A stretch of DNA of 64,000 nt from the NCBI GenBank assembly GCA_033391075.1, contig JAWPMV010000001.1, positions 5,518,001 to 5,582,000 of the forward strand. The letters run 5' to 3'. The first letter of the stretch is position 1; the number at the start of each line of letters is the position of its first letter. The stretch comes from Bacteroidia bacterium (GTDB lineage Bacteria > Bacteroidota > Bacteroidia > J057). The position numbers were made by a program, and so were the translations under genes. Below the pieces are notes generated by a model. That model was not told where the DNA came from. It saw nothing but the letters and a program-made list of their open reading frames with translations, and made no database searches. This document shows, one piece after another, positions 1 through 64,000 of the stretch.

Positions 1-156
1 ATCGAGCAAGGACATTTTCAGGTCAATTGGGTACGCAATGATAGTACAGATTGGGTATTCGATGCTCGCAGCATGACCCACTGGATCAAAGACCAAGATG
101 GAGACTGGAAGATTCAGGAATTCATGTTTAATCAAGCAGCAAGTCAAAACGAATAA
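1..156 (+). CDS. C-terminal fragment of an NTF2/SnoaL-like protein (partial)
   Basis: Frame 1 is open from the window edge to a TAA, giving the last 51 residues of a gene that starts outside the window. The tail has the aromatic-rich beta-strand pattern of SnoaL/DUF4440-like proteins (FQVNWVRND, then THWIKDQDGDWKIQEFMFN), where a WKI-type strand closes the cone-shaped fold. The function cannot be judged from the fragment. It ends 12 bases before the next start and is probably cotranscribed with it. Confidence 0.4.
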   Translation: MEQGHFQVNWVRNDSTDWVFDARSMTHWIKDQDGDWKIQEFMFNQAASQNE

Positions 157-168
157 AAGCTCAGATAG

Positions 169-1284
169 ATGTTCAAAACTATTCTTGTAAGCCTGATGCT
201 ACTTTCTTTCCTTTCACCAGGCAAATCCCAAAACTCAGTAAGTCAAAAGCCCATGAAAATTGCGGTAGTCGGCCTGGTTCATACCCATGTGCATTGGATA
301 TTAGGGAGAGCAGATGATGGCGATTTTGAGTTGGTAGGGATCGTGGAGCCCAATAAAGAACTGGCTCAACGCTATCTCAAACAGTATGGGATGAGTATGG
401 ATCTGGTCTATGATTCTTTGGAGGAATTATTGGCCGAAAAAAAGCCTGAAGCCGTGACAGCTTTCAATACCATTAGAGACCACCTTTCGGTAGTCGAAAT
501 TTGTGCTCCCAAAGGCATACATGTGATGGTCGAAAAGCCTTTGGCTGTGAGTCTGGATCATGCTCGTAAAATGGAGGCACTGGCAAAGAAGCACAAGATT
601 CATCTACTCACCAATTATGAGACTACCTGGTACGGGACTAACCATAAAACCTATGAACTCCTTGAGAAAGAATCGGATACTTTTGGAGACATAAGAAAAA
701 TGGTCATCCATGATGGCCATCCGGGTCCCAAAGAAATTGGGGTAGATGAAGAATTTCTCGTTTGGCTAACTGATCCCTATTGGAATGGAGCCGGAGCCCT
801 TACCGATTTTGGTTGCTATGGTGCGAATCTGAGTACCTGGCTAATGAAAGGAGAAAAACCCATAGCTGTCAGCGCCATTACCCAGCAAATAAAACCCCAT
901 ATCTATCCGAAAGTGGATGATGAAGCGACCATTATAGTTACCTATCCCAAAGCCCAGACCATCATTCAGGCCAGCTGGAACTGGAACTACAATCGAAAGG
1001 ATATGGAGGTCTATACAGAAAAAGGTTATATCCATAGCCTCAACAGAGAAGATATGGAGGTCATGCGTTCGGAGAAAGAAGGGGCAAAAAAACAAAAAGT
1101 TGCTGCTCGTAAAGCACCCCTCAATGATCCCTTTTCCTATTTTATGGCCATCATAAGAGGAGAAATAGAAAGTAAACCCTCCGATCTATCAAGCCTCGAG
1201 AATAATATTACCGTGATGGAAATCCTTCAAGCAGCCATCATTTCCGCCAAAGAAGGGAGAGTTGTTCTACTTGAGGAGTTGTGA
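169..1284 (+). CDS. Secreted Gfo/Idh/MocA-family oxidoreductase
   Basis: 371 residues. Residues 1-20 form a signal peptide (hydrophobic ILVSLMLLSFLSPG, then KSQN), so the product is probably exported. The Rossmann fold starts at about residue 29 (MKIAVVG), but the usual GxGxxG is replaced by GLVHTHVHW. The family EKP motif is at 122-124, inside VMVEKPLAVS. The C-terminal half has the expected substrate-domain pattern, including GGAL-like NGAGALTDFGCYG. Family members use NAD(P) to oxidise or rearrange sugars and inositols; the substrate here is unknown. An exported Gfo/Idh protein is common in polysaccharide-degrading Bacteroidota. It follows the partial gene by 12 bases. Confidence 0.85.
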   Translation: MFKTILVSLMLLSFLSPGKSQNSVSQKPMKIAVVGLVHTHVHWILGRADDGDFELVGIVEPNKELAQRYLKQYGMSMDLVYDSLEELLAEKKPEAVTAFNTIRDHLSVVEICAPKGIHVMVEKPLAVSLDHARKMEALAKKHKIHLLTNYETTWYGTNHKTYELLEKESDTFGDIRKMVIHDGHPGPKEIGVDEEFLVWLTDPYWNGAGALTDFGCYGANLSTWLMKGEKPIAVSAITQQIKPHIYPKVDDEATIIVTYPKAQTIIQASWNWNYNRKDMEVYTEKGYIHSLNREDMEVMRSEKEGAKKQKVAARKAPLNDPFSYFMAIIRGEIESKPSDLSSLENNITVMEILQAAIISAKEGRVVLLEEL

Positions 1285-1290
1285 TCCGTT

Positions 1291-1440
1291 TTCCCTCAAA
1301 AAGAATCGAGCCGAGTATCGCAGTTGGATACTCATTGGGCAGATTATAATCTGCCCCTACAATTGACAATTGTTGATTTACTGGCCTGCGCGCACTCCCT
1401 TGTTCGTCAGAACAAGGGAGTGTGGGCTTGAGGCGGTGGG
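1291..1440. repeat. Palindrome-rich 150-bp repeat, copy 1
   Basis: Starts with TTCCCTCAAAAAGAATC and ends with GGGCTTGAGGCGGTGGG, as does copy 2. It contains three dyads in order: a 20-bp perfect palindrome GGGCAGATTATAATCTGCCC (1337-1356), CAATTGACAATTG (1360-1372), and a 12-bp stem hairpin (1393-1422; arms CACTCCCTTGTT and AACAAGGGAGTG, loop CGTCAG). The structure suggests a non-autonomous mobile or palindromic extragenic element; no transposase is present. Confidence 0.8.
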
Positions 1441-1536
1441 GAGAAAAAGTTTCTCACGCAGGTCATCTCGAAGTTGGAAGGCGTAATGGCCTGCGGGCTG
1501 AGAGATCATGTATTCCAGACGAACCCAAAGGACAAG

Positions 1537-1687
1537 TTCCCTCAAAAAGAATCAACCCGAATATCGGCATTTTGATTCTCTTTGAGCAGATTATAATCTG
1601 CCCCTACAATTGACAATTGTTGATTTACTGGCCTGCGCGCACTCCATTGTTCGTCAGAACAAGGGAGTGTGGGCTTGAGGCGGTGGG
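1537..1687. repeat. Palindrome-rich 150-bp repeat, copy 2
   Basis: Direct repeat of 1291-1440. From about 1581 to the end it is almost base-for-base the same. The differences lie mostly in the segment just after the shared start, with one base change in the palindrome (GAGCAGATTATAATCTGCCC, 1584-1603) and one in the hairpin arm (CACTCCATTGTT, 1640-1651). The near-identity of the 3' two-thirds indicates recent duplication or gene conversion. Confidence 0.8.
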
Positions 1688-1696
1688 TTCGATGGG

Positions 1697-2470
1697 TTAT
1701 TCAGTACTCTCCGGAGCCTCCCCATAGATAAATACATCTACAGAAGAGCCTACATTGAGAGATTCCCCATATTCAGCTTTGGGAACCTGTCGATAGATAA
1801 GTCCTTGCTCATCGGGTTCTCCTCCAGCCCTATAATTAGGAACCAGGTTAAGCCCGATAGATTGGATGAGGTTTACTGCATCTTCGTAGGTAAGTCCCAT
1901 CAAGTCAGGTACTACAACCATTTTGGACCCAATTCCTTGCTTAACTACCACATCTATCTTGGACCCTAATGGCACCCGATCTCCGGGTTTTAATTGCTGA
2001 CCTTTATAGGCATAACTCAGCAGTTTATCCTTACCAAGTTTAGGTACATAAGTAATTTTACCCAGTCCGAGTTTTACTCCCTCTAGCTGAACCTTTGCCT
2101 GATACAGGATCATATCCTTTAGATCAGGGACAATTACCATAGGTGCTTGTCTTTGATTTATGGTTAGAGAAACCAATCTGCCAGGCTTCACCCGAGTATA
2201 AGGTGCAGGATATTGTTTTATCACTGTGCCAGGCTCAAGGCCTTCTACATAAACAGAGTCTGCTACCTGAGGCCTCAGTTTCACATCATCTAATGCTTCT
2301 TCAGCGGAACCTAAAGCCATTTCCTGAACATCAGGAATGGTGATGCCGGCTCCATGACGGGTGTAGAGCGGAAGGATGAGGAAGAATATTGCGAGATAAA
2401 CCAGGATTCCCCCTACAAAGAGAGCTCCAAGGGTATAGAGAAATTCTCGACTGATAAAATATTTCAACAT
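1697..2470 (-). CDS. PASTA-domain membrane protein
   Basis: 257 residues. A single N-terminal membrane helix (about residues 12-34, LGALFVGGILVYLAIFFLILP) is followed by three PASTA repeats (about 43-108, 110-180 and 183-250). Each has the hallmark VPD start (ITIPDVQEM, VIVPDLKDM, VVVPDLMGL) and a Q-x-P-xx-G strand near its end. PASTA domains bind peptidoglycan or beta-lactams. Here they are not fused to a kinase or penicillin-binding protein, the usual stand-alone Bacteroidota form, so a cell-wall-sensing or scaffolding role is inferred. It lies 79 bases downstream of argS on the same strand. Confidence 0.9.
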   Translation of the reverse strand: MLKYFISREFLYTLGALFVGGILVYLAIFFLILPLYTRHGAGITIPDVQEMALGSAEEALDDVKLRPQVADSVYVEGLEPGTVIKQYPAPYTRVKPGRLVSLTINQRQAPMVIVPDLKDMILYQAKVQLEGVKLGLGKITYVPKLGKDKLLSYAYKGQQLKPGDRVPLGSKIDVVVKQGIGSKMVVVPDLMGLTYEDAVNLIQSIGLNLVPNYRAGGEPDEQGLIYRQVPKAEYGESLNVGSSVDVFIYGEAPESTE

Positions 2471-2549
2471 CTTTTCTAAGAATTCTTTCTTTTGGGAGAA
2501 TCAGGGCTCCCTACGATTTACAAAATTCCTGCAATCTCTGCAATCTGAT

Positions 2550-4349
2550 TTACATTCGGTCCGGCATATCCACTCCGATCAAGCGCAAGCATTCTTTCAT
2601 CAGATTTCCTGCAAAGCTTGACAATGCCAAACGAAACTGGCTGGTTTTAGGCTTCGTTTCATTGAGGATCGGAGCCTCATGATAAAAACGATTGTATTCC
2701 TTTGCCAATTCGAAAGCATAGTTCCCGATTAAAGAGGGGTTATAACTTTCTCCCGCCTCTTGTAAAACTTCCGGGAATTTCTGGATTAGTTTCATCAAAC
2801 TCCGTTCAGAATCCAGAATTGTCTCTTCCGGTTGATTATCTGCAGAGAATTCCAGGAAATCCGCATTCGCTTTTCGTAATACCGCCTGGGTCCGTGTGTA
2901 AGAATATTGGATGAAAGGACCTGTATTACCTTTCAAATCAATAGACTCATCCGGATCAAAGATCATCCGCTTTTTGGGATCAACTTTTACCAGGTAATAT
3001 TTCAAAGCTCCGATACCGAGCATATTATACAACTTATCCAACTCCTCTTCCGACATCCCCAATATTTTATCGGGATTTTTCTGACTTTCCTCTCGGGCCT
3101 TCCCGATCATATCATCCATCAAGTCATCAGCCTCCACAGTTGTTCCTTCACGGGTTTTCATTTTTCCGCCTCCTTTCAACTCTACCATTCCATAAGAAAG
3201 ATGGAAAAGCCCTTCACTATAGGGAACCCCCAGTTTCTTTAGAACGCTGAAAAGTACTTTAAAATGATAATCCTGTTCATTTCCTACGACATAAATGGAT
3301 TTATCCATGCCGAATTCTTTGTACTTATCTTCTGCAACAGCTAAATCCTGGGTAATATATAAAGAGGTCCCATTGCTCCGAAGCATGAGTTTTTTATCTA
3401 ATCCCTCTTCTGTCAGGTCAACTTCGATGGCTCCATCTTCTTTTTCATAGAAGACTCCTTTCTCCAATCCTTCCTCCACAGTTTCCTTGCCACGCTTGTA
3501 AACGGCGGATTCATAATAAAAACTCTCAAAAGCAACTCCCAGTCGTTTAAACGTTCCATTAACGGCATCATATACATAGCCATTCATCCGCTTCCAAAGC
3601 TCACGGATTTCAGGATCCTCAGCCTCCCATGCGATGGTCATATCATTTACCTGTTGCATGATGGCAGTTTGCTTTTCAGCATCGCGCTTATTCAGTCCCT
3701 GGTCCATAAAGCTCTGTGCCTGTGCTGCAAGCTCAAGCCCAAACTCTACATAATAATCTCCCACAAACTTATCGCCTTTCTTTCCAGCGCTTTCGGGAGT
3801 ATCATTTTTCCCCGCCATCTGCCAGGAAACCATAGATTTGGAAATATTGGTTCCCCGATCATTGAAAAGAATGGTCGGATGCACCTCATATCCATTTGCA
3901 TCAAGAATCTGAGTCAGGGAGTAGCCGAGTACGATATTTCTTAAATGCCCCAGGTGAAGGGGTTTATTTGTATTGGGTGAGCAATATTCGACCACAACTT
4001 TTTTCCCATTTCCTACTGTATTGCGGAAAAAGCTGTCATCCTTATGGGCAGAGGCCAGAAATTCCAGCCAGAATGCCTGCGAAAGACTTAAGTTCAAAAA
4101 GCCCTTTACAACATTATATGCCACCACTTCCTCCATCCTCTCCTGCAACAATCCACCCAGAGTCTCTCCGATTTGTTGGGGAGCTCCTAATTTAAACTTA
4201 GTAAGTGGGAAGGTCACAAGGGTGAAGTCGCCCTCGAAGTCTTTTCGTGTTTCCTGAACACTCAGACTGGAGGCATCCACTGAAACTCCATAGTGAGATT
4301 CAACGGCTGCAGCAGCGGCTTCTTGAATACGTGAGAAAATAGTTAACAT
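2550..4349 (-). CDS. argS: Arginyl-tRNA synthetase
   Basis: 599 residues, normal length for class I ArgRS, which charges tRNA-Arg in the cytoplasm. The N-terminal Add-1 domain occupies about residues 1-95. The HIGH motif is HLGH at 132-135 within NKPLHLGHLRN. The second nucleotide-binding loop appears as GGKMKTREGT in place of canonical KMSKS, as in many ArgRS. The C-terminal DALR anticodon-binding domain carries YTRTQAVLRKA near its start. The ATG at 4349 gives the full Add-1 domain. The upstream gap to the divergent gene at 4553 is 203 bp, and no perfect TAnnTTTG box was found there. Confidence 0.97.
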   Translation of the reverse strand: MLTIFSRIQEAAAAAVESHYGVSVDASSLSVQETRKDFEGDFTLVTFPLTKFKLGAPQQIGETLGGLLQERMEEVVAYNVVKGFLNLSLSQAFWLEFLASAHKDDSFFRNTVGNGKKVVVEYCSPNTNKPLHLGHLRNIVLGYSLTQILDANGYEVHPTILFNDRGTNISKSMVSWQMAGKNDTPESAGKKGDKFVGDYYVEFGLELAAQAQSFMDQGLNKRDAEKQTAIMQQVNDMTIAWEAEDPEIRELWKRMNGYVYDAVNGTFKRLGVAFESFYYESAVYKRGKETVEEGLEKGVFYEKEDGAIEVDLTEEGLDKKLMLRSNGTSLYITQDLAVAEDKYKEFGMDKSIYVVGNEQDYHFKVLFSVLKKLGVPYSEGLFHLSYGMVELKGGGKMKTREGTTVEADDLMDDMIGKAREESQKNPDKILGMSEEELDKLYNMLGIGALKYYLVKVDPKKRMIFDPDESIDLKGNTGPFIQYSYTRTQAVLRKANADFLEFSADNQPEETILDSERSLMKLIQKFPEVLQEAGESYNPSLIGNYAFELAKEYNRFYHEAPILNETKPKTSQFRLALSSFAGNLMKECLRLIGVDMPDRM

Positions 4350-4552
4350 ATTTTTAATTTTCCAGAGCGCAAAAATGGCAAAAAATTTGATAAAATCACG
4401 GGCATGATAGACCGCGTCCGAGATTGCTTACGCAAAATTCAGACCTTTCGATATATTTTGCACTCTTTTCTACGAATGGAGCAACCAAAATAGGTCAAAA
4501 GAGTATCTATTCTCTGAGAGACCCTCGTTATAGGAAATAATTTGTTTTAAAT

Positions 4553-5548
4553 ATGCATCGTCCTATCACCGTATTTATCATCCTGATAGCTCTCTTGCTT
4601 TCCACAGGCTTTGGGCAAAACAGGATGTTTGATTCCGAGGAGATCATTACTATCAAAATAGAAACTCCCCTAAGCGAACTGATTGCAGATCGCAGTGAGG
4701 AAGCCCCTGATCAACCAGTCGTTATTTCATATAAGGTTGGTAAAGAAAAGATCATTATAGATGGAGAGATAGCTGTAAGAGGTAACTACCGTAGAAGGCC
4801 GGACATTTGCCCCTTTCCCCCTCTCAAACTCAAAATAAAAAAAGAAGAAAGAGCCGGGACCATTTTCGAAGCTCAAAAGAAGATCAAACTGGTCACCCAT
4901 TGTCAGGGAGAAGAATACCTGATGCGGGAGTACATGATCTACAAGTTCTACAATATGCTGACACCTTATTCCTATAAGGTTCGCCTGATCAAAGTCCAAT
5001 ACAGAGATCGCGACAAAGGCATGCCAGGAATGACTGCCTATGCATTCTTGATTGAAAGTGATAAAGCATTGAAAGAACGATTGGGTGGAAAATTGATCAG
5101 TGAAGATGCTCAAATCCCCAGTGCAGAGGTGGCACATGACCAACTCACTTTATTGCATATGTTCCAGTTCATGATTGGAAATCTCGATTGGGGAATCACA
5201 CAAAGGAAAAATATGAGCCTGCTCAAACTGGAAGCGAATCAGGAGATTATGCCTATCCCCTACGATTTCGATTTTGCAGCTTGTGTACAAGCGCCTTATA
5301 CAGGTTTGGAGAAAGGATTCGAACGCAGATACTACAGAAATATCTGTAGGACTCGAGCAGAATATGAGACCTTATTTGAGTTCCTGCGATCCAAAAGATC
5401 CAAAATGGAGGAACTCTTCATGACTTTCGACCTCATTCCGAAAAGCAAAAGACAGGAAGCGCTGGGATACATCAGTGAATTTTTCAGCATCATAGAGGAT
5501 GAGCAGAAAATTGAGGATATCTTTCTCAGTTCCTGTCCAAGTAGATAA
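4553..5548 (+). CDS. Exported CotH-kinase-like protein
   Basis: 331 residues with a signal peptide (residues 1-21, ITVFIILIALLLSTGFG then QN). Several blocks resemble the CotH / atypical-kinase fold: a beta-strand entry (VRGNYRRRPDICPFPPLKLK), EEYLMREYMIYKFYN, HMFQFMIGNLDWGI, and IPYDFDFAACV with the acidic YDFDF motif. CotH proteins phosphorylate other proteins outside the cell. Here the relationship is by motif pattern only and the activity is unproven. The 3' end overlaps the longest form of the next gene by 50 bases. Confidence 0.6.
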   Translation: MHRPITVFIILIALLLSTGFGQNRMFDSEEIITIKIETPLSELIADRSEEAPDQPVVISYKVGKEKIIIDGEIAVRGNYRRRPDICPFPPLKLKIKKEERAGTIFEAQKKIKLVTHCQGEEYLMREYMIYKFYNMLTPYSYKVRLIKVQYRDRDKGMPGMTAYAFLIESDKALKERLGGKLISEDAQIPSAEVAHDQLTLLHMFQFMIGNLDWGITQRKNMSLLKLEANQEIMPIPYDFDFAACVQAPYTGLEKGFERRYYRNICRTRAEYETLFEFLRSKRSKMEELFMTFDLIPKSKRQEALGYISEFFSIIEDEQKIEDIFLSSCPSR

Positions 5549-6422
5549 TTTCCTGCAGCAAACAAAGCGGCGAATTTCTGATTATGTTTATAACAGAAAT
5601 TCGCCATTTTTTTTATGGGTGAATCAAAATCACCAACTTGTATCCGTGATACCTATCCAATTTTCGCATGCAACCGGCTTTCCAGCAGAAAGCTATTCCT
5701 ATTTTTTCAAACAATTGGAACCTCATCCTGTAAGTTATGTTCCGGTTTTTGGCATGGGTCGATATCGACTTCGAAACTCATGGCGAAACATGATCGAAGA
5801 ACTCATTGAGGATATAGAGATAAAACATAAAGAGCCGGTTATTGGAATCGGGCACTCCTTTGGTGCAGTCCTGACTTTCTGGGCAGCACAAAAAGCACCC
5901 GAACTATTTGAGAAAATCATCCTGATTGATCCTCCTTTGCTGAGCCTTCGAATCAGGTTGTTTTCAGCTATGGCCAGAAGTATTGGGATTGCAGATCAGG
6001 TCATACCCATAGCAAGAAATGCAAAGAAACGCCGGGATGAGTTTAGCTCTTTGGATGAAGCGAGAAACTTTTGGAAGCCCAAACGACTATTCAGAAGCTT
6101 TCATCCTGAATGCTTCGAAGATTATGTTCAGAGTAGTCTGGTGCCGGATGGTTCTGATTTCACCTTGCGCATTCCTGCTGCCCTGGAGTCCAAAATGTTT
6201 GTATACAGTCCGATCAGAATCGGGCACGGAAAATTCGATATGCCGAGCTACTACCTTTATCCGAAAAAAGGAAGTGTAATGGTCGGGACTTCCTTTAAAG
6301 AACAAAAGAAGCGATTCAAAAACACTAAATTTATTTCCATCGAAAAAGGCGGACATATGTTTCCCCTCGAATATCCTCATGAGACTGCCGCTTTGTTAAA
6401 AGAACTGATCGCCGAGGAATAA
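5499..6422 (+). CDS. Alpha/beta hydrolase
   Basis: The alpha/beta-hydrolase core is clear: oxyanion region FSHATGFPAESY, nucleophile elbow GIGHSFGA (Ser in GHSFG), strand KIILIDPPLL, and catalytic-His segment KGGHMFPLEYP near the C-terminus. No signal peptide, so probably cytoplasmic; the substrate is unknown. The start is uncertain. The only upstream in-frame ATG (5499) lies inside the preceding gene. In-frame GTG codons at 5619 and 5646 would give proteins that start close to the conserved core. The ATG at 5615, just after a run of eight T, is in the wrong frame. The 5' limit is the longest option. Confidence 0.8.
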   Translation: MSRKLRISFSVPVQVDNFLQQTKRRISDYVYNRNSPFFLWVNQNHQLVSVIPIQFSHATGFPAESYSYFFKQLEPHPVSYVPVFGMGRYRLRNSWRNMIEELIEDIEIKHKEPVIGIGHSFGAVLTFWAAQKAPELFEKIILIDPPLLSLRIRLFSAMARSIGIADQVIPIARNAKKRRDEFSSLDEARNFWKPKRLFRSFHPECFEDYVQSSLVPDGSDFTLRIPAALESKMFVYSPIRIGHGKFDMPSYYLYPKKGSVMVGTSFKEQKKRFKNTKFISIEKGGHMFPLEYPHETAALLKELIAEE

Positions 6423-6454
6423 AGAATGATTTTCCCATTTTAATATATACCCCT

Positions 6455-6913
6455 ATGAAGGAACAATTCCTCATCCACAAAGTAACTCGTCAAAACGCGC
6501 TCGATATTTCTAAGGCTTTCTCTCCAGAGCAACTGAATTTCATTCCACCCGCTTTCAATAATAACCTCATTTGGAACCTGGGACATATGGTCGTTACTCA
6601 ACAGCGACTGATTTATGGCTTGACGGGAAATAAAATTAACATCGATAAAAGCCTGGTGGAAAAATACCGTATAGGTACATATCCCAAAGAGATCATTAGT
6701 GAAGCAGAGATCCTTCTTATACAGGAACTGATGATAAGTACTTCGGATCAGTGTCAAAAGGATTTTGAAGCCGGACTTTTCAAAGAATGCAGAAAATATC
6801 CGACCAGCTATGGCTTTGAAATCAAGTCGGTAGAAGACGCTATTCTCTTTAACAATATTCACGAAAGCATGCACCTGGGCAATTTGTTATCCATGAGAAA
6901 ATTGATCAACTGA
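6455..6913 (+). CDS. DinB-family protein
   Basis: 152 residues with the four-helix DinB pattern. The likely metal-binding histidines are H44 (NLGHMV) and H136/H140 (NNIHESMHLG). DinB-like proteins of this size are putative metal-dependent thiol S-transferases or damage-inducible proteins. The small cytoplasmic form has no assigned substrate. It starts 33 bases after the hydrolase gene and is probably cotranscribed with it. Confidence 0.85.
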   Translation: MKEQFLIHKVTRQNALDISKAFSPEQLNFIPPAFNNNLIWNLGHMVVTQQRLIYGLTGNKINIDKSLVEKYRIGTYPKEIISEAEILLIQELMISTSDQCQKDFEAGLFKECRKYPTSYGFEIKSVEDAILFNNIHESMHLGNLLSMRKLIN

Positions 6914-6934
6914 TAAATTGGGCAACTTTTCGGT

Positions 6935-6965
6935 TTTGCTATCCTCAAAAGGAAGCCTAAATTTG
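6935..6965 (+). promoter_or_regulatory. Bacteroidota-type promoter for the glycosyltransferase
   Basis: TTTG (6935-6938), 19 bases, then TAAATTTG (6958-6965) matches the Bacteroidota sigma-A consensus TTTG / TAnnTTTG. The predicted transcription start is only a few bases before the ATG at 6975, giving a nearly leaderless mRNA. This also supports 6975 over the TTG at 6918. Confidence 0.7.
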
Positions 6966-6974
6966 CTGCCTGAG

Positions 6975-8156
6975 ATGAAATTACTGATTCTGACATCCCG
7001 CTTTCCCTATCCCATTGAAAAAGGGGATAAGCTCAGGATATATCACCAAATCAGACATCTTTCACAAAAGCATGAAGTTCATCTCATTGCTATCAGTGAT
7101 CAGGAGGTTGAAGAAGCGCATCAGCAGCATCTTGAATCTTTTTGCAGCTCTATACACATCTTTCCTATTAGCAAGGGAGGAATAGCATTTTCTTTGTTAA
7201 AAGGCCTTTTTGGAGTAGCCCCCTTTCAGGTTCACTATTTTTACCGTAAAAGGATTCACAAAAAAATCCTCAAAATCGCAGAAGAGCTAAAACCGGATCG
7301 GATATATTGCCAGCTCATTCGTATGGCTCCTTATGTTAAAGGTCTGGATGCTCAGAAAAGTCTCGATTATATGGATGCTTTTTCCCTGGGTATGAAAAGA
7401 CGGGCCAAGCATCACGTTGGAATCAAGCAGGTTCTTTTTCGATGGGAGGCATCTAAGTTAAAATCTTATGAGGAGAAAGTCTTTACGGACTTTAACAGTC
7501 ATTCCATCATTTCTGAGCAGGACAGAGAAGCATTAAATACTCCTTACAAAGACCAAATACAATTGATCCCAAATGGGGTAGATACCGAATTCTTCCAGCC
7601 AAAAAAAGAGGAAGCTGAATACGATCTGGTTTTTGTGGGAAACCTGGGTTATTCTCCCAATATCCTCGCTGCTAAATACCTCGCTACTCAACTACTACCA
7701 AGAATTAGGAAGGACTTACCTGAAACTCGCCTTTTACTTGCAGGTGCCAGGCCTGTAAAGCAAATATTAGAACTGGAAAAAGAAGCAGGTGTAAGTATCG
7801 GAGGTTGGTATGAAGATATACGTGATGCCTATGCCTCAGGAAAAATATTTGTAGCACCTTTATTCTCCGGTTCGGGCCAGCAAAACAAAATACTGGAAGC
7901 TATGGCTATGGGGATTCCCTGTGTGAGCACTTCCATTGTCAACAAATCTATTGGAGCAAAATCGCCTAGGGATATTTTATTGGGAGATGATCTCGAAAGC
8001 CTGGCAGAGCACTGCATCTTTTTACTAAAAAATCCGGACCATATTCTGATACAAGCAAGCCATGGGAGAGCATTTGTTGAAAATAATTATGCCTGGTCCA
8101 GAAGCCATAAGCAATTAGACGAACTTTTTAGCAGAAGTGTAAGCCTTACTCGCTAA
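6975..8156 (+). CDS. GT4-family glycosyltransferase
   Basis: 393 residues from the ATG at 6975; an upstream in-frame TTG (6918) would add a tail without homology character. The N-terminal domain begins LLILTSRFPYPIEKGDKLR, typical of the group related to the EpsH1-associated sugar transferases (TIGR03087-like). The C-terminal GT-B domain has LIPNGVDTEFF, FVGNLGYSPN and the nucleotide-sugar motif SGSGQQNKILEAMAMGIP, in which the conserved Glu is present. It probably transfers a sugar from a nucleotide donor in envelope or exopolysaccharide synthesis; acceptor unknown. No polysaccharide cluster surrounds it. Confidence 0.9.
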   Translation: MKLLILTSRFPYPIEKGDKLRIYHQIRHLSQKHEVHLIAISDQEVEEAHQQHLESFCSSIHIFPISKGGIAFSLLKGLFGVAPFQVHYFYRKRIHKKILKIAEELKPDRIYCQLIRMAPYVKGLDAQKSLDYMDAFSLGMKRRAKHHVGIKQVLFRWEASKLKSYEEKVFTDFNSHSIISEQDREALNTPYKDQIQLIPNGVDTEFFQPKKEEAEYDLVFVGNLGYSPNILAAKYLATQLLPRIRKDLPETRLLLAGARPVKQILELEKEAGVSIGGWYEDIRDAYASGKIFVAPLFSGSGQQNKILEAMAMGIPCVSTSIVNKSIGAKSPRDILLGDDLESLAEHCIFLLKNPDHILIQASHGRAFVENNYAWSRSHKQLDELFSRSVSLTR

Positions 8157-8334
8157 AAAACATCAGGATTTTCCTATACCTGAATCATTTACTTGATCCT
8201 TGTACATGCGCACTGGATTTTCAGAAGTGTGCATAACCGACTTTGGGCGCTGGGATTTTTGGCTACACCTTTAGTAAGGTGCGGGAAATACATTTCAGGC
8301 ATTTCCATAAGAAAACTCTAAAAAAATAGTACCT

Positions 8335-8367
8335 ATTGCTCATGCGAGGCAAATTCCCGTACCTTTG
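8335..8367 (+). promoter_or_regulatory. Promoter for the sensor kinase
   Basis: A perfect -7 box TACCTTTG (8360-8367) is preceded at 21 bases by ATTG (8335-8338), one base off the -33 consensus. Predicted start near 8373, about 15 bases before the ATG at 8388. Confidence 0.55.
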
Positions 8368-8387
8368 AAGAAGTTCATAGCAGTTAT

Positions 8388-9572
8388 ATGTTCAATCTAG
8401 AATCACAACCCTTGTCGAGATGGCTGATCTTCGGAGTTGCTTTTGCAATTGTGATGGGCTCTATCGGATATTCAAATTATCTCGCAAAAGAACTTTCTGT
8501 CAAAGAAAGGGCAAGGATAGAGATGTTTAAGGATGGTTTTGGAATCCTGGAAGCTGAAAATCCTGAAGAAGGTTATTCATTTGCGGTTTCCTACTTTATC
8601 CAACACATCATGCAGGACACCATTAGTCGAATTCCCATTGTTCTCCTCAATGAAGACAAGGAAAGTGTCGGTTCTTATGTAGGTCTGGGTCCAGATGTTG
8701 ATAGTGCAGAAGTTGAAGGGATATTATCAGAACTGAAAAAAGGCTTTGAACCTATAGAAGTAGAATTTGATAAAGACCGCTATCAGTACATTTATTATGG
8801 AGAGTCGGATCTCCTCAAGCAACTCAAGTGGTATCCCTATATCCAGATACTGATCGTTATTCTGTTTATTGGTTTTGTTTTTTACGGCTTCATCACCGCC
8901 CAGCGCAATGAACAAAATAGAGTGTGGGTAGGATTGGCGAAAGAAACTGCACATCAATTGGGGACACCCGTTTCCAGTCTTATGGCCTGGATTGAATTAT
9001 TAAAAATAAAGCTGGAAGAAAGTCCGGAAGATCATGAGTTGTTGGAGGAAATGGAGCATGATGTACTCAGGCTGGAAAATATTGCAGAGCGTTTTTCTAA
9101 AATTGGTTCCAAGCCTGAATTGATAGAAGTTAAATTAAAAGAAGTCCTTGACCGTTCTTCAGGTTACCTCAAAAAGCGTATGACTCAAAGGGGTAAGATC
9201 AAATTATATGTAAATAATGACATTCCCTTAGACAGTACCCTCCACGTAAATCCACAATTGTTTGACTGGGTAATTGAGAATTTATTGAAAAATGCCCTGG
9301 ATGCCATGCAGGCGAAAGGAGGGGAAATTACCCTCAATGCCGGTGAACAGGGAAAATATTTTTATATAGATGTAATTGATACGGGTAAAGGCATTCCCAA
9401 AGGCAACTTTAAAAAAGTTTTTGAACCAGGCTTTACCACAAAAAAACGAGGCTGGGGATTGGGACTGAGTTTGACCAAAAGAATTGTAGAAAATTACCAT
9501 AAAGGAAAAATCTTTGTAAAAACTTCTGAATTAGAGAAAGGGACGACTTTTCGGGTTTTGTTGCCGAAATAA
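8388..9572 (+). CDS. Sensor histidine kinase
   Basis: 394 residues. Membrane helices at about 13-30 and 146-166 enclose a sensor domain of roughly 115 residues outside the inner membrane. The phosphoacceptor His is in AKETAHQLGTPVSSL (about residue 187), a variant H-box with QLGTP in place of EIRTP. The ATP-binding domain has the N box (ENLLKNALDAM, about 296-306), G1 (DTGKGIP) and G2 (GWGLGLSLTKRI). No response regulator is adjacent, so its partner lies elsewhere. It has its own promoter and is followed by a palindromic octamer repeat. Confidence 0.93.
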   Translation: MFNLESQPLSRWLIFGVAFAIVMGSIGYSNYLAKELSVKERARIEMFKDGFGILEAENPEEGYSFAVSYFIQHIMQDTISRIPIVLLNEDKESVGSYVGLGPDVDSAEVEGILSELKKGFEPIEVEFDKDRYQYIYYGESDLLKQLKWYPYIQILIVILFIGFVFYGFITAQRNEQNRVWVGLAKETAHQLGTPVSSLMAWIELLKIKLEESPEDHELLEEMEHDVLRLENIAERFSKIGSKPELIEVKLKEVLDRSSGYLKKRMTQRGKIKLYVNNDIPLDSTLHVNPQLFDWVIENLLKNALDAMQAKGGEITLNAGEQGKYFYIDVIDTGKGIPKGNFKKVFEPGFTTKKRGWGLGLSLTKRIVENYHKGKIFVKTSELEKGTTFRVLLPK

Positions 9573-9589
9573 AGTGCGCATGTTTTCAA

Positions 9590-9716
9590 GTGTTATAGTC
9601 TTATGGTTTCATAGCTATTTGAGCTAAAGAACAATCTACAACACCACAACACGCTATCTAACTACCAGAACACCAGAACACCAGAACACCAGAACACCAG
9701 AACACGTTAACACTCA
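9590..9716. repeat. Octamer inverted repeat, locus A (before ruvX)
   Basis: The left arm is four phased octamers of GTGTTNNN type (GTGTTATA, GTCTTATG, GTTTCATA, GCTATTTG; 9590-9621). After a loop the right arm runs from 9640: AACACCAC, AACACGCT, then five perfect tandem copies of ACCAGAAC (9664-9703), ending AACACGTT AACACTCA two bases before the ruvX ATG. It is the longest of four such loci in the window. Confidence 0.85.
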
Positions 9717-9717
9717 T

Positions 9718-10131
9718 ATGAGCCGCATTTTAGCCATAGACTACGGAACAAAGCGCACAGGCCTGGCCTGGACAGATCCTTTGCAGATCATAGCAACAGG
9801 AATAGGGAGCTTTGATACCTACAAACTCAAGGATAAAATGCATGAACTATGCAAAAGTGAAGACATCTCTGAGATCGTCTTAGGTTTCCCAACCCGCATG
9901 GATGGCAGTGATACGCATTCAACCCAGGCGGTTCGTGAATTTGGAAAATGGATCACTGCTACTTTCCCCAACAAAACCCTTCACTATCGAGACGAACGCT
10001 TTACCTCTCAACAAGCTTTCCAAACCATGATCGATGCCGGCCTCAAAAGAAAAAAGCGCCGTGACAAGCATTTGGTCAATACGATAAGCGCTACAATCAT
10101 TTTACAAGATTTTTTAAAAGAAAGAGAATAA
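9718..10131 (+). CDS. ruvX: Holliday junction resolvase-like nuclease RuvX/YqgF
   Basis: 137 residues, full length for the RNase H-like YqgF family, linked to pre-16S rRNA maturation and Holliday-junction resolution. Motif 1 is LAIDYGTKRTGLAWTD with the catalytic Asp at 8. Then come GFPTRMDGSDTHST, RDERFTS with the catalytic Glu, and a C-terminal strand/helix with NTISATIILQ, where family members carry an acidic residue before SA. Octamer hairpins flank the gene on both sides: locus A ends two bases before the start, and locus B begins three bases after the stop. Confidence 0.95.
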   Translation: MSRILAIDYGTKRTGLAWTDPLQIIATGIGSFDTYKLKDKMHELCKSEDISEIVLGFPTRMDGSDTHSTQAVREFGKWITATFPNKTLHYRDERFTSQQAFQTMIDAGLKRKKRRDKHLVNTISATIILQDFLKERE

Positions 10132-10134
10132 GAA

Positions 10135-10251
10135 GTGCTCTTGTGTTCAGGTCTTCTAGTATTCTCGTTATTGTTTCATTCTATCTCATCACCCAACTAC
10201 AACACTAAAACACCACAACACTCCCTTCCCTCCCAAACACCAGAACACATC
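10135..10251. repeat. Octamer inverted repeat, locus B (ruvX-def gap)
   Basis: Left arm of phased octamers right after the ruvX stop: GTGCTCTT, GTGTTCAG, GTCTTCTA, GTATTCTC, GTTATTGT (10135-10174). Right arm: AACACTAA, AACACCAC, AACACTCC (10201-10224), then after an 11-base C/T-rich break AACACCAG, AACACATC (10236-10251). Same design as loci A, C and D. Confidence 0.8.
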
Positions 10252-10324
10252 CCTCCCTCTTGCTTCTTCCCTAAAAATGCCCCAATTTTACGGTCCGAAT
10301 CGAAGAGGACCAGAAGGACCATAT

Positions 10325-10888
10325 ATGATCTTACCAATTGTTGGCTTTGGCCACCCCGCTTTGCGAGAAGTAACACAGGAAATCAGCCCGGACTATCCGG
10401 AACTGGCCGAGCTGATCGCCAATATGTTTGAAACCATGTACAATGCCAATGGTGTGGGTATCGCAGCGCCTCAGGTAGGGCTTTCTATTCGGATGTTTGT
10501 GGTAGATGGTTCGCCTATGCAGGATATGGCCCATGAAGGGGAAATCATGGAAGGCTTTAAAAAAGTATTCATCAATCCTAAAAAGGTCGAAGAATTTGGG
10601 AAAAAATGGGACTTCGAAGAAGGTTGTTTGAGTATTCCAGATATCCGGGAAATGGTAAGCCGACCTGACACCCTGACTATAACTTATTTCGACGAGAATT
10701 TTAAAGAGCATACGGAAAGCTTTACTGGTTTAAAGGCGCGTATCCTTCAACACGAATACGATCACCTGGAAGGAAAACTTTTCACAGATTATGTTTCTGC
10801 TTTCCGTCGCCAATTGGTAAAGAAAAGACTCAACAAAATTTCCAAAGGGGATATCTTCACTGATTATCCCATGAAGTTTGGAAAATAA
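10325..10888 (+). CDS. def: Peptide deformylase
   Basis: 187 residues from the ATG at 10325 (MILPIVGFGHPALRE), the usual start of Bacteroidota deformylases; an in-frame ATG at 10277 would add a 16-residue polar tail. The enzyme removes the formyl group from nascent N-terminal Met. All three metal-site motifs are intact: GVGIAAPQVG (43-52), EGCLSIP (C101) and QHEYDHLEG (H143, E144, H147). It follows ruvX across octamer repeat B. Confidence 0.96.
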   Translation: MILPIVGFGHPALREVTQEISPDYPELAELIANMFETMYNANGVGIAAPQVGLSIRMFVVDGSPMQDMAHEGEIMEGFKKVFINPKKVEEFGKKWDFEEGCLSIPDIREMVSRPDTLTITYFDENFKEHTESFTGLKARILQHEYDHLEGKLFTDYVSAFRRQLVKKRLNKISKGDIFTDYPMKFGK

Positions 10889-10965
10889 GACCTGAGCAGC
10901 CAACCTACCTTAATTTTATTTCTACATTATTTTGAAAAAGGAAGAGCATTCCTGATCTTATATCT

Positions 10966-12258
10966 ATGTCCGACCCCAGGCAAAAAACACAAAAAACCCT
11001 CAAGCTGGACAGGCGATATGTCTGGATGGGACTCGGACTCCTTAGCTTGCTTCTCAATGCCATTTTCAGATCCAATCCCTATTTTACAGAAGTAGTTTAC
11101 TCCCGGGGGATTTTTCTCCTCTTTCGCTGGATTTGGGATTATACCCTTGGCCTACTCCCACTTCCCTTACTTTACATCATTGCCCCCCTGCTTGTCTTTT
11201 TTCTCATCAGAAGTTGGAGGAAAGGAAAGCCTCATCGACAAGAGCGCCCGCTTAAGAATAGAATAGGGAGTCTTTTGATCAGTATCCTGGGACTGGCAGG
11301 CGCTGCAGTATTTCTCTTCTATTTCATGTGGGGCTTCAATTACAACCGCCTTCCGGTTGCTCAACAGCTAAAGCTCAATATCACAGAACTTACAGACGAG
11401 GAAGTAGAAGTAGAATATCATCGGGTAACAGAGCTTTTATTAGAGGCAAAAAAAGACCTGAGTCAGCTAAGTAGTGATTTTTATAATCAGGCTTTAATTG
11501 CTAAAAAACCGGACTGGGAAGATGAGTTGAAGGAAGCCTTTGCAGATAGTTCAGGAGTTAGCTATCGTGATTTCAGGATCGCTCATGAAGAAGAATTTCT
11601 GGAATTATACAAAAGTGATTTTTTTCTGGACATCAGTGACTCTGTAAACGCCCATATTTACAACTTCAATGAATTGCAAAAGGAGGTTCGCGAAGAACTA
11701 AAAGAAGTTCTGACCCAATACAATTACCCCATAGCTGGTCGTCCCAAAGCTATTGTCCTAAAGCCCAAAGGATTTTTACTTCAATTGGGAGCAAAGGGAA
11801 TCTACATTCCCTATGTAGGTCAGGGACATTTAGATGCTGGCATCACCAAAGTGAGCATTCCCTCTACCATGGCCCATGAATTGGCCCATGCCTACGGATT
11901 TGGAAATGAAGGCATTTGTAATTTCTGGGCTTTTCTCGCTTGCACCAAAAGTGAATCTCCCCTCATCCGTTATTCCGGTTACTTCAATTATTGGAGACAT
12001 GTAGCCAATTTATATGCGAGTCGCGATCCGGAAGGATTTAAATGGGCCTACAAAAAAATTCCTTTGAGCATCCTGATTGACCTCAATGCCAACAGAAATG
12101 TAAACATCAAATACCCCGGATTCTTCCCAAAATTTTCTCAGGAGTTTTATGAAGAGTATCTCAAATTTCAAGGTATAGAGGAAGGAAGAAAAAGCTATAG
12201 CATGGTGGTTAGCTATGTAGTTGCCCAAACCCAAAAGCAAGCAAATTCTCCCGAATAG
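10966..12258 (+). CDS. DUF3810 membrane metallopeptidase-like protein
   Basis: 430 residues. Three N-terminal membrane helices (about 18-33, 60-79 and 99-121) precede a long extracytoplasmic region. At about residue 303 lies MAHELAHAYGFGNEGICNF, an HExxH zinc motif with a downstream Glu that could be the third ligand. This is the DUF3810 pattern, common in Bacteroidota, usually described as a putative zinc peptidase without known substrate. The C-terminal 50 residues are polar. It lies 77 bases after def. Confidence 0.85.
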   Translation: MSDPRQKTQKTLKLDRRYVWMGLGLLSLLLNAIFRSNPYFTEVVYSRGIFLLFRWIWDYTLGLLPLPLLYIIAPLLVFFLIRSWRKGKPHRQERPLKNRIGSLLISILGLAGAAVFLFYFMWGFNYNRLPVAQQLKLNITELTDEEVEVEYHRVTELLLEAKKDLSQLSSDFYNQALIAKKPDWEDELKEAFADSSGVSYRDFRIAHEEEFLELYKSDFFLDISDSVNAHIYNFNELQKEVREELKEVLTQYNYPIAGRPKAIVLKPKGFLLQLGAKGIYIPYVGQGHLDAGITKVSIPSTMAHELAHAYGFGNEGICNFWAFLACTKSESPLIRYSGYFNYWRHVANLYASRDPEGFKWAYKKIPLSILIDLNANRNVNIKYPGFFPKFSQEFYEEYLKFQGIEEGRKSYSMVVSYVVAQTQKQANSPE

Positions 12259-12344
12259 AAAATCTCTCCCTAACAATCGACGACTGGATTGCATGGATGA
12301 TCGAAGAATTGTTAATTTGATCCTCTAACCTAAATCTATCGCAA

Positions 12345-14840
12345 ATGAGAACGACGCTTGTTCTATCCCTTTGGATAACCGCATTATTTATTGGATGTAC
12401 GACTGCTCAGCAGGTCTCCCAGTCTCCTACTCCTTCTAATACGCCTCAAAAAGACCCCTATACCGCAAAAACTGAGAATCTCAAAGCCTATGAGGGCTAT
12501 TTTGAATTCTTTTGGGATGAAAAAAGTGGAAAGCTCATGTTAAGCATAGACAAATTTGATAAGGAATTTCTCTATGTAAACTCTCTTACAGCAGGAGTTG
12601 GCTCAAATGATATTGGATTGGATCGCGGGCAATTGGGAAATACTCGGGTAGTGAAATTTATCCGAAGTGGTCCCAAGGTGATGCTCATACAACCCAATCA
12701 ACGCTATCGAGCAGTAAGTAATAATGCAGATGAAAAACGTTCTGTGGAAGAGGCATTTGCTCAATCTGTTATCTGGGGAGCGAAAGTTGAAGCAGAAAAA
12801 GATGGAAAGGTCCTCGTAGACCTCACTCCTTTCCTCATCCGTGATTCACACAATCTCAGCGGAAGATTACAAAGAGGCAGACAAGGTTCTTACAGATTGG
12901 ATGGGAATCGCTCTGCGATCTACCTTCCTCTCACCAAGAATTTCCCCAAGAATACGGAATTCGAAGCCTTACTTACGTTCTCCGGAAATCCACAAGGTTC
13001 ACAAATCCGCTCCGTAGTTCCCAGCGCTGATGCCGTAACGGTACGTATGCACCACTCTTTTATAGAACTGCCAGATGATAAGTATAGCCCAAGAAAGTTT
13101 GATCCCAGATCAAGTTTCAATGCCATTCGCTATCAGGATTATGCAACTCCCATTGATGCTCCCCTGGTTAAGCAATTTATTCGCAGGCATAGGTTAGAGA
13201 AAAAGAATCCCAATGCAGCTATCAGCGAAGCTGTAGAACCGATCGTATACTATGTAGATCGAGGTGCCCCGGAACCCATTCGTTCGGCCTTGATCGAGGG
13301 AGCACAATGGTGGAACCAGGCTTTTGAAGCTGCAGGTTATGATAATGCTTTCCAGGTGAAAGTCATGCCTGAAGGAGCCGATCCGATGGACGTTCGATAC
13401 AACCTCATTCAGTGGGTGCATCGCTCTACCAGAGGATGGTCCTATGGAGCTTCTGTTTCTGATCCTCGTACGGGTGAGATTATCAAGGGACATGTATCTC
13501 TGGGTTCATTGCGGGTAAGACAAGATTTCCTGATTACTCAGGGTTTGGTTAAAGCCTATGAAGAAGGCAAGCCCGTCTCTCCAGAAATGCTCAAACTAGC
13601 ATTGGCACGTTTGCGTCAGCTTTCTGCCCATGAGGTAGGACATACCATTGGTCTGATGCACAATTTTGCAGCCAGCGTAGATGGTAGAGCTTCAGTCATG
13701 GATTATCCTCATCCCCTTATTTTGATGGACGAAAACGGAAATCTCGATTTCTCAAAATCGTATGACGTAGGAATTGGATCTTTTGATAAAAGGAGCATCA
13801 TCTTTGGCTACCAGGATTTCCCGGAAGGAACAGATGAAGCTGCTGAATTAGAAAAGATTCTGAAAGAAACTTATGGCGCGATGAAATTGAATTTCATTTC
13901 GGACCAGGATGCCAGACCCAGAGGGGGAGCCCATCCACTTGCTCACCTTTGGGACAATGGGCGCAGAGCTTCTGAAGAACTGGATCGCATGCTGGCACTG
14001 AGAAAGCAGGCCATGAAAAACTTTGGTGAACACAATATCCCAGAAGGAGAAGCTATGGCGATGTTGGAAGATATACTGGTTCCCATCTATTTCTCTCACA
14101 GATATCAGGTAGAAGCTACCGCCAAAGTATTGGGAGGCATATATTATACCTATGCCGTTCGAGGAGGAGACCAGGTTCCGGTCCGCATGATCAGCGCAGC
14201 CACCCAAAAAGCAGCTTTCAATTCTCTGATTAATAGCCTGAGACCAGAAAATCTGGAAATTCCGGAGAATATTCTTCAAATGATTCCCCCCAGACCTGTA
14301 GGTTATCCCAGAGGCAGGGAGCATTTCAAAATCAAAACTGGTTTTACCCTTGATCCCCTAGCAGCAGCAGAAGCAGCTGCAAACCATACCCTGGCCTTTA
14401 TGCTGGATGCCCAAAGAGCCAATAGGCTGGTCGAATTTGCAGCCAGAGATCAAAGCTATCCGGGTTATGATGAAATCATTGATGACTTGATTTCAGGGCT
14501 TTGGAAAATGGAAACCAAAAGTTCCTATCACGAAGAGATTCTCAGACTGGTTCAAAGCAGAAGTCTGCAACATATGATGGTATTGGGAAGACAGGAAAAC
14601 GCAACCCCTCAGGTTCGATCCATCATCAATTTCAAATTGATGGGTCTTTCCAAATGGCTGGAAAATCGCTTGGATAATCTGAGCGACGGTGGACAGGCAG
14701 CACATTATTATATGAGCATGCAACTCATAGAAGCTTATCTGGATGATCCAGAAGAATGGGAAGCACTACCGGTGATTCGTATGCCGGATGGTAGCCCGAT
14801 TGGAATGGATTGCCAGAAATGGGGAGAAGACCTGGATTAG
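12345..14840 (+). CDS. Exported zinc-dependent metalloprotease (DUF5117/DUF4953 type)
   Basis: 831 residues with a lipoprotein signal (LFIGC, Cys at 18). The N-terminal half carries the DUF5118/DUF5117 beta-rich region (YEGYFEFFWDEKSGKLMLSI, then AGVGSNDIGLDRGQLG). The metzincin site HEVGHTIGLMHNF starts near residue 427 and has the extended HExxHxxGxxH pattern, followed by a Met-turn-like SVMDY. The C-terminal part matches DUF4953. The family is widespread in Bacteroidota; substrates are unknown. Its stop codon overlaps that of the convergent gene (14837-14840). Confidence 0.9.
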   Translation: MRTTLVLSLWITALFIGCTTAQQVSQSPTPSNTPQKDPYTAKTENLKAYEGYFEFFWDEKSGKLMLSIDKFDKEFLYVNSLTAGVGSNDIGLDRGQLGNTRVVKFIRSGPKVMLIQPNQRYRAVSNNADEKRSVEEAFAQSVIWGAKVEAEKDGKVLVDLTPFLIRDSHNLSGRLQRGRQGSYRLDGNRSAIYLPLTKNFPKNTEFEALLTFSGNPQGSQIRSVVPSADAVTVRMHHSFIELPDDKYSPRKFDPRSSFNAIRYQDYATPIDAPLVKQFIRRHRLEKKNPNAAISEAVEPIVYYVDRGAPEPIRSALIEGAQWWNQAFEAAGYDNAFQVKVMPEGADPMDVRYNLIQWVHRSTRGWSYGASVSDPRTGEIIKGHVSLGSLRVRQDFLITQGLVKAYEEGKPVSPEMLKLALARLRQLSAHEVGHTIGLMHNFAASVDGRASVMDYPHPLILMDENGNLDFSKSYDVGIGSFDKRSIIFGYQDFPEGTDEAAELEKILKETYGAMKLNFISDQDARPRGGAHPLAHLWDNGRRASEELDRMLALRKQAMKNFGEHNIPEGEAMAMLEDILVPIYFSHRYQVEATAKVLGGIYYTYAVRGGDQVPVRMISAATQKAAFNSLINSLRPENLEIPENILQMIPPRPVGYPRGREHFKIKTGFTLDPLAAAEAAANHTLAFMLDAQRANRLVEFAARDQSYPGYDEIIDDLISGLWKMETKSSYHEEILRLVQSRSLQHMMVLGRQENATPQVRSIINFKLMGLSKWLENRLDNLSDGGQAAHYYMSMQLIEAYLDDPEEWEALPVIRMPDGSPIGMDCQKWGEDLD

Positions 14841-15298
14841 GCTTCGCTTTTTGCAAATTTCTTCGCAAAGTAGCGCTTATATACCGGCTTTCTCCACAAA
14901 AATTGTAAGTAAAGACCCGGATATAGAAGGGCTCCCATAAATGGACTGGAAGGGATGAAGTGAATATCATCAACTATGATGGAATTCTCTCCATCCTTTT
15001 CTACTATATGGTTATGTTCCCAGCTTTTGATAACAGAGGGAAGCTTTCTTCCTTCATCGGTAAACCAGGCCATCTTTTGCAAAACCTGGTCATCGGTGAT
15101 TTTGACGATCCATTCTTGCTTAAAGATACCCAGTATCCTAAGCTTCAGGTGTACGACATCCCCTTTACTAGAACCATCAAAGCGGAGAAGCTGTATATTT
15201 ACAAGTGGTGGTGCAAGTGCTTCAAATAAATCCCTATCGAAAGCCCGTAGTACATCTACATAATTTCCTTTCACAGGAGTCCTTAAACAAATTCGCAT
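14837..15298 (-). CDS. SRPBCC (START-like) ligand-binding protein
   Basis: 153 residues from the ATG at 15298 (MRICLRTPVKGNYVDVLRAF); the open frame extends further upstream but without family character. The helix-grip pattern is visible: a first strand, LRAFDRDLFEALAPP, then strands with DVVHLKLRILG, EWIVKITDD, and a late ENSIIVDDIHFIPSSPFMG leading to the long C-terminal helix. Such proteins bind hydrophobic ligands in the cytoplasm. Ligand unknown. Tail-to-tail with the metalloprotease, sharing four bases. Confidence 0.75.
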   Translation of the reverse strand: MRICLRTPVKGNYVDVLRAFDRDLFEALAPPLVNIQLLRFDGSSKGDVVHLKLRILGIFKQEWIVKITDDQVLQKMAWFTDEGRKLPSVIKSWEHNHIVEKDGENSIIVDDIHFIPSSPFMGALLYPGLYLQFLWRKPVYKRYFAKKFAKSEA

Positions 15299-15347
15299 AT
15301 AAAGAACAACCACAAATACTATGCGAGTGTTTCGATCGGAGAATTTG

Positions 15348-15355
15348 TACCTTTG
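15348..15355 (+). promoter_or_regulatory. TACCTTTG promoter box
   Basis: Perfect Bacteroidota -7 box. No clean TTTG lies at the usual upstream distance (a GTTTCG is about 14 bases before it). Predicted start near 15361, about 40 bases before the ATG at 15403. Confidence 0.45.
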
Positions 15356-15402
15356 CAGGGAAGTAAGAATACAGCCACTTATTGCCAATAGATAGAAGGA
15401 AC

Positions 15403-15963
15403 ATGTACGCTGAAATAATCAAAGAAAAATTTCCCCAGGATGAAAAAAACGGGCTCTATCGCGTCCCTCAATTACCCGCAGTAAAATTGGGGAAACTCCT
15501 CATCAAGGATACCCGAATTTCAAGCCCCAATGATGTTTTGGCGATGCATGAATTCTCGACGATGTTTAGTAGTGGAACCCTGATTCTGACCAAAAATCGT
15601 TGCTTTTATCCCGATGGTTTCTTCGAATTAGAGGACATAAAAGAAATACAAATAGAGGGCAACAAATTGACAGTATTTGCCAATCAGCAAACCCAATTTA
15701 TCCCGCATAAGCTTTCAGTCAAAAACGAACAGGTTGCCAGAACCCTCCACCGCATTTTTGAACAAATTGCACACAAAGACCTGAAAGCAGAAACCCTGGT
15801 TAATAATACTTATGAAGGTTTCAGCAATACAGAATTAGATTGGCTAAATCTGCGTGATGAGATCATGAAAACCATTGATATGCTCTATGATCGCTACAAT
15901 GATGGAAAGCTGAATCTCATGGAGTATGAGGAAAAGAAAGAGGAATTGCTGCGGAGGCTTTAG
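15403..15963 (+). CDS. Cytoplasmic protein with PH-like core and SHOCT-like tail
   Basis: 186 residues from the ATG at 15403, which has AGAAGGA six bases upstream; a TTG at 15382 is also in frame. No signal or membrane segment. Residues about 45-110 are beta-rich (SGTLILTKNRCFYPDG, IKEIQIEGNKLTVFANQ), like a small PH-type domain. The last 35 residues (IDMLYDRYNDGKLNLMEYEE onward) resemble a SHOCT oligomerisation tail. Function unknown. Octamer repeat C begins five bases after the stop. Confidence 0.7.
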   Translation: MYAEIIKEKFPQDEKNGLYRVPQLPAVKLGKLLIKDTRISSPNDVLAMHEFSTMFSSGTLILTKNRCFYPDGFFELEDIKEIQIEGNKLTVFANQQTQFIPHKLSVKNEQVARTLHRIFEQIAHKDLKAETLVNNTYEGFSNTELDWLNLRDEIMKTIDMLYDRYNDGKLNLMEYEEKKEELLRRL

Positions 15964-15968
15964 AAGAA

Positions 15969-16036
15969 GTGTTTTAGTGTTGTAGTTCAGGAGTTTAATG
16001 AAAGTCAACTATAACACGACAACACTATAACACATT
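15969..16036. repeat. Octamer inverted repeat, locus C (before tatD)
   Basis: The cleanest example. Left arm GTGTTTTA GTGTTGTA GTTCAGGA GTTTAATG (15969-16000), 12-base loop, right arm AACACGAC AACACTAT AACACATT (16013-16036), ending four bases before the tatD ATG. The arms pair imperfectly over about 20 bp, and the octamers are contiguous and in phase. Confidence 0.85.
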
Positions 16037-16040
16037 CAAT

Positions 16041-16847
16041 ATGAAACCAAAAATAATCGACACCCATTCCCACCTATACAGCTCTAAATTTGACAAGGAC
16101 AAAGAAGAGGTAATAAACCGAGCCAAAGAGGTGCTGGAAGCTGTCTTTTTACCCAATATAGATCGATCCTCTATTGAAGGCATGCATGCACTTGCCGATC
16201 ACTCTCCGGATTTCTTTTATCCAACTATGGGTCTGCACCCATCGGATGCAGGTGAAGATTATGAAGAAGTCTTGGCGGACCTGAAAGTGTGGTTGGATAG
16301 CGGAAAGTATAGTTATTATGCAATAGGTGAAACCGGAATTGACCTGTATTGGAAGGAGAATATAGCACGTAGAGAATTTCAGGAGGCTAGTTTAGCGGTC
16401 CAAACCGGCTGGGCCAAATCCTATGGTTTACCTATCATTTTGCATACCAGGGAAGCTACGGATGTAGTCATTGAGTTGATGCAAAAACACAATGATGATA
16501 GCCTGAGTGGAGTCTTTCATTGTTGGGATGGGGAGTGGGAACAAGCTCAAAAAGTCATGGAACTGGGAGGTTTCAAAATGGGGATTGGCGGAAATGTAAC
16601 TTACCGAAAAAGCGTACAGGCAGTAGTGAAAGAAATTCCCCTGGAATATATCGTGCTGGAAACCGATAGCCCCTACCTGGCTCCAGAACCATTCCGAAAA
16701 GCCAAAAACCGTCGAAATGAAAGTAGCTATACGACTTATGTAGCAGAAAAAGTGGCCGAAGTCAAAGGCATCAGTTATGAAGCGGTAGCTGAACAAACCA
16801 ATCAGAATGCCAAAGAACTATTTCAGCTAAACCAGAAGATTTCCTAA
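16041..16847 (+). CDS. tatD: TatD-family metal-dependent deoxyribonuclease
   Basis: 268 residues, usual family length. Metal-site motifs: DTHSHLYSSKFD (D7, H9, H11), AIGETGIDLYW (Glu), IILHTREATD (His), GVFHCWDG (His) and LETDSPYLAPEP (Asp). TatD proteins are cytoplasmic 3'-5' exonucleases acting in DNA repair and RNA turnover. The gene begins immediately after octamer repeat C and is followed within 23 bases by a run of small membrane-protein genes. Confidence 0.95.
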   Translation: MKPKIIDTHSHLYSSKFDKDKEEVINRAKEVLEAVFLPNIDRSSIEGMHALADHSPDFFYPTMGLHPSDAGEDYEEVLADLKVWLDSGKYSYYAIGETGIDLYWKENIARREFQEASLAVQTGWAKSYGLPIILHTREATDVVIELMQKHNDDSLSGVFHCWDGEWEQAQKVMELGGFKMGIGGNVTYRKSVQAVVKEIPLEYIVLETDSPYLAPEPFRKAKNRRNESSYTTYVAEKVAEVKGISYEAVAEQTNQNAKELFQLNQKIS

Positions 16848-16870
16848 TTTCAGGCTTAACACCCTAGCTT

Positions 16871-17134
16871 ATGTTCTCTTATATTGTACTTATTTTGCTC
16901 CTGATCAACATTGGCGTAGAAACAAGAGCCAAAAAGAGAAGTACGATCCTCTATGTGCTCCTGGCCCTGATCCTTTGGTTTGGTTCTCAGGAATTGATCC
17001 TGTATTTATTGGGGGATGTACTCAAATTTGAAGAACCCAGTGAGGGTTTCAATGCGATTCTCGTTTCCGTTGTCTCTATACTCCTTTGTCTGGGACTTTA
17101 TGGATTTTTGAAAAGTAGAAAAACACCTGAATAA
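16871..17134 (+). CDS. Small membrane protein, first of a paralogous run
   Basis: 87 residues with three predicted hydrophobic stretches (about 3-16, 24-47 and 62-80). The pattern IVLILLLINIGVETRAKKRS followed by YVLLALILWFGSQELIL matches that of the 114-residue protein at 17756 (IIVILLARAIGKRAVDKG, then YWFYAVLSWYGGQVIV), so the two are likely paralogs. No recognised domain. It starts 23 bases after tatD and may be read from the same transcript. Confidence 0.7.
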   Translation: MFSYIVLILLLINIGVETRAKKRSTILYVLLALILWFGSQELILYLLGDVLKFEEPSEGFNAILVSVVSILLCLGLYGFLKSRKTPE

Positions 17135-17175
17135 AGCTCCGGGAACAGAGTTCTGAAAGTAAAATCGTCACAACC

Positions 17176-17334
17176 ATGGTCTTAGCTATAATAATAGCTG
17201 GCTTTGTCAGCTTATTTATCGTCTCGGATTTTATGTATAAGAAAATTGATAAGGATAAAGAAGGCTCCGATGATTTCACAGATTATTGGGACGAAAAGAT
17301 TGACAGAATTGGGCGAAGTACAAAAAGAAAATAA
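17176..17334 (+). CDS. 52-residue single-pass membrane peptide with C-terminal EKI motif
   Basis: An ATG-to-TAA open frame of 52 codons. One membrane helix (about 2-18, VLAIIIAGFVSLFIVSD) is followed by a charged tail ending YWDEKIDRIGRSTKRK. The motif WDEKIDRIG is repeated exactly in the next small frame (17370-17516), which has an otherwise different sequence. That is strong evidence that both are translated. No known family. Confidence 0.6.
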   Translation: MVLAIIIAGFVSLFIVSDFMYKKIDKDKEGSDDFTDYWDEKIDRIGRSTKRK

Positions 17335-17369
17335 GACGATCTCCTATCCTTATCTCAGAATTAACACTG

Positions 17370-17516
17370 ATGTCAGGTTTTTTACTCATACTTATCCTCC
17401 TTCTCTTCCTATACCTCTTCCTGGCTCCAAACAAAGTTGAGGAAAGTGAAACCTCCCTTCCTACAATCTGGGACGAAAAGATAGATAGAATAGGAAAAGA
17501 AGATAAAATGGAATAA
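17370..17516 (+). CDS. 48-residue single-pass membrane peptide with C-terminal EKI motif
   Basis: 48 codons. The N-terminal membrane helix is extremely Leu/Ile-rich (about 4-19, FLLILILLLFLYLFLA) and is followed by a short acidic linker and IWDEKIDRIGKEDK. It shares WDEKIDRIG with the peptide 36 bases upstream, though the linkers and helices are unalike. Membrane-anchored, with the motif probably in the cytoplasm (inferred from the positive tail). No known family. Confidence 0.6.
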   Translation: MSGFLLILILLLFLYLFLAPNKVEESETSLPTIWDEKIDRIGKEDKME

Positions 17517-17553
17517 AAAAAATATTTATCTTAGGGTATATAATTGCACATCC

Positions 17554-17691
17554 ATGTTGAACTCCTCCTTGTTTATAGGCCTGGGCTTTTGCCTGCTAAT
17601 CTTATACTTGTTTTACCATAATATCGTGGAAACGCCTAAGTTGCCCAAGAGTCTTATAGAGAAAATTGAAGAGATAGGTCATGAAGAATAA
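17554..17691 (+). CDS. 45-residue single-pass membrane peptide, third EKI member
   Basis: 45 codons. A membrane helix (about 5-21, SLFIGLGFCLLILYLFY) is followed by PKSLIEKIEEIGHEE. The tail IEKIEEIG is a divergent form of the WDEKIDRIG motif in the two preceding peptides. The spacing (37 bases) is like that between the other two. Unknown family; the repeated architecture supports coding. Confidence 0.5.
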   Translation: MLNSSLFIGLGFCLLILYLFYHNIVETPKLPKSLIEKIEEIGHEE

Positions 17692-17755
17692 GCATCTAAA
17701 ACTGCTTATTTGATGCGAAACCAAAAGAAATCGGAAACATAATAAACACGCACAC

Positions 17756-18100
17756 ATGCTAGGAATAATCATTGTCATCTTGCTTGCCAGAGCTATTGGA
17801 AAAAGAGCTGTGGACAAAGGGCTTAATCGAAATCTGTATTGGTTTTATGCAGTATTAAGCTGGTATGGCGGGCAGGTTATAGTCGCCACTATCTATTACC
17901 TCATCTATTTTCTGGCTACAGATCTGGACCCCAGCGACCTTTCCCTCAATCTCATCGGCCTTGTAGGTGGAGCAATCTCCTACTATCTCCTTTATCGCTA
18001 CGTGGACAATTATTCATCCAGCAGAAGTGAGCTGGATCTGGAAATGAAAATCCATGAATTGGGAAAAGATAGCGAGGAAGAAAATCGAAGCAGCTTCTAG
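17756..18100 (+). CDS. 114-residue membrane protein with C-terminal EMKIHELG motif
   Basis: Three hydrophobic segments (about 3-14, 28-51 and 62-80). The cytoplasmic tail LDLEMKIHELGKDSEEE carries a further variant of the E-K-I-x-x-[I/L]-G motif of the small peptides upstream. The N-terminal half resembles the 87-residue protein at 16871, so the two three-helix proteins bracket three one-helix peptides. Function unknown. Its TAG overlaps the purB stop (18097-18100). Confidence 0.7.
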   Translation: MLGIIIVILLARAIGKRAVDKGLNRNLYWFYAVLSWYGGQVIVATIYYLIYFLATDLDPSDLSLNLIGLVGGAISYYLLYRYVDNYSSSRSELDLEMKIHELGKDSEEENRSSF

Positions 18101-19461
18101 AAACCGATATTCCCGATATAATTATCCGGCCTTAGGGCACGGAGTTCAGCTTTCACTTCTTCGCTTACATCGAGTCCTTCAACAAATTCAGCGAGGGAGG
18201 CTTCATCTATGCCGCTTTTTCCACGGGTGAGGGCCTTCAAGGCTTCGTATGGATTAGGATATGCTTCTCTGCGCAAAATGGTTTGGATTGCTTCTGCCAG
18301 TACCGCCCAGTTTTTATTTAGATCAGCAGCAATTGCATCCTGATTTACCAGGAGTTTACCCAAACCTTTTTCTAAAGAAAGCAGTGCCAGAAAAGCATAA
18401 CCTACGCCTACGCCTACATTTCGCAGGATGGTCGAATCTGTCAAATCTCTCTGCAAACGGGATACAGGTAATTTGCGACTCAAAAACTCTAATAATGCAG
18501 TAGACATACCGGCATTTCCTTCTGCATTCTCAAAATCAATGGGATTTACCTTATGAGGCATAGCAGATGATCCCACTTCTCCTGCTTTGACTTTTTGGCG
18601 AAAATACTCACTGCTGATATATAGCCACACATCCTGACAAAGGTCTATGAGTATGGTATTGATTCGCTTGAGGCAATCAAAGATTCGCCCCAAACCATCA
18701 TAATGTTCAATCTGCGTAGTAGGGAAAGAACGGGACAGCCCCAGACTTTCCTCTACAAAAACTTTTGCAAACTGATGCCAGTCCTCAGAGGGATAAGCAA
18801 CATAATGAGCATTCAAATTCCCGGTAGCTCCTCCAAACTTGGCGGGAAAAGGAAGTTGAGACAATTCCTGTATATGCAAGGCCAGACGTTTGGCAAAAAC
18901 TTTAAACTCCTTCCCTAAGGTAGTGGGAGAAGCCGGTTGCCCATGTGTCCTTGCGAGCATAGGAATCTCTTTCCATGATTCTGCATATCCATTCAGCACT
19001 TCCAGAACTTTATGGATTTGAGGTAAATAGACTTCCTGTAAAGCATCTCTCAGCATCATCGGAGATGCTGTATTATTGATATCCTGAGAGGTGAGTCCGA
19101 AATGAATAAACTCTTTATTACGGATCAGATTTGCTTTGCCAGATGCATCGATGTATTCTTTGATGAAATACTCTACCGCCTTCACATCATGATTGGTAAC
19201 GGATTCGATTTCCTTTATCCTGCTCGCCTGATCTGTGCTGAAGTCCTGGTAGATGTTTCTCAAAAATTCCTTATCTCCTTCCTCCAATTTACTCAAAGGC
19301 CTGATCCCGGTCTCATGCAAAGAGATCAGGTATTCAATTTCTACCAGTACCCGGTATTTGATTAAAGCATATTCAGAGAAAAAGGGAGATAGAGGAGAAA
19401 GTTTTTTCTGGTATCTACCGTCAAGGGGGGATAAAGCGGTAAGCGGATGGAAGTTCAGCAT
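18097..19461 (-). CDS. purB: Adenylosuccinate lyase
   Basis: 454 residues from the ATG at 19461 (MLNFHPLTALSPLDGRYQ); upstream in-frame codons to 19515 would run through the promoter and are rejected. A fumarase/aspartase-superfamily enzyme that releases fumarate from SAICAR and adenylosuccinate in purine synthesis. The signature loop SSAMPHKVNPIDFENAEG is intact with its catalytic Ser, and TSQDINNTA and HGQPASPTTLGKE supply substrate-binding residues. It is convergent with the small membrane protein gene. Confidence 0.96.
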   Translation of the reverse strand: MLNFHPLTALSPLDGRYQKKLSPLSPFFSEYALIKYRVLVEIEYLISLHETGIRPLSKLEEGDKEFLRNIYQDFSTDQASRIKEIESVTNHDVKAVEYFIKEYIDASGKANLIRNKEFIHFGLTSQDINNTASPMMLRDALQEVYLPQIHKVLEVLNGYAESWKEIPMLARTHGQPASPTTLGKEFKVFAKRLALHIQELSQLPFPAKFGGATGNLNAHYVAYPSEDWHQFAKVFVEESLGLSRSFPTTQIEHYDGLGRIFDCLKRINTILIDLCQDVWLYISSEYFRQKVKAGEVGSSAMPHKVNPIDFENAEGNAGMSTALLEFLSRKLPVSRLQRDLTDSTILRNVGVGVGYAFLALLSLEKGLGKLLVNQDAIAADLNKNWAVLAEAIQTILRREAYPNPYEALKALTRGKSGIDEASLAEFVEGLDVSEEVKAELRALRPDNYIGNIGF

Positions 19462-19484
19462 AGTTGGTGTCTGCAATGAAAGGA

Positions 19485-19492
19485 CAAAGGTA
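19485..19492 (-). promoter_or_regulatory. TACCTTTG promoter box for purB
   Basis: On the minus strand TACCTTTG (19492 to 19485) is a perfect -7 box 23 bases before the purB ATG. No TTTG is seen at the -33 position. It lies inside the extended open frame that starts at 19515, which argues for the shorter purB start. Confidence 0.5.
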
Positions 19493-19514
19493 CTACCCAT
19501 TCCCCATTTTTGCA

Positions 19515-20093
19515 CTACCTTTCACCTATCCGATTGAGCTCTCCCTGATTCATAAAAGAAAAACTCCGCATGGTAGAATCCGTCCAGGTATTGAGCTCCT
19601 TGCAGTGATCCTGATAAGGCATCCAGATCACCAATTGGAAGAAGTAATCATAATTCTCATAAACGGCAATGCGGTAGAAAACCGGAATATCTCCCCAGTT
19701 TTTGCTTCGCGCATAATAGTCTCCGGCACGCAAACTCAAATCCGGGCCCAATTGATAGTCCTGTTCAGTTTCCAGGACGAGGCTGTCTACATCACTGAAG
19801 ACTGTACTCTCTACAAACTTGAAATAACTTTTTTGTTTGAGACGACGCCTTTTGATCTGACCGAGGTTCTCTTTTGCATCTTCAATCCCAATAACATAGA
19901 GGTTGCTAAGGGTATCATAGTATTGAAGACTTGCATAATCATGCATGTCATAGCCACTCTTTAACCGTGAAGGCAAATCTATCGTATAAAGATCTTCAAT
20001 GGTAACTGACTGTAGATCAAATACTTCAACTTGCTCTTCACAGGCTGCGCAGCTTATGAAGAGAAGGAGAGCTATATGGGTATAGCGTTTCAC
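19515..20093 (-). CDS. Lipoprotein of unknown function
   Basis: 192 residues with a lipoprotein signal (ALLLFISCAAC then EEQ), so anchored to a membrane after export. The mature part starts with an acidic stretch and has alternating beta-strand patterns (ASLQYYDTLSNLYVIGIEDA; YYARSKNWGDIPVFYRIAVY) rich in Tyr and Phe. No family was recognised. It resembles the many short Bacteroidota lipoproteins that fold as a single beta domain. It lies 53 bases upstream of purB on the same strand. Confidence 0.65.
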   Translation of the reverse strand: MKRYTHIALLLFISCAACEEQVEVFDLQSVTIEDLYTIDLPSRLKSGYDMHDYASLQYYDTLSNLYVIGIEDAKENLGQIKRRRLKQKSYFKFVESTVFSDVDSLVLETEQDYQLGPDLSLRAGDYYARSKNWGDIPVFYRIAVYENYDYFFQLVIWMPYQDHCKELNTWTDSTMRSFSFMNQGELNRIGER

Positions 20094-20472
20094 TGAAACA
20101 ATTTACGTGAAAAAAGACAATTAATTGCGCTATGGGCCGCAAATATTAACGTGATTTAATTAATTTGAGATCCTTCTATTTTTGGATTTTTCTTACAATG
20201 GGGTATCTGAAGCTTTTGGTTTAATTTTTGCTGTGTCCCAGCTAATACACCAACGAATTTCTCCATTTTGGACCTAAAATTGAGGCTTTAGGAATAAATG
20301 AATGGTTTTAGAGACAAGTTTTATGCATTCTTTACGCATTTCTTTGATCTATTACGCAATAGTAGTTTTTCAAAAACGTTAAATTTACCGTAGTTTCTTT
20401 TCACACTGAAAAAACCTTATCTTTTAAGTCGTCAAGGCAAACACATTTGGCGCGCTAAATTAACTCTAAGGA
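20094..20472. other. 379-bp gene-free stretch between divergent genes
   Basis: AT-rich with no plausible gene. It must hold promoters for both flanking genes. The best plus-strand candidate is TAAATTTA near 20382, one base off TAnnTTTG and with no clear -33 box. The downstream start at 20473 has TAAGGA just before it, a fair ribosome-binding site. Nothing else was recognised. Confidence 0.5.
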
Positions 20473-22203
20473 ATGGAATCAATTCACCTACCTGAGGAAA
20501 AGTTGAATGAACTTGCTCAAAAGGCTAGTGAGCGGATGATCAATGCGTCTGATCTCGATGCAAATGCACCTGTTAGCGGTGAAGTCTTAAAAGCTTTCTC
20601 CTCACACAACCAAATCAATAAGTTCTTAATCTTCCAGGTGTTTCAAGTTTGGGATATGCAAATCAACAAACTGAAACATCCTTATTTCAATTTGGAAAAC
20701 GAGGATATCCAGGAAACCCTGAATACCCTGAAAAGTCAGATCTCACAGCATATAGAAATCTCGGCAGGAGATTTCCGTCCTATGCTGGAAAGAGCTGCCT
20801 ACAATAATTTGAAGCTCATCTTTAATCCTAAAGAAGCTTTCGGCAATTTCTTTTTTATCAATCAGGACAGTATTTCTCTGGACCTGTATAAAAAGTATTC
20901 GCAATTCTTCTCTGATCTCGATTTCGTAGTTAATAGCATCCTAAGGTTTTATGAAAAGAATGAATTAGCCGAAATTGATAAAGAAGGTTTCTTTGAAAAG
21001 ATGGACAAAGTACTCGACATCTTTAATAAGAAGAGCGACGAATCTTTTGCAGCTTATCGTGCAAATATCTTCCAGAAAATCACGGGAGAGTCTATTGACT
21101 CCGTAATGGAAGAAATCACCAAAGCAAAGCAGGAAGAGGAAGATGCAAAGCTCGCGGCTGAACAAGAAGAGAGAAAGAAAGAGGAAGAAGAAGCCCGTAA
21201 GAAGGCGGAAGAGGAAGAAAGACTAAGAGCTGAAGAAGAGGCAAAACGTCAAGCCGAAGAAGAAGCCCGCAGAAAGGCTGAAGAAGAAGAGGCTCGTAAA
21301 AAAGCTGAAGAGGAAGAAGCTCGCAGAAAAGCGGAAGAAGAAGTCAGAATTAAGGCTGAGGAGGAAGCTCGTAAAAAAGCCGAAGAGGAAGAGGCCCGCA
21401 GAAAGGCTGAAGAAGAAGCCAAAAAGAAAGAAGTTAGTTTCTTTGATGAAATAGATAGCAAATCTGATAACGTATTTGACCTCGATTTTGATGATGCCCT
21501 TTCTTCTTCTGAGGAAAGTATCATTGAAAAAGTAGAAGAGGTTAAAGAAGTGGTAGATAAAAGCAGGATTCCTGATCCTGAGCCTATCGAAGAACCAGCA
21601 GCTCCTATTGAACTCAAAAACCTGGCTGAAGAAGTAGTTGCAAAGCCGGTTGATGAATTCATGGAAATGGCTGAGAACATGGAACCTAAGGCAGAAGAAG
21701 CTGCCCCTGAAGCTCCAGTTATTGAGCCTGAGCCAACTCCAGAACCTGAACCAGTAGCAGAAACGAAAAAAGATACCGTTAGCTTCCTGGATCGCTTTCT
21801 GAGTAAGGAGAAGAAAAATGGAGCCGCTGAAGTTCCGACTCCGGTAGCTGAAACGGTTGAGAAACCTACCTCAGTTTTAGATAAACTGAATGAAAAAGCA
21901 AAAACAGTAGGAGAAACCATCAACCAAAAAGAAGATGGTCCCAAGCAGGTGCTTGACAACCTGAATGGAAATAATACGATCAAACTCGACGAGATTCCGA
22001 TTCACAAACAGTATCAGTATGTACAGAAAGTGTTTGAAGGAAATAATGTGCGTTTCCGCATCATCGTTGACAAGATCAACAACTCAAAAGACAAAACAGA
22101 AGTTGAGGATATCCTCAACAAGTTTGTCCTGAGTAATAATAATTTAGATCACAATGATTCAGCAGTAGGTGAGTTTATCACCCTGTTAAGAAATCGCTTC
22201 TAG
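20473..22203 (+). CDS. Coiled-coil protein with KAEEE-rich tract, unknown function
   Basis: 576 residues, no signal peptide, so cytoplasmic. Residues 1-215 form an alpha-helical domain (begins MESIHLPEEKLNELAQKASE). About 220-320 is a long charged helix of repeated [E]EARKKAEEEE units, like the TolA stalk. About 360-450 is Glu/Pro-rich and probably unstructured. A short conserved-looking C-terminal domain (about 505-576, HKQYQYVQKVFEGNNVRFRI onward) closes it. The layout of two folded ends joined by a stiff rod suggests a scaffold or spacer. No named family recognised. A strong terminator follows. Confidence 0.75.
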   Translation: MESIHLPEEKLNELAQKASERMINASDLDANAPVSGEVLKAFSSHNQINKFLIFQVFQVWDMQINKLKHPYFNLENEDIQETLNTLKSQISQHIEISAGDFRPMLERAAYNNLKLIFNPKEAFGNFFFINQDSISLDLYKKYSQFFSDLDFVVNSILRFYEKNELAEIDKEGFFEKMDKVLDIFNKKSDESFAAYRANIFQKITGESIDSVMEEITKAKQEEEDAKLAAEQEERKKEEEEARKKAEEEERLRAEEEAKRQAEEEARRKAEEEEARKKAEEEEARRKAEEEVRIKAEEEARKKAEEEEARRKAEEEAKKKEVSFFDEIDSKSDNVFDLDFDDALSSSEESIIEKVEEVKEVVDKSRIPDPEPIEEPAAPIELKNLAEEVVAKPVDEFMEMAENMEPKAEEAAPEAPVIEPEPTPEPEPVAETKKDTVSFLDRFLSKEKKNGAAEVPTPVAETVEKPTSVLDKLNEKAKTVGETINQKEDGPKQVLDNLNGNNTIKLDEIPIHKQYQYVQKVFEGNNVRFRIIVDKINNSKDKTEVEDILNKFVLSNNNLDHNDSAVGEFITLLRNRF

Positions 22204-22244
22204 GGTTCATATATTTCCCTCAGAACAAAACGAATTTAGGATGG

Positions 22245-22277
22245 TCAGGTACGTGCTTCACGTGCCTGATTTTTTTT
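22245..22277 (+). terminator. Intrinsic terminator of the coiled-coil gene
   Basis: Stem TCAGGTACGTG / CACGTGCCTGA (one G-U pair) with loop CTT, then eight T (22270-22277). Confidence 0.85.
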
Positions 22278-22380
22278 GTGTATTCTTCTTACAAACATTG
22301 GTGAATGTGCGCTTGCATTAACAAGCATTAGAGGATTGGAATCCTCACATGCAAAGAGCACCCTGCTTACTTAGCTCGCT

Positions 22381-23814
22381 TTACCAGTTAAACTCGATAT
22401 TCAGCACGCGATCAAAGAAAGACTCGAGGGCCGGCAGGTCCTGATTGAGCCTGTGAAGTTCTACTCCCACAAATACCTGATTGGTCTGGCCATTCGTAAA
22501 TAAGCTTTTTGCAATAATAGTTGGTGGCCCAACCCAGCCACTCACAGCGAGTAATTCTCCTTCAAACATCGCATTCGCCGGATCTTTAGGGTAAAAGGCA
22601 TCTACCCCTGCAATAAATCCACTTGCTACCAGGGTATCATATTCTGCAAAAGCTGCGGTTGGGAAAACCTTGGCATCTCGGGCTATCCGAGCCTGTCCGC
22701 TTGAGCTTGAGAGGCTATCCATAGGCGTAAAGGCAAATACCAGAGAACTCCCTTTTTGTGCAGGATCATTAAAAGATACAGGAAGTCGAGCGGACATCAG
22801 CAGTTTCCCTCCATCATTTAAATACGTCTGAATTTGGTTTGCTGATATTTCCATCAGCAATTGCTGACTTTGTAGCAAATTATCATCTCCATCTGAATAC
22901 CAGAATACTTTGTCGTATTCACTCAGGATAAAACCAAAGGTAGGTGCCCAGAAAGGGGGGATTTCAGTTTGCAGGTCCAGATAGTCATATCCGGGATAAA
23001 CCTGATCTAAAATTGGGAAATAAACCGTATTCGCGGCATTGGCACCATGTGCATCTATCACCAGCAAGTCGCTATTTCTTTTACGAAGGCTAAATTCTTT
23101 GGTAGAATCAAGTTCACTGAAAGAACCAGAAATGTCCCGATTCCTTAAATAAAGTCGATTAGGTCCCCCGACATTTACTCCATCAATCAACTTTTCCTGA
23201 AGCCTGGCATCCAAACCTGTAAATACTTTGGCTTGTTGCACTCCTTCCTGATCAGAGTTTACCGGAACAAAAGTGAGGAAATTTATATTCCGATCCACTG
23301 CATACCAGGGACCATTATTTAAGCGGATAAAGCTACTATCCAGAGTTTCAAAACCATCCAGATCGTCCACAGTATAAAAGATGGACCAGACTGAATAGAC
23401 AACATCCGGAATTACATTTATCGTATCCAGCAATGCTGTAGGAGGAGTATTCTTGATCGGAACCCTGAGAAATGCAGGTTCAGGATCCATATCACCTTTG
23501 TCATCTATAGCCCGCACATAAAAATCAATATCCGTAGTATCGCTACCCAGTGGAATATCAAATCGAAACGTACTGTCTGTTCTTGCTGTGGGAGACCAAC
23601 TTTGATTGTCAAATGAAAGTTCATAGCCTGTCACATACCCGTCCTGATCCTCCCCGATCCAATGAAGTTTAACTACACTGTTGAGTCGATCATCTCCTTC
23701 TAGTTTGATTTCATCCAGAAAGATTTTCGTGTCCGGTGCCATATTTTCAAAAGGAGTTCCTTCCTCACAGGCAAAAAGGACAATGGGTAATAATATCAGC
23801 AGGATTCGTTTCAT
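22381..23814 (-). CDS. Lipoprotein with fibronectin-type domain and GATase1-like region
   Basis: 477 residues. Lipoprotein signal LLPIVLFAC with Cys at 16. Residues about 25-120 look like a fibronectin type III domain (VVKLHWIGEDQDGYVTGYEL, then FYVRAIDDKGDMD), with a second similar unit after it. The C-terminal half (DLLVIDAHGANAANTVYFPI, VFWYSDGDDN, IQTYLNDGGKLLMSA) resembles a class I glutamine-amidotransferase-like fold used for non-enzymatic or sugar-binding roles. Last gene of a minus-strand set with the two large exported proteins upstream, but separated from them by a terminator. Confidence 0.65.
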   Translation of the reverse strand: MKRILLILLPIVLFACEEGTPFENMAPDTKIFLDEIKLEGDDRLNSVVKLHWIGEDQDGYVTGYELSFDNQSWSPTARTDSTFRFDIPLGSDTTDIDFYVRAIDDKGDMDPEPAFLRVPIKNTPPTALLDTINVIPDVVYSVWSIFYTVDDLDGFETLDSSFIRLNNGPWYAVDRNINFLTFVPVNSDQEGVQQAKVFTGLDARLQEKLIDGVNVGGPNRLYLRNRDISGSFSELDSTKEFSLRKRNSDLLVIDAHGANAANTVYFPILDQVYPGYDYLDLQTEIPPFWAPTFGFILSEYDKVFWYSDGDDNLLQSQQLLMEISANQIQTYLNDGGKLLMSARLPVSFNDPAQKGSSLVFAFTPMDSLSSSSGQARIARDAKVFPTAAFAEYDTLVASGFIAGVDAFYPKDPANAMFEGELLAVSGWVGPPTIIAKSLFTNGQTNQVFVGVELHRLNQDLPALESFFDRVLNIEFNW

Positions 23815-23833
23815 CAGCAGGCTAAAAGCTTTG

Positions 23834-23875
23834 AAAAGAAAAGACAGGCACCGGATTTGAACAAGCGGTGCCTGT
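23834..23875 (-). terminator. Intrinsic terminator downstream of the 726-residue gene
   Basis: On the minus strand: stem ACAGGCACCG / CGGTGCCTGT, a 12-base loop containing GTTCAAAT, followed by CTTTTCTTTT. It lies ten bases after the stop at 23886. Confidence 0.8.
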
Positions 23876-23885
23876 TTTATTCAGA

Positions 23886-26066
23886 TTAATTCTGTACTAC
23901 AATTCTATGACGGCTAATGATATAGCCTTCCGTTTCTACCAGCATAACATAGGTTCCATTGCTCAGAGAGCTAGTCTCCACTTGCAACTCACCTTCTATG
24001 CCGTTCAGCTCTTTAACTACAAGCGTTCTACCCATCAAATCCATCATTCTCACTCTACCTTCAACAAATTGTGGGAAGCTGTATGCAACTGTAAACTGAC
24101 CTCTGTTCGGGTTAGGATAAGCAATCACTTCACTTCCGGCAAGCTCATCAGCGATAGAGTTTACAACTCCATTTGGGCAATTAGCTCCACGGAAATTGAT
24201 GGCATCACTATTATTTCTAGGCAATAGTTTATTGTTGCCAAAGCTATAGTACATGATTCCAACCAGACTGCTTAGCGTATCTCCTGCGGTTACTACACAA
24301 GGATCAACAGTCATTACTCCAGAATTCGTGGCCCAGCTACTATCATTTATTATAGAGAAAGAAAGTGAGCTAAAAGCACTTCCCGTTACACGTCCTGACA
24401 GCACACGAGCTCCATCGATCGTAAGATCACTACTTCCTACACGATATTCGGCAAAGTTATTATTAGGACCATCTGAATTGGTTTCAACAACATAGATATC
24501 CGATCCTTCTGTTGGGTTAGCCAATTCGAGGAGCATACCTTCATATTGCTCCGTGGTCGCAAAATCATACATAGTGAATAAATCCGGATCAACCTTTACC
24601 GGATCTGGAACTGCTGCACCGCTTTTTTCAAGGGTAAAAGTGGTTACAACCATCCAGGTCATACCAAAGTTTTCCTGAATCTGACCGGTAACCGTGATGC
24701 TGTCCCCTCTTGAAAGAGTACTGAGGTTAGCATTTTGTACCAAAGGAAGACCTGCCCAGGCAGCTTCTCCTGGCTGTTGGATATATACAAATCCCAGGTC
24801 ATTAGGTTGAGCAGATGCCGTAATCACACCGGATACGGTTACTTCCAATCCAGCATAACCGGAATTTCCATTTTCAAAGGGAGTAAACTGAACATTCTTA
24901 ATGCTTGTTCCGTTATCGCTTACTGCGAAAAAGAAAGGACCATTAGCAGCTGCAGGAGGGCTATTGGAAACTAGGCTGCTATCATCCGTTGCGGAAATAT
25001 AGTACTGAACAATATCTCCATCGCTAAATGCAGTGTTTGGAATTGCAGCGGAATAGGTATTACCATTGGCTGTCATCGGAACGGAAAGGAAATTGGATGA
25101 GCTTCCTCCTACTGCATAGAAGAGTTCGGCAGAGGTAACTTCCCCATCCGGATCCTCAATTGAAGCAAATACATTCACATCCTCACTAGCTGTAGGAGTA
25201 ATGGGGTTTCTCGTTTCATTGGTAATGAAAGGAGGAGATACGCCTACTACATAGTCTTCAGACTTGAAAGGATAAACTTCATATCCACGACCTCCTGCTC
25301 CTGTACATCCATTAGCAGAATGGGCAACTACCCCTCTGATCGTATCAAATACTGCATTGGGCGGAGGAGGGACAAAAGTACCGCCATTGGCTGGGAGGCG
25401 TGAGGCAAGGAAACGGTCAGAAATATTTACGAGGTTTCCGTTTTCGTCAGAACAAATCAAACTTACACGGTTTCCTCCACTGAAAAAGCTTCTGGAATCC
25501 ACACGAAGATTGGTCAATTCCACATAAGCACCTTCCCATTGTTCACCTGTCTCCAACTGATTGGTTTGGGTATCGTCATTCAGGTCCGCTACAGAAATAG
25601 GCGTAATCTGAACTTCACGGCCCTGGTCAACCAGGTCAATATTTATGGGTGTTATTTCACTCTCATTCCCAAAACGGATGATTACTCCGGTTACTGCTAC
25701 CGAGTCTCCGGCACGTAAGTCAAGTACATCAATACCTGGGACGGGAGTAGGTACCCCTGTAGTAAAAAGGTCAATTCCGGAGAAAGGCCCACTACCACTT
25801 TGGAGCCAAATATTTCTTCCACCCGTAATTTGAGCATTATTTACCTCTGGTCCACCCGGATTTTGAGGATCAGCAACAAGGGCGTCCATAACTACCGTAG
25901 CAAATACCACAACGGTATCACCGTCGGAAGGGGAAAGGTCATTACAAGCAGCCAGATCCTGAGGCGGAACCGTCTGAATCTGCTGAATAGTCAGCGTATC
26001 ATATTGCGCCTGTAGCGAGAAAGTCGCTAACATAGCAATTAGTAATAAAGTAAGCTTTCTAGTCAT
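23886..26066 (-). CDS. Secreted T9SS cargo protein with OB-like beta domains
   Basis: 726 residues. Signal peptide at 1-20 (LTLLLIAMLATFSLQAQ). Two stretches resemble the OB-fold units of exported DUF5689-like proteins, each with a GDSVAVTGV or GDSITVTGQ strand (about 105-125 and 450-475). About residues 290-385 are Ig/fibronectin-like. The last 80 residues are a type A T9SS sorting domain: EVIAYPNPNRGQFTVAY, VRMMDLMGRTLVV, and the closing LSNGTYVMLVETEG with HRIVVQN. It is therefore probably secreted to the cell surface or medium. It starts 17 bases after the upstream gene. Confidence 0.8.
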   Translation of the reverse strand: MTRKLTLLLIAMLATFSLQAQYDTLTIQQIQTVPPQDLAACNDLSPSDGDTVVVFATVVMDALVADPQNPGGPEVNNAQITGGRNIWLQSGSGPFSGIDLFTTGVPTPVPGIDVLDLRAGDSVAVTGVIIRFGNESEITPINIDLVDQGREVQITPISVADLNDDTQTNQLETGEQWEGAYVELTNLRVDSRSFFSGGNRVSLICSDENGNLVNISDRFLASRLPANGGTFVPPPPNAVFDTIRGVVAHSANGCTGAGGRGYEVYPFKSEDYVVGVSPPFITNETRNPITPTASEDVNVFASIEDPDGEVTSAELFYAVGGSSSNFLSVPMTANGNTYSAAIPNTAFSDGDIVQYYISATDDSSLVSNSPPAAANGPFFFAVSDNGTSIKNVQFTPFENGNSGYAGLEVTVSGVITASAQPNDLGFVYIQQPGEAAWAGLPLVQNANLSTLSRGDSITVTGQIQENFGMTWMVVTTFTLEKSGAAVPDPVKVDPDLFTMYDFATTEQYEGMLLELANPTEGSDIYVVETNSDGPNNNFAEYRVGSSDLTIDGARVLSGRVTGSAFSSLSFSIINDSSWATNSGVMTVDPCVVTAGDTLSSLVGIMYYSFGNNKLLPRNNSDAINFRGANCPNGVVNSIADELAGSEVIAYPNPNRGQFTVAYSFPQFVEGRVRMMDLMGRTLVVKELNGIEGELQVETSSLSNGTYVMLVETEGYIISRHRIVVQN

Positions 26067-26083
26067 GTATAAAAGGTTAAGGT

Positions 26084-28162
26084 TTATTTTATAATTACAA
26101 ATTTGCCTCGTTTCTTCTGATCTGTCTCTTTATCAACTACTACAAAGAGGTAGAGCCCTCTTGCAATGATCTGATTGTCTGCAGATAAAAGATCCCAGGC
26201 ATGTTCTCCTCCCGAGAATTCCGTTTCTTCAGGATTGGAATAGGTGTCATGCCAGCGCGTATCCGAACCATCATAGCTTTCGTCATGCTGAATTACATCT
26301 ATAAGGTCTCCGGACAAAGAGTAGATACGGATTTCAGATTTTGCGGGGAGGTTGGCGAATATGATCTTACGATCTTCCTCAAAAGTACTTGCACCTTCCC
26401 AATCTGCACGGGCATAATAAGGATTGGGATAAACGAAAGGATCGCCAAAAGCGAAATTGTCATTGGCTGGCTTTCCTGCAAACACTCGTTTCAGATTTGA
26501 TAGAGGCGCAGATTCCAAAGATTGGAGATTATTGATCTCATCTCCACTGTCATAGGCCGTAAGGGACACAACATGCTGCCAGCCATTCGCAATATTCTTA
26601 AAGGTATATTTATAGGTATACTGTACTGTGTCGCCCTCAAAGGTCTGGGGATCGTCCAGTCTTATGCCTTCAAATCCTGTATCAAATGAGATTTCATTTG
26701 CAGGGATATCCCATTCACCAGTCAAATTCAAGGCTTGTATGAGGTCCTGGGTATTCTGCACATCAAAACCAACAGCCGTTTTATATAGTCGATAGCCTTC
26801 AAAATCAAGTTCTTTGGATATCGGATCGACAGAGGCTTCCGAATTGTCAGACCAGTAAACATCTATTTCATTGTCCCGGGAAACTACACGGGTAAAGGGT
26901 CTATCAGGAGGAGTGGGCAGAATAAAGCGGGTAATCTTCCCATCACCATCTCTGTCTTCTCCAGGATCAAGGATACAATTTCCATTTGCATCCTCTCCAT
27001 CATAAGCTGTTTGTGCCCAACCCGCATTCTGAATCAGATTTGCTTTTTGTTCCGGTGTATCATCTGCCGCAGGTCTTCCATCGAATACGCGCTTTGCACA
27101 AACGATCGCAAAAGCAATCTCTATACTTTCACCAGGATTCAGGCGCGTATAAGGCCCAACTGAAATCAGGTTTGATCGGTTATTAGCACTTTTGATCTGA
27201 GTCGGGATATCCCCATTTGCCCAGCCATTCAGGAAATTTACTCCACTGGTCATTTTCCCATACTTCTGTAGGTCATTATTGGGGAAAAAGTAGAGCGGGT
27301 CAGCAGAATTACGGAATTGCCAGGTATTGAAATGGGTTTTGAAATTGGGATTGTTGATACAGAGTCCATTGAGTTCAGAACCCAAATACTTGGTTGCTAC
27401 ATAGCTATCAGTAAATCCAATATCTCCTATCGCATCAAACTCATATCCCATATTCAGAGAGTCTATAAATCCATTCCCCCCTTTATTAAAGAATGCGGTT
27501 CCTCCGGGAGGAGTAATATTTACATTCCTGATTACTCCATCCATCCAGTAACCGATGTAGACAGAATCTATGGTGCGATTGCTTACATTGGTGATATTGA
27601 AATTCAGGATAACAAAGAAATTGGCGAAGCTGAAATTCCAGTTCAATGCGGTAAAGTCAACCGTCACACCTAGAGGAGTAAGGTGATCTATAATTTCAAT
27701 ATTTCCTCCTCCGGTAAATACAGAAGTAGCTGTATCGGCGAAAGTGGAAACAAAATCCTGATGTGAAATAGCATTGGGAGTAAAGAAAGGACTATCGAAA
27801 AGCGTGGATCTTTCTCTTAGGGGACTTTTGGAAGAAAATTCAAATCCTCTTTTTCCAGTGGAAAAACCCGTCGCATCATCAATTGCGCCGGAACTTACCG
27901 CTACCTGTCCATTGACTATACCTCCTATCCAGAGGCCCCCATCAAATACATGCTCGATTCCAGAATTTGCGGGAAATTCGCAGGAGGGAAATCCTTCAAC
28001 ATTAAAGCTCCCACTAAAACTGTTGCCAATGATCCCAAGATTATTGATCGTGGTAGCAATATTGGCTGCAGAGGTAACTTTTTCCTCAAAAACATCAGGT
28101 TCCTGAGCAAAAAGTCGGAAGCTGAGCGCCATCAAAAAGCAAAGCAAGTACAAGTGTTTCAT
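26084..28162 (-). CDS. Large secreted protein with T9SS/FlgD-like C-terminus
   Basis: 692 residues from the ATG at 28162 (MKHLYLLCFLMALSFRLFAQ, a signal peptide); the open frame reaches 28237 but the extra residues precede the signal. The middle is beta-rich with an EF-hand-like segment (DANGNCILDPGEDRDGDGKI) that probably binds calcium. The C-terminus has YPNPYYARADWEG, IRIYSLSGDLIDVI and a final KKRGKFVIIK, matching a sorting or FlgD-like domain. Surface or secreted, role unknown. First gene of the operon leading to the 726-residue protein. Confidence 0.8.
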   Translation of the reverse strand: MKHLYLLCFLMALSFRLFAQEPDVFEEKVTSAANIATTINNLGIIGNSFSGSFNVEGFPSCEFPANSGIEHVFDGGLWIGGIVNGQVAVSSGAIDDATGFSTGKRGFEFSSKSPLRERSTLFDSPFFTPNAISHQDFVSTFADTATSVFTGGGNIEIIDHLTPLGVTVDFTALNWNFSFANFFVILNFNITNVSNRTIDSVYIGYWMDGVIRNVNITPPGGTAFFNKGGNGFIDSLNMGYEFDAIGDIGFTDSYVATKYLGSELNGLCINNPNFKTHFNTWQFRNSADPLYFFPNNDLQKYGKMTSGVNFLNGWANGDIPTQIKSANNRSNLISVGPYTRLNPGESIEIAFAIVCAKRVFDGRPAADDTPEQKANLIQNAGWAQTAYDGEDANGNCILDPGEDRDGDGKITRFILPTPPDRPFTRVVSRDNEIDVYWSDNSEASVDPISKELDFEGYRLYKTAVGFDVQNTQDLIQALNLTGEWDIPANEISFDTGFEGIRLDDPQTFEGDTVQYTYKYTFKNIANGWQHVVSLTAYDSGDEINNLQSLESAPLSNLKRVFAGKPANDNFAFGDPFVYPNPYYARADWEGASTFEEDRKIIFANLPAKSEIRIYSLSGDLIDVIQHDESYDGSDTRWHDTYSNPEETEFSGGEHAWDLLSADNQIIARGLYLFVVVDKETDQKKRGKFVIIK

Positions 28163-28359
28163 TCGGAGGGCTAAATTACGTAATTGGATTGGGAGGAATA
28201 TAACCTTAGCGTGAAATTCGAGTATTTTTTGACACAAATTCTCGCAAATTAAACAATTCTCCTTATGTGATGGGCAAATATTATTTAATGTTGGAACTTT
28301 AATACAGCTTATGCGTTATCTAATCTGAATAATGATTACCAGATTCAAGGCTTTTATCT

Positions 28360-28367
28360 TATTTTTG
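28360..28367 (+). promoter_or_regulatory. TATTTTTG promoter box
   Basis: Perfect match to TAnnTTTG, 35 bases before the bacilliredoxin ATG; predicted start near 28373. No TTTG at the -33 position, so moderate support only. Confidence 0.4.
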
Positions 28368-28402
28368 CCTTGTATTCAGAACCAGAAATAAATTATATAT
28401 AT

Positions 28403-28819
28403 ATGTACCCTCCAGAACTAACTGCCCCTATGGCAGCAGAACTAGAAAATGCGGGTTTCACTTCTTTGAAGTCAGTAGAAGAAGTTGATCAAGTACTGAA
28501 CAATCAGGAAGGAACTACTTTGCTGATGGTGAATTCTGTTTGCGGCTGTGCCGCAGGTAGCGCACGCCCAGGCGTTATTCATGCTTTGCAAAATGAAGCC
28601 AAGCCGGATAATGTAGTAACTGTATTTGCAGGAGTAGACTTTGATGCGACTAAAAGAGCGCGTGAATACTTGCTCCCTTATCCTCCTTCTTCTCCTGCAG
28701 TTGCTTTATTCAAAGATGGACAGCTTGTACATATGATCGAGCGTCATCATATTGAAGGAAGACCCGCTCCCCTGATCGCTGCGAATTTGCTTGCAGCTTT
28801 CGATGAGTACTGTAAATAA
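28403..28819 (+). CDS. BrxA/BrxB-family bacilliredoxin
   Basis: 138 residues from the ATG at 28403 (MYPPELTAPMAAELENAGFT), the usual start in this family; a TTG at 28370 is rejected. Thioredoxin-like fold with the active-site motif VNSVCGCAAGSARPG (C47-G-C49). Bacilliredoxins remove low-molecular-weight thiols from modified protein cysteines in Firmicutes. Bacteroidota homologs have the same CGC motif, though the thiol partner there is less clear. Cytoplasmic, monocistronic, followed by two hairpins. Confidence 0.93.
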   Translation: MYPPELTAPMAAELENAGFTSLKSVEEVDQVLNNQEGTTLLMVNSVCGCAAGSARPGVIHALQNEAKPDNVVTVFAGVDFDATKRAREYLLPYPPSSPAVALFKDGQLVHMIERHHIEGRPAPLIAANLLAAFDEYCK

Positions 28820-28824
28820 TCGTC

Positions 28825-28901
28825 AGCAGTAGATATTCTACTGCTAAACTATAACATTGGATGTCTTGTCCCTTCGGGCTCGGCATCCAATGTTGTTTTT
28901 T
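28825..28901 (+). terminator. Tandem hairpins ending the bacilliredoxin transcript
   Basis: First hairpin AGCAGTAGA-TAT-TCTACTGCT (28825-28845). The second, an intrinsic terminator, has arms AACATTGGATG (28853-28863) and CATCCAATGTT (28884-28894) followed by GTTTTTT. Confidence 0.8.
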
Positions 28902-28997
28902 GGATAAATCTCTATCGGAGTTTTTATCCAGCAAATTTTTTACAATTTTTAAGTACAGATTCATCTGTAATTAATAAAATCACTAACCATATTTTAA

Positions 28998-30506
<1,509 letters not shown>

Positions 30507-30529
30507 AGCTTCCTTTTTTTATGAAGGAG

Positions 30530-30562
30530 AATCCGGAGGGAATTATTTCCTCCGGATTTTTT
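30530..30562 (+). terminator. Intrinsic terminator of glpK
   Basis: Stem AATCCGGAGG / CCTCCGGATT with a nine-base loop, followed by a T run (to 30562). Confidence 0.88.
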
Positions 30563-30681
30563 ATTAAAAGAAGAAGGCAATAAAAAACACAAAGCATGAA
30601 AAAATCGCTCCTTTTGGTCCCTGCATTTTTTCTATGGAATACTGGGAGAAAATTACTCTATTAGGTAAAAGTAGAAGCTAT

Positions 30682-31338
30682 ATGCTAAAGACCTTCGCCA
30701 AACGATTACTAAAAGGAATCCTAATAGCGATCTGCATTCCGGTTCTGTATTTTCTGACGGCTTTGATCTGTTCGAACATAGAAGTGGGAGAGCATATGGA
30801 GACCAGCGACGCTTTTGTTTACCTCAATACCAATGGGGTCCACCTGGATCTTATTATACCTAAAGAATACCTGAGTTCAACATTATCGCAAGGCCTGAAA
30901 GGAGCTGGTTCTACCGCTTACTACTCTTTTGGATGGGGAGATAGAGATTTCTACCTGAATACACCGGAGTGGAAAGACCTAAAGTTTGGTACCGCCTTTT
31001 CCGCCATGTTTCTCAAAAGTCCCACCCTCATGCATGTGAGCCGTTACCGAAATAGCTACAGCGACTGGGCAAAAATCCATCTCAGCACAGAACAACTGGA
31101 TAAACTCAATACCTACATCCTGGAGAGTTTTGCACAAAAGGAATCCGGAGAAAAAATACTCCTGGAAGGAAAAGGCTATTCCTGGAATGATGATTTCTAT
31201 GAAGCCCGGGGAAATTACTCTTGCTTCAACACCTGCAATTCCTGGGTAAATGCGGCGCTAAAACAGAGTGGAAACAGGGCGTGTTTATGGACACCTTTTG
31301 ATTTTAGTCTCATGGAAATACATCAATCCAGAGATTGA
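30682..31338 (+). CDS. DUF2459 (TIGR02117) membrane-anchored protein
   Basis: 218 residues from the ATG at 30682 (MLKTFAKRLLKGILIAI); an ATG at 30634 would add 16 residues before the membrane helix. One N-terminal helix (about 10-30) anchors a periplasmic domain with the family blocks VYLNTNGVHLDLIIP, SFGWGDRDFYLNTPEW, and YSCFNTCNSWVNAALK. The Cys/Asn/Thr-rich last block and the invariant His suggest a papain-like peptidase site, but the family is uncharacterised. TIGR02117 was named from urease-linked members; no urease genes are nearby. Confidence 0.85.
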   Translation: MLKTFAKRLLKGILIAICIPVLYFLTALICSNIEVGEHMETSDAFVYLNTNGVHLDLIIPKEYLSSTLSQGLKGAGSTAYYSFGWGDRDFYLNTPEWKDLKFGTAFSAMFLKSPTLMHVSRYRNSYSDWAKIHLSTEQLDKLNTYILESFAQKESGEKILLEGKGYSWNDDFYEARGNYSCFNTCNSWVNAALKQSGNRACLWTPFDFSLMEIHQSRD

Positions 31339-31373
31339 AACCCTTCTGAAATTCTTTTCGTAAGGAAAAGTTC

Positions 31374-32117
31374 ATGCACATAACTTCATGCCTGCATAAG
31401 GGCGAATTTCATCCCATTTTTTGTGAAGATTTTTTATTTCATACTGAACTAAGTCCCGATCTTTATCTGGCAGCCGTCATGGATGGTTGTTCGATGGGGA
31501 AGGACAGTCAATTTGCTTCCCTCCTTTTCGCAAAAATCCTCAAAAAAGTATCCAAAGAAATAGGTTATCGTGAATTTGCTGGTGATATTCCGCCCTTTTC
31601 AAGCTGGGAATTAGCAGATTTGGGAAAGGAATTTTTACAAGAGATTTGGAAGAATCTGAAGGCTTTATCTCAAAGCCTTTACCTGGATACCCTCGAATTA
31701 CTTAGTACCCTCAATCTCGCGCTGCTAAATCGGAATCATTCAGAGGTCTGGCTTATCCTTATTGGAGATGGCTTTATTGCAGCAGATGACCAGATCATAG
31801 AAGTAGACCAAAACAATCGGCCCGATTATTTGGCTTATCACCTGAAAGAAGATTTTACACAGTGGTTTTCTCAACAAAAAGCCATCTATGAATTGACTGA
31901 TATCCAGCAACTCATCCTTGCAACAGATGGGGTAGATAGCTTTGAGAAATTGAATCCAGCCAAAGAAGAAGTTGCCTTTGAGCCTGCCTCCTTTTTTCTA
32001 CTTGAGCCTTCTTATGATAATCTTGCCCACCCTTTTGCCAAAAAGCTGGAGGTATTGAAAGAAGAACATGGACTAATCGCAACAGATGATATTGGACTCA
32101 TTCGGATAAAATGGTAA
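31374..32117 (+). CDS. PP2C-like Ser/Thr protein phosphatase
   Basis: 247 residues, short for the family, no signal. Key acidic motifs of PP2C are visible: FCEDFLFH near residue 18, LAAVMDGCSMGKDSQ (metal-binding Asp-Gly), LILATDGVDSFEK, and TDDIGLIRIKW at the C-terminus. Such enzymes remove phosphate from Ser/Thr with Mg or Mn. No Hanks-type kinase gene is close. It starts 36 bases after the DUF2459 gene and is probably cotranscribed. Confidence 0.8.
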   Translation: MHITSCLHKGEFHPIFCEDFLFHTELSPDLYLAAVMDGCSMGKDSQFASLLFAKILKKVSKEIGYREFAGDIPPFSSWELADLGKEFLQEIWKNLKALSQSLYLDTLELLSTLNLALLNRNHSEVWLILIGDGFIAADDQIIEVDQNNRPDYLAYHLKEDFTQWFSQQKAIYELTDIQQLILATDGVDSFEKLNPAKEEVAFEPASFFLLEPSYDNLAHPFAKKLEVLKEEHGLIATDDIGLIRIKW

Positions 32118-32456
32118 AGGAATATGCGCATAGATCCTCATATCTAATACTCATTTTCAGGAATCATACCAACATCCAAATATGGCATTTTCCTTTAGCC
32201 TAGTATATATAACGAAATCAAGAAATTTCCCACTATCCTTAATTATCAGGCAAAAAATGTGTAGCTTCATATAATCTTCCCAATTTATATGCGTATAACC
32301 TAAGGATACGCACAAAACAAAAGACATTAAGACCTAGCGATAAGAAGGACAGTCCTTAGGGACTAAGCCTGAGTTTTAGCCATTGTTCTTTGAGCAATGG
32401 CTTTTTTCATGCAGCTTAATTCTACTACCCTTCGTTATCTGTAAAAAGCCCGAAGC
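32118..32456 (+). other. 339-bp gene-free stretch with hairpins and a terminator
   Basis: No gene. It contains a 7-bp stem hairpin TGCGTAT-N9-ATACGCA (32290-32312), a small AGTCC-TTAG-GGACT hairpin near 32351-32364, and an intrinsic terminator at 32377-32408. The terminator is 260 bases after the upstream stop, so the stretch is either an unusually long structured 3' UTR or a separate small RNA. No TAnnTTTG promoter box was found in it. Confidence 0.5.
32377..32408 (+). terminator. Intrinsic terminator
   Basis: Stem AGCCATTG / CAATGGCT with a nine-base loop followed by TTTTT. Confidence 0.8.
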
Positions 32457-32993
32457 ATGAAATCATTTTTTATTCGCCTGAGTTTTTTATTGCTAATTCT
32501 ATCTCTCTTCTTTTCCTGCGAAACAGATCCCCTGGAAGAGATCACTGGCACTTTTAATACGAACTATAACGAAAGCCTTGAGAAATGGGAAAGTTTACGA
32601 TCGGCGGAAGGAAACTCCTATTTTTATATTGCCCGACAGCCATTTGGTTTTAACTTTTTCACCTCTACAAAAATCACGGTTAGAGAGGGAGAAGTAGTCG
32701 AAAGATCTTGCAACTTTTTTTCGATTAACGAGCAAGATCAAATGGTACTTGATAGTTCATATCTTGAAACAGGAGCTGAGCTCGGCACGAATCCTCAGGG
32801 ATCAGCAATAAGGAATATGGATGAAATATATAATACCTGCGCTGAGACCTATCTCTTTGCAGATCCTAATCGCTATGAAATTGTTTTCGAAACTTTTGAA
32901 AATGGCATTTTGAAAGAATGTGGCTTTACGTACACCCAATGTCGGAATGAGTGTTTTCAGGGAGTCATGCTGACAGAATTTGAGTGGTTGTAA
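32457..32993 (+). CDS. Lipoprotein, DUF6174-like
   Basis: 178 residues. Lipoprotein signal (LLLILSLFFSC, then ETDPLEE). The mature part begins with a helix containing LEKWESLRSAEG, then YFYIARQPFGFNFFTSTKITVREGEV in short strands and a Cys-rich end (GFTYTQCRNECFQGVML). The pattern W-Y-F followed by V-x-V-x-x-G-x-V resembles DUF6174 proteins. Function unknown. It has its own transcription unit after the upstream terminator. Confidence 0.55.
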   Translation: MKSFFIRLSFLLLILSLFFSCETDPLEEITGTFNTNYNESLEKWESLRSAEGNSYFYIARQPFGFNFFTSTKITVREGEVVERSCNFFSINEQDQMVLDSSYLETGAELGTNPQGSAIRNMDEIYNTCAETYLFADPNRYEIVFETFENGILKECGFTYTQCRNECFQGVMLTEFEWL

Positions 32994-33047
32994 AGCAAAT
33001 GCATCCATTTTGAAAGATTGAGCGTCTAAGGCTTTAAATACTACGCT

Positions 33048-33710
33048 ATGAAACCCTTAGACCCAAAAACCTACGTCAAACTTCTCAACGTCCTTTTATT
33101 TATTACTGGACTTACTTTTATCACCACCTGGCTTCCTTTTCTGAGAAGCATCATGGATGGCGCTTCTTATCAATGGGGAGCTGAATTCTTCGGGACCATG
33201 TATTCAGGCAAAGGGCTCTCCGGAGACTTTCCGTACGTCTGCATTAATTTCATCCTGGGAATGGCACTTCTGTATTCGATTTTTTGGATTAAAAATCGAA
33301 ATATTTTCTATGGCCTGGCTATTGTATGGTTTGGCAGCATGATCGGCAATGCCTTCTTTCATGTTGCCTCCGGAGAAGGGTATGAATTTCATGGAGATAC
33401 CCTGGGTATCCATGTCGATCTCGTTTATTTCATTATCCCTTTTCTCAGTATAATGGGAATTTTTGTGGGGTATATGATCTTACAGGATCGAAAACAGCAA
33501 CTCCATTTTCAGTGGGGAAAGAAAAACAGGATGTGGGGTCTGATTCTCGCGGGATTGGTTCCCATTCAGGCCATTTTACTGGCTACGGGTGAAGCCCATG
33601 GAACAACAGATCAAATCGGAGTGATACTTGCCATCGCACAGATCTTTCTCCTGAATCGAGTATTCAAAGGATATGAGGAAGAGAATGCCATGAAAGCAGA
33701 ATTTGCCTAA
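33048..33710 (+). CDS. Polytopic membrane protein of unknown function
   Basis: 220 residues with six predicted membrane helices (about 10-30, 60-79, 84-103, 124-145, 163-181 and 190-206). Histidines lie near the membrane surface (NAFFHVASGEGYEFHGD, GEAHGTTDQ), suggesting a metal or heme role, but no family is recognised. It ends at a shared convergent terminator with the amylase gene. Confidence 0.65.
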   Translation: MKPLDPKTYVKLLNVLLFITGLTFITTWLPFLRSIMDGASYQWGAEFFGTMYSGKGLSGDFPYVCINFILGMALLYSIFWIKNRNIFYGLAIVWFGSMIGNAFFHVASGEGYEFHGDTLGIHVDLVYFIIPFLSIMGIFVGYMILQDRKQQLHFQWGKKNRMWGLILAGLVPIQAILLATGEAHGTTDQIGVILAIAQIFLLNRVFKGYEEENAMKAEFA

Positions 33711-33722
33711 GCTTAAAAACAG

Positions 33723-33752
33723 AAAAGCCCTGCAGAAATCTGCAGGGCTTTT
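33723..33752. terminator. Bidirectional terminator between convergent genes
   Basis: Perfect 14-bp stem AAAAGCCCTGCAGA / TCTGCAGGGCTTTT with an AA loop. The flanking A and T tracts make it work on both strands, for the membrane protein (plus) and the amylase (minus). Confidence 0.9.
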
Positions 33753-33765
33753 CCAATAGTTTATC

Positions 33766-35451
33766 TTATTTCGATATTCCAAGCAATACCATATCAAAAG
33801 GAGTATCTAGTTCTACTTTCCCTTCACTAACTTTTACCCTTTCCCCTGAATAATAGTCTTTCAATTCAGTGCCATCCTCAAACAGATCGAAGGTAGAGAT
33901 ACTTTTCGCTCCGGCTTCCTGATCCATAGCTACCAGCACTTGGTCTCCATTATTTGCCAGGCTTCTTTTGAAGATATAGGGACTGGCTTGCAATTGCTCA
34001 TGTTTACCTGCTCCGACTGCTCTGTGATCATGGCGAAACTGCCCAAGTTTTTGCCAGTGAGCCAGAAGTTTTTGTGTTTCTTCATCCTTTTCCAGATCTC
34101 CCCAATTCATATAGGAACGGAGTTTTGCATCTCCTTCTGCACCTGCAGCATTGAGATCGCGCCCACTTTCGTCCCCATAATAAATCTGAACGGCTCCAGG
34201 ACTCAACAACAATTTGGTTCCGGCTTCATAAGTTCTTTTTCTTTCCTGATCAAAAGGAGCTCCATCATCATGGGAACTTAGGTAATTGAGCAAACTTACG
34301 CCATCCAGGGGTCCACCATTAAGAGATTTGTCGTATTTGGAGAAAATTTCTTCTAATGATTTATTCGCATCATTTTTAAAGGAAAAATTGATGAGGGCAT
34401 CGAAACCAGATTCATAGAAATCCACCTTTTGGTCTCCATAATCAAAGTCTCTTCCGCCTTCCATAAAGTAATTATAGACTTCACCCATCATGTAGAAATC
34501 CTGGTCTTCCAGTTTGAGATCTCCTTGTTCAGCTTTCCATTCAGCAAAAGCCATTTCACACTCCTTTTTCAATTCATCCCAAATGCCAGCCTCTGTATGC
34601 TTGGCGGTGTCTATCCGAAATCCATCGATACCATATTTTCTCACCCAATCTCTGATCCATTTAATCAGGTAATATCGGGGAGCTCTGGGGAATGAGGTTC
34701 TTGTAAAGAAAGCATCCAGTTTGGCTTCTTCTGCTTCCAGTCTTCCTTCTGACTCCCATTTCGCTTTCAAAACGGGAGGAAGCTCTACGGCCTCATCAGA
34801 TTCGGTGAGGATATCTGGCAAATTATCAACCAGGGTACATTCAACCGTAGTTTCATAACTGGTATAGGTACAGGTCGGATCTTCGCGAGTCCATTCTGCA
34901 GGCCATCCCGGATCTGTATCGGTAACTGGTCCGATATGGTTCATCACGATATCCATCAATACCCGGATGCCATGCGCATGAGCCGTTTCGATCATTTCCT
35001 TAAACTCTGCTTCTGTCCCAAAATTGGGATCCAGCATGGTCCAGTCTCTTGCCCAGTAGCCATGAAAGGCGTAGGTTTTTCCGGTACCTTCATCTGTATA
35101 TCCTCTGACCTGATCGATTACCGGAGTCATCCAGATTGCGTCTACGCCCAGATCTGTAAAGTATCCAGCTTTGATTTTCTCGGTGATTCCCTTGAGGTCT
35201 CCCCCTTTGAAACCGCGCAAAACCGCTGCATCGTCTTTCCTTCCATAGGATTGATCATTGGAGGGATTACCATTGGAAAATCTGTCGGTCAGCAGGAAAT
35301 AGATACTTGCATTCTTCCAGAAAGGATCGACACCGCTTTGCTCCATGCTTTCAGATGGAGGCTCTTTAGCAGTCGTCTGGGTATCAGCCGGACTTTTGCA
35401 GGCTTCCATACTCAGGAAAAGAATCAGAAAAAGGGATATGTATCTGAACAT
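33766..35451 (-). CDS. GH13 alpha-amylase-family lipoprotein
   Basis: 561 residues. Lipoprotein signal (LILFLSMEAC, Cys at 18), so envelope-anchored. The GH13 barrel is complete: VLMDIVMNHIGP (about 164-175), nucleophile D281 in GFRIDTAKH, acid/base E324 in MMGEVYNY, and the transition-state Asp in LSSHDDGA (395-396). A C-terminal beta domain follows from about 480. It hydrolyses or transfers alpha-glucans such as maltodextrins. No susCD pair is adjacent, so it is not in a classical starch locus. Confidence 0.93.
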   Translation of the reverse strand: MFRYISLFLILFLSMEACKSPADTQTTAKEPPSESMEQSGVDPFWKNASIYFLLTDRFSNGNPSNDQSYGRKDDAAVLRGFKGGDLKGITEKIKAGYFTDLGVDAIWMTPVIDQVRGYTDEGTGKTYAFHGYWARDWTMLDPNFGTEAEFKEMIETAHAHGIRVLMDIVMNHIGPVTDTDPGWPAEWTREDPTCTYTSYETTVECTLVDNLPDILTESDEAVELPPVLKAKWESEGRLEAEEAKLDAFFTRTSFPRAPRYYLIKWIRDWVRKYGIDGFRIDTAKHTEAGIWDELKKECEMAFAEWKAEQGDLKLEDQDFYMMGEVYNYFMEGGRDFDYGDQKVDFYESGFDALINFSFKNDANKSLEEIFSKYDKSLNGGPLDGVSLLNYLSSHDDGAPFDQERKRTYEAGTKLLLSPGAVQIYYGDESGRDLNAAGAEGDAKLRSYMNWGDLEKDEETQKLLAHWQKLGQFRHDHRAVGAGKHEQLQASPYIFKRSLANNGDQVLVAMDQEAGAKSISTFDLFEDGTELKDYYSGERVKVSEGKVELDTPFDMVLLGISK

Positions 35452-35563
35452 GAGATTAGATTAGGTTGATGCGTAAAGAAAATTTCTTCCCGATTTAGAG
35501 GGAAAATGCTAGCAGTATCAAGCAAATCAATGGGAATTAGACCAAATATAAGAGATCGTGAAT

Positions 35564-36079
35564 TTATTCCGATCGAAAATTGCCAATAATTTCTAAAACG
35601 CCTTCTCTAAAGAAAGCGAAAATGATGGTCCAAACGATAATACTGGTACCTATATAGGTAATTATCCGACGAGGTTTTTCTTTAAAAGCTACTGAAATGG
35701 CAACACTAACCATAGGAGAAAGGACGGGAGCGAGTGCTGCTGTACCCAGAAGTCCATATTTTTTCCAGAATTTAATGGTACGTCTTATCCTTTTGAAATT
35801 GACAGCTTTATTTCGCCTAAAGGTCTTCTGAATCCAGGCTCGGATGGCTCCTCCGAAATAGGTATAAACCACTACACTGGACAAGGCACCTCCTCCAACA
35901 GAAGCCATGATATCCCAGAAAGTCAAATCGGCCTGAGGAATCGCAGCTAAAGCCGCCAGCGCAAATTTCACAAAAGCTAATCCAAACAATCCCATCAGCT
36001 TGGGTAACTTCTCGCTAATTCCCGCATCCAACAGTAAAATGTAAGCGAAGGTCTGGGTTCCTGTAAGTGTTGAAAGCAT
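35564..36079 (-). CDS. Small membrane protein of unknown function
   Basis: 171 residues from the ATG at 36079 (MLSTLTGTQTFAYILLLDAG); the open frame continues to 36157, but that part is octamer repeat D. Four hydrophobic segments (about 23-43, 52-72, 107-128 and 141-160) and a basic loop (RAWIQKTFRRNKAVNFKRIR). The hydrophobic pattern with a middle Pro (AALAPVLSPMVSVAIS) resembles small SNARE-associated/DedA-like or transporter-like proteins, without a clear match. Confidence 0.6.
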   Translation of the reverse strand: MLSTLTGTQTFAYILLLDAGISEKLPKLMGLFGLAFVKFALAALAAIPQADLTFWDIMASVGGGALSSVVVYTYFGGAIRAWIQKTFRRNKAVNFKRIRRTIKFWKKYGLLGTAALAPVLSPMVSVAISVAFKEKPRRIITYIGTSIIVWTIIFAFFREGVLEIIGNFRSE

Positions 36080-36092
36080 CTTTGTTTTTAAC

Positions 36093-36176
36093 GTGTTCTG
36101 GGGTTCTTGTGTTTTCGTGATCAGGCAAATTTTGAATTTACGAGAACCCTGGAACACTAGCGCACGAGAACACTTC
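36093..36176. repeat. Octamer inverted repeat, locus D (upp-membrane gene gap)
   Basis: Left arm GTGTTCTG GGGTTCTT GTGTTTTC GTGATCAG (36093-36124), 20-base loop, right arm AACCCTGG AACACTAG CGCACGAG AACACTTC (36145-36176). As the genes run on the minus strand, the GTGTT arm on that strand again follows the upstream stop (three bases after upp), and the AACAC arm precedes the downstream start by 13 bases. Confidence 0.8.
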
Positions 36177-36178
36177 TC

Positions 36179-36829
36179 TTATTTTTCTCCAAAAGCCAAA
36201 TCTCCTGCATCTCCCAGACCGGGAACGATATAGGATTTGGCGGTTAATTCTTTATCTACAGCTGCAATATAAATTCGAGCTTTGGGGATATGTCGCTGGA
36301 CATAAGCGATTCCTTCTTCACTTCCAACTACCCCTGCTATAAAAACTCTCTCCGGTGTCCCGGCTTCCAGCAGGCTTTTATAACTCAGGACAATACTTTG
36401 GCCGGTAGCTATCATAGGATCTATCAACACCAGGTCGCGGCCATCCAAAGCGGGCACAGCCATGTATTCTACCTTAACGACAAAATCATTTCCGGCAGTA
36501 TGTTGGCGAAAGGCTGAAATAAATCCATTGTCCGCTCTATCGAATAATTTCAGAAAGCCATCGTGGAGTGGCACCCCTGCCCGTAAAATAGAAACCAATA
36601 CAGGTTGTTGAGAGGGGAGATTCATATCCAATTGCCCCAAAGGCGTAGTAACTTCCTGACTCTCATAGCTCAATTCTTTGCTGATCTCATAGGCCAGAAT
36701 ACTTCCTGTGCGTTGCAGATTGGTACGAAAGCGCATGCGATCCAATTGAATCTCATGATCTCTCATTTCATACAAAATCTGATTCAGAACAGAATTGCCG
36801 GTACTCAGGATATTAACTTGTGCAGCCAT
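36179..36829 (-). CDS. upp: Uracil phosphoribosyltransferase
   Basis: 216 residues from the ATG at 36829 (MAAQVNILS); an ATG at 36838 is three codons upstream. It makes UMP from uracil and PRPP for pyrimidine salvage. The PRPP loop is VLIDPMIATGQSI and the uracil-binding C-terminal segment is SYIVPGLGDAGDLAFG. The start overlaps the end of the upstream acyltransferase-like gene by 25 bases, suggesting translational coupling. Confidence 0.95.
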   Translation of the reverse strand: MAAQVNILSTGNSVLNQILYEMRDHEIQLDRMRFRTNLQRTGSILAYEISKELSYESQEVTTPLGQLDMNLPSQQPVLVSILRAGVPLHDGFLKLFDRADNGFISAFRQHTAGNDFVVKVEYMAVPALDGRDLVLIDPMIATGQSIVLSYKSLLEAGTPERVFIAGVVGSEEGIAYVQRHIPKARIYIAAVDKELTAKSYIVPGLGDAGDLAFGEK

Positions 36830-37794
36830 TTTGCCCATAAAGGTAAATTATTTTTGTAGAGCTGTAAATAGGGAACAGGCTTGCTCCCAAATTTTCTAAA
36901 GAATTGTTCTATCCCTGCTATCATCGAACCCTCAAAATCGAAAGTGTGTATTCCCTCTTCCTTCCCTTTTAGTATACTCTCCCACATCAAATAGGTCATA
37001 GCTCCACTTGATTGAGCTTTGGGATACTGAGCACCAATAAGGTAATACATCTTATCATTCAAGTGAGCAAAAAAGCCAGATGCCAGGGGCGTATTTTCTG
37101 CATCATAAACGGTATGGATATATCCCTGATTTGAGGTTTCCAGATAGCTATGAAGTTTTCGGACTAAAGGCAAGATTCGTGGATCCCCTCCACTCAGATC
37201 GTTCCCTGCATCCAGATTCTGCTGAAACAATATTTCCAATTGACCAAAATCCTGCTTCCATCTGATCTCCAATCCGTGTTTTTTCGCCTTTCTGATCTGG
37301 CGTTTGTGGCTGGATTCAAGATTTACTTCCAACTGCTCCAGGTCTTTTGTCAAATCCAGCTGGTAGGTAAATCGTGTTTTTAACTCAAAACCATGCCAAT
37401 GAAAAGGCAGGGCATAGGGAAAATCCGGAGCAAGATTGAAATCGAACAACTCAATTTCCTCGATTTCCGCACAAATTCTTTCTATGATCTTGCCTTGCTT
37501 ACTCAGTTTTTGATAGGATTTCAAGTCTGAGTCTTCAAAAAATACTCCCCAATGCTGAGTCAATGGAGCTTGAGGCATAAAACGAAAGGGCCCTTTTTTA
37601 TTTATAATAAAAGGCATAAGGGCTTTCCATTCTCCCTTTTCCTCAACAATAAAAGCCTCCCAATCCTCCCTAAGGGTCGAAATATATCCATGCAAAGCAT
37701 AAATGGCTGCCTGAGGAGAACTTTTTATGAAAGCATCCCATTTTTCAGCTTCAATCTGAGAAGCCTTAAAACGATGTAGGAGAATTTCTGCCAT
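36805..37794 (-). CDS. BioF2-like GNAT acyltransferase (FemAB-like)
   Basis: 329 residues, no signal. Tandem GNAT-type halves: residues 1-150 and 160-320. The FemAB/BioF2 signature is seen in ESSHKRQIRKAKKHGLEI (about 178-195), QQNLDAGND, and FDFEGSMIAGIEQFFRKFGS near the end, as in proteins that transfer acyl or amino-acyl groups in envelope synthesis. Substrate unknown. It overlaps upp. Confidence 0.85.
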   Translation of the reverse strand: MAEILLHRFKASQIEAEKWDAFIKSSPQAAIYALHGYISTLREDWEAFIVEEKGEWKALMPFIINKKGPFRFMPQAPLTQHWGVFFEDSDLKSYQKLSKQGKIIERICAEIEEIELFDFNLAPDFPYALPFHWHGFELKTRFTYQLDLTKDLEQLEVNLESSHKRQIRKAKKHGLEIRWKQDFGQLEILFQQNLDAGNDLSGGDPRILPLVRKLHSYLETSNQGYIHTVYDAENTPLASGFFAHLNDKMYYLIGAQYPKAQSSGAMTYLMWESILKGKEEGIHTFDFEGSMIAGIEQFFRKFGSKPVPYLQLYKNNLPLWAKWLHKLIS

Positions 37795-37925
37795 TTCCGT
37801 ACTCTGATCTCGCGAAGCTATAAAGCTCAGCCCATATAATAAAGTCGAATCTTGGGGGCAAAAGCTACATAGATCAACATTAGGTCTTAATTTGAGGTTT
37901 AATACGAAATTTGCAAACAGCTCTG

Positions 37926-37933
37926 TAACTTTG
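37926..37933 (+). promoter_or_regulatory. TAACTTTG box just before the mlaE start
   Basis: Perfect TAnnTTTG, with only CCCT between it and the ATG at 37938. If active, transcription would begin at or within one base of the start codon, giving a leaderless mRNA. The nearest TTTG (37910-37913) is only 12 bases upstream, shorter than usual. Confidence 0.45.
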
Positions 37934-37937
37934 CCCT

Positions 37938-38672
37938 ATGCAAGCACTCATTCCAGTTGGAGAATTTGGATACCTGATCTATCGGGTATTCGGTACGCTG
38001 CGTTTTGCACTGAGGGATAGAGAAAGGCTTATTTATCAATTAAATCATGTAGGTGTAAATTCCCTTCCTCTGGTTGCCCTGATAGGGCTCTTTGCCGGAG
38101 GTATAGTTGCCTGGCAAGCAGCTTATCAGTTCAAGGGCATGGTATCTCTCTCCGTTTTAGGAGGACAGGTGGTACGAGTAATGATGATGGAAATGGCTCC
38201 AGTCTTAACGGCATTGGTTATGTCTGGACGTATTGGGGCATCCATGACTGCTGAGATTGGAGCTATGAAAATCAGTGAGCAAATAGATGCCCTGAAAACC
38301 ATGTCCATCGACCCTGTGAGGTATATTGTAATGCCACGCTTTCTTAGCATGGTCATTATGATGCCGATTCTCACCTTTTTTTCCATCATGATAGCCGTTA
38401 TTGGTGCATTTCTTGTATCCAGTTTCTTTCTGGATATTACCTACCAGGTATTCTTTGAATCAGTACGTACTTTCTTTGAATTGGGGGATCTGGTAGGGGG
38501 TTTACTAAAGGGAGTTGTCTTTGGTATGTTGATCTCTCTCATCGGATGCTTTAGAGGGATGAAGACCCTTGGTGGTGCGAGAGGCTTAGGTAACTCAACT
38601 ATTCAGGCCTTTGTAATTTCTGCGATTGCGATCCTGATAAGTGATTTCCTTTTATGGATTATTTTGTTCTGA
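37938..38672 (+). CDS. mlaE: MlaE-family lipid-transport ABC permease
   Basis: 244 residues, usual for MlaE, with five to six hydrophobic segments. Signature blocks: GIVAWQAAYQFKG, ALVMSGRIGASMTAEIGAMK, EQIDALKTMSIDPVRYIVMP and the terminal VFGMLISLIGCFRGM. MlaE permeases move phospholipids between inner and outer membranes with an ATPase (MlaF) and a substrate-binding MlaD. Neither is beside it here, though in many Bacteroidota the ATPase follows directly. Confidence 0.93.
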   Translation: MQALIPVGEFGYLIYRVFGTLRFALRDRERLIYQLNHVGVNSLPLVALIGLFAGGIVAWQAAYQFKGMVSLSVLGGQVVRVMMMEMAPVLTALVMSGRIGASMTAEIGAMKISEQIDALKTMSIDPVRYIVMPRFLSMVIMMPILTFFSIMIAVIGAFLVSSFFLDITYQVFFESVRTFFELGDLVGGLLKGVVFGMLISLIGCFRGMKTLGGARGLGNSTIQAFVISAIAILISDFLLWIILF

Positions 38673-38762
38673 AAATTGAGTAGTACCGGTATTTTTTCTA
38701 TGTTTGCTTTACGTGAATTGCTCTATAAATTCCAAAAATCCGAAAATAACACATCAATACCT

Positions 38763-40793
38763 ATGATACCTCTCCTACTAAGGCGTATACCGTTGAGTGT
38801 CATACTGCTAGTATTGACGATCCTTCCCATATTGTCATTTGCCCAGGACTCGAAGACAGCGAAAACGATGGCAAGAGCGGAAGAATACTTTAGCAGTAAT
38901 AACACCGTAGACGCTGAAATTTTGTACAATCAGGTCCTCGCGGCTGATCCCAGCAATTTTCGCGCGGCTTATCAATTGGGAAGGATAAACTCCTTTCTGA
39001 AGGATTACCGAGAAGCGCTCCGCTGGTTCCGCAAGGCCGAAGAAATAGACGCAAATACGAATGATACGCTCTATTTGCAGATCGGTCTCACCTATAAAAG
39101 GCTGGACAATTATCGGAAAGCCAAAGAATATTTCGAGACTTTCAAACAAAAGCACGGCACGCAAGATGCGTATTATGAACGTGCAGAATTAGAAATTCAG
39201 GGCTGTGATCTTGCAGAAGCATCCATAGCCCGACTCCCGGACTTTCGTGTTAGCGCAGCAAGTTTCAATTCTACTTCCAGCGACAACTACCCCTCCATGC
39301 TGGACCAAAGACAGGAAGATAAATTCCTGGTATTTACATCTTACCGGCCGCTTCCCGGCAGACGAGCCAAAAGGGACAAGATCAGTGGGGAAGCCAAGGA
39401 TTCTGACATCTATTACATCATTAGGGAAAATGACAGCATTTTCGGAGAAATCTCCCGTTTCCCTAAAAAGCGTATTAACACAAAGTTCAATGACGGTCCC
39501 GCCTCCATTACTGGAGACGGAATGACCGTATTTTTCAGTGTTTGTGGCGGAAAGAAGAACAGAAATGGATGTACCATTTTTGAATCTCGTTATGATCCCG
39601 TCAAAAAACGCTGGGGAAAGGCCCAAATTGTTGAGGGCGTTTCCGGCAGCCAGGATGTGATCGTGAACAGCCGCGGGAAAACCCGTCGCGTTCCTACTAA
39701 TGATCGCCAGCCTTTTATCAGCAGAGATGGACGTACCCTCTACTTTGCCTCCAACCGTGGCGGCGGAGAAGGAGGATATGATATCTGGTTCTCCCGTAAA
39801 GTGGGTTCCGGATGGTCTGAGCCTCAAAACCTCGGGCCTACCATCAACACTGCTTTCAATGAATCGTCTCCCTTCATCAACGATGCAGGAGATAAGATGT
39901 ATTTCGCTTCAGATGGTTTAGCTGGATTTGGAGGTCTTGATCTCTATTATTCAGAAGGAGCTATCGGAAACTTCAGTGAGCCTGTAAATCTCGGTGCACC
40001 TATCAACTCCAGCTACAATGACTTCGGTAGTTTGTGGATGGATGATGATTCTCTGGTGTACTTTACTTCGGATCGACCCGGAGGTGCTGGTCGCGATGAT
40101 ATTTATATCGGTCGCAGGATTTACAGAGAACCCGTTCCATTAAAGATTGCTGTAAAAGGAGTTATCCGCGATAAGCAGACCAAGCAGCCTATCGAATTTG
40201 CCACAGCCATTCTTTATGAACGCGGAAATGAGCAAAACCTGATCACCATCGATACCTTTACTACCGATCAGAGTGCTCGTTATGAATTCCCACTGGAAGA
40301 AGAAAAAGATTATGTGATCCTCGGAAATGCGCCGGAATATCTGGCAAATGAAGAGGAAGTTAGTACTGTTGGAATCGATGTGGATACAGAGCTTGTCAAG
40401 AATATTGACATCGAACTGGAACCCATTATTCTGGAGGCCCCTATTACTATTGAAAATATCTATTACGATTTCGATGAATATTACCTTCGTGAGGATGCAT
40501 TGAGCGAGTTGGCCAAACTGGTTGACCTGCTTAATAAGAATCCTAATATCACCATCGAATTAGGTTCTCATACAGATAGTAATGGAACTCCTACTTACAA
40601 CATCAATCTGTCTGACAATCGTGCGAAAGCCGTTGTTAAGTTCCTCGTTGAAAATGGCATAGATCCTGCAAGACTAACCTGGAGAGGATTTGGAGAAAAT
40701 CAACTCCTGATCTACCCAGAGATGTCTGATTTTGATGAGCAGGCAAACCGCCGGACAGAATTCAGAATCATGTCTATCGAATTTCTTCCTTAG
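38763..40793 (+). CDS. PorE-like TPR / beta-propeller / CRD / OmpA protein
   Basis: 676 residues from the ATG at 38763 (MIPLLLRRIPLSVILLVLT, a signal peptide). The domain order matches PorE, a T9SS component: TPR (about 25-140), PD40 WD40-like propeller (about 175-450, with repeats such as YFASNRGGGEGGYDIWFS and MYFASDGLAGFGGLDLYYS), a carboxypeptidase-regulatory-like beta domain (about 470-560), and an OmpA peptidoglycan-binding domain (IENIYYDFDEYYLRE, then LGSHTDSNGTPTYNINLSDN). The Asp/Arg set of OmpA is intact. Probably anchors envelope machinery to peptidoglycan; whether it is the PorE ortholog is not proven. Confidence 0.85.
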   Translation: MIPLLLRRIPLSVILLVLTILPILSFAQDSKTAKTMARAEEYFSSNNTVDAEILYNQVLAADPSNFRAAYQLGRINSFLKDYREALRWFRKAEEIDANTNDTLYLQIGLTYKRLDNYRKAKEYFETFKQKHGTQDAYYERAELEIQGCDLAEASIARLPDFRVSAASFNSTSSDNYPSMLDQRQEDKFLVFTSYRPLPGRRAKRDKISGEAKDSDIYYIIRENDSIFGEISRFPKKRINTKFNDGPASITGDGMTVFFSVCGGKKNRNGCTIFESRYDPVKKRWGKAQIVEGVSGSQDVIVNSRGKTRRVPTNDRQPFISRDGRTLYFASNRGGGEGGYDIWFSRKVGSGWSEPQNLGPTINTAFNESSPFINDAGDKMYFASDGLAGFGGLDLYYSEGAIGNFSEPVNLGAPINSSYNDFGSLWMDDDSLVYFTSDRPGGAGRDDIYIGRRIYREPVPLKIAVKGVIRDKQTKQPIEFATAILYERGNEQNLITIDTFTTDQSARYEFPLEEEKDYVILGNAPEYLANEEEVSTVGIDVDTELVKNIDIELEPIILEAPITIENIYYDFDEYYLREDALSELAKLVDLLNKNPNITIELGSHTDSNGTPTYNINLSDNRAKAVVKFLVENGIDPARLTWRGFGENQLLIYPEMSDFDEQANRRTEFRIMSIEFLP

Positions 40794-40830
40794 GAAGAAT
40801 TGATATATTCTCTTAAAACGGATAAGGAAA

Positions 40831-40857
40831 GGGTAAAGCATTGCTTTGCCCTTTTTT
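40831..40857 (+). terminator. Intrinsic terminator of the PorE-like gene
   Basis: Stem GGGTAAAGC / GCTTTGCCC (one G-U pair), loop ATT, then six T. Confidence 0.85.
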
Positions 40858-40882
40858 AATTTTTCACCGACTTCATTTTGTG

Positions 40883-40890
40883 TACCTTTG
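40883..40890 (+). promoter_or_regulatory. TACCTTTG promoter box for purM
   Basis: Perfect -7 box 25 bases before the purM ATG. A TTTT stretch 18 bases upstream could replace the -33 TTTG. Confidence 0.5.
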
Positions 40891-40915
40891 TGCCTCAGAT
40901 AAAAGAGATACATAG

Positions 40916-42079
40916 ATGGATTATAAATATTCTCAAAGAGGTGTTTCCGCTGGAAAAGAAGATGTCCATAAGGCAATCAAAGGCCTGGATAAAGGACTTT
41001 ATCCCAATGCATTTTGTAAGATCATTCCCGACATAGCCGGAGGAGATCCTGAATATTGCAATCTGATGCATGCGGACACTGCCGGAACCAAAACTTCCTT
41101 GGCCTATTTATATTGGCGCGAAACTGGCGATCTCAGTGTTTGGAAAGGAATTGTGCAGGATGCCATCGTCATGAATCTGGATGATATGGCCTGTGTAGGT
41201 TGTGTGGATGATATCATGCTTTCGTCCACCATAGGAAGAAATAAACACTATGTAAGCGGAGATGCTATTGCTGCCATCATTCAAGGAGCTGCAGAACTAG
41301 CTTCGGAGCTAAAAGAGATGGGAGTAAACCTTCACCTGACAGGCGGAGAAACTGCAGATGTAGGAGATATCGTAAGAACGGCTGATGTTGGATTTACGGC
41401 CTTTGCACGAATGAAGCGTAGCGAAGTTATAGAAACTGCTGTAAAGCCGGGAGATGTGATTGTGGGCCTTGCCAGCTATGGGCAGGCAAGTTACGAGCAG
41501 AAGTACAATAGTGGGATTGGAAGCAATGGACTCACCAATGCGCGACATGATGTACTGAGTCATGAATATGCTGCCAAATATCCCGAGTCTTATGACAAGG
41601 TCAACATACCCGAAGATCTCGTTTATGTAGGCAAGCATAAAGTGACCGACAGTTATGAAGGATTGGATCAGAATGTTGGGCAACTCCTACTTAGCCCTAC
41701 CAGAACTTTCCTTCCCCTCATGAAGGAACTCCTGAGAGATCATAGAGAACAAATCAATGGTATGATCCATTGTACCGGAGGCGGGCAAACCAAGGTCATG
41801 AAATTTGTCGAAGGCCTGCATGTAATCAAAGATAACCTACTTCCAACCCCTCCCATTTTTCGCTTGATCCAGGAATCATCCGGCGCCAGTTGGAAAGAAA
41901 TGTATCAGGTATTCAATATGGGCCACAGGATGGAAATCTATACGGATAAAAAGACTGCCGATGCAGTTCTTAAGCTGGCTGATAAATTTCAGATAGATGC
42001 CCGCATCGTAGGACGATGCCTGGCTTCAGATAAAAACAGACTGGATATAGAGGGAGAAGAATCTCTTACTTATTCTTGA
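40916..42079 (+). CDS. purM: Phosphoribosylformylglycinamidine cyclo-ligase (AIR synthase)
   Basis: 387 residues, slightly longer than the E. coli enzyme, as is usual in Bacteroidota. It closes the imidazole ring in purine synthesis using ATP. Motifs: YSQRGVSAGKEDVHKAI at the start, MHADTAGTKTSLAYLYW, ATP-site LHLTGGETADVGDIVR, and GMIHCTGGGQTKVM in the second domain. Its 3' end overlaps that of the convergent TPR gene by 14 bases. Confidence 0.93.
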   Translation: MDYKYSQRGVSAGKEDVHKAIKGLDKGLYPNAFCKIIPDIAGGDPEYCNLMHADTAGTKTSLAYLYWRETGDLSVWKGIVQDAIVMNLDDMACVGCVDDIMLSSTIGRNKHYVSGDAIAAIIQGAAELASELKEMGVNLHLTGGETADVGDIVRTADVGFTAFARMKRSEVIETAVKPGDVIVGLASYGQASYEQKYNSGIGSNGLTNARHDVLSHEYAAKYPESYDKVNIPEDLVYVGKHKVTDSYEGLDQNVGQLLLSPTRTFLPLMKELLRDHREQINGMIHCTGGGQTKVMKFVEGLHVIKDNLLPTPPIFRLIQESSGASWKEMYQVFNMGHRMEIYTDKKTADAVLKLADKFQIDARIVGRCLASDKNRLDIEGEESLTYS

Positions 42080-43412
42080 GTTTATTAAGTTCTTCTTTAG
42101 CCGCTAATTTATATGGACCAACCATTGCACGGGTAAAGGCAGATTCAGCCTGCTCATAATCTCCCATTTTAGTCAGTGCCATCCCTAGCATAAAGTTATG
42201 TTTGGCTTTAGATTTAGGATCTGTATTGGCCTGAAGCAAGGCAGATAAGGTCTGAGCCGATGCAGCATAGTCTCCGGTATCATACTCAGCCCGGGCTTTC
42301 ATGGGCAGATAGGTAGGCGAAGACTTGGGATACGTTTGCATTGCCTTTTCCAAACTGTTCAAGGCTCCATACGCATCTCCATTCTTCAATTGCAACTTGG
42401 CCATAAGCCCATAAAGTTTAGACCTGCGAGCCGGTGATTTTTCCTGACCGATAGCTTCAAGATAACTATCAACAGCTCCCGCATTATTTCCTCTTTTCTG
42501 GGCAATTTTGGCTTTTAGCAAATAAGCACTGGAGAAGTTCCTTTGCAGATTGAGGGCTTCATTGACATGACGTTCACTTTCATCGTACTCACCATTCAAA
42601 TAATAGCCCACCGCAATTTTATAGTAATGAACATGGCTATTCTGAGCCATTTCTGCTTCGATCAATTTCTTATAGGGGCCAAAATTGGCTTTTCCCCAGG
42701 CTCTTTTCGCACCCGTATTATCTCCCAGATTGTTTCTGGCTACTCCCAATTGATAATAATACTTCGCCTGCTCACTGGGAGATTTATTCTTGAGTTGGTC
42801 AGAGGCCAAAGCTTTTTCATACGCCCTTTTCGCATCTGCCCAATTTTCATTTTTACTCGCTATTTCTCCTACATAAAAGAGCACCTTTGGATTACTGGGA
42901 TCCAGTTTCCTGGCAGATTCTATATGTCTTCTGGCTTCTTCTTCCCGATCCTGCTTGATCAGAAGATTCACCAACAATAATTCATACTGGATTTTCTTAC
43001 GCTTGTCAGACGACCAGCGGGCTGCCTGTTCGTAATTATAAATGGCCTGATCATAATCCTCTTCTTCCTTGTATATCTTCGCCAGAAGTGAATAAGCAGA
43101 AGTGAACTTAGGTTGATACTCTACCGTAGCTTCCAAAGAGTTTTTTGCCTCTTCAATATATTTCAGTTGGAGTTGACACTTGGCCATCATGAAATAGTAC
43201 TTGTAATTGGAAGGCTCTTGCCTGATCGCCTGGTTATAGCTGTCGATAGCTTCTTTACACTTGCTTTGCTTCCTGAAGTTTTCTCCCTTTTCAAAATATG
43301 CACGACCGGGGCCCTGTGCATAACTGAGGTGAACCCAAGCCAGTAAGAAACAGAGTGTCAAGCTTTTCAGTACATATTTTTGCAGAAGTGTGGGACGAGA
43401 TTCGCTAGTCAT
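42066..43412 (-). CDS. Exported TPR-repeat protein
   Basis: 448 residues. A signal peptide lies after a short basic lead (LKSLTLCFLLAWVHLSYAQ). Nearly the whole mature protein is TPR repeats, with recurring W/A-x-x-Y patterns (AIDSYNQAIRQEPSNYKYYF, AIYNYEQAARWSSDKRKK, ALNSLEKAMQTYPKSSPTYL). Protein-interaction scaffold in the periplasm; partner unknown. Confidence 0.85.
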   Translation of the reverse strand: MTSESRPTLLQKYVLKSLTLCFLLAWVHLSYAQGPGRAYFEKGENFRKQSKCKEAIDSYNQAIRQEPSNYKYYFMMAKCQLQLKYIEEAKNSLEATVEYQPKFTSAYSLLAKIYKEEEDYDQAIYNYEQAARWSSDKRKKIQYELLLVNLLIKQDREEEARRHIESARKLDPSNPKVLFYVGEIASKNENWADAKRAYEKALASDQLKNKSPSEQAKYYYQLGVARNNLGDNTGAKRAWGKANFGPYKKLIEAEMAQNSHVHYYKIAVGYYLNGEYDESERHVNEALNLQRNFSSAYLLKAKIAQKRGNNAGAVDSYLEAIGQEKSPARRSKLYGLMAKLQLKNGDAYGALNSLEKAMQTYPKSSPTYLPMKARAEYDTGDYAASAQTLSALLQANTDPKSKAKHNFMLGMALTKMGDYEQAESAFTRAMVGPYKLAAKEELNKLKNK

Positions 43413-43630
43413 AAGACCGGAGTTAAATGTCAGGATTATATAGCTTGGTGTTAAACGAATGTAAGCAAATTTAGGCAGAATTTAAATCTGCAACATATCA
43501 AGGCATAACGTATTAATAAGTATAAAAGTATAGGCTTTTAATCCCTAATCATAAATGGTAAAGAATCTATACTTCTGGCTTGTTGAAATATATTCTGGGA
43601 GCTAAATTGCAGCGCTTTAGAAAGATAGTG

Positions 43631-44929
43631 ATGAAAAATTTTATTGCAGAATTGAAATGGCGGGGGATGATCCACGACATGACGCCCGGCACGGAAGAGT
43701 ATATGCTTAGCCAGTCTATTGCCGGATATCTGGGTGTGGACCCTACCAGCGATTCTATGCATATCGGAAACCTTGTTCCCGTAATGATGCTTGTTCATAT
43801 GCAAAGGGCGGGTCACACCCCCATTGCATTGGTTGGAGGAGCGACAGGTCTGGTGGGTGATCCTTCCGGGAAGGATAAAGAACGTCAACTCCAAACCATC
43901 GAAAAGGTAGAGCAGAATGCCGCTGGTATCAAAAAACAGTTGGAGCATTTTCTCGAGTTTGACAATGTCCCCAATCCCGCTGTCATGGTCAATAACTATG
44001 ACTGGTTTAAGGATATCAGTTTTCTCGACTTCCTGAGAGATACCGGAAAGCATATTACCATCAACTATATGATGAGTAAGGAGTCTGTAAAAAAGCGTAT
44101 CCAGGGTGATACGGGTATTTCCTATACAGAATTTGCTTACCAATTGCTGCAAGGATATGATTTCTACCACCTTTACCATCACAAAAATGCCCGTCTCCAG
44201 GTAGGAGGGTCTGATCAGTGGGGAAATATCACTACCGGTACAGAATTGATCAGAAGAATGTCAGAAGAGGAAGCCAAAGCCTATGCGGTGGTTTGTCCCC
44301 TCATGACTCGTGAAGATGGTTCTAAATTCGGAAAAACAGCCGGAGGAAAAAGCGTTTGGTTGGATCCGGAGAAAACCAGCCCTTATGAATTTTATCAATA
44401 CTGGCTCCGTGTTGGGGATAGTGATGCAGAAAAATATATCAAGATTTTCACCCTCAAAACGCAGGATGAAATAGAAGGATTGATTGCCGAGCATGCTAAA
44501 GATCCTGGTGCGAGAATTCTTCATAAAGCTTTGGCCGAAGACCTTAGCAAACGTGTACACGGAGAAGAAGGCTTGAAGAGTGCACATACCCTGACTGACT
44601 TTTTCTTTGGCCGAATCAAAAGCAAAGAAGCCCTCAATGCTTTGAGCCAAAAGGAATGGAGAGATGTAAGTCGCTCTTCCGATATCAAGCAATTGAGCAA
44701 AGAAAAGTTAAACTCTGGCATAGGCATTCTCGATCTTCTGGTCGAAACCGGTATCACACAATCCAAAGGGGAAGCCAGACGTTCGATAGAAAAAGATAAA
44801 TCTGTCAAAGTGAATATGGAAGCCTGTACTTCCCTGGATACAGAACTCAATATGGAAGACGTATTTTTCGATACTTATCTCTATATTCAGAAAGGAAAGA
44901 AGAACAAGTTCATCATCGAACTGGTCTAA
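43631..44929 (+). CDS. tyrS: Tyrosyl-tRNA synthetase
   Basis: 432 residues from the ATG at 43631 (MKNFIAELKWRGMIHDMTPG); the TTG at 43580 is rejected. Class I enzyme charging tRNA-Tyr. HIGH-type motif SMHIGNLVP, tyrosine-site VGGSDQWGNITTG, second loop DGSKFGKTAGGKS in place of KMSKS (usual for bacterial TyrRS), and a C-terminal S4-like domain (ETGITQSKGEARRSIEKD). Full length. A small CCCTGC-TCAT-GCAGGG hairpin (44943-44958) follows the stop. Confidence 0.96.
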   Translation: MKNFIAELKWRGMIHDMTPGTEEYMLSQSIAGYLGVDPTSDSMHIGNLVPVMMLVHMQRAGHTPIALVGGATGLVGDPSGKDKERQLQTIEKVEQNAAGIKKQLEHFLEFDNVPNPAVMVNNYDWFKDISFLDFLRDTGKHITINYMMSKESVKKRIQGDTGISYTEFAYQLLQGYDFYHLYHHKNARLQVGGSDQWGNITTGTELIRRMSEEEAKAYAVVCPLMTREDGSKFGKTAGGKSVWLDPEKTSPYEFYQYWLRVGDSDAEKYIKIFTLKTQDEIEGLIAEHAKDPGARILHKALAEDLSKRVHGEEGLKSAHTLTDFFFGRIKSKEALNALSQKEWRDVSRSSDIKQLSKEKLNSGIGILDLLVETGITQSKGEARRSIEKDKSVKVNMEACTSLDTELNMEDVFFDTYLYIQKGKKNKFIIELV

Positions 44930-44977
44930 TTTCCAAAAATCCCTGCTCATGCAGGGCTAAGGGCCCAAAACAGCATT

Positions 44978-46132
44978 ATGCTTAGGTATATCCTTTTCAG
45001 TATTAGCTTGCTATGGATGGGACAGATGTATGCCCAACAGGTATACATTTCCCGCTACATCCCGGATTTTCCCACAAATGCAGATAATCCCGATCAGGAG
45101 GTTGAGATTTTTAATGAATCCCGTACCCGCAATCTGAATCTGGGTAGATTTATATTAATGACCCGCTCCTACCTCGTCAGATTTCCAAATCTTGAGGTTC
45201 CTCCCTTAAAATCTGTACGTTTGGGGATGAAGGCTCGTGCAATAGGCCCCTATTTTAGCTTATTGGATATGCCGGATTTCCAATTGAGAACTGCCCTGGG
45301 AGAAGATAATGGGGATTTTGTGATTCTCCTCAATCCCAATATGCAGGTCATGGATGCTTTTTATTTTGGAGAAAGTGCAGAAGTAGACTTCCTCCCACTA
45401 AATGAGAGGCTGAACACTCAATCTGGCCAACTAATAAGCGTAAGGATTCCTGCTGAGCAAGATGAGGACTGGTCCTATTTACAATTGGCTCCAGATCCTG
45501 CTATTGCCTTTGTGAAAATCAATGGAACCTGGAGTCCCAATAGTAGGAAGGCCAATATTTTTGAAGCTACCGAATACCGATATCTCCAGAGTAAATACAT
45601 CGAAGGGGTAGTGAGTCTTCGCTGGCAGACTCGTTTTGAAAATGATTGTTTTGAGCATGTGGTAGAAAGGAGTTTGGGCAGAAATCGATTTCAGGAAATC
45701 GCTCGCATAAACTCCCTCAAACAGAACTCTTCCAGTCCCCTGGATTACGAATATTATGATGATGAGGTAGAACAAAATCAATTGTATTACTACCGCATAC
45801 GGCATACGGATAAATTTGGGGAAACCGTTTACTCCGAAGAAATAGAGACCACCACGGAAGAAAATCCAGGCGGCTTTTTCTTCGACATCCTCAGCGAACC
45901 CTCAGATCAGGGTAAATACCTCAATATTCGTTTTAGCTCTCGGCAAGATCAGCGAGTGAGGATTATGTTGTTGGATGAAGAACTGCGTCAACTGGCCATT
46001 CTTTTCTCCGACGAAATAAGCGCGGACAAACAAAATCTCATCACCTATCAAGAGGCAATACCTTTTGGGATCTACCACATCCTGGTAGAAACAGAAAACA
46101 GACGTTATAGAGAATTACTGGTAGTGGAATAA
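44978..46132 (+). CDS. Exported lamin-tail-like protein with a degenerate T9SS tail
   Basis: 384 residues. Signal peptide at 1-20 (ILFSISLLWMGQMYAQQ). Residues about 21-170 have the lamin-tail pattern (VYISRYIPDFPTNADNPDQE, EVEIFNESRTRNLNLGRFIL). About 200-290 are fibronectin-like (SLRWQTRFENDCFEHVVERS, YYYRIRHTDKFGET). The last 80 residues end PFGIYHILVETENRRYRELL, similar to a T9SS sorting domain without the usual PNP motif. Probably a surface or secreted structural protein. Confidence 0.65.
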   Translation: MLRYILFSISLLWMGQMYAQQVYISRYIPDFPTNADNPDQEVEIFNESRTRNLNLGRFILMTRSYLVRFPNLEVPPLKSVRLGMKARAIGPYFSLLDMPDFQLRTALGEDNGDFVILLNPNMQVMDAFYFGESAEVDFLPLNERLNTQSGQLISVRIPAEQDEDWSYLQLAPDPAIAFVKINGTWSPNSRKANIFEATEYRYLQSKYIEGVVSLRWQTRFENDCFEHVVERSLGRNRFQEIARINSLKQNSSSPLDYEYYDDEVEQNQLYYYRIRHTDKFGETVYSEEIETTTEENPGGFFFDILSEPSDQGKYLNIRFSSRQDQRVRIMLLDEELRQLAILFSDEISADKQNLITYQEAIPFGIYHILVETENRRYRELLVVE

Positions 46133-46136
46133 AGGC

Positions 46137-46664
46137 TTATAAAGCTTCCTCTTCTCCTTCAGCAGCTTCTTCTGCCGCATTTATCGCCTCAATCTCCTTA
46201 TCAATATAGTACAGGCTTTGAGGGCCATTTCCAATGAGTTTGAGCTTGTCCAGCACAGAACGCATCAGATTTTCCTCTTCTCTCTGCTCTGTGATATACC
46301 ACTGGAGAAAATTCTCAGTCGTATAATCATTCTCCGAGCGAGCTTGTGCCAGGAGAGAATTGATGGAGTTTGTCACTTTTTGCTCATGCTCATAAACTTC
46401 TTTGAACATGGCCTGAACAGAATCAAATTCATGTCTGGGCTGATCGATGGCCGGAGTGATCGCATGGGAATCTACCTCGCTGAGGTAATGAAAAATGCGA
46501 AGCATGTGATCTCTTTCCTCCGCAGACTGTCGGTGCATAAATTTTGCACAGCCCTCCAATCCTTCCTTATCACACCAGGAAGCCATGGAGAGATATAAAA
46601 AGGAAGCTTTTCCTTCTAGTTGGATTTGGCTATTTAAAGCCTGAGCCATTTTTTCTGAAATCAT
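46137..46664 (-). CDS. ftnA: Ferritin (non-heme iron storage)
   Basis: 175 residues, the length of bacterial FtnA. All ferroxidase positions are conserved: E17 (QLEGKASF), E50 and H53 (SAEERDHM), E94, Q127 and E130. It oxidises and stores iron inside a 24-mer shell. The C-terminal tail is acidic (EEAAEGEEEAL). The upstream sequence has TTTAATTTGCAGC just before the ATG, one base off the TAnnTTTG promoter box. Confidence 0.95.
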   Translation of the reverse strand: MISEKMAQALNSQIQLEGKASFLYLSMASWCDKEGLEGCAKFMHRQSAEERDHMLRIFHYLSEVDSHAITPAIDQPRHEFDSVQAMFKEVYEHEQKVTNSINSLLAQARSENDYTTENFLQWYITEQREEENLMRSVLDKLKLIGNGPQSLYYIDKEIEAINAAEEAAEGEEEAL

Positions 46665-46787
46665 GCTGCAAATTAAACATTAATTAGAGGAAAAGATACT
46701 TAATGTATCTTATTCATAACTATATAAAAACCTTCAGGATTTAATTATGTTTCCCTTTTGCCAAGGGAAAGAGAGAAATTGGGGAAT

Positions 46788-46952
46788 TTATTTCATTCTG
46801 CCAGGGCAACGTTTACAACGCTTCCCTTTTTTGTACTTCTTACAGCATTTTTTCTTGAATTTTTTAGCGTCAAGGATTTCCCACAGGGCGCAGGTTTCTA
46901 TGACAGGCTTTTCGATTTCGAGGACTTGATGCTCAGGGGCTTCCAAAAACAT
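46788..46952 (-). CDS. 54-residue Lys/Cys-rich small protein
   Basis: Starts at the ATG at 46952; the open frame reaches 47066. Acidic N-terminal half (APEHQVLEIEKPVIET), then a basic tail KKFKKKCCKKYKKGKRCKRCP with C36, C37, C46 and C49. The CC-x8-C-x2-C spacing could bind zinc or nucleic acid. Short basic Cys proteins of this style occur in Bacteroidota; no function is known. It lies on the strand opposite the low-complexity plus-strand frames. Confidence 0.5.
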   Translation of the reverse strand: MFLEAPEHQVLEIEKPVIETCALWEILDAKKFKKKCCKKYKKGKRCKRCPGRMK

Positions 46953-47048
46953 GTAGAAGACGTTATTTAGAATTAATCTAATTAAAAATAAACGTACTAC
47001 ATTTTGGGCAAAGCAACAAATCCGGATAAAAAATTCACAATTTTTTAA

Positions 47049-47075
47049 CAAAAAACTCCCCGACAAAGCGGGGAG
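47049..47075 (-). terminator. Intrinsic terminator downstream of the 74-residue gene
   Basis: Minus strand: stem CTCCCCG / CGGGGAG with loop CTTTGT, followed by six T. It supports a minus-strand transcript ending here. A second hairpin, GGACTAAG / CTTAGTCC, precedes it (47092-47110). Confidence 0.75.
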
Positions 47076-47155
47076 CCAGTAATGCTAAAGGGGACTAAGA
47101 AACTTAGTCCGCGACATCTGATATCCAAGATTTTAATAGATCCAATATTAGTATG

Positions 47156-47380
47156 CTATCGTTTTGATTGGGGAAGCTTTTCAGTAAGTATGAAGCCGAT
47201 TAAAAAGCTTGATAGCAGGAGGAAATCTGCGAGATTTAAGGGAAAGGCTGCTAATTTCCCTAATTCAATTTCTTCGAGTTTGAAGACATTGAGAAATTCT
47301 ATAATGAGGAGCAAAAGCCACATCCCAATAAAACCCAGGGATGAAAAAAAGAGGGAAAAGCGTGGAAATACAAAGCGCAT
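47156..47380 (-). CDS. 74-residue two-helix membrane protein
   Basis: Start at the ATG at 47380; a longer frame to 47449 has a less typical lead. Two hydrophobic helices (about 7-28 and 45-63: LFFSSLGFIGMWLLLLIIEF and NLADFLLLSSFLIGF). No known family. The minus-strand terminator 80 bases downstream and another upstream (47518-47556) mark it as its own transcription unit, which supports coding. Confidence 0.45.
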   Translation of the reverse strand: MRFVFPRFSLFFSSLGFIGMWLLLLIIEFLNVFKLEEIELGKLAAFPLNLADFLLLSSFLIGFILTEKLPQSKR

Positions 47381-47517
47381 ATTGTTTATTTTTTTGAAAA
47401 AGCCCCGGAAACTGGGGAAAATGATTTCCCCAATTCCGAGTGTGAACAAAACATTCTCTTTTTACCGGGACTGACACACACCTTTATTCGTACCCATTGC
47501 CCTAATTTCTTTTGTCG

Positions 47518-47556
47518 AAAAAAAAGGGGGACTCCCTAAATCGGCCTAAGTCCCCC
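47518..47556 (-). terminator. Strong intrinsic terminator
   Basis: Minus strand: stem GGGGGACT / AGTCCCCC around a 15-base loop, followed by eight T. It lies 325 bases downstream of the hybrid regulator stop. Confidence 0.8.
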
Positions 47557-47766
47557 GGCGCGACATACTGGTTATCTTTAGATTGTGCTATTTGCTAAGT
47601 ATCAGTACTATTTTCTTGTCGAACTTAAGATGCGTCTGTTAGGTAAATCCTCATGCTCGCCTATGAAACCAGAGAATAAACCCTCCAGACGCTTTAGACT
47701 GTTAATCTCGCCTCTGTCTATGGCAAAGCAAACAGAGAACAAATAATCTAATGCTCATCTATGTTA
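47518..47766 (-). ncRNA. Candidate small RNA
   Basis: On the minus strand a perfect promoter box TAGTTTTG (47779 to 47772) lies about 215 bases before the terminator at 47518-47556, with no open frame between. No -33 box is seen. The transcript could equally be the 3' UTR of the upstream regulator gene. No known RNA family recognised. Confidence 0.25.
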
Positions 47767-47880
47767 TGTTTCAAAACTAGGTATTGAGCGGCTATATGGA
47801 GTTCACCATTGTTCGCAATAGTTGGACTAATGTTCTAAATAGCTGGATGAACAGACTGAACATTGTTCCACGTTTTCTCC

Positions 47881-50800
47881 TTAAGGAGCTTTTAAGGCTG
47901 CTGAGCGTGTCCTTGAAGGGGTTTCTCCAAATTCCTCGGCATACGTCCTGGAAAAATATCTGGGATCAGAAAATCCTACGGAATAGGCTATTTCTGAGAT
48001 ATTCAGATTGGCATGCTGGAGCATATTCCGGGCTTTATGCAAACGAATCGAGCGTACAAAGTGAGAGGTAGGTCTACCTGTCAAGGCCTTTATTTTCTGA
48101 TGAAGTTGTGTCCGACTAAGCCCCATTTCTCTACAGAGATCCACCACCTTAAAGTCCTCTTCATCCAAATGCTCTTCAACCACTTGCTTCAATTGTAGGA
48201 TGAATTCATCCTCTTGTGTAGGCTCTATCACATCCTTTTCACCTATCCAATCCGGCTCCTGATATCTTTTCTGCAATTCTTGTCGAATTTTCAATAATTG
48301 CTCCAATCGAATGCTTAGTTCCTCTGGATTAAATGGCTTGGCCAAATAAGCATCTGCTCCATGTTTGAAACCTTCTATCCGGGACTGCTCATCAAATCTT
48401 GCAGTCAGTAATACAACCGGAATGTGGCTGATGCGGGGATCCGTTTTCAATTCTGCACAAAACTCAAAGCCATTTTTATTGGGCATGATCACATCACTGA
48501 TAATCAAATCGGGCACATGCTTTAGGGCCAAATCAAAACCTTCCTGTCCATCCCTTGCCATAAACAATTCATATTTCCCTTCCAGGCAACTCAGCAGGTA
48601 TTGCATCAAATCGGCATTATCTTCAACGATCAGAAGAGATGCTCGACCGCCAGCTTTTGGACAGCTGATCTCCTCCTTACTTTCAACTTGCTTGTATGGA
48701 CTTATGCGAAGATTATTTCCACTGAACTCCTTCAACTGAGCCTTTTTTGTAACGGGAAGCAATACTTCAAAACTACTCCCTTTAGCCAGTTTACTGGATA
48801 CTTTTATATCCCCATGCATGAGCTTGATCAATTGATAGGTTAAAGCCAGTCCAATGCCTGTACTTTGCGCTGAGCCTTTTTCCTCTACCTGATAAAATCG
48901 ATCGAATATAAAGGGCAGGTTCTCCGGAGCAATCCCCTTTCCAGTGTCTTTTACCCGAATCCGCAACATTTCTGTTTCATGCTCCCGATAAACATCCAAT
49001 TGCAAATAAATATTCCCCTTATCTGGAGTGAATTTGATGGCATTGCTAAGCAGGTTGGATATGATATGCAAGAGTTTATCCGGATCATAATCCATAAAGT
49101 ATTGAGACTCCGAACTCAGGAAATGCAATTGCTGGTCTTTTAAGAGCGCAAGCGACTGAAAGGACTCAAATACATACTGGATATATTGAATGATATCTCC
49201 CTGGATATATTGGGTGCGTAATTTTCCGGCCGAAAGTTTTTGTAAATCCAGCAATTGATTGATCAGATTGAGTAGACTTGATCCATTCCTTTCGATCATA
49301 TTTACCCCTCTATCCAGCCATTTTTCTGGGGAATGTTTGATTTGATTTGCCATCCCCAAAATAACGGTCAAAGGAGTTCGGAATTCATGAGAGAGATTGG
49401 TGAAAATTTGACTTTTAAGTTCATCCAGCTCTTTGAGTTTCTCTCTTTGTTTTTCGACTCGATCTTTTTCCTTTTTCAACTCACGGGTCCTGATATTCAC
49501 AATATCCTCCAGTCGGTTATTTCGACCTTCCAAATGACGAAATCTCCAATATAAAAGTGCACGTATCAAAAGCCCCAGCAATAACAAATAAAGCGTATAG
49601 GTCCAGGGACTCCGATACCAGGGGGCGGCTATGCGAAAACTCAAACTGCTTTCGTTTGCCAATTTACCTGCATAGTCCCTTGCCCGCACCCGAAATACAT
49701 ATTTACCTTCGGGTATATTTGTGTAGTCTTTCTGACTTTCATTGGTCCAGGGAGACCATGTTTTATCAAAGCCTTGCAAAAAGACCTGATAGCTATTTTT
49801 CTGAGGGTCTTTTAGGAAAGGAGCAGCATATCGAAACCTGATTTCATTATCAGCATATTGTAATGTTTTTTCGAGCCGATCCCTTCCGGGTGCACCTCCA
49901 AAAACCAAAGAATCTCCTTTTACATAAACAGAGCGGATCTGGGTCTTTGGAGTTTTGATCTGTTTTTCTTTGGGATGTAAAGCTGAATTGAACCGAATCA
50001 AGCCATGTGTCCCAGCAAACCAGATATGATCGGGATTTTCAGGATCAGGATAAATCCAGTCAATAAATTCGCCGACCACTGATTGGCGTAAGTGGATGTT
50101 GGGATCAGCGATATAATCTCCTTCCTGGCCTTTTTTAAATTTCCTGATTTCTACCTCTCCGTTTTCTATGATTGCCAACCATAGATTTCCTTTTTGATCC
50201 TGTGCAATGCGATCAATCAATAATCCCGGAGCAGACAAAGCCTTCCCAAATCGAGTGTCCGGGACAAATACCTTTTGCAAATCATTATACCTCAAGAGAC
50301 CTTCCGCCGTATATAGCAACAACTTTTTATCTATATAGGCCATGCGAAGGAAGCCAGATGGCAAGGCATGTTTAGGGCCGAAAAAATCAATTTCATAAGG
50401 TGCCATTTCGAGTTCAAAGCTTCCATCTTCCTTTTTCCTGATCTGGCTCTGCTCATCTTGCCTAAAACTGATTCGGATAAACTCATCTGTCCAGGTAGAT
50501 ATCCATAGATGACGGCTATCCTCTTCGATCACATTGAGAATTTTGCCTTTGATCTCAGGAATTTTTTCGGAGGAAATCCAGCTTTGTCCGGATTTCTTCA
50601 TCAGGCGTAAACCGTCTTTCTCTCCAAGCCATACCATTTTGGGATCATAGCGGGATTGATTCAGGGTAAATGCATGTTCCTGGCTAAGTCTATGTACCCC
50701 CTTATCTTTTATTTGATATACTCCGTGAGCATTTGCAATCAATACTTCTTGATCTACAGGCAATATTTTCCAACTTTGATCATTGATTCCGGGCAGCTTG

Positions 50801-52008
50801 CTAAAGCTGCTGAATTCTCCCCTCTTTCTTTCTTCTTCATCCAGCAGATATACTCCATCTTCTGTGGCCAAACAAAATTTGCCCATATGTCGCGTCATAT
50901 GGTAAACAGGCACATCCAATCCCAGTCGATGATCAAAGATCGAAAGGGGGGAAGGGTACTCAAATCGGCTAATCCCATCTCCCAGGCTCAACCAGATACT
51001 GTTCTCACGATCCTGAAAAAGGTTTATGATAAACTGATCCTGAAGTCCCTGTTTTTCATCCAAAATGAATTTTATCTCTCCAGCCTTATCCATAACTACC
51101 AGTCCTCCCCTTAAACTTGGAAAGGCTATTTCCCCATTAAGCAAAGCAACAGCATTCATATAGAGTCGATTTTCCTCAAAAAATGATTCCAACTCTTTAC
51201 TTATGGAGAAATCCTTGAACTCCTTGCCGTCATAGGTATATAGTTTATTGGTACTGGCAGAACCTGTCAGGGCAAATACATCTGTTCCTTTTATGCTAAA
51301 GGGCAGAAAGAAGTTGAAAAACATCTGAGCGAAAGATTCTCCACCCTCTATCAATTCCAGGCTATCTCCCACTACTTTTTTAATTCCCTGATGATAGGAA
51401 TTGAGGTAGATTTCATCATTTAGCACAAAAGCTGAGGCAATCTTTTCTTCTTTGTCCCAAAAGAAAAAAGAGCCGTTTACATCCCTGGTCTCTAAAATTT
51501 CTGAAGAATGATCCTGCCATCGAAAAAGATAGCGCTCTGTTTGGAAATAAATCCCTTCAGAAGTTGAAAAGGTATTCCATACATCATTAAAATTTCTGCG
51601 ATTTTCCGGAAGGAATTGTAGCAGTGATACGAAGCTTAACTCTCCTAAAGAATCCGCTTTCAAATATCCCAGATCACCTAAGGCTCCAATAAAAATCGTC
51701 CCCTGATCATCCACTGCCAATGAGCGAATAACCGGATTTCCAGGCACGGGGATTTTTCGCCAGTTGACTCCATCGTATTCCAGGATACCACTGTTGTTGG
51801 CGACATAGATAAACCCTCGAGGGTCCTGAACTATGTCCCAATTTTGAATAAATCCGTCGTACTCTTCGTGGGTGAAGTTTCTAATGATAGGTATTCCCAA
51901 TTCCTCGGGATTTCCTTGAGCCGATAGGTTTATACCCCCAAAAAAATGACAGGTAGCTAATGCTACTACAAAGGTCAGCGTCTTGAATAAGCACATATTG
52001 TTACCCAA
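47881..52008 (-). CDS. Hybrid two-component system sensor/regulator (HTCS)
   Basis: 1375 residues, the usual size. Order: signal peptide (1-30), two seven-bladed periplasmic propellers (about 35-720, with blades such as GNLWLAIIENGEVEIRKF), Y_Y_Y domain (about 735-795, QGFDKTWSPWTNES), one membrane helix (about 797-815), histidine kinase with H in NLSHEFRTPLTV (about 872), ATPase, response-regulator receiver (LLIVEDNADL near 1123, phospho-Asp in IISDVIMPNKNG near 1169), and an AraC-type HTH (about 1270-1370, FSDPRYFSRTYAEEFGETPS). HTCS proteins sense oligosaccharides and activate degradation genes. It probably controls the neighbouring sulfatase/transport genes. Confidence 0.96.
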   Translation of the reverse strand: MGNNMCLFKTLTFVVALATCHFFGGINLSAQGNPEELGIPIIRNFTHEEYDGFIQNWDIVQDPRGFIYVANNSGILEYDGVNWRKIPVPGNPVIRSLAVDDQGTIFIGALGDLGYLKADSLGELSFVSLLQFLPENRRNFNDVWNTFSTSEGIYFQTERYLFRWQDHSSEILETRDVNGSFFFWDKEEKIASAFVLNDEIYLNSYHQGIKKVVGDSLELIEGGESFAQMFFNFFLPFSIKGTDVFALTGSASTNKLYTYDGKEFKDFSISKELESFFEENRLYMNAVALLNGEIAFPSLRGGLVVMDKAGEIKFILDEKQGLQDQFIINLFQDRENSIWLSLGDGISRFEYPSPLSIFDHRLGLDVPVYHMTRHMGKFCLATEDGVYLLDEEERKRGEFSSFSKLPGINDQSWKILPVDQEVLIANAHGVYQIKDKGVHRLSQEHAFTLNQSRYDPKMVWLGEKDGLRLMKKSGQSWISSEKIPEIKGKILNVIEEDSRHLWISTWTDEFIRISFRQDEQSQIRKKEDGSFELEMAPYEIDFFGPKHALPSGFLRMAYIDKKLLLYTAEGLLRYNDLQKVFVPDTRFGKALSAPGLLIDRIAQDQKGNLWLAIIENGEVEIRKFKKGQEGDYIADPNIHLRQSVVGEFIDWIYPDPENPDHIWFAGTHGLIRFNSALHPKEKQIKTPKTQIRSVYVKGDSLVFGGAPGRDRLEKTLQYADNEIRFRYAAPFLKDPQKNSYQVFLQGFDKTWSPWTNESQKDYTNIPEGKYVFRVRARDYAGKLANESSLSFRIAAPWYRSPWTYTLYLLLLGLLIRALLYWRFRHLEGRNNRLEDIVNIRTRELKKEKDRVEKQREKLKELDELKSQIFTNLSHEFRTPLTVILGMANQIKHSPEKWLDRGVNMIERNGSSLLNLINQLLDLQKLSAGKLRTQYIQGDIIQYIQYVFESFQSLALLKDQQLHFLSSESQYFMDYDPDKLLHIISNLLSNAIKFTPDKGNIYLQLDVYREHETEMLRIRVKDTGKGIAPENLPFIFDRFYQVEEKGSAQSTGIGLALTYQLIKLMHGDIKVSSKLAKGSSFEVLLPVTKKAQLKEFSGNNLRISPYKQVESKEEISCPKAGGRASLLIVEDNADLMQYLLSCLEGKYELFMARDGQEGFDLALKHVPDLIISDVIMPNKNGFEFCAELKTDPRISHIPVVLLTARFDEQSRIEGFKHGADAYLAKPFNPEELSIRLEQLLKIRQELQKRYQEPDWIGEKDVIEPTQEDEFILQLKQVVEEHLDEEDFKVVDLCREMGLSRTQLHQKIKALTGRPTSHFVRSIRLHKARNMLQHANLNISEIAYSVGFSDPRYFSRTYAEEFGETPSRTRSAALKAP

Positions 52009-52355
52009 TTTTAACTAGCGATACCTTCTGTCGCATGACCTTTAGCGGGGATAAATTACGATAGTCTCTACGTTTAACCAATTATCCCTGATGTTTTTGA
52101 AACGCTAGTAAATAATTAAAAATTATAATTCTCCTCTTCCTTTGGCTAGGCCAAAGGACTTTCGTTTTATAATCTCGAAAATTTGTACAATTGAAAGGCT
52201 CTAAATAGAAGCAATAAGTTACTCCTTAAAAAATGCCCCAAACCTTACTTAATTTCTGTATATGACCTAAGGTCCTACAGTTCATTTGATTTCCCCCTAA
52301 TGACAAGTCCCTAAGCTGGTGATTGCAGGAAAATTTCACTTTTTTGGAGCAAATC
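52009..52355. other. 347-bp gene-free stretch between sulfatase and HTCS genes
   Basis: Both flanking genes run on the minus strand. A perfect 8-bp hairpin CCTTTGGC-TAG-GCCAAAGG (52139-52157) and a small GACC-TAA-GGTC dyad near 52264 lie here. The first could be an operator or terminator remnant; no T run follows on the minus strand. No gene or clear promoter was found. Confidence 0.45.
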
Positions 52356-53834
52356 TTACCTGCCGGGATGCTTTCCCCACTCTTTTCTTCGGCTTTGGTC
52401 AAATTCCGGATTTTCCTGGGGCAATTCGGCGCCTACCTCTTTCCTCCATTTCCTAAGTTCAAGAGATAATTCCTCAACAAGAGCAGCCTGAATTGAAGCG
52501 AGATTTTTACTTTCTCCCGGATCATTTTCCAGATCATATAGTTCAAATCGATCCTCCGTGAAAAATTCAATCAACTTCCATTTCCCTTTTCTAATCGCTC
52601 CCGCAGGTATATCGTGATGATATACCGGATAATGCCAGAACAGACTTCGATCAGAAGGATCATTACTTCCTGTTAATATGGAAAGCATACTTTCTCCGTC
52701 TAATTTCTGAGTCTTAGCAGCCTCTATTCCTGCCAACTCCATGAAGGTGGGATAAAAATCCACACTGCTTACTAAAACATCAGACAGCGATCCGGCTTTG
52801 ATTTTTCCTGGCCATTTTATGAGTAAGGGCTCTCTGATTCCTCCCTCATACAGGGTTCCTTTTTCTGCCCGTAAAGGAGCATTAGAAGTTGCCACATATT
52901 GGAGGTCAGAACCTTCATAAATGGCAAGTTTACTTTTTGCGAGTAGAGGAATTTCGTCAAATCGACTCCTAAGCCCTCCATTATCTGAAAAGAAAACAAG
53001 CAGGGTATTTTCACTAAGTCCCAGGGCATCCAGTTTATTCACCACTCGCTCCAAACTACGATCTATATGTTCAACCATAGCCGCATAGATAGCATTGCCG
53101 GGATAATCCTTAGGTTTTTCTTTGGCCAAATATTTTTCGATCAACTCCCTATCTGCATCCAGTTGAACATGCACATCATAATGAGAGAGAAAAAGAAAGA
53201 AGGGCTCGTCCTTATTTTCTTCTATAAAATCAAGGCTATAATCCGTAAGGACTTCAGAAAGACGCACTTCATCATTGAGGCTAGAATCCATAGGGCGAAT
53301 GGCCTTCTTACTTTTCAGATTATAGAAAGTTCCGCCTTGTTGTATCCGCCAATCTTCATATCCCTGATTTCCCGGCATATGTTGATCTCCCCATCCCAAA
53401 TGCCATTTGCCGAAGTAGGCGGTTTTATAAGCAGCTGTTTGCAAGATTTCTCCCAGACTCACAATTTCTTCCGGCAAATACTGGGTGCGATTTATCGGAA
53501 CGATATGACTTTCATAGGGCCGCCAATGACCGGGAATAAAATCGGTGATTCCCACATGAGCTGGATATTGACCGGATTGTATAGATGCACGCGTAGGCGA
53601 ACAAACCGGTGCTGCGGCATAGGCATTGGTAAATCTCATACCTTCTGCAGCCAGTTTATCGAGATTAGGAGTTTCATTGAAAGTGTTTCCATAGACCCCC
53701 AAATCTGCCCAGCCTAAATCATCGGCCAGTATAAAGACAATATTGGGGGGACTGTTTTGCTCTTCTACAGCGACTTGCTGACAAGCCAAACAAAAGAATA
53801 ACAGATAGAGGTATAAAAATGTACAATAGTTCAT
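52356..53834 (-). CDS. Type I sulfatase lipoprotein
   Basis: 492 residues from the ATG at 53834 (MNYCTFLYLYLLFFCLAC, a lipoprotein signal); an in-frame codon at 53876 gives a less likely lead. The sulfatase signature CSPTRASIQSG (C78-x-P-x-R82) is the site for formylglycine maturation. Metal-binding FILADDLGWADLG (D38, D39) and the second Asp/Asn pair in LLVFFSDNGG are intact. It removes sulfate esters from polysaccharides or related substrates; an anSME-type maturase must be elsewhere. Divergent from the TIM-barrel gene. Confidence 0.94.
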   Translation of the reverse strand: MNYCTFLYLYLLFFCLACQQVAVEEQNSPPNIVFILADDLGWADLGVYGNTFNETPNLDKLAAEGMRFTNAYAAAPVCSPTRASIQSGQYPAHVGITDFIPGHWRPYESHIVPINRTQYLPEEIVSLGEILQTAAYKTAYFGKWHLGWGDQHMPGNQGYEDWRIQQGGTFYNLKSKKAIRPMDSSLNDEVRLSEVLTDYSLDFIEENKDEPFFLFLSHYDVHVQLDADRELIEKYLAKEKPKDYPGNAIYAAMVEHIDRSLERVVNKLDALGLSENTLLVFFSDNGGLRSRFDEIPLLAKSKLAIYEGSDLQYVATSNAPLRAEKGTLYEGGIREPLLIKWPGKIKAGSLSDVLVSSVDFYPTFMELAGIEAAKTQKLDGESMLSILTGSNDPSDRSLFWHYPVYHHDIPAGAIRKGKWKLIEFFTEDRFELYDLENDPGESKNLASIQAALVEELSLELRKWRKEVGAELPQENPEFDQSRRKEWGKHPGR

Positions 53835-53904
53835 GTCTTTGGCTTTATCTCCTGATTGAAAAATAAGAAGATTCATATAACTTGTATCAAACTACTAATT
53901 ACAA

Positions 53905-54948
53905 ATGCCTCAAAATAATTTCCCAAAACTTCACAATGCTGCATGGCCGGGTGTAGTAGGTAAAGGACCTGATTCCGAACCGGCGATTTCTCTGGATAAA
54001 ATGTTAGACCTGACTGCTTCGGCGGAGGTTGATGGAGTCAAATTTGACGGATTTGATCTCTTTCTCTATGATCCACATATCGACATTGACAGTTCGGATG
54101 ATGGAATAAAGGCACTGGCCGATAAAGCTGCTTCCCGAGGCCTGGAGATCGGCAGCGTAGTAGCTCCTATCTGGCAGGATACCGGAGGAGGATCAGCGAT
54201 GGGGTCGAAAGAAGATAGAGAGAATTTTTTGACTCAGGTCAGAAAAGGATGTCATATTGCAAAGCGCTTACGAGAGTTAGGGATACGTCCGCATGGAATC
54301 GTCAGAATAGACTCCTCTTGTAGCCCGGAGGATTGGGCGAAAAATCCTGCAGGAAATACAAAACTTATAGCCGACACCTTTCGCCAGGCTTGCGATATAG
54401 CTGCCGATTATGGAGAAAGCCTGGCAGCAGAAGGGGAGATTTGTTGGGGGGGGATGCATGGCTGGAAAGCCATGTTAGATACGCTCGAAGCAGTAGATCG
54501 ACCTAATATGGGCTTTCAGGCAGATATGGCTCATACCCTCCTTTATCTATTGGGGTATAATAAACCGGAAGACCGAATCTTGCCACAGGATTTTGATTGG
54601 CAGGATAGAGAAAGCCTTACTGAAGGCCTGAAGACACTGACGAAAGCGCTTCGGCCCTGGACAATTGATTTCCATGTTGCTCAAAACGATGGAACGGTAC
54701 ATGGCAGTGGTTCTCATGACAAAACCGGTCGTCATTGCCAGGCCCTTGATCCTAATGGAAAATTAGATATCGCAGTTGATGCCGGGCATTGGTTGCGGGA
54801 GGAAAATGGAGAACTTAGCAAAAAATTCAAGCACATCTGCTGGGACGGCTGCATGTTTCCCAATGCTGTCATGCTGGAGCAGCAAACCTGGAACGATATC
54901 CTGGCTGCCATGATAAAAGTACGAGATATGCACGGCTGGGTGGAGTAG
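53905..54948 (+). CDS. TIM-barrel sugar isomerase/epimerase-like protein
   Basis: 347 residues, cytoplasmic. AP-endonuclease-2 / xylose-isomerase-like barrel: [20 protein letters not shown], strand [25 protein letters not shown] (metal Glu), [16 protein letters not shown] (Asp, His), [20 protein letters not shown] (His), [11 protein letters not shown]. These match the family metal-site layout, longer than the usual 280 residues. Probably isomerises a sugar or sugar-like cleavage product. The 70-bp divergent gap with the sulfatase suggests joint control. Confidence 0.8.
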
Positions 54949-54960
54949 GTTTGCGTAGAA

Positions 54961-55014
54961 TACCGGCTTAATCTTCGCAAAAAATGCGAAGATTAAGCCG
55001 GTAAATAATTTTTT
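54961..55014. terminator. 19-bp perfect hairpin terminator between convergent genes
   Basis: Arms TACCGGCTTAATCTTCGCA (54961-54979) and TGCGAAGATTAAGCCGGTA (54985-55003), loop AAAAA, followed on the plus strand by AAATAATTTTTT. It ends the TIM-barrel transcript, and its T run overlaps the tctA stop codon. Confidence 0.85.
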
Positions 55015-56485
55015 AGTCTTTCACATACTTCCTTCTCACATATATCCCGGCTGCAATCACCAGAATAGTCGCAATCATCAAGCCCAATGCAATGGGCCTT
55101 TCGAAGAAACTACTCAGGTCCCATTTAGACTTGATGCTGGAGACCATGAAATTTTGCTCCATGATTTTTCCCAGAACCATTCCCAATACAACTTGAGGTA
55201 GGGGAAAGCCTCCTCTTCGCAGACCAAAAGCCATGATTCCCATGGCCAGCATTACCCATATATCAAAAGAATTGTTGTTGATCGCATATGCACCAACGAT
55301 ACAAAGGCCGCTGATCACGCTAAGTAGCATGGGAACGGGTACTTTGATCAAACGAGCAGCCAGTCTGGCGCTCAAATATCCATAGAGCGGAAGAAGGACA
55401 ATATTGGCCAAAAGGAAGGTCAGATATAGAGAATACAAGAGTTCGGGTTGTTGGTCGAAAAGCAATGGCCCGGGAGTTATTCCTTTCATCAAAAACACTC
55501 CCAAAACGATAGCAGTAATCGTATCTCCCGGTAGGCCCAGCGTTAAGGCAGGAATCCAGGCACTCGCTACGGCTGAATTATTACTACTGGTTCCAGAGAG
55601 GACTACCTGATCCTCTTTTTCCTCCGAATCCTGAGCAGTTCCCCTCATTTTCTGGAAACTAGAGGATACCCAGGCACCGATATCAGCTCCGGCTCCCGGA
55701 AGGAAACCCACAAACACGCCAATCAGTGCAGATCGAAGTACCAACCATTTTTCCTTTAGAATAAATAATAGAGGTTTCACATAAAATAATCGGGAAGAGG
55801 CTTCTCTCTCTCCTTCTGGCGAATCAGGTGTCTTTTTAGGTCTATAGAGATATTCCAGGACTTCTGAGAAACCAAAGAGACCTATCATAGCTACTATATA
55901 ATCCAGGCCTCCCAACAGGTTCGTACTTTCAAAATGGAATCGCGGGTATCCCAAAGTAGGATCGATGCCTACTGTAGCCAGAAAGAGACCGATCAATAAG
56001 GAAACAAAAGATTTCAGGGGCGAACCTCCGGAAGCAAAAATACCTGCAGTTAGCCCTAAAACGGCAATCCAAAAGTATTCAAAGGAGGAAAACTGACGGG
56101 CAATGGCCGCTATTCCACTAGCACTAACAACCAATAATAAGGTCCCAATAATACCACCAACTGCTGAACCCATCGCACTCAAACCCAGACTATAGATCGC
56201 TCCTTTTTTGCGCGAAAGCGAATAGAGTTCTTCCAGATAAGCTGCACTTGCCGGAGTTCCCGGTATTTTGGCTACCGTAGAACCTACATCTCCGGCATAT
56301 ATGGCAACGGAAGAAATCGCAATGATTGCCGGCAAGGCCACCATAGGGTCTAAAAAGAAAGCAACCGGAATAAATAAAGCTACGGCCAAAGTTGCTGTCA
56401 ATCCCGGTATCGCCCCGAAGATAGAACCATAGAGCCCCCCAATAATCAGGGCCAATAATGCCTCCCAACTAAAAATACTACTCAT
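55013..56485 (-). CDS. tctA: Tripartite tricarboxylate transporter, large permease TctA
   Basis: 490 residues with about 11-12 membrane helices. TctA family blocks: IFGAIPGLTATLAVALFIPV (N-terminal signature), GFLPGAGADIGAWVSSSFQK (about 258-277), and a mirrored second half with LTLGLPGDTITAIVLG. It uses the proton or sodium gradient to import the carboxylate delivered by TctC. It starts with an ATGA overlap with tctB. The family is common in Proteobacteria and unusual in Bacteroidota. Confidence 0.95.
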   Translation of the reverse strand: MSSIFSWEALLALIIGGLYGSIFGAIPGLTATLAVALFIPVAFFLDPMVALPAIIAISSVAIYAGDVGSTVAKIPGTPASAAYLEELYSLSRKKGAIYSLGLSAMGSAVGGIIGTLLLVVSASGIAAIARQFSSFEYFWIAVLGLTAGIFASGGSPLKSFVSLLIGLFLATVGIDPTLGYPRFHFESTNLLGGLDYIVAMIGLFGFSEVLEYLYRPKKTPDSPEGEREASSRLFYVKPLLFILKEKWLVLRSALIGVFVGFLPGAGADIGAWVSSSFQKMRGTAQDSEEKEDQVVLSGTSSNNSAVASAWIPALTLGLPGDTITAIVLGVFLMKGITPGPLLFDQQPELLYSLYLTFLLANIVLLPLYGYLSARLAARLIKVPVPMLLSVISGLCIVGAYAINNNSFDIWVMLAMGIMAFGLRRGGFPLPQVVLGMVLGKIMEQNFMVSSIKSKWDLSSFFERPIALGLMIATILVIAAGIYVRRKYVKD

Positions 56486-56940
56486 AAGGGTACGTTTAAG
56501 AGGACATTAAAAATGAGATAAACAGCTCCCGTAGCTCCTACTCCCAGCAAAGCACTTTTTACATAAGAAATCCTGAGCATTAAGGCTATGAGAAAAACCG
56601 TTATAGCCAATGGAATCAAAAAGCCTATAGAATCAAAAACGAGTGGAAATATGGCGACCACAGCTATTCCTCCCAGTAAAGAAAGAAGTCGCTGCTCTTC
56701 AGATTTGTCTTTATCCGAACTTGGGGTTTTCTCTTTCAAGGCTTTAGGCAAATACTTTCCCAAAAGGAAAATACCTGATATAGCAAATCCCAAAGCTATG
56801 AATTGAGGAAATAGAGCCGGGCCGGGATAGCCTTCTTCCAAATCCGGGAATCCGGATGCATAGCCGTAAATAGCTAAGCCGAGGATGAGCAATATGCCTC
56901 CATTCAGGCTTTCTTTATAAGCAGGGGTCCAGTTTTTCAT
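56482..56940 (-). CDS. tctB: Tripartite tricarboxylate transporter, small permease TctB
   Basis: 152 residues with four membrane helices (about 12-29, 41-62, 85-118 and 125-147), the normal TctB layout (LNGGILLILGLAIYGYASGF; FPQFIALGFAISGIFLLGK). The small subunit of the permease. ATGA overlaps with tctC upstream and tctA downstream show translational coupling of all three subunits. Confidence 0.9.
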   Translation of the reverse strand: MKNWTPAYKESLNGGILLILGLAIYGYASGFPDLEEGYPGPALFPQFIALGFAISGIFLLGKYLPKALKEKTPSSDKDKSEEQRLLSLLGGIAVVAIFPLVFDSIGFLIPLAITVFLIALMLRISYVKSALLGVGATGAVYLIFNVLLNVPL

Positions 56941-57911
56941 GGGCTAAGATTTGCCTCTTTCATCAAACGTCCATTTACCTCATCTTCTTCTTTCATGAAA
57001 TCTGCCAATTCCTGACCTGTCATGATGCGAATAGTAGAACCTGCCTCCGTCAAGGCTTTTACAAAATCAGGATCTTTGGTGGCAATGTTCAAGGCAGAAT
57101 CGAGGGTTGATCTTACATTTGCGGGAATATTGGGGGGAGCACAGAGAGAAACCCAGCCTCCGATAGACCAATCTATTCCTTGCTCATTGAGGGTGGGAAT
57201 ATCCGGAAATTCTTCTTGTCTTTCCTCTGCCATAACCGCCAATACTTTTACCTGTCCTGCTTGCCTCAAGGCATCTACTTCGGACAAAGAAGCCGTAACA
57301 ACTTCAACTCCTCCAGCAATCAATTCCTGTAGGGCGGGAGCCGCTCCCTGACTGGGGACCCAGGGGATATCTGATTCATTCATCCCGGCTGCCTTTAGCA
57401 TACCGACCCTTGCCAAATCCCAAATACCACCTCGACCTGTACCGGAAGCCTGAATATCTCCGGGACTGGCTTTCGCATCATCCAGGAGTTCCTGCAAATT
57501 GTTCCAGGGAGCATCCGCACGAACAGTTACTCCTGCAGGATTATGAATCAAAAGAGCCAGCGGCGTATAATCCTCATGTGATAGGGTAGTAAGTTTCATA
57601 TGTCGCATCATGCTGATCTCAACAGTTACAGCTCCCAGTGTGTATCCATCAGGAGCAGCTTTGGAGATAGCAGTATGTCCTACAACTCCACTACCTCCGG
57701 TTCGGTTGATTACATTGACAGGAGCACCCAGGGCTTTTTGCAAAACTGCCGCCATAGCCCTCGAACTGATATCCGTCATACCACCCGGAGACCAGGGAAC
57801 CAGGTATTTGACGGCCCTGTTGGGATAAGCATTATTTGAGGAAGAGTTGCAGGAAAGCATCGTAGCTAATAGCAAGAGGATGATTCCTGTAAGTAGTAGT
57901 TTAGTTTTCAT
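56937..57911 (-). CDS. tctC: Tripartite tricarboxylate transporter, substrate-binding lipoprotein TctC
   Basis: 324 residues. Lipoprotein signal LLLLATMLSC (Cys at 21), then the TctC/Bug fold: YPNRAVKYLVPWSPGGMTDI, RTGGSGVVGHTAISKAAPDG, GYTLGAV and FPDIPTLNEQGIDWSIGGWV. Classical Proteobacterial TctC is a soluble periplasmic protein; a lipid anchor fits Bacteroidota habit. It captures a di- or tricarboxylate or related acid. Likely first gene of the tctCBA operon; an imperfect inverted repeat (57939-58021) lies upstream. Confidence 0.93.
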   Translation of the reverse strand: MKTKLLLTGIILLLLATMLSCNSSSNNAYPNRAVKYLVPWSPGGMTDISSRAMAAVLQKALGAPVNVINRTGGSGVVGHTAISKAAPDGYTLGAVTVEISMMRHMKLTTLSHEDYTPLALLIHNPAGVTVRADAPWNNLQELLDDAKASPGDIQASGTGRGGIWDLARVGMLKAAGMNESDIPWVPSQGAAPALQELIAGGVEVVTASLSEVDALRQAGQVKVLAVMAEERQEEFPDIPTLNEQGIDWSIGGWVSLCAPPNIPANVRSTLDSALNIATKDPDFVKALTEAGSTIRIMTGQELADFMKEEDEVNGRLMKEANLSP

Positions 57912-57938
57912 TATCTCTTTTGTATTTATATGTCTTTA

Positions 57939-58021
57939 TGTTCAAAATCAAGTATCAAGTGCAAATTCAGTAAGAAGAGCGAATCCAAATCCTGTTCTTG
58001 CTCTTGATATTTGCACTTGAA
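57939..58021. repeat. Imperfect 29-bp inverted repeat in the tctC upstream gap
   Basis: The left arm (57939-57967) starts GTTCAAAATCAAGTATCAAG, and the reverse complement of the right arm (57993-58021) starts GTTCAAGTGCAAATATCAAG; about 22 of 29 bases agree. Each arm has an internal short period (ATCAAGT twice; TCAAGTGCAAATA followed by TCAAGAGCAAGAA). It resembles the octamer hairpins in design but uses other words. Confidence 0.7.
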
Positions 58022-58032
58022 CTTCCTTCCTT

Positions 58033-61000
58033 TTACTTACCCAACTGAGATAAATACTTCAGCAAATCCCGCAGCTCTTCTTCAGAAAGGGAGTTTGTCA
58101 ATCCTGCTGGCATCATAGAAATCGGACTTATGAATAATTTCGCGATTTCTTCATTGGGTACATTAATGATTTTATTATTGGCATCCATGATCACCGCTCC
58201 TGTATCACTCCTCCTTTGTAGCGTACCACTGACCGTTGTTCCATCCTTTCGGGTTAGGACCACTGTCTCATAGCCTTGTTTGATGTTATCGCTAGGATTC
58301 AGAAGCGATTCCAATATGCCAGATGTCGGGCTAAAAGTCCCCAGGGTACTCAGATCAGGTCCCAGCTTTCCTCCTTGGCCATTGAGTTTATGACAAGTAG
58401 AACAAAGGAGGCTAGGACGCTTATAGATTTGTGCTCCTTTACTGGCATTTCCCTCTTTTTCAACACTTGCCAGAAAAGCAGATCTTTTAGCAAGTACAGG
58501 ATTGGCCTTTTTATTTTCTATGGGCAAGGCAGCTTCAAGAACTCCTAACAATTTTTGCAGGTCTCGGCCGGAAGATTGTACCATACTGACTCCTTTAGCA
58601 GCGATCCTCGGATCAAGTTTTTTAGCTTTCAGAGCCTGTGCGAGGATATCCGGTCCTTCTTCCCGATTCATATAGGCTCCAATAAGCAATTCTGCATAAT
58701 CGACTGAACCTATCTGGCCTAATATACTGGCATTGATCATGGCTGCCTCTCCGGGCTTTTCGCTGGCCCAGGCGGCAGCACTTGTTGCTCTTACGCCCAG
58801 GTTCTTTCCTCCACGAGCCTGTTTGATTACTTCATCTATTTCTCCCATGGCCATCAATGCCATAGAAGCTGTATGTCTTTCTGCAGGATCAAGAGCGGGA
58901 TTGGAGGCTATACCCGCAACTTTATCCTTCATCTCTTTTACTTTCCAGGTACCCGCCAAATCAAGCCCTAATATTCGTTCTTCTGGCTTCTTACTTCCGA
59001 GCAATTCTGTGAGTTTATTAGCATCTCGGGGAACAATCTCAGTAGAGTTTGACAGTCCCGCTAATAGCTCCTGGTCTTTCTCCTGCATAGCCTTCTCAAA
59101 TAACCAGTCTATTTCTTCCTGTCCTCCATTTCCGGCGAGCATGAGTAAGATGTTTTTCGCTTCCTCTCCTTTGATCTTCCCTTCTTGTACCAAAGGAAGC
59201 AGAGACTTCATCGCATCTTTATCTCCACTGGCACTTAGGGCAAAACCCATTCTATCAGCCTTCCCTTCAAAAATTCGATCTCCGTTTTTTAGTTTCGGTA
59301 ACCAATAGGCTTCTCCTTCTCTGGCCGTGTTCCAAAGGGCAAAATCAAGGTTTTCATCCATTGGCAAATCCACGGCTTGCATGGCCATTTCCACGGCTGC
59401 AAAATTGCCCATCTCCCGCAGCACATGTACCGCTTCCAATCTCACCTGCGGATGTTCATCTCTGATTACTTTCGCCAGCAGATCCATGCCTTCTATCTCC
59501 TCTTTCCAGTGTCCCAACATTCTTGTAGCAGCCGCCCGAATATGATGATCTTTTGCGTCCAGCAAACGGTCGATCAATTTTTTATGGGGAACATTAATAG
59601 CAGCGTGTAGCCAAAGGGCTTCCAGTAAATGATGTTCATAGCGAGGATGCTTTTTATCTTGACGCATCACCCAGAACATGAGTTTGTCTGCACGAAGTCC
59701 TTGCTCAACCAGTTCCCGATTGGCCATGAGGCGAGTGAGTTGGGAATTGGATTTGAGAGAATCCAGAAGATGGGCCACTCCTACTCCTTTTATTTGGGGA
59801 AAAGGCTTGCTGGAATTCCCTTTCCGGGTCAATCTCCAAATCCTTCCATGCGACTTATCCCGCATCGGATGGTGAAAATCAACTTCTCCATGAGCGATAA
59901 TGGGATTGTACCAGTCGATGATATAGATAGCCCCATCAGGTCCTGTTTTGATATCCACGGGACGGTAGGATCGATGGCTGGAATGTATCACGGTTTCTAC
60001 TTCTTCTGCGCTATACCCACTTCCACTTTCGGTGAGTTGATAACGGACAGTTCTGTTTGCACGATAGTCATTTGCCAATAAGCTCCCTTGCCATCCTTCG
60101 GGCATCTGTTCGCTGTAGACTACTTCTGCAGCTGTATTTTTGGGTTTTCCGGGAATCAATCCTGGCAAAACACGTGCAGCACCTACGGCGGTATTATGTG
60201 CTGCGCCGGGGAAAAGATAATGCGGCCCACTTCCTCCAGCTCCATCCGTTCCAAATGCCTGGCCCCACTGATCAAAAGCCTGCCCCCAGGGATTTACCAT
60301 ACCTGTGCTAAATACTTCCAGTCTTTCTGTCTCAGGCCGAAACTCCCATATACCACTTCCATTGAGGCGACGACTTCCAAAAGCTGTTTCTATAAAGCTG
60401 TTGATGTATATGGATTGGGTAAAGTAAAGATCGCCCCAGGGTGCCCAGCGAAATCCATGGATGGTATGATGCATATCTGCAATCCCAAAACCGGAATAGA
60501 CCAGTCTCTTTTCATCTGCAACATCATCCCCATCCTTATCGGCATAAAACCATACTTCAGATGTATTACACAAATAAGCTCCTCCCTTAACCGGCATAAC
60601 AGAATGAGGCACAACCAGCCCTTCAGCAAAAACAGTATGCTTATCTGCCACTCCATCCTGATCTGTATCTTCCAGTATGACAATGCGATCATTGGGTTCT
60701 CTGCCTGGAAATATCTGGGGATAGGTAGAACTGGAAGCTACCCAGGCCCGGCCTTGATTATCCCAGTTAAGGTTGATCGGATTCACGATCCAGGGATCTT
60801 TGGCAAAAAGGTTAATTTCAAATCCTTCCGGAATGGTGAAAGCCGCCAATTCTTCTGAAACATCTGGCATGGGAACTTCTTTCGGCACATAATACTCCTT
60901 GTATTCCTGTGGTGATTTCCAGGCTTCCAGGATTTCTACTTCCAGTCTATGTTCTTGTGGAATTTTTAATCTGGTAATGAGTTCTTCCTGTTCCTGTACC

Positions 61001-62448
61001 AGCCGGTCAAAGTCTTCCATCTCCTTGCTCAGATGTCCCATTTCATGACGACGAAAGAGAAAGATATAAGCTTTATTCAGGGGATTGAGTCTCAACCTTT
61101 GCAGACGATTCTTTTCAATGATGGTGCTTCTGAGTTTTTCCCATTGTGCTTTTTGGGGCTTGATAAACAGTCTTTCATCCAATTCTCTCTCTCTCACTAC
61201 TTCACCATCGACCTTTACCAAATGTTCGCGATCAACTTTCAAGTTGGCATAGGGACTGAGTTTATCGGATTTGATGTCGAAGCGATAGCCTGTAGCAGTA
61301 GGAGTAAAGTCATTGATGGAAAGGCCGGAAGATGCCTGTACTTTCCCCTGTTCATCCATTTCCAACTGGAAAGACTCCTGGGCATTGATTCCCAGATTTT
61401 GGAGCATCAACATGGCCATATCTGCATAGGCGGATTCACTGAGATGAATGCCATTCTCCGTAAAGCTTCCTCCCATTTGACGCTTATTGAAATAGGCAAA
61501 TAAGTCAATGAAAGGATAGTTTGCTTTCCTTGCTTCTTCCTGGATAAAATCACGGGCTTTCGCCAAACGCTCATTTCGTTTCTCTATTTCCTTTTCTGTA
61601 TGAGCAAAGGCTTCATGTGGATTAGGGGAAAGTAAAATAAGCTTCGCCCCCAGAGAATCAATGACCCTGAGGAGGTTTCTATAGTTTCTTTTGAAAGCAT
61701 CAAAATCGTCAGAAGCATCTTTGAAGGCCATTTCTGCCCCATAGGCAAAAATTACTGTTGAAGGATTGGCTTCTATCACTTGATTTTTCATTTCTGCATA
61801 GCCAAATCCTTGCTCCGAAGTGGGAGGTTTCCAGGATTTGGTATTATGGGCTGAGCCAAATTCAGAGCGAGCGGTTCCTTCGACATCATCACCCGGCCAT
61901 CCCAAATTTCTGAATACGAGATTCTGATAGGGGTATTCGGCATTTAGAGCTGTCTCGAAAAATGCATATTTCTCCATGCGGGAGACCAAACTTCCCCCCA
62001 ATAAAATGATCCGATTTTCTTTTCCTGAGGAAGCACTCGTAAAACTAGCGGCCTGGCTGTAGCCCAGGGAAGTATTAGCCTGATCCCAGACTTTGACTTT
62101 CCAGAAATATTCTTTCCCTTGCGCTAACTCCTGTCCTCTATATATGATATCCTCATGCTGGCTACTAGCCCTTTTTCCACTGTCCCACAAATCTCCTATT
62201 CCAGCTGCAAGTTTTGCTTTATCACTAGCCACTATAATCTGATAAGCCTTCTGTTGTGAAATCTCTGCAGAGTTTTTCCAACTAAAGGCATATAGATCTA
62301 CATCTATTCCTATGGTTTGTTCGACGAATTTGGTTTGCAATTCCTGAGGGGCATCTGAAGAAATTTTTTGCCCGGGCAATTGCCCACTTTGGCAGGAAAC
62401 GAGAAATATAAGGCAAATGCCGAGTAAAGACAGCGTAGTAGTTTTCAT
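58033..62448 (-). CDS. SGNH-like / dehydrogenase propeller / HEAT / cytochrome c fusion lipoprotein
   Basis: 1471 residues from the ATG at 62448 (MKTTTLSLLGICLIFLVSC, lipoprotein signal); the open frame continues to 62517. Order: fibronectin-like region (about 30-130), SGNH-type hydrolase-like domain (about 145-350, ILLGGSLVSRM and a late GIHLSESAYADM), linker (350-530), PVC-type membrane-bound-dehydrogenase propeller (about 535-875, TIPEGFEINLFAKDPWIVNP onward), HEAT repeats (about 895-1310), and a heme domain of the TIGR02603 type with CSTCH at about 1348-1352. It probably oxidises or cleaves a carbohydrate-like compound outside the cell. It is convergent with no gene; tctC follows it on the same strand. 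Confidence 0.88.
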   Translation of the reverse strand: MKTTTLSLLGICLIFLVSCQSGQLPGQKISSDAPQELQTKFVEQTIGIDVDLYAFSWKNSAEISQQKAYQIIVASDKAKLAAGIGDLWDSGKRASSQHEDIIYRGQELAQGKEYFWKVKVWDQANTSLGYSQAASFTSASSGKENRIILLGGSLVSRMEKYAFFETALNAEYPYQNLVFRNLGWPGDDVEGTARSEFGSAHNTKSWKPPTSEQGFGYAEMKNQVIEANPSTVIFAYGAEMAFKDASDDFDAFKRNYRNLLRVIDSLGAKLILLSPNPHEAFAHTEKEIEKRNERLAKARDFIQEEARKANYPFIDLFAYFNKRQMGGSFTENGIHLSESAYADMAMLMLQNLGINAQESFQLEMDEQGKVQASSGLSINDFTPTATGYRFDIKSDKLSPYANLKVDREHLVKVDGEVVRERELDERLFIKPQKAQWEKLRSTIIEKNRLQRLRLNPLNKAYIFLFRRHEMGHLSKEMEDFDRLVQEQEELITRLKIPQEHRLEVEILEAWKSPQEYKEYYVPKEVPMPDVSEELAAFTIPEGFEINLFAKDPWIVNPINLNWDNQGRAWVASSSTYPQIFPGREPNDRIVILEDTDQDGVADKHTVFAEGLVVPHSVMPVKGGAYLCNTSEVWFYADKDGDDVADEKRLVYSGFGIADMHHTIHGFRWAPWGDLYFTQSIYINSFIETAFGSRRLNGSGIWEFRPETERLEVFSTGMVNPWGQAFDQWGQAFGTDGAGGSGPHYLFPGAAHNTAVGAARVLPGLIPGKPKNTAAEVVYSEQMPEGWQGSLLANDYRANRTVRYQLTESGSGYSAEEVETVIHSSHRSYRPVDIKTGPDGAIYIIDWYNPIIAHGEVDFHHPMRDKSHGRIWRLTRKGNSSKPFPQIKGVGVAHLLDSLKSNSQLTRLMANRELVEQGLRADKLMFWVMRQDKKHPRYEHHLLEALWLHAAINVPHKKLIDRLLDAKDHHIRAAATRMLGHWKEEIEGMDLLAKVIRDEHPQVRLEAVHVLREMGNFAAVEMAMQAVDLPMDENLDFALWNTAREGEAYWLPKLKNGDRIFEGKADRMGFALSASGDKDAMKSLLPLVQEGKIKGEEAKNILLMLAGNGGQEEIDWLFEKAMQEKDQELLAGLSNSTEIVPRDANKLTELLGSKKPEERILGLDLAGTWKVKEMKDKVAGIASNPALDPAERHTASMALMAMGEIDEVIKQARGGKNLGVRATSAAAWASEKPGEAAMINASILGQIGSVDYAELLIGAYMNREEGPDILAQALKAKKLDPRIAAKGVSMVQSSGRDLQKLLGVLEAALPIENKKANPVLAKRSAFLASVEKEGNASKGAQIYKRPSLLCSTCHKLNGQGGKLGPDLSTLGTFSPTSGILESLLNPSDNIKQGYETVVLTRKDGTTVSGTLQRRSDTGAVIMDANNKIINVPNEEIAKLFISPISMMPAGLTNSLSEEELRDLLKYLSQLGK

Positions 62449-62539
62449 AAAAATCAATCTAGGAAAGCCCTGAACGAATATCAAGCGTGAGCGAAAAAGC
62501 AAAACCCCCACACCCAAAGGTGCAGGGGATTATGTATAC

Positions 62540-64000
62540 TTAAGCTTTGATCAAAAAGCCGCCCACCTGATGTTTCCAGAGTCGGGCATAGGTTCCGCCC
62601 AATTCGAGAAGTTCATGATGGGTACCATCCTCGACGATTCGACCATTTTCCATAACGAGGATTCGATCCATAGCCAGGAGAGTAGACAAACGGTGCGCAA
62701 TTGCGATTACTGTTTTGTCTGTGATCAATTCGAGGAGTGCTTCCTGAACCATTCGCTCGCTTTCGCTATCCAAAGAACTGGTAGCTTCATCGAGTATCAG
62801 GATAGGAGCGTTCTTGAGCATGGATCGGGCAATGCTGACACGTTGTGCCTGCCCACCACTCAATTTCACTCCTCGCTCACCTACCAGGGTTTCATAGCCC
62901 TCAGACAGATCCTTGATAAACTCATGTGCGCGAGCGCCCTGAGCTGCATGCTGGATTTCTGCCTCTTCGCTTTCCGGATCACCATAACTGATGTTATCCC
63001 GGATGCTCCGATGGAAAAGATGAGACATCTGCGGTACAAAGCTTATCGCTTTCCGCAAGCTTTCCATGCTATGCATAGAAATGTCCTGACCATCAATGTA
63101 GATTCCTCCTTTCTGGACGTCATACATCCGAAGAAGAAGTTGGGTAAGGGTACTCTTACCAGCACCACTTTCCCCTACAAGACCCACTTTTTGACCTGCA
63201 GGTATCTCCAGATTGAAGTTTTCAAAAATTGGACGACCCAATTCATAGGAGAATGAGACATTTTCCAATTTGATAGCTCCATGTGCAACATCCAAAGGAG
63301 CAGCATCGGACTGATCTACCAGTTCATGCTCATGCAGGATGATATCCAGGGCTTCCTGTACTTCCCCATAGCTTTCCATCATATGGTTCATACTATTACC
63401 GATGAAAAGCAAGGCATCCAGGATTCCCCAACTCAGCTGAATCATCATGACTACCTCTCCGATGGTAAGGGTTCCATCCTGAAGAAGTTTCAGAGAGAGG
63501 AACATCATGGTAGCCATCAAAAATACCTGAAGCGTGTTGTTGAAAATCAGTACAAACTCCGAATAGGTCCAGCTTTTGATCACCTTATCTTTGAAGTTTT
63601 GGACATAAGCTCCCACTCGAACCACTTCCTGAGGTCGACGGGCAAACTGATGAACCACTCGTATGTTGGTCAGAATATCCACCATTTGTCCTTTCAGTCT
63701 GGTATAAGCCTCAGCTGAGTTCTTGGAAAGAAATGCTTTCTTCTTTACCAGAAAGGCATTGATAAGGATGAAACATACAGCCCATATTCCCAGAATAACG
63801 GCCAGTATAGGTTTCGCTAACCAGGCAATACCAATGGAAAGTATGAGTCGTAAAGTGGTCGGGAGAAAATCCCAAAGCACTTTACCCAGCATGTGGTTGA
63901 CTCCGTTTGCTGCATTGGTAACCTTGGTTGCAAGAGAACCGGCAAAGCGATCTGAAAAATAATTGCTACTGTGCTTGCTCAGGTAATCATACAAAACATT
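62540..64000 (-). CDS. ABC exporter, fused permease/ATPase (partial)
   Basis: The frame stays open through the right edge of the window, so the N-terminus is missing; the visible 486 residues include the last membrane helices and the ATPase. ATPase motifs are intact: Walker A GESGAGKST, Q-loop SFVPQMSHLF, signature KLSGGQAQR, Walker B ILILDEATS and H-loop IAIAHRLST. Half-transporter of the MsbA/multidrug type, which works as a dimer. Substrate unknown. It lies 92 bases upstream of the SGNH fusion gene on the same strand. Confidence 0.92.
   Translation of the reverse strand, partial: NVLYDYLSKHSSNYFSDRFAGSLATKVTNAANGVNHMLGKVLWDFLPTTLRLILSIGIAWLAKPILAVILGIWAVCFILINAFLVKKKAFLSKNSAEAYTRLKGQMVDILTNIRVVHQFARRPQEVVRVGAYVQNFKDKVIKSWTYSEFVLIFNNTLQVFLMATMMFLSLKLLQDGTLTIGEVVMMIQLSWGILDALLFIGNSMNHMMESYGEVQEALDIILHEHELVDQSDAAPLDVAHGAIKLENVSFSYELGRPIFENFNLEIPAGQKVGLVGESGAGKSTLTQLLLRMYDVQKGGIYIDGQDISMHSMESLRKAISFVPQMSHLFHRSIRDNISYGDPESEEAEIQHAAQGARAHEFIKDLSEGYETLVGERGVKLSGGQAQRVSIARSMLKNAPILILDEATSSLDSESERMVQEALLELITDKTVIAIAHRLSTLLAMDRILVMENGRIVEDGTHHELLELGGTYARLWKHQVGGFLIKA

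Follow-up and report, generated by a model that had tools for sequence, protein, structure and literature searches.

The window, meaning the whole 64,000-nucleotide stretch analyzed here, encodes a 1471-residue protein, P0001, which by its domain matches is a PVC-type heme-binding CxxCH protein (TIGR02604/TIGR02603) with extra domains at its front. We lean modestly toward reading it as a secreted, probably lipid-anchored cytochrome that processes carbohydrates, with the front domains binding the substrate. The original prediction had described a single fusion protein without giving a strand. The open reading frame is indeed intact and lies on the minus strand, running from an ATG at 62448 to a stop at 58033-58035 with no internal stops over 1471 residues; the plus strand of the same interval contains 34 stops.

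Domains were called from Pfam and NCBIfam scans of the 1471-residue protein, with Pfam returning nine matches at E values up to 1. Matches to TIGR02604, TIGR02603, DUF7133 and HEAT_2, all above their curated cut-offs, assign it to the PVC-type family (Table 1). The N-terminus is lipoprotein-like, as had been proposed: reading by eye, we found an LVSC sequence, which we take to match the lipobox motif, with Cys19 as the candidate lipidated residue, and P0001 is probably lipid-anchored. The region behind it had been called fibronectin-like. A domain does exist there, and it is more exactly the N-terminal Ig domain of GH78 alpha-L-rhamnosidases. This region also matches the alpha-rhamnosidase structure PDB 6i60 (E 2.4e-14), and the NCBIfam model rhamnosid_Flavobac aligns with residues 11-139 at a score far below the model's whole-protein cut-off. 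The GH78 catalytic (alpha/alpha)6 domain was absent among the nine Pfam matches to the whole protein.

Table 1. Features of the P0001 gene and its surroundings, in window coordinates
Feature	Position	Strand	Basis or remark
P0001, whole gene, 1471 aa	58033..62448	-	Ig, SGNH-like, accessory region, propeller, HEAT, cytochrome c
Signal peptide, residues 1-19, lipobox-like LVSC, candidate lipidated Cys19	62392..62448	-	read by eye
Ig_Rha78A_N domain, residues 35-137	62038..62346	-	Pfam, E 2.9e-20
SGNH-fold domain, residues 143-365	61354..62022	-	Pfam, PDB sequence matches, fold matches
Ser153, SGNH nucleophile position, block I GGSL, present	61990..61992	-	family alignment
Asp187-Asp188, block II	61885..61890	-	invariant in 19/19 fused orthologues; outside canonical SGNH set
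Glu239 at block III oxyanion-hole Asn position	61732..61734	-	family alignment; opposite GAND of 1yzf in the PDB alignment
Block V, Asn332-Gly-Ile-His335: Asn in place of Asp, His retained	61444..61455	-	PDB and family alignments
Accessory beta-rich and helical region, residues 366-530	60859..61353	-	conserved in orthologues
DUF7133/TIGR02604 propeller-type domain, residues 531-905	59734..60858	-	Pfam, NCBIfam
HEAT-repeat region, residues about 930-1320	58489..59661	-	HEAT_2 at 957-1024; paired helices
TIGR02603 cytochrome c domain, residues 1333-1468	58045..58452	-	NCBIfam, 109.8 bits (cut-off 68.15)
Heme-attachment motif CSTCH, residues 1349-1353	58390..58404	-	read from sequence
Met1446, candidate sixth heme ligand	58111..58113	-	aligned with Met292 of Kustd1711
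tctC, tctB, tctA (tripartite tricarboxylate transporter)	55013..57911	-	121 bp downstream, same strand
19-bp hairpin and T-run, lying beyond both tctA and the opposing TIM-barrel gene	54961..55003	+	terminator scan

In the middle of the protein, the accessory region aligns up to about residue 507 with the C-terminal part of BT4096 (7br2_B). The dehydrogenase-type propeller of the original prediction is borne out at the level of family (DUF7133, E 2.3e-76; TIGR02604, 240.5 bits against a cut-off of 122.2), the propeller fold itself being a sequence assignment. A PDB profile search with this domain returned nothing more than short matches, at repeat level, to teneurin-like proteins, the sole GSDH match in the Pfam scan was weak (E 0.013), and we identified no cofactor site in the domain. 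The predicted model of residues 517-1471 has a mean pLDDT of 48.7 and is poor outside the HEAT region, including the propeller part. Its confident part is the run of paired helices in the HEAT region, which together with HEAT_2 agrees with the HEAT domain foreseen there.

The heme site near the C-terminus is intact, as had been noted. The domain that carries it also has a Cytochrom_C match in Pfam and matches PDB 7zs0 (Kustd1711) at E 1.1e-19. In Kustd1711, mutants of the distal Met, M292, have been studied and heme potentials lie at about +350 mV (PMC11791136). Both CxxCH and the axial Met are retained in all 27 aligned heme domains, the window included, and this conservation suggests electron transfer.

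Several searches support the SGNH-like domain. Lipase_GDSL_2 matches residues 163-342 (E 5.9e-7) with 30.6 bits when the whole protein is scanned, below its cut-off of 32.9, and with 35.8 bits when the SGNH domain is scanned alone; Lipase_GDSL reaches 26.8 bits (cut-off 23.6), and a profile search matched the domain to PDB 1yzf (E 8.1e-12). Foldseek matched its predicted model to the acetylxylan esterase Axe2 and to TesA (E about 4e-6 to 1e-5). VIA-align gave Z scores of 12-16 for SGNH fold matches to this model, which has a mean pLDDT of only 49, and its top match was BT4096 (7br2_B; Z 15.9; model range 142-507).

Relatives in other bacteria share the fusion, and P0001 is unusual in detail, not unique. 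We found 18 other fused loci with SGNH and propeller domains in one frame, which rules out an assembly error or a one-off fusion. This set includes three N-terminal pieces (L111, L112 and L116) and one sequence without its C-terminal part (L109), all four of which reach the end of the available sequence; at most two candidates were scored per genome, making genome counts lower bounds. The five-domain order of P0001 is repeated at four other loci (L097-L100) and in L109 until its sequence stops inside the HEAT region, so that the GH78-type Ig domain occurs in five relatives sharing this order, and ten further loci have the same order without it. The combination had been thought uncommon, which did not hold up: an SGNH domain and a propeller/heme core occur in a single gene, in neighbouring genes, or in a second family with another cytochrome domain. 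Of this second family, with proteins of about 1060 residues, 23 members were found in Bacteroidota, one of them in the source genome (L076:6325-9546). By sequence comparison it joins SGNH and propeller domains as P0001 does, and a C-terminal CxxCH is present in 23/23, with no Ig domain detected. In Pfam, the L076 copy matches SGNH (under the cut-off), DUF7133, HEAT_2 and Cytochrom_C; its cytochrome is Cytochrom_C/cbb3-like, whereas that of P0001 is TIGR02603. In the two-gene version, found for example on the Runella rosea plasmid NZ_CP030852 (WP_114070585), an SGNH gene is followed directly by a heme gene, placing the two modules of P0001 side by side and unfused; the SGNH proteins of this version that were scanned showed no Ig domain. 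WP_114070585 is annotated as an "SGNH/GDSL hydrolase family protein". A quick-search tree omitted fragments L106, L111, L112, L113 and L116 and the near-copies L043 and L044, sampled the second family by 6 of its 23 members, and placed L050 on a very long branch. The source genome itself has 18 TIGR02604 matches at E<=0.001, 11 of them above the cut-off, and two of these 11 exceed it through their neighbours in the frame. We recognized no paper on an SGNH-PVC cytochrome fusion in a literature search that lay mostly outside subscription journals.

The SGNH site is only partly canonical. Of the catalytic Ser, His and Asp, the window copy keeps both Ser153 and His335, so that for this copy the original prediction is not refuted on its own terms, but Asn332 stands in place of the Asp. 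Ser153 falls just after the first predicted strand, in a block for which the PDB alignment (4iyj) is weak at 3.6 bits; the block II glycine is present as Gly183, the choice of canonical glycine being our own assignment. Across the 19 fused SGNH domains, window included, the block III Asn is replaced by Glu in every case, the block V Asp by Asn in 17, the block V His by Gln in 15 and the block I Ser by Thr or Asn in eight. In the second family, Asn takes the place of Ser in 23/23 members, and Gln that of His in all 22 that are readable. The alignment left out L010 and L013, which are window fragments, as well as L028, a duplicate, and the Runella SGNH protein lies outside the census. Because not one of the 54 related SGNH domains in the comparison has a full Ser-Asn-Asp-His set, the de-acylation that had been proposed is unlikely, and we rejected it as the main function on these residue counts.

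A combined deacetylase and oxidoreductase, in which the SGNH domain deacylates a glycan through a Ser-His dyad and the propeller then oxidizes it, would account for Ser153 and His335 in blocks I and V and for top fold matches that include acetylxylan esterases and BT4096, which we take to be an active deacetylase. However, the replacements in the fused and second families indicate that selection has evidently been for something other than ester hydrolysis, and we consider this combination very unlikely. To judge from its residues, the SGNH domain of P0001 probably no longer cleaves esters and looks repurposed; the Ser153-His335 dyad of the window copy could still be weakly active. A bolder idea, rather unlikely in our estimate, is that the pocket has been rebuilt as a new conserved site, one for binding a glycan or acting on it before the glycan passes to the heme-linked propeller, in an undescribed cytochrome-linked glycoside-processing system of Bacteroidota. 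Residues proposed for such a site are Asp187-Asp188, Arg194, Glu239, Gly333, mostly Asn332, and Gln or His at 335.

Genes around the relatives give further hints of carbohydrate metabolism. Raw neighbour counts were taken over 27 loci, and in these searches no neighbour type was common to most loci. Sulfatase relatives occur at five of the 27 loci and in the window, and PSCyt/PSD1 genes with DUF1501 at four. Enzymes of 3-keto-glycoside metabolism are scattered among the selected neighbours scanned, each at one to three loci as a lower bound: 3keto-disac_hyd directly upstream of L127, a GMC oxidoreductase with Gluconate_2-dh3 beside L119, GMC near L069 and on the Runella plasmid, and ThuA after L132. 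AP_endonuc_2 TIM barrels lie at L124 and in the window. The GMC, Gluconate_2-dh3, 3keto-disac_hyd and ThuA genes would suit a role in a 3-keto-glycoside pathway, in which P0001 would accept electrons from a separate sugar dehydrogenase of the GMC or Gfo/Idh type, with the propeller and SGNH domains as its dock, but their rarity in these lower-bound counts argues against that role, which we regard as improbable. Just downstream of P0001, tctCBA are possible operon partners. TctA and TctC relatives were found at 0/27 loci, leaving a conserved link unsupported. The 19-bp hairpin likely ends the transcription unit; terminator-like sites show no overall excess (8 against 8.6 expected), and this hairpin has the longest stem.

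The carbohydrate role that we favor draws on the GH78-type Ig domain, on the 3keto-disac_hyd, GMC, AP_endonuc_2, ThuA and sulfatase neighbours, and on the activity of Lac161_ORF7 (AGW45552). We found no measured activity of P0001 or its orthologues in the literature. Lac161_ORF7, the closest assayed protein, has a TIGR02604-HEAT-CxxCH core and was purified, hydrolyzed lactose with a Km of 1.8 mM and was described as a beta-galactosidase (PMC5342196). By analogy, this suggests hydrolysis rather than oxidation, against an oxidative reading of P0001. The propeller/HEAT core might then be a glycoside hydrolase, with the heme domain for redox sensing or structure. That Lac161_ORF7 has the same three core domains speaks for this, but its activity comes from one report, whose assays relied on a glucose-oxidase kit (PMC5342196), and the 27/27 conservation of both heme ligands suggests electron transfer; we judge a purely hydrolytic core unlikely.

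In the carbohydrate-processing cytochrome that we prefer, the Ig and SGNH-fold domains would most likely serve to bind a glycan or glycoside or to present it; in the SGNH site a different conserved set (Asp187, Asp188, Arg194, Glu239 and Gly333) stands in place of the one for ester cleavage. The propeller would most likely be the main catalytic site, for sugar oxidation or glycosidic cleavage, and the HEAT repeats would join the modules. From the His/Met cytochrome c at the C-terminus, electrons may pass to a periplasmic carrier or oxidase, and in this organism the TctCBA transporter may import what is formed, perhaps a sugar-derived acid.

PVC-type cytochromes can be numerous in a genome, and Lac161_ORF7 is the only one for which we found functional data in the literature. 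In several lineages an SGNH partner with a consistently altered site is fused to these heme proteins or encoded next to them. This partner offers a handle for tying them to carbohydrate substrates, and the altered site supplies residues for mutation. For this SGNH-heme group, automatic "SGNH/GDSL hydrolase family protein" labels may mislead.

Each known system resembles P0001 in part. With GH78 alpha-L-rhamnosidases it has the N-terminal Ig domain in common, but their catalytic domain is missing. BT4096 (PDB 7br2), a Bacteroides SGNH enzyme titled diltiazem-metabolizing, gave the best VIA-align match, which spans residues 142-507, whereas the canonical SGNH set is incomplete in P0001; with 443 residues, the BT4096 chain leaves no room for a propeller or heme part. 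The C-terminal heme domain of P0001 aligns with the anammox diheme cytochrome Kustd1711 along 135 residues, CxxCH and the Met ligand among them, yet Kustd1711 consists of two heme domains in 316 residues without a propeller. Lac161_ORF7, likened here by description, shares the TIGR02604, HEAT_2 and Cytochrom_C core, and the available description mentions no SGNH or Ig domain, unlike P0001 (PMC5342196). From PVC-type CxxCH proteins in general, P0001 differs by the SGNH-fold and GH78-type Ig domains at its front.

The 1471-residue, multidomain frame of the original prediction is real and was correctly described. Pfam finds the domains listed in the table, and NCBIfam models TIGR02603 and TIGR02604 both exceed their cut-offs. 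The protein's MKTTT...LVSC start reads, by eye, as a lipoprotein signal. The N-terminal region once called fibronectin-like is present, but by sequence it is a GH78-type N-terminal Ig domain, because it matches Ig_Rha78A_N in Pfam and, over residues 11-139, the N-terminal part of a flavobacterial alpha-L-rhamnosidase in NCBIfam (far below that model's whole-protein cut-off). Eight plasmid places match the Ig region alone; all six that are annotated are labelled family 78 glycoside hydrolase or alpha-L-rhamnosidase, and two records are unannotated.

Positions of the 1471-residue protein's gene, its Pfam domains and neighboring features
Feature	Position	Strand	Remarks
1471-residue gene	62448 to 58033	minus	uninterrupted frame
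Ig_Rha78A_N	residues 35-137		E 2.9e-20
GDSL/SGNH	residues 163-342
DUF7133	starts at residue 531
HEAT_2	residues 957-1024
Cytochrom_C	residues 1336-1370
Terminator-like site	62528-62505		precedes the gene
TctC, TctB, TctA genes	121 bp downstream of the gene	same as gene	tripartite tricarboxylate transporter
Hairpin	54961-55003		after Tct genes; perfect 19-bp inverted repeat and T-run, between two converging genes
AP_endonuc_2 TIM barrel	53905-54948		beyond Tct genes and hairpin
Sulfatase	52356-53876		beyond Tct genes and hairpin
1375-aa sensor-regulator	47881-52008		past the sulfatase

The SGNH fold held up to scrutiny. In an AlphaFold model of this part (alignment of two sequences, mean pLDDT 49), helices and strands alternate over residues 145-355 and match SGNH enzymes. 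Foldseek hits with E values of about 4e-6 to 1e-5 included acetylxylan esterase Axe2, TesA and acylhydrolases from Bacteroides, and the best VIA-align match was the Bacteroides enzyme BT4096 (Z 15.9, residues 142-507), the remaining listed entries reaching Z 12-14 and mostly spanning about 142-355. A profile built from 27 SGNH domains matched PDB entry 1yzf at E 8.1e-12. From model and profile we conclude that the predicted SGNH domain is real. The alignment with BT4096 extends to residue 507, an indication that the stretch from 366 to about 507 is part of this module too.

The active site is another matter. Ser153 (in GGSL) and His335 of the proposed Ser-His-Asp site are retained, but the Asp is Asn332: in PDB alignments, the block V motif D-G-x-H aligns with N332-G-I-H335. 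GAND of 1yzf aligns there with GAEM, so the oxyanion-hole Asn is replaced by Glu239. For block I, which holds the Ser, the main grounds for placement are the family alignment and a strand predicted just ahead of it, the PDB alignment there being weak (4iyj, 3.6 bits).

We compared 54 SGNH domains: 19 fused to the propeller (window included), 12 adjacent to a heme gene and 23 from a 1060-aa SGNH-propeller family of Bacteroidota. Among fused domains, position 153 is Ser in 11, Thr in seven and Asn in one; position 239 is Glu in all; position 332 is Asn in 17, Gly in one and Asp in one; and position 335 is Gln in 15 and His in four. Ser and His occur jointly in three (the window, L104 and L035), while Asp187, Asp188, Arg194 and Gly333 are each invariant across the 19. 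The adjacent versions keep Ser in four, His in eight, block III Asn in three and block V Asp in one. In the 1060-aa family Asn takes the place of the Ser in all 23 members and Gln that of the His in 22; block III Asn is found in 18 and block V Asp in 22, one row lacking block V. The complete Ser-Asn-Asp-His set occurs in none of the 54 domains, and Ser-Asp-His in one (L037), without the Asn. Judged from these alignments, the site looks like one that lost the hydrolase set and conserved a different one, as opposed to random decay. The proposed de-acylation is thus improbable, and the rewired site is what remains of interest in the fusion.

Nor is the combination uncommon, as had been supposed; the fusion is conserved, not rare. 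Matches at E<=1e-30 occur in 7/22 genomes of the window's order, confined to query residues 475-1039 except for the window's own gene. With up to two candidates scored per genome, at least 43/395 genomes of the phylum sample match at E<=1e-30 and at least 20/199 of the family of genome G179 at E<=1e-100. Five loci carry Ig, SGNH, propeller and HEAT (L097-L100 and L109), with the heme domain in the first four, whereas L109 is truncated by the end of its sequence. Ten have SGNH, propeller, HEAT and heme without Ig (L002, L034, L035, L101-L105, L107, L108). SGNH and heme proteins are encoded by two neighboring frames in L036-L038, L040-L044, L110, L114, L115 and Runella rosea, as in L113/L132, where the propeller frame is more distantly related. 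In a quick tree of 32 cores, the 16 fused cores form one group (SH-aLRT 99) and Ig-bearing rows branch outside the ten Ig-less ones, a topology that fits a single fusion that had Ig from an early stage, followed by one loss of Ig.

The 1060-aa family, with a C-terminal CxxCH, is represented by 23 loci in the samples from the order and the phylum; the window's genome contributes one. That genome (G000) has 18 TIGR02604 matches, 11 exceeding the cut-off, the window gene and L009/L016 contributing two each. Its second SGNH-propeller-HEAT-cytochrome gene (G000:C1:7616512-7618044; L009, L076) has the SGNH Ser replaced by Asn and the His by Gln. A Runella rosea plasmid and genome G211 (L066 and L075) have the SGNH-heme pair and its surrounding genes, including an integrase, in common. 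The two may be closely related, or the two-gene form may have spread by mobile elements.

The heme domain matches the C-terminal domain of the anammox diheme cytochrome Kustd1711 (7zs0, E 1.1e-19). Met1446 aligns with Kustd1711 Met292, which was mutated as the distal ligand. The CxxCH, intact as had been predicted, and the Met1446 equivalent are kept in all 27 aligned heme domains, window included. Potentials of about +350 mV, as reported for Kustd1711, would by analogy be suitable for passing electrons to a terminal oxidase.

The hairpin after the Tct genes is likely, from its sequence, a bidirectional terminator; the scan for terminator-like sites gave eight, vs 8.6 in shuffles. The hybrid two-component sensor-regulator of 1375 aa, judged HTCS-like by inspection, could control the region; in L002 a relative of it lies about 4.6 kb from the fusion copy. 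In raw counts, uncorrected for background and taken from flanks that differ in length and in several cases stop at a contig end, a sulfatase occurs in 5/27 relative loci (L068, L071, L073, L121, L123), PSCyt/PSD1 with DUF1501 in 4/27 (L068, L073, L117, L121) and TctA/TctC in 0/27. Selected neighbors include 3keto-disac_hyd immediately upstream of L127, GMC with Gluconate_2-dh3 after L119, GMC near L069, AP_endonuc_2 beside L124 and ThuA after L132; two of ten such proteins scanned lacked a Pfam match.

The one assayed protein we found that shares the core is Lac161_ORF7, a reported beta-galactosidase that, according to PMC5342196, hydrolysed lactose when purified. By analogy, this activity, taken with the sugar-related neighbors and the Ig domain of GH78 type, suggests a role in extracytoplasmic carbohydrate processing. 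The front domains would bind, the propeller would oxidize or hydrolyse, and the heme would be the electron exit. Elimination of 3-keto-glycosides is treated in PMC10628242, whose excerpted text contains nothing on the 1471-residue protein. Excerpts of PMC5615132 describe freshwater Verrucomicrobia with carbohydrate-binding modules, including Bac_rhamnosid_N, in PSCyt genes that have sulfatase neighbors and unknown function. In L073 (4333-7233), a PSCyt1-PSCyt2-PSD1 protein adjoining the two-gene SGNH/heme pair likewise carries a Bac_rhamnosid_N module.
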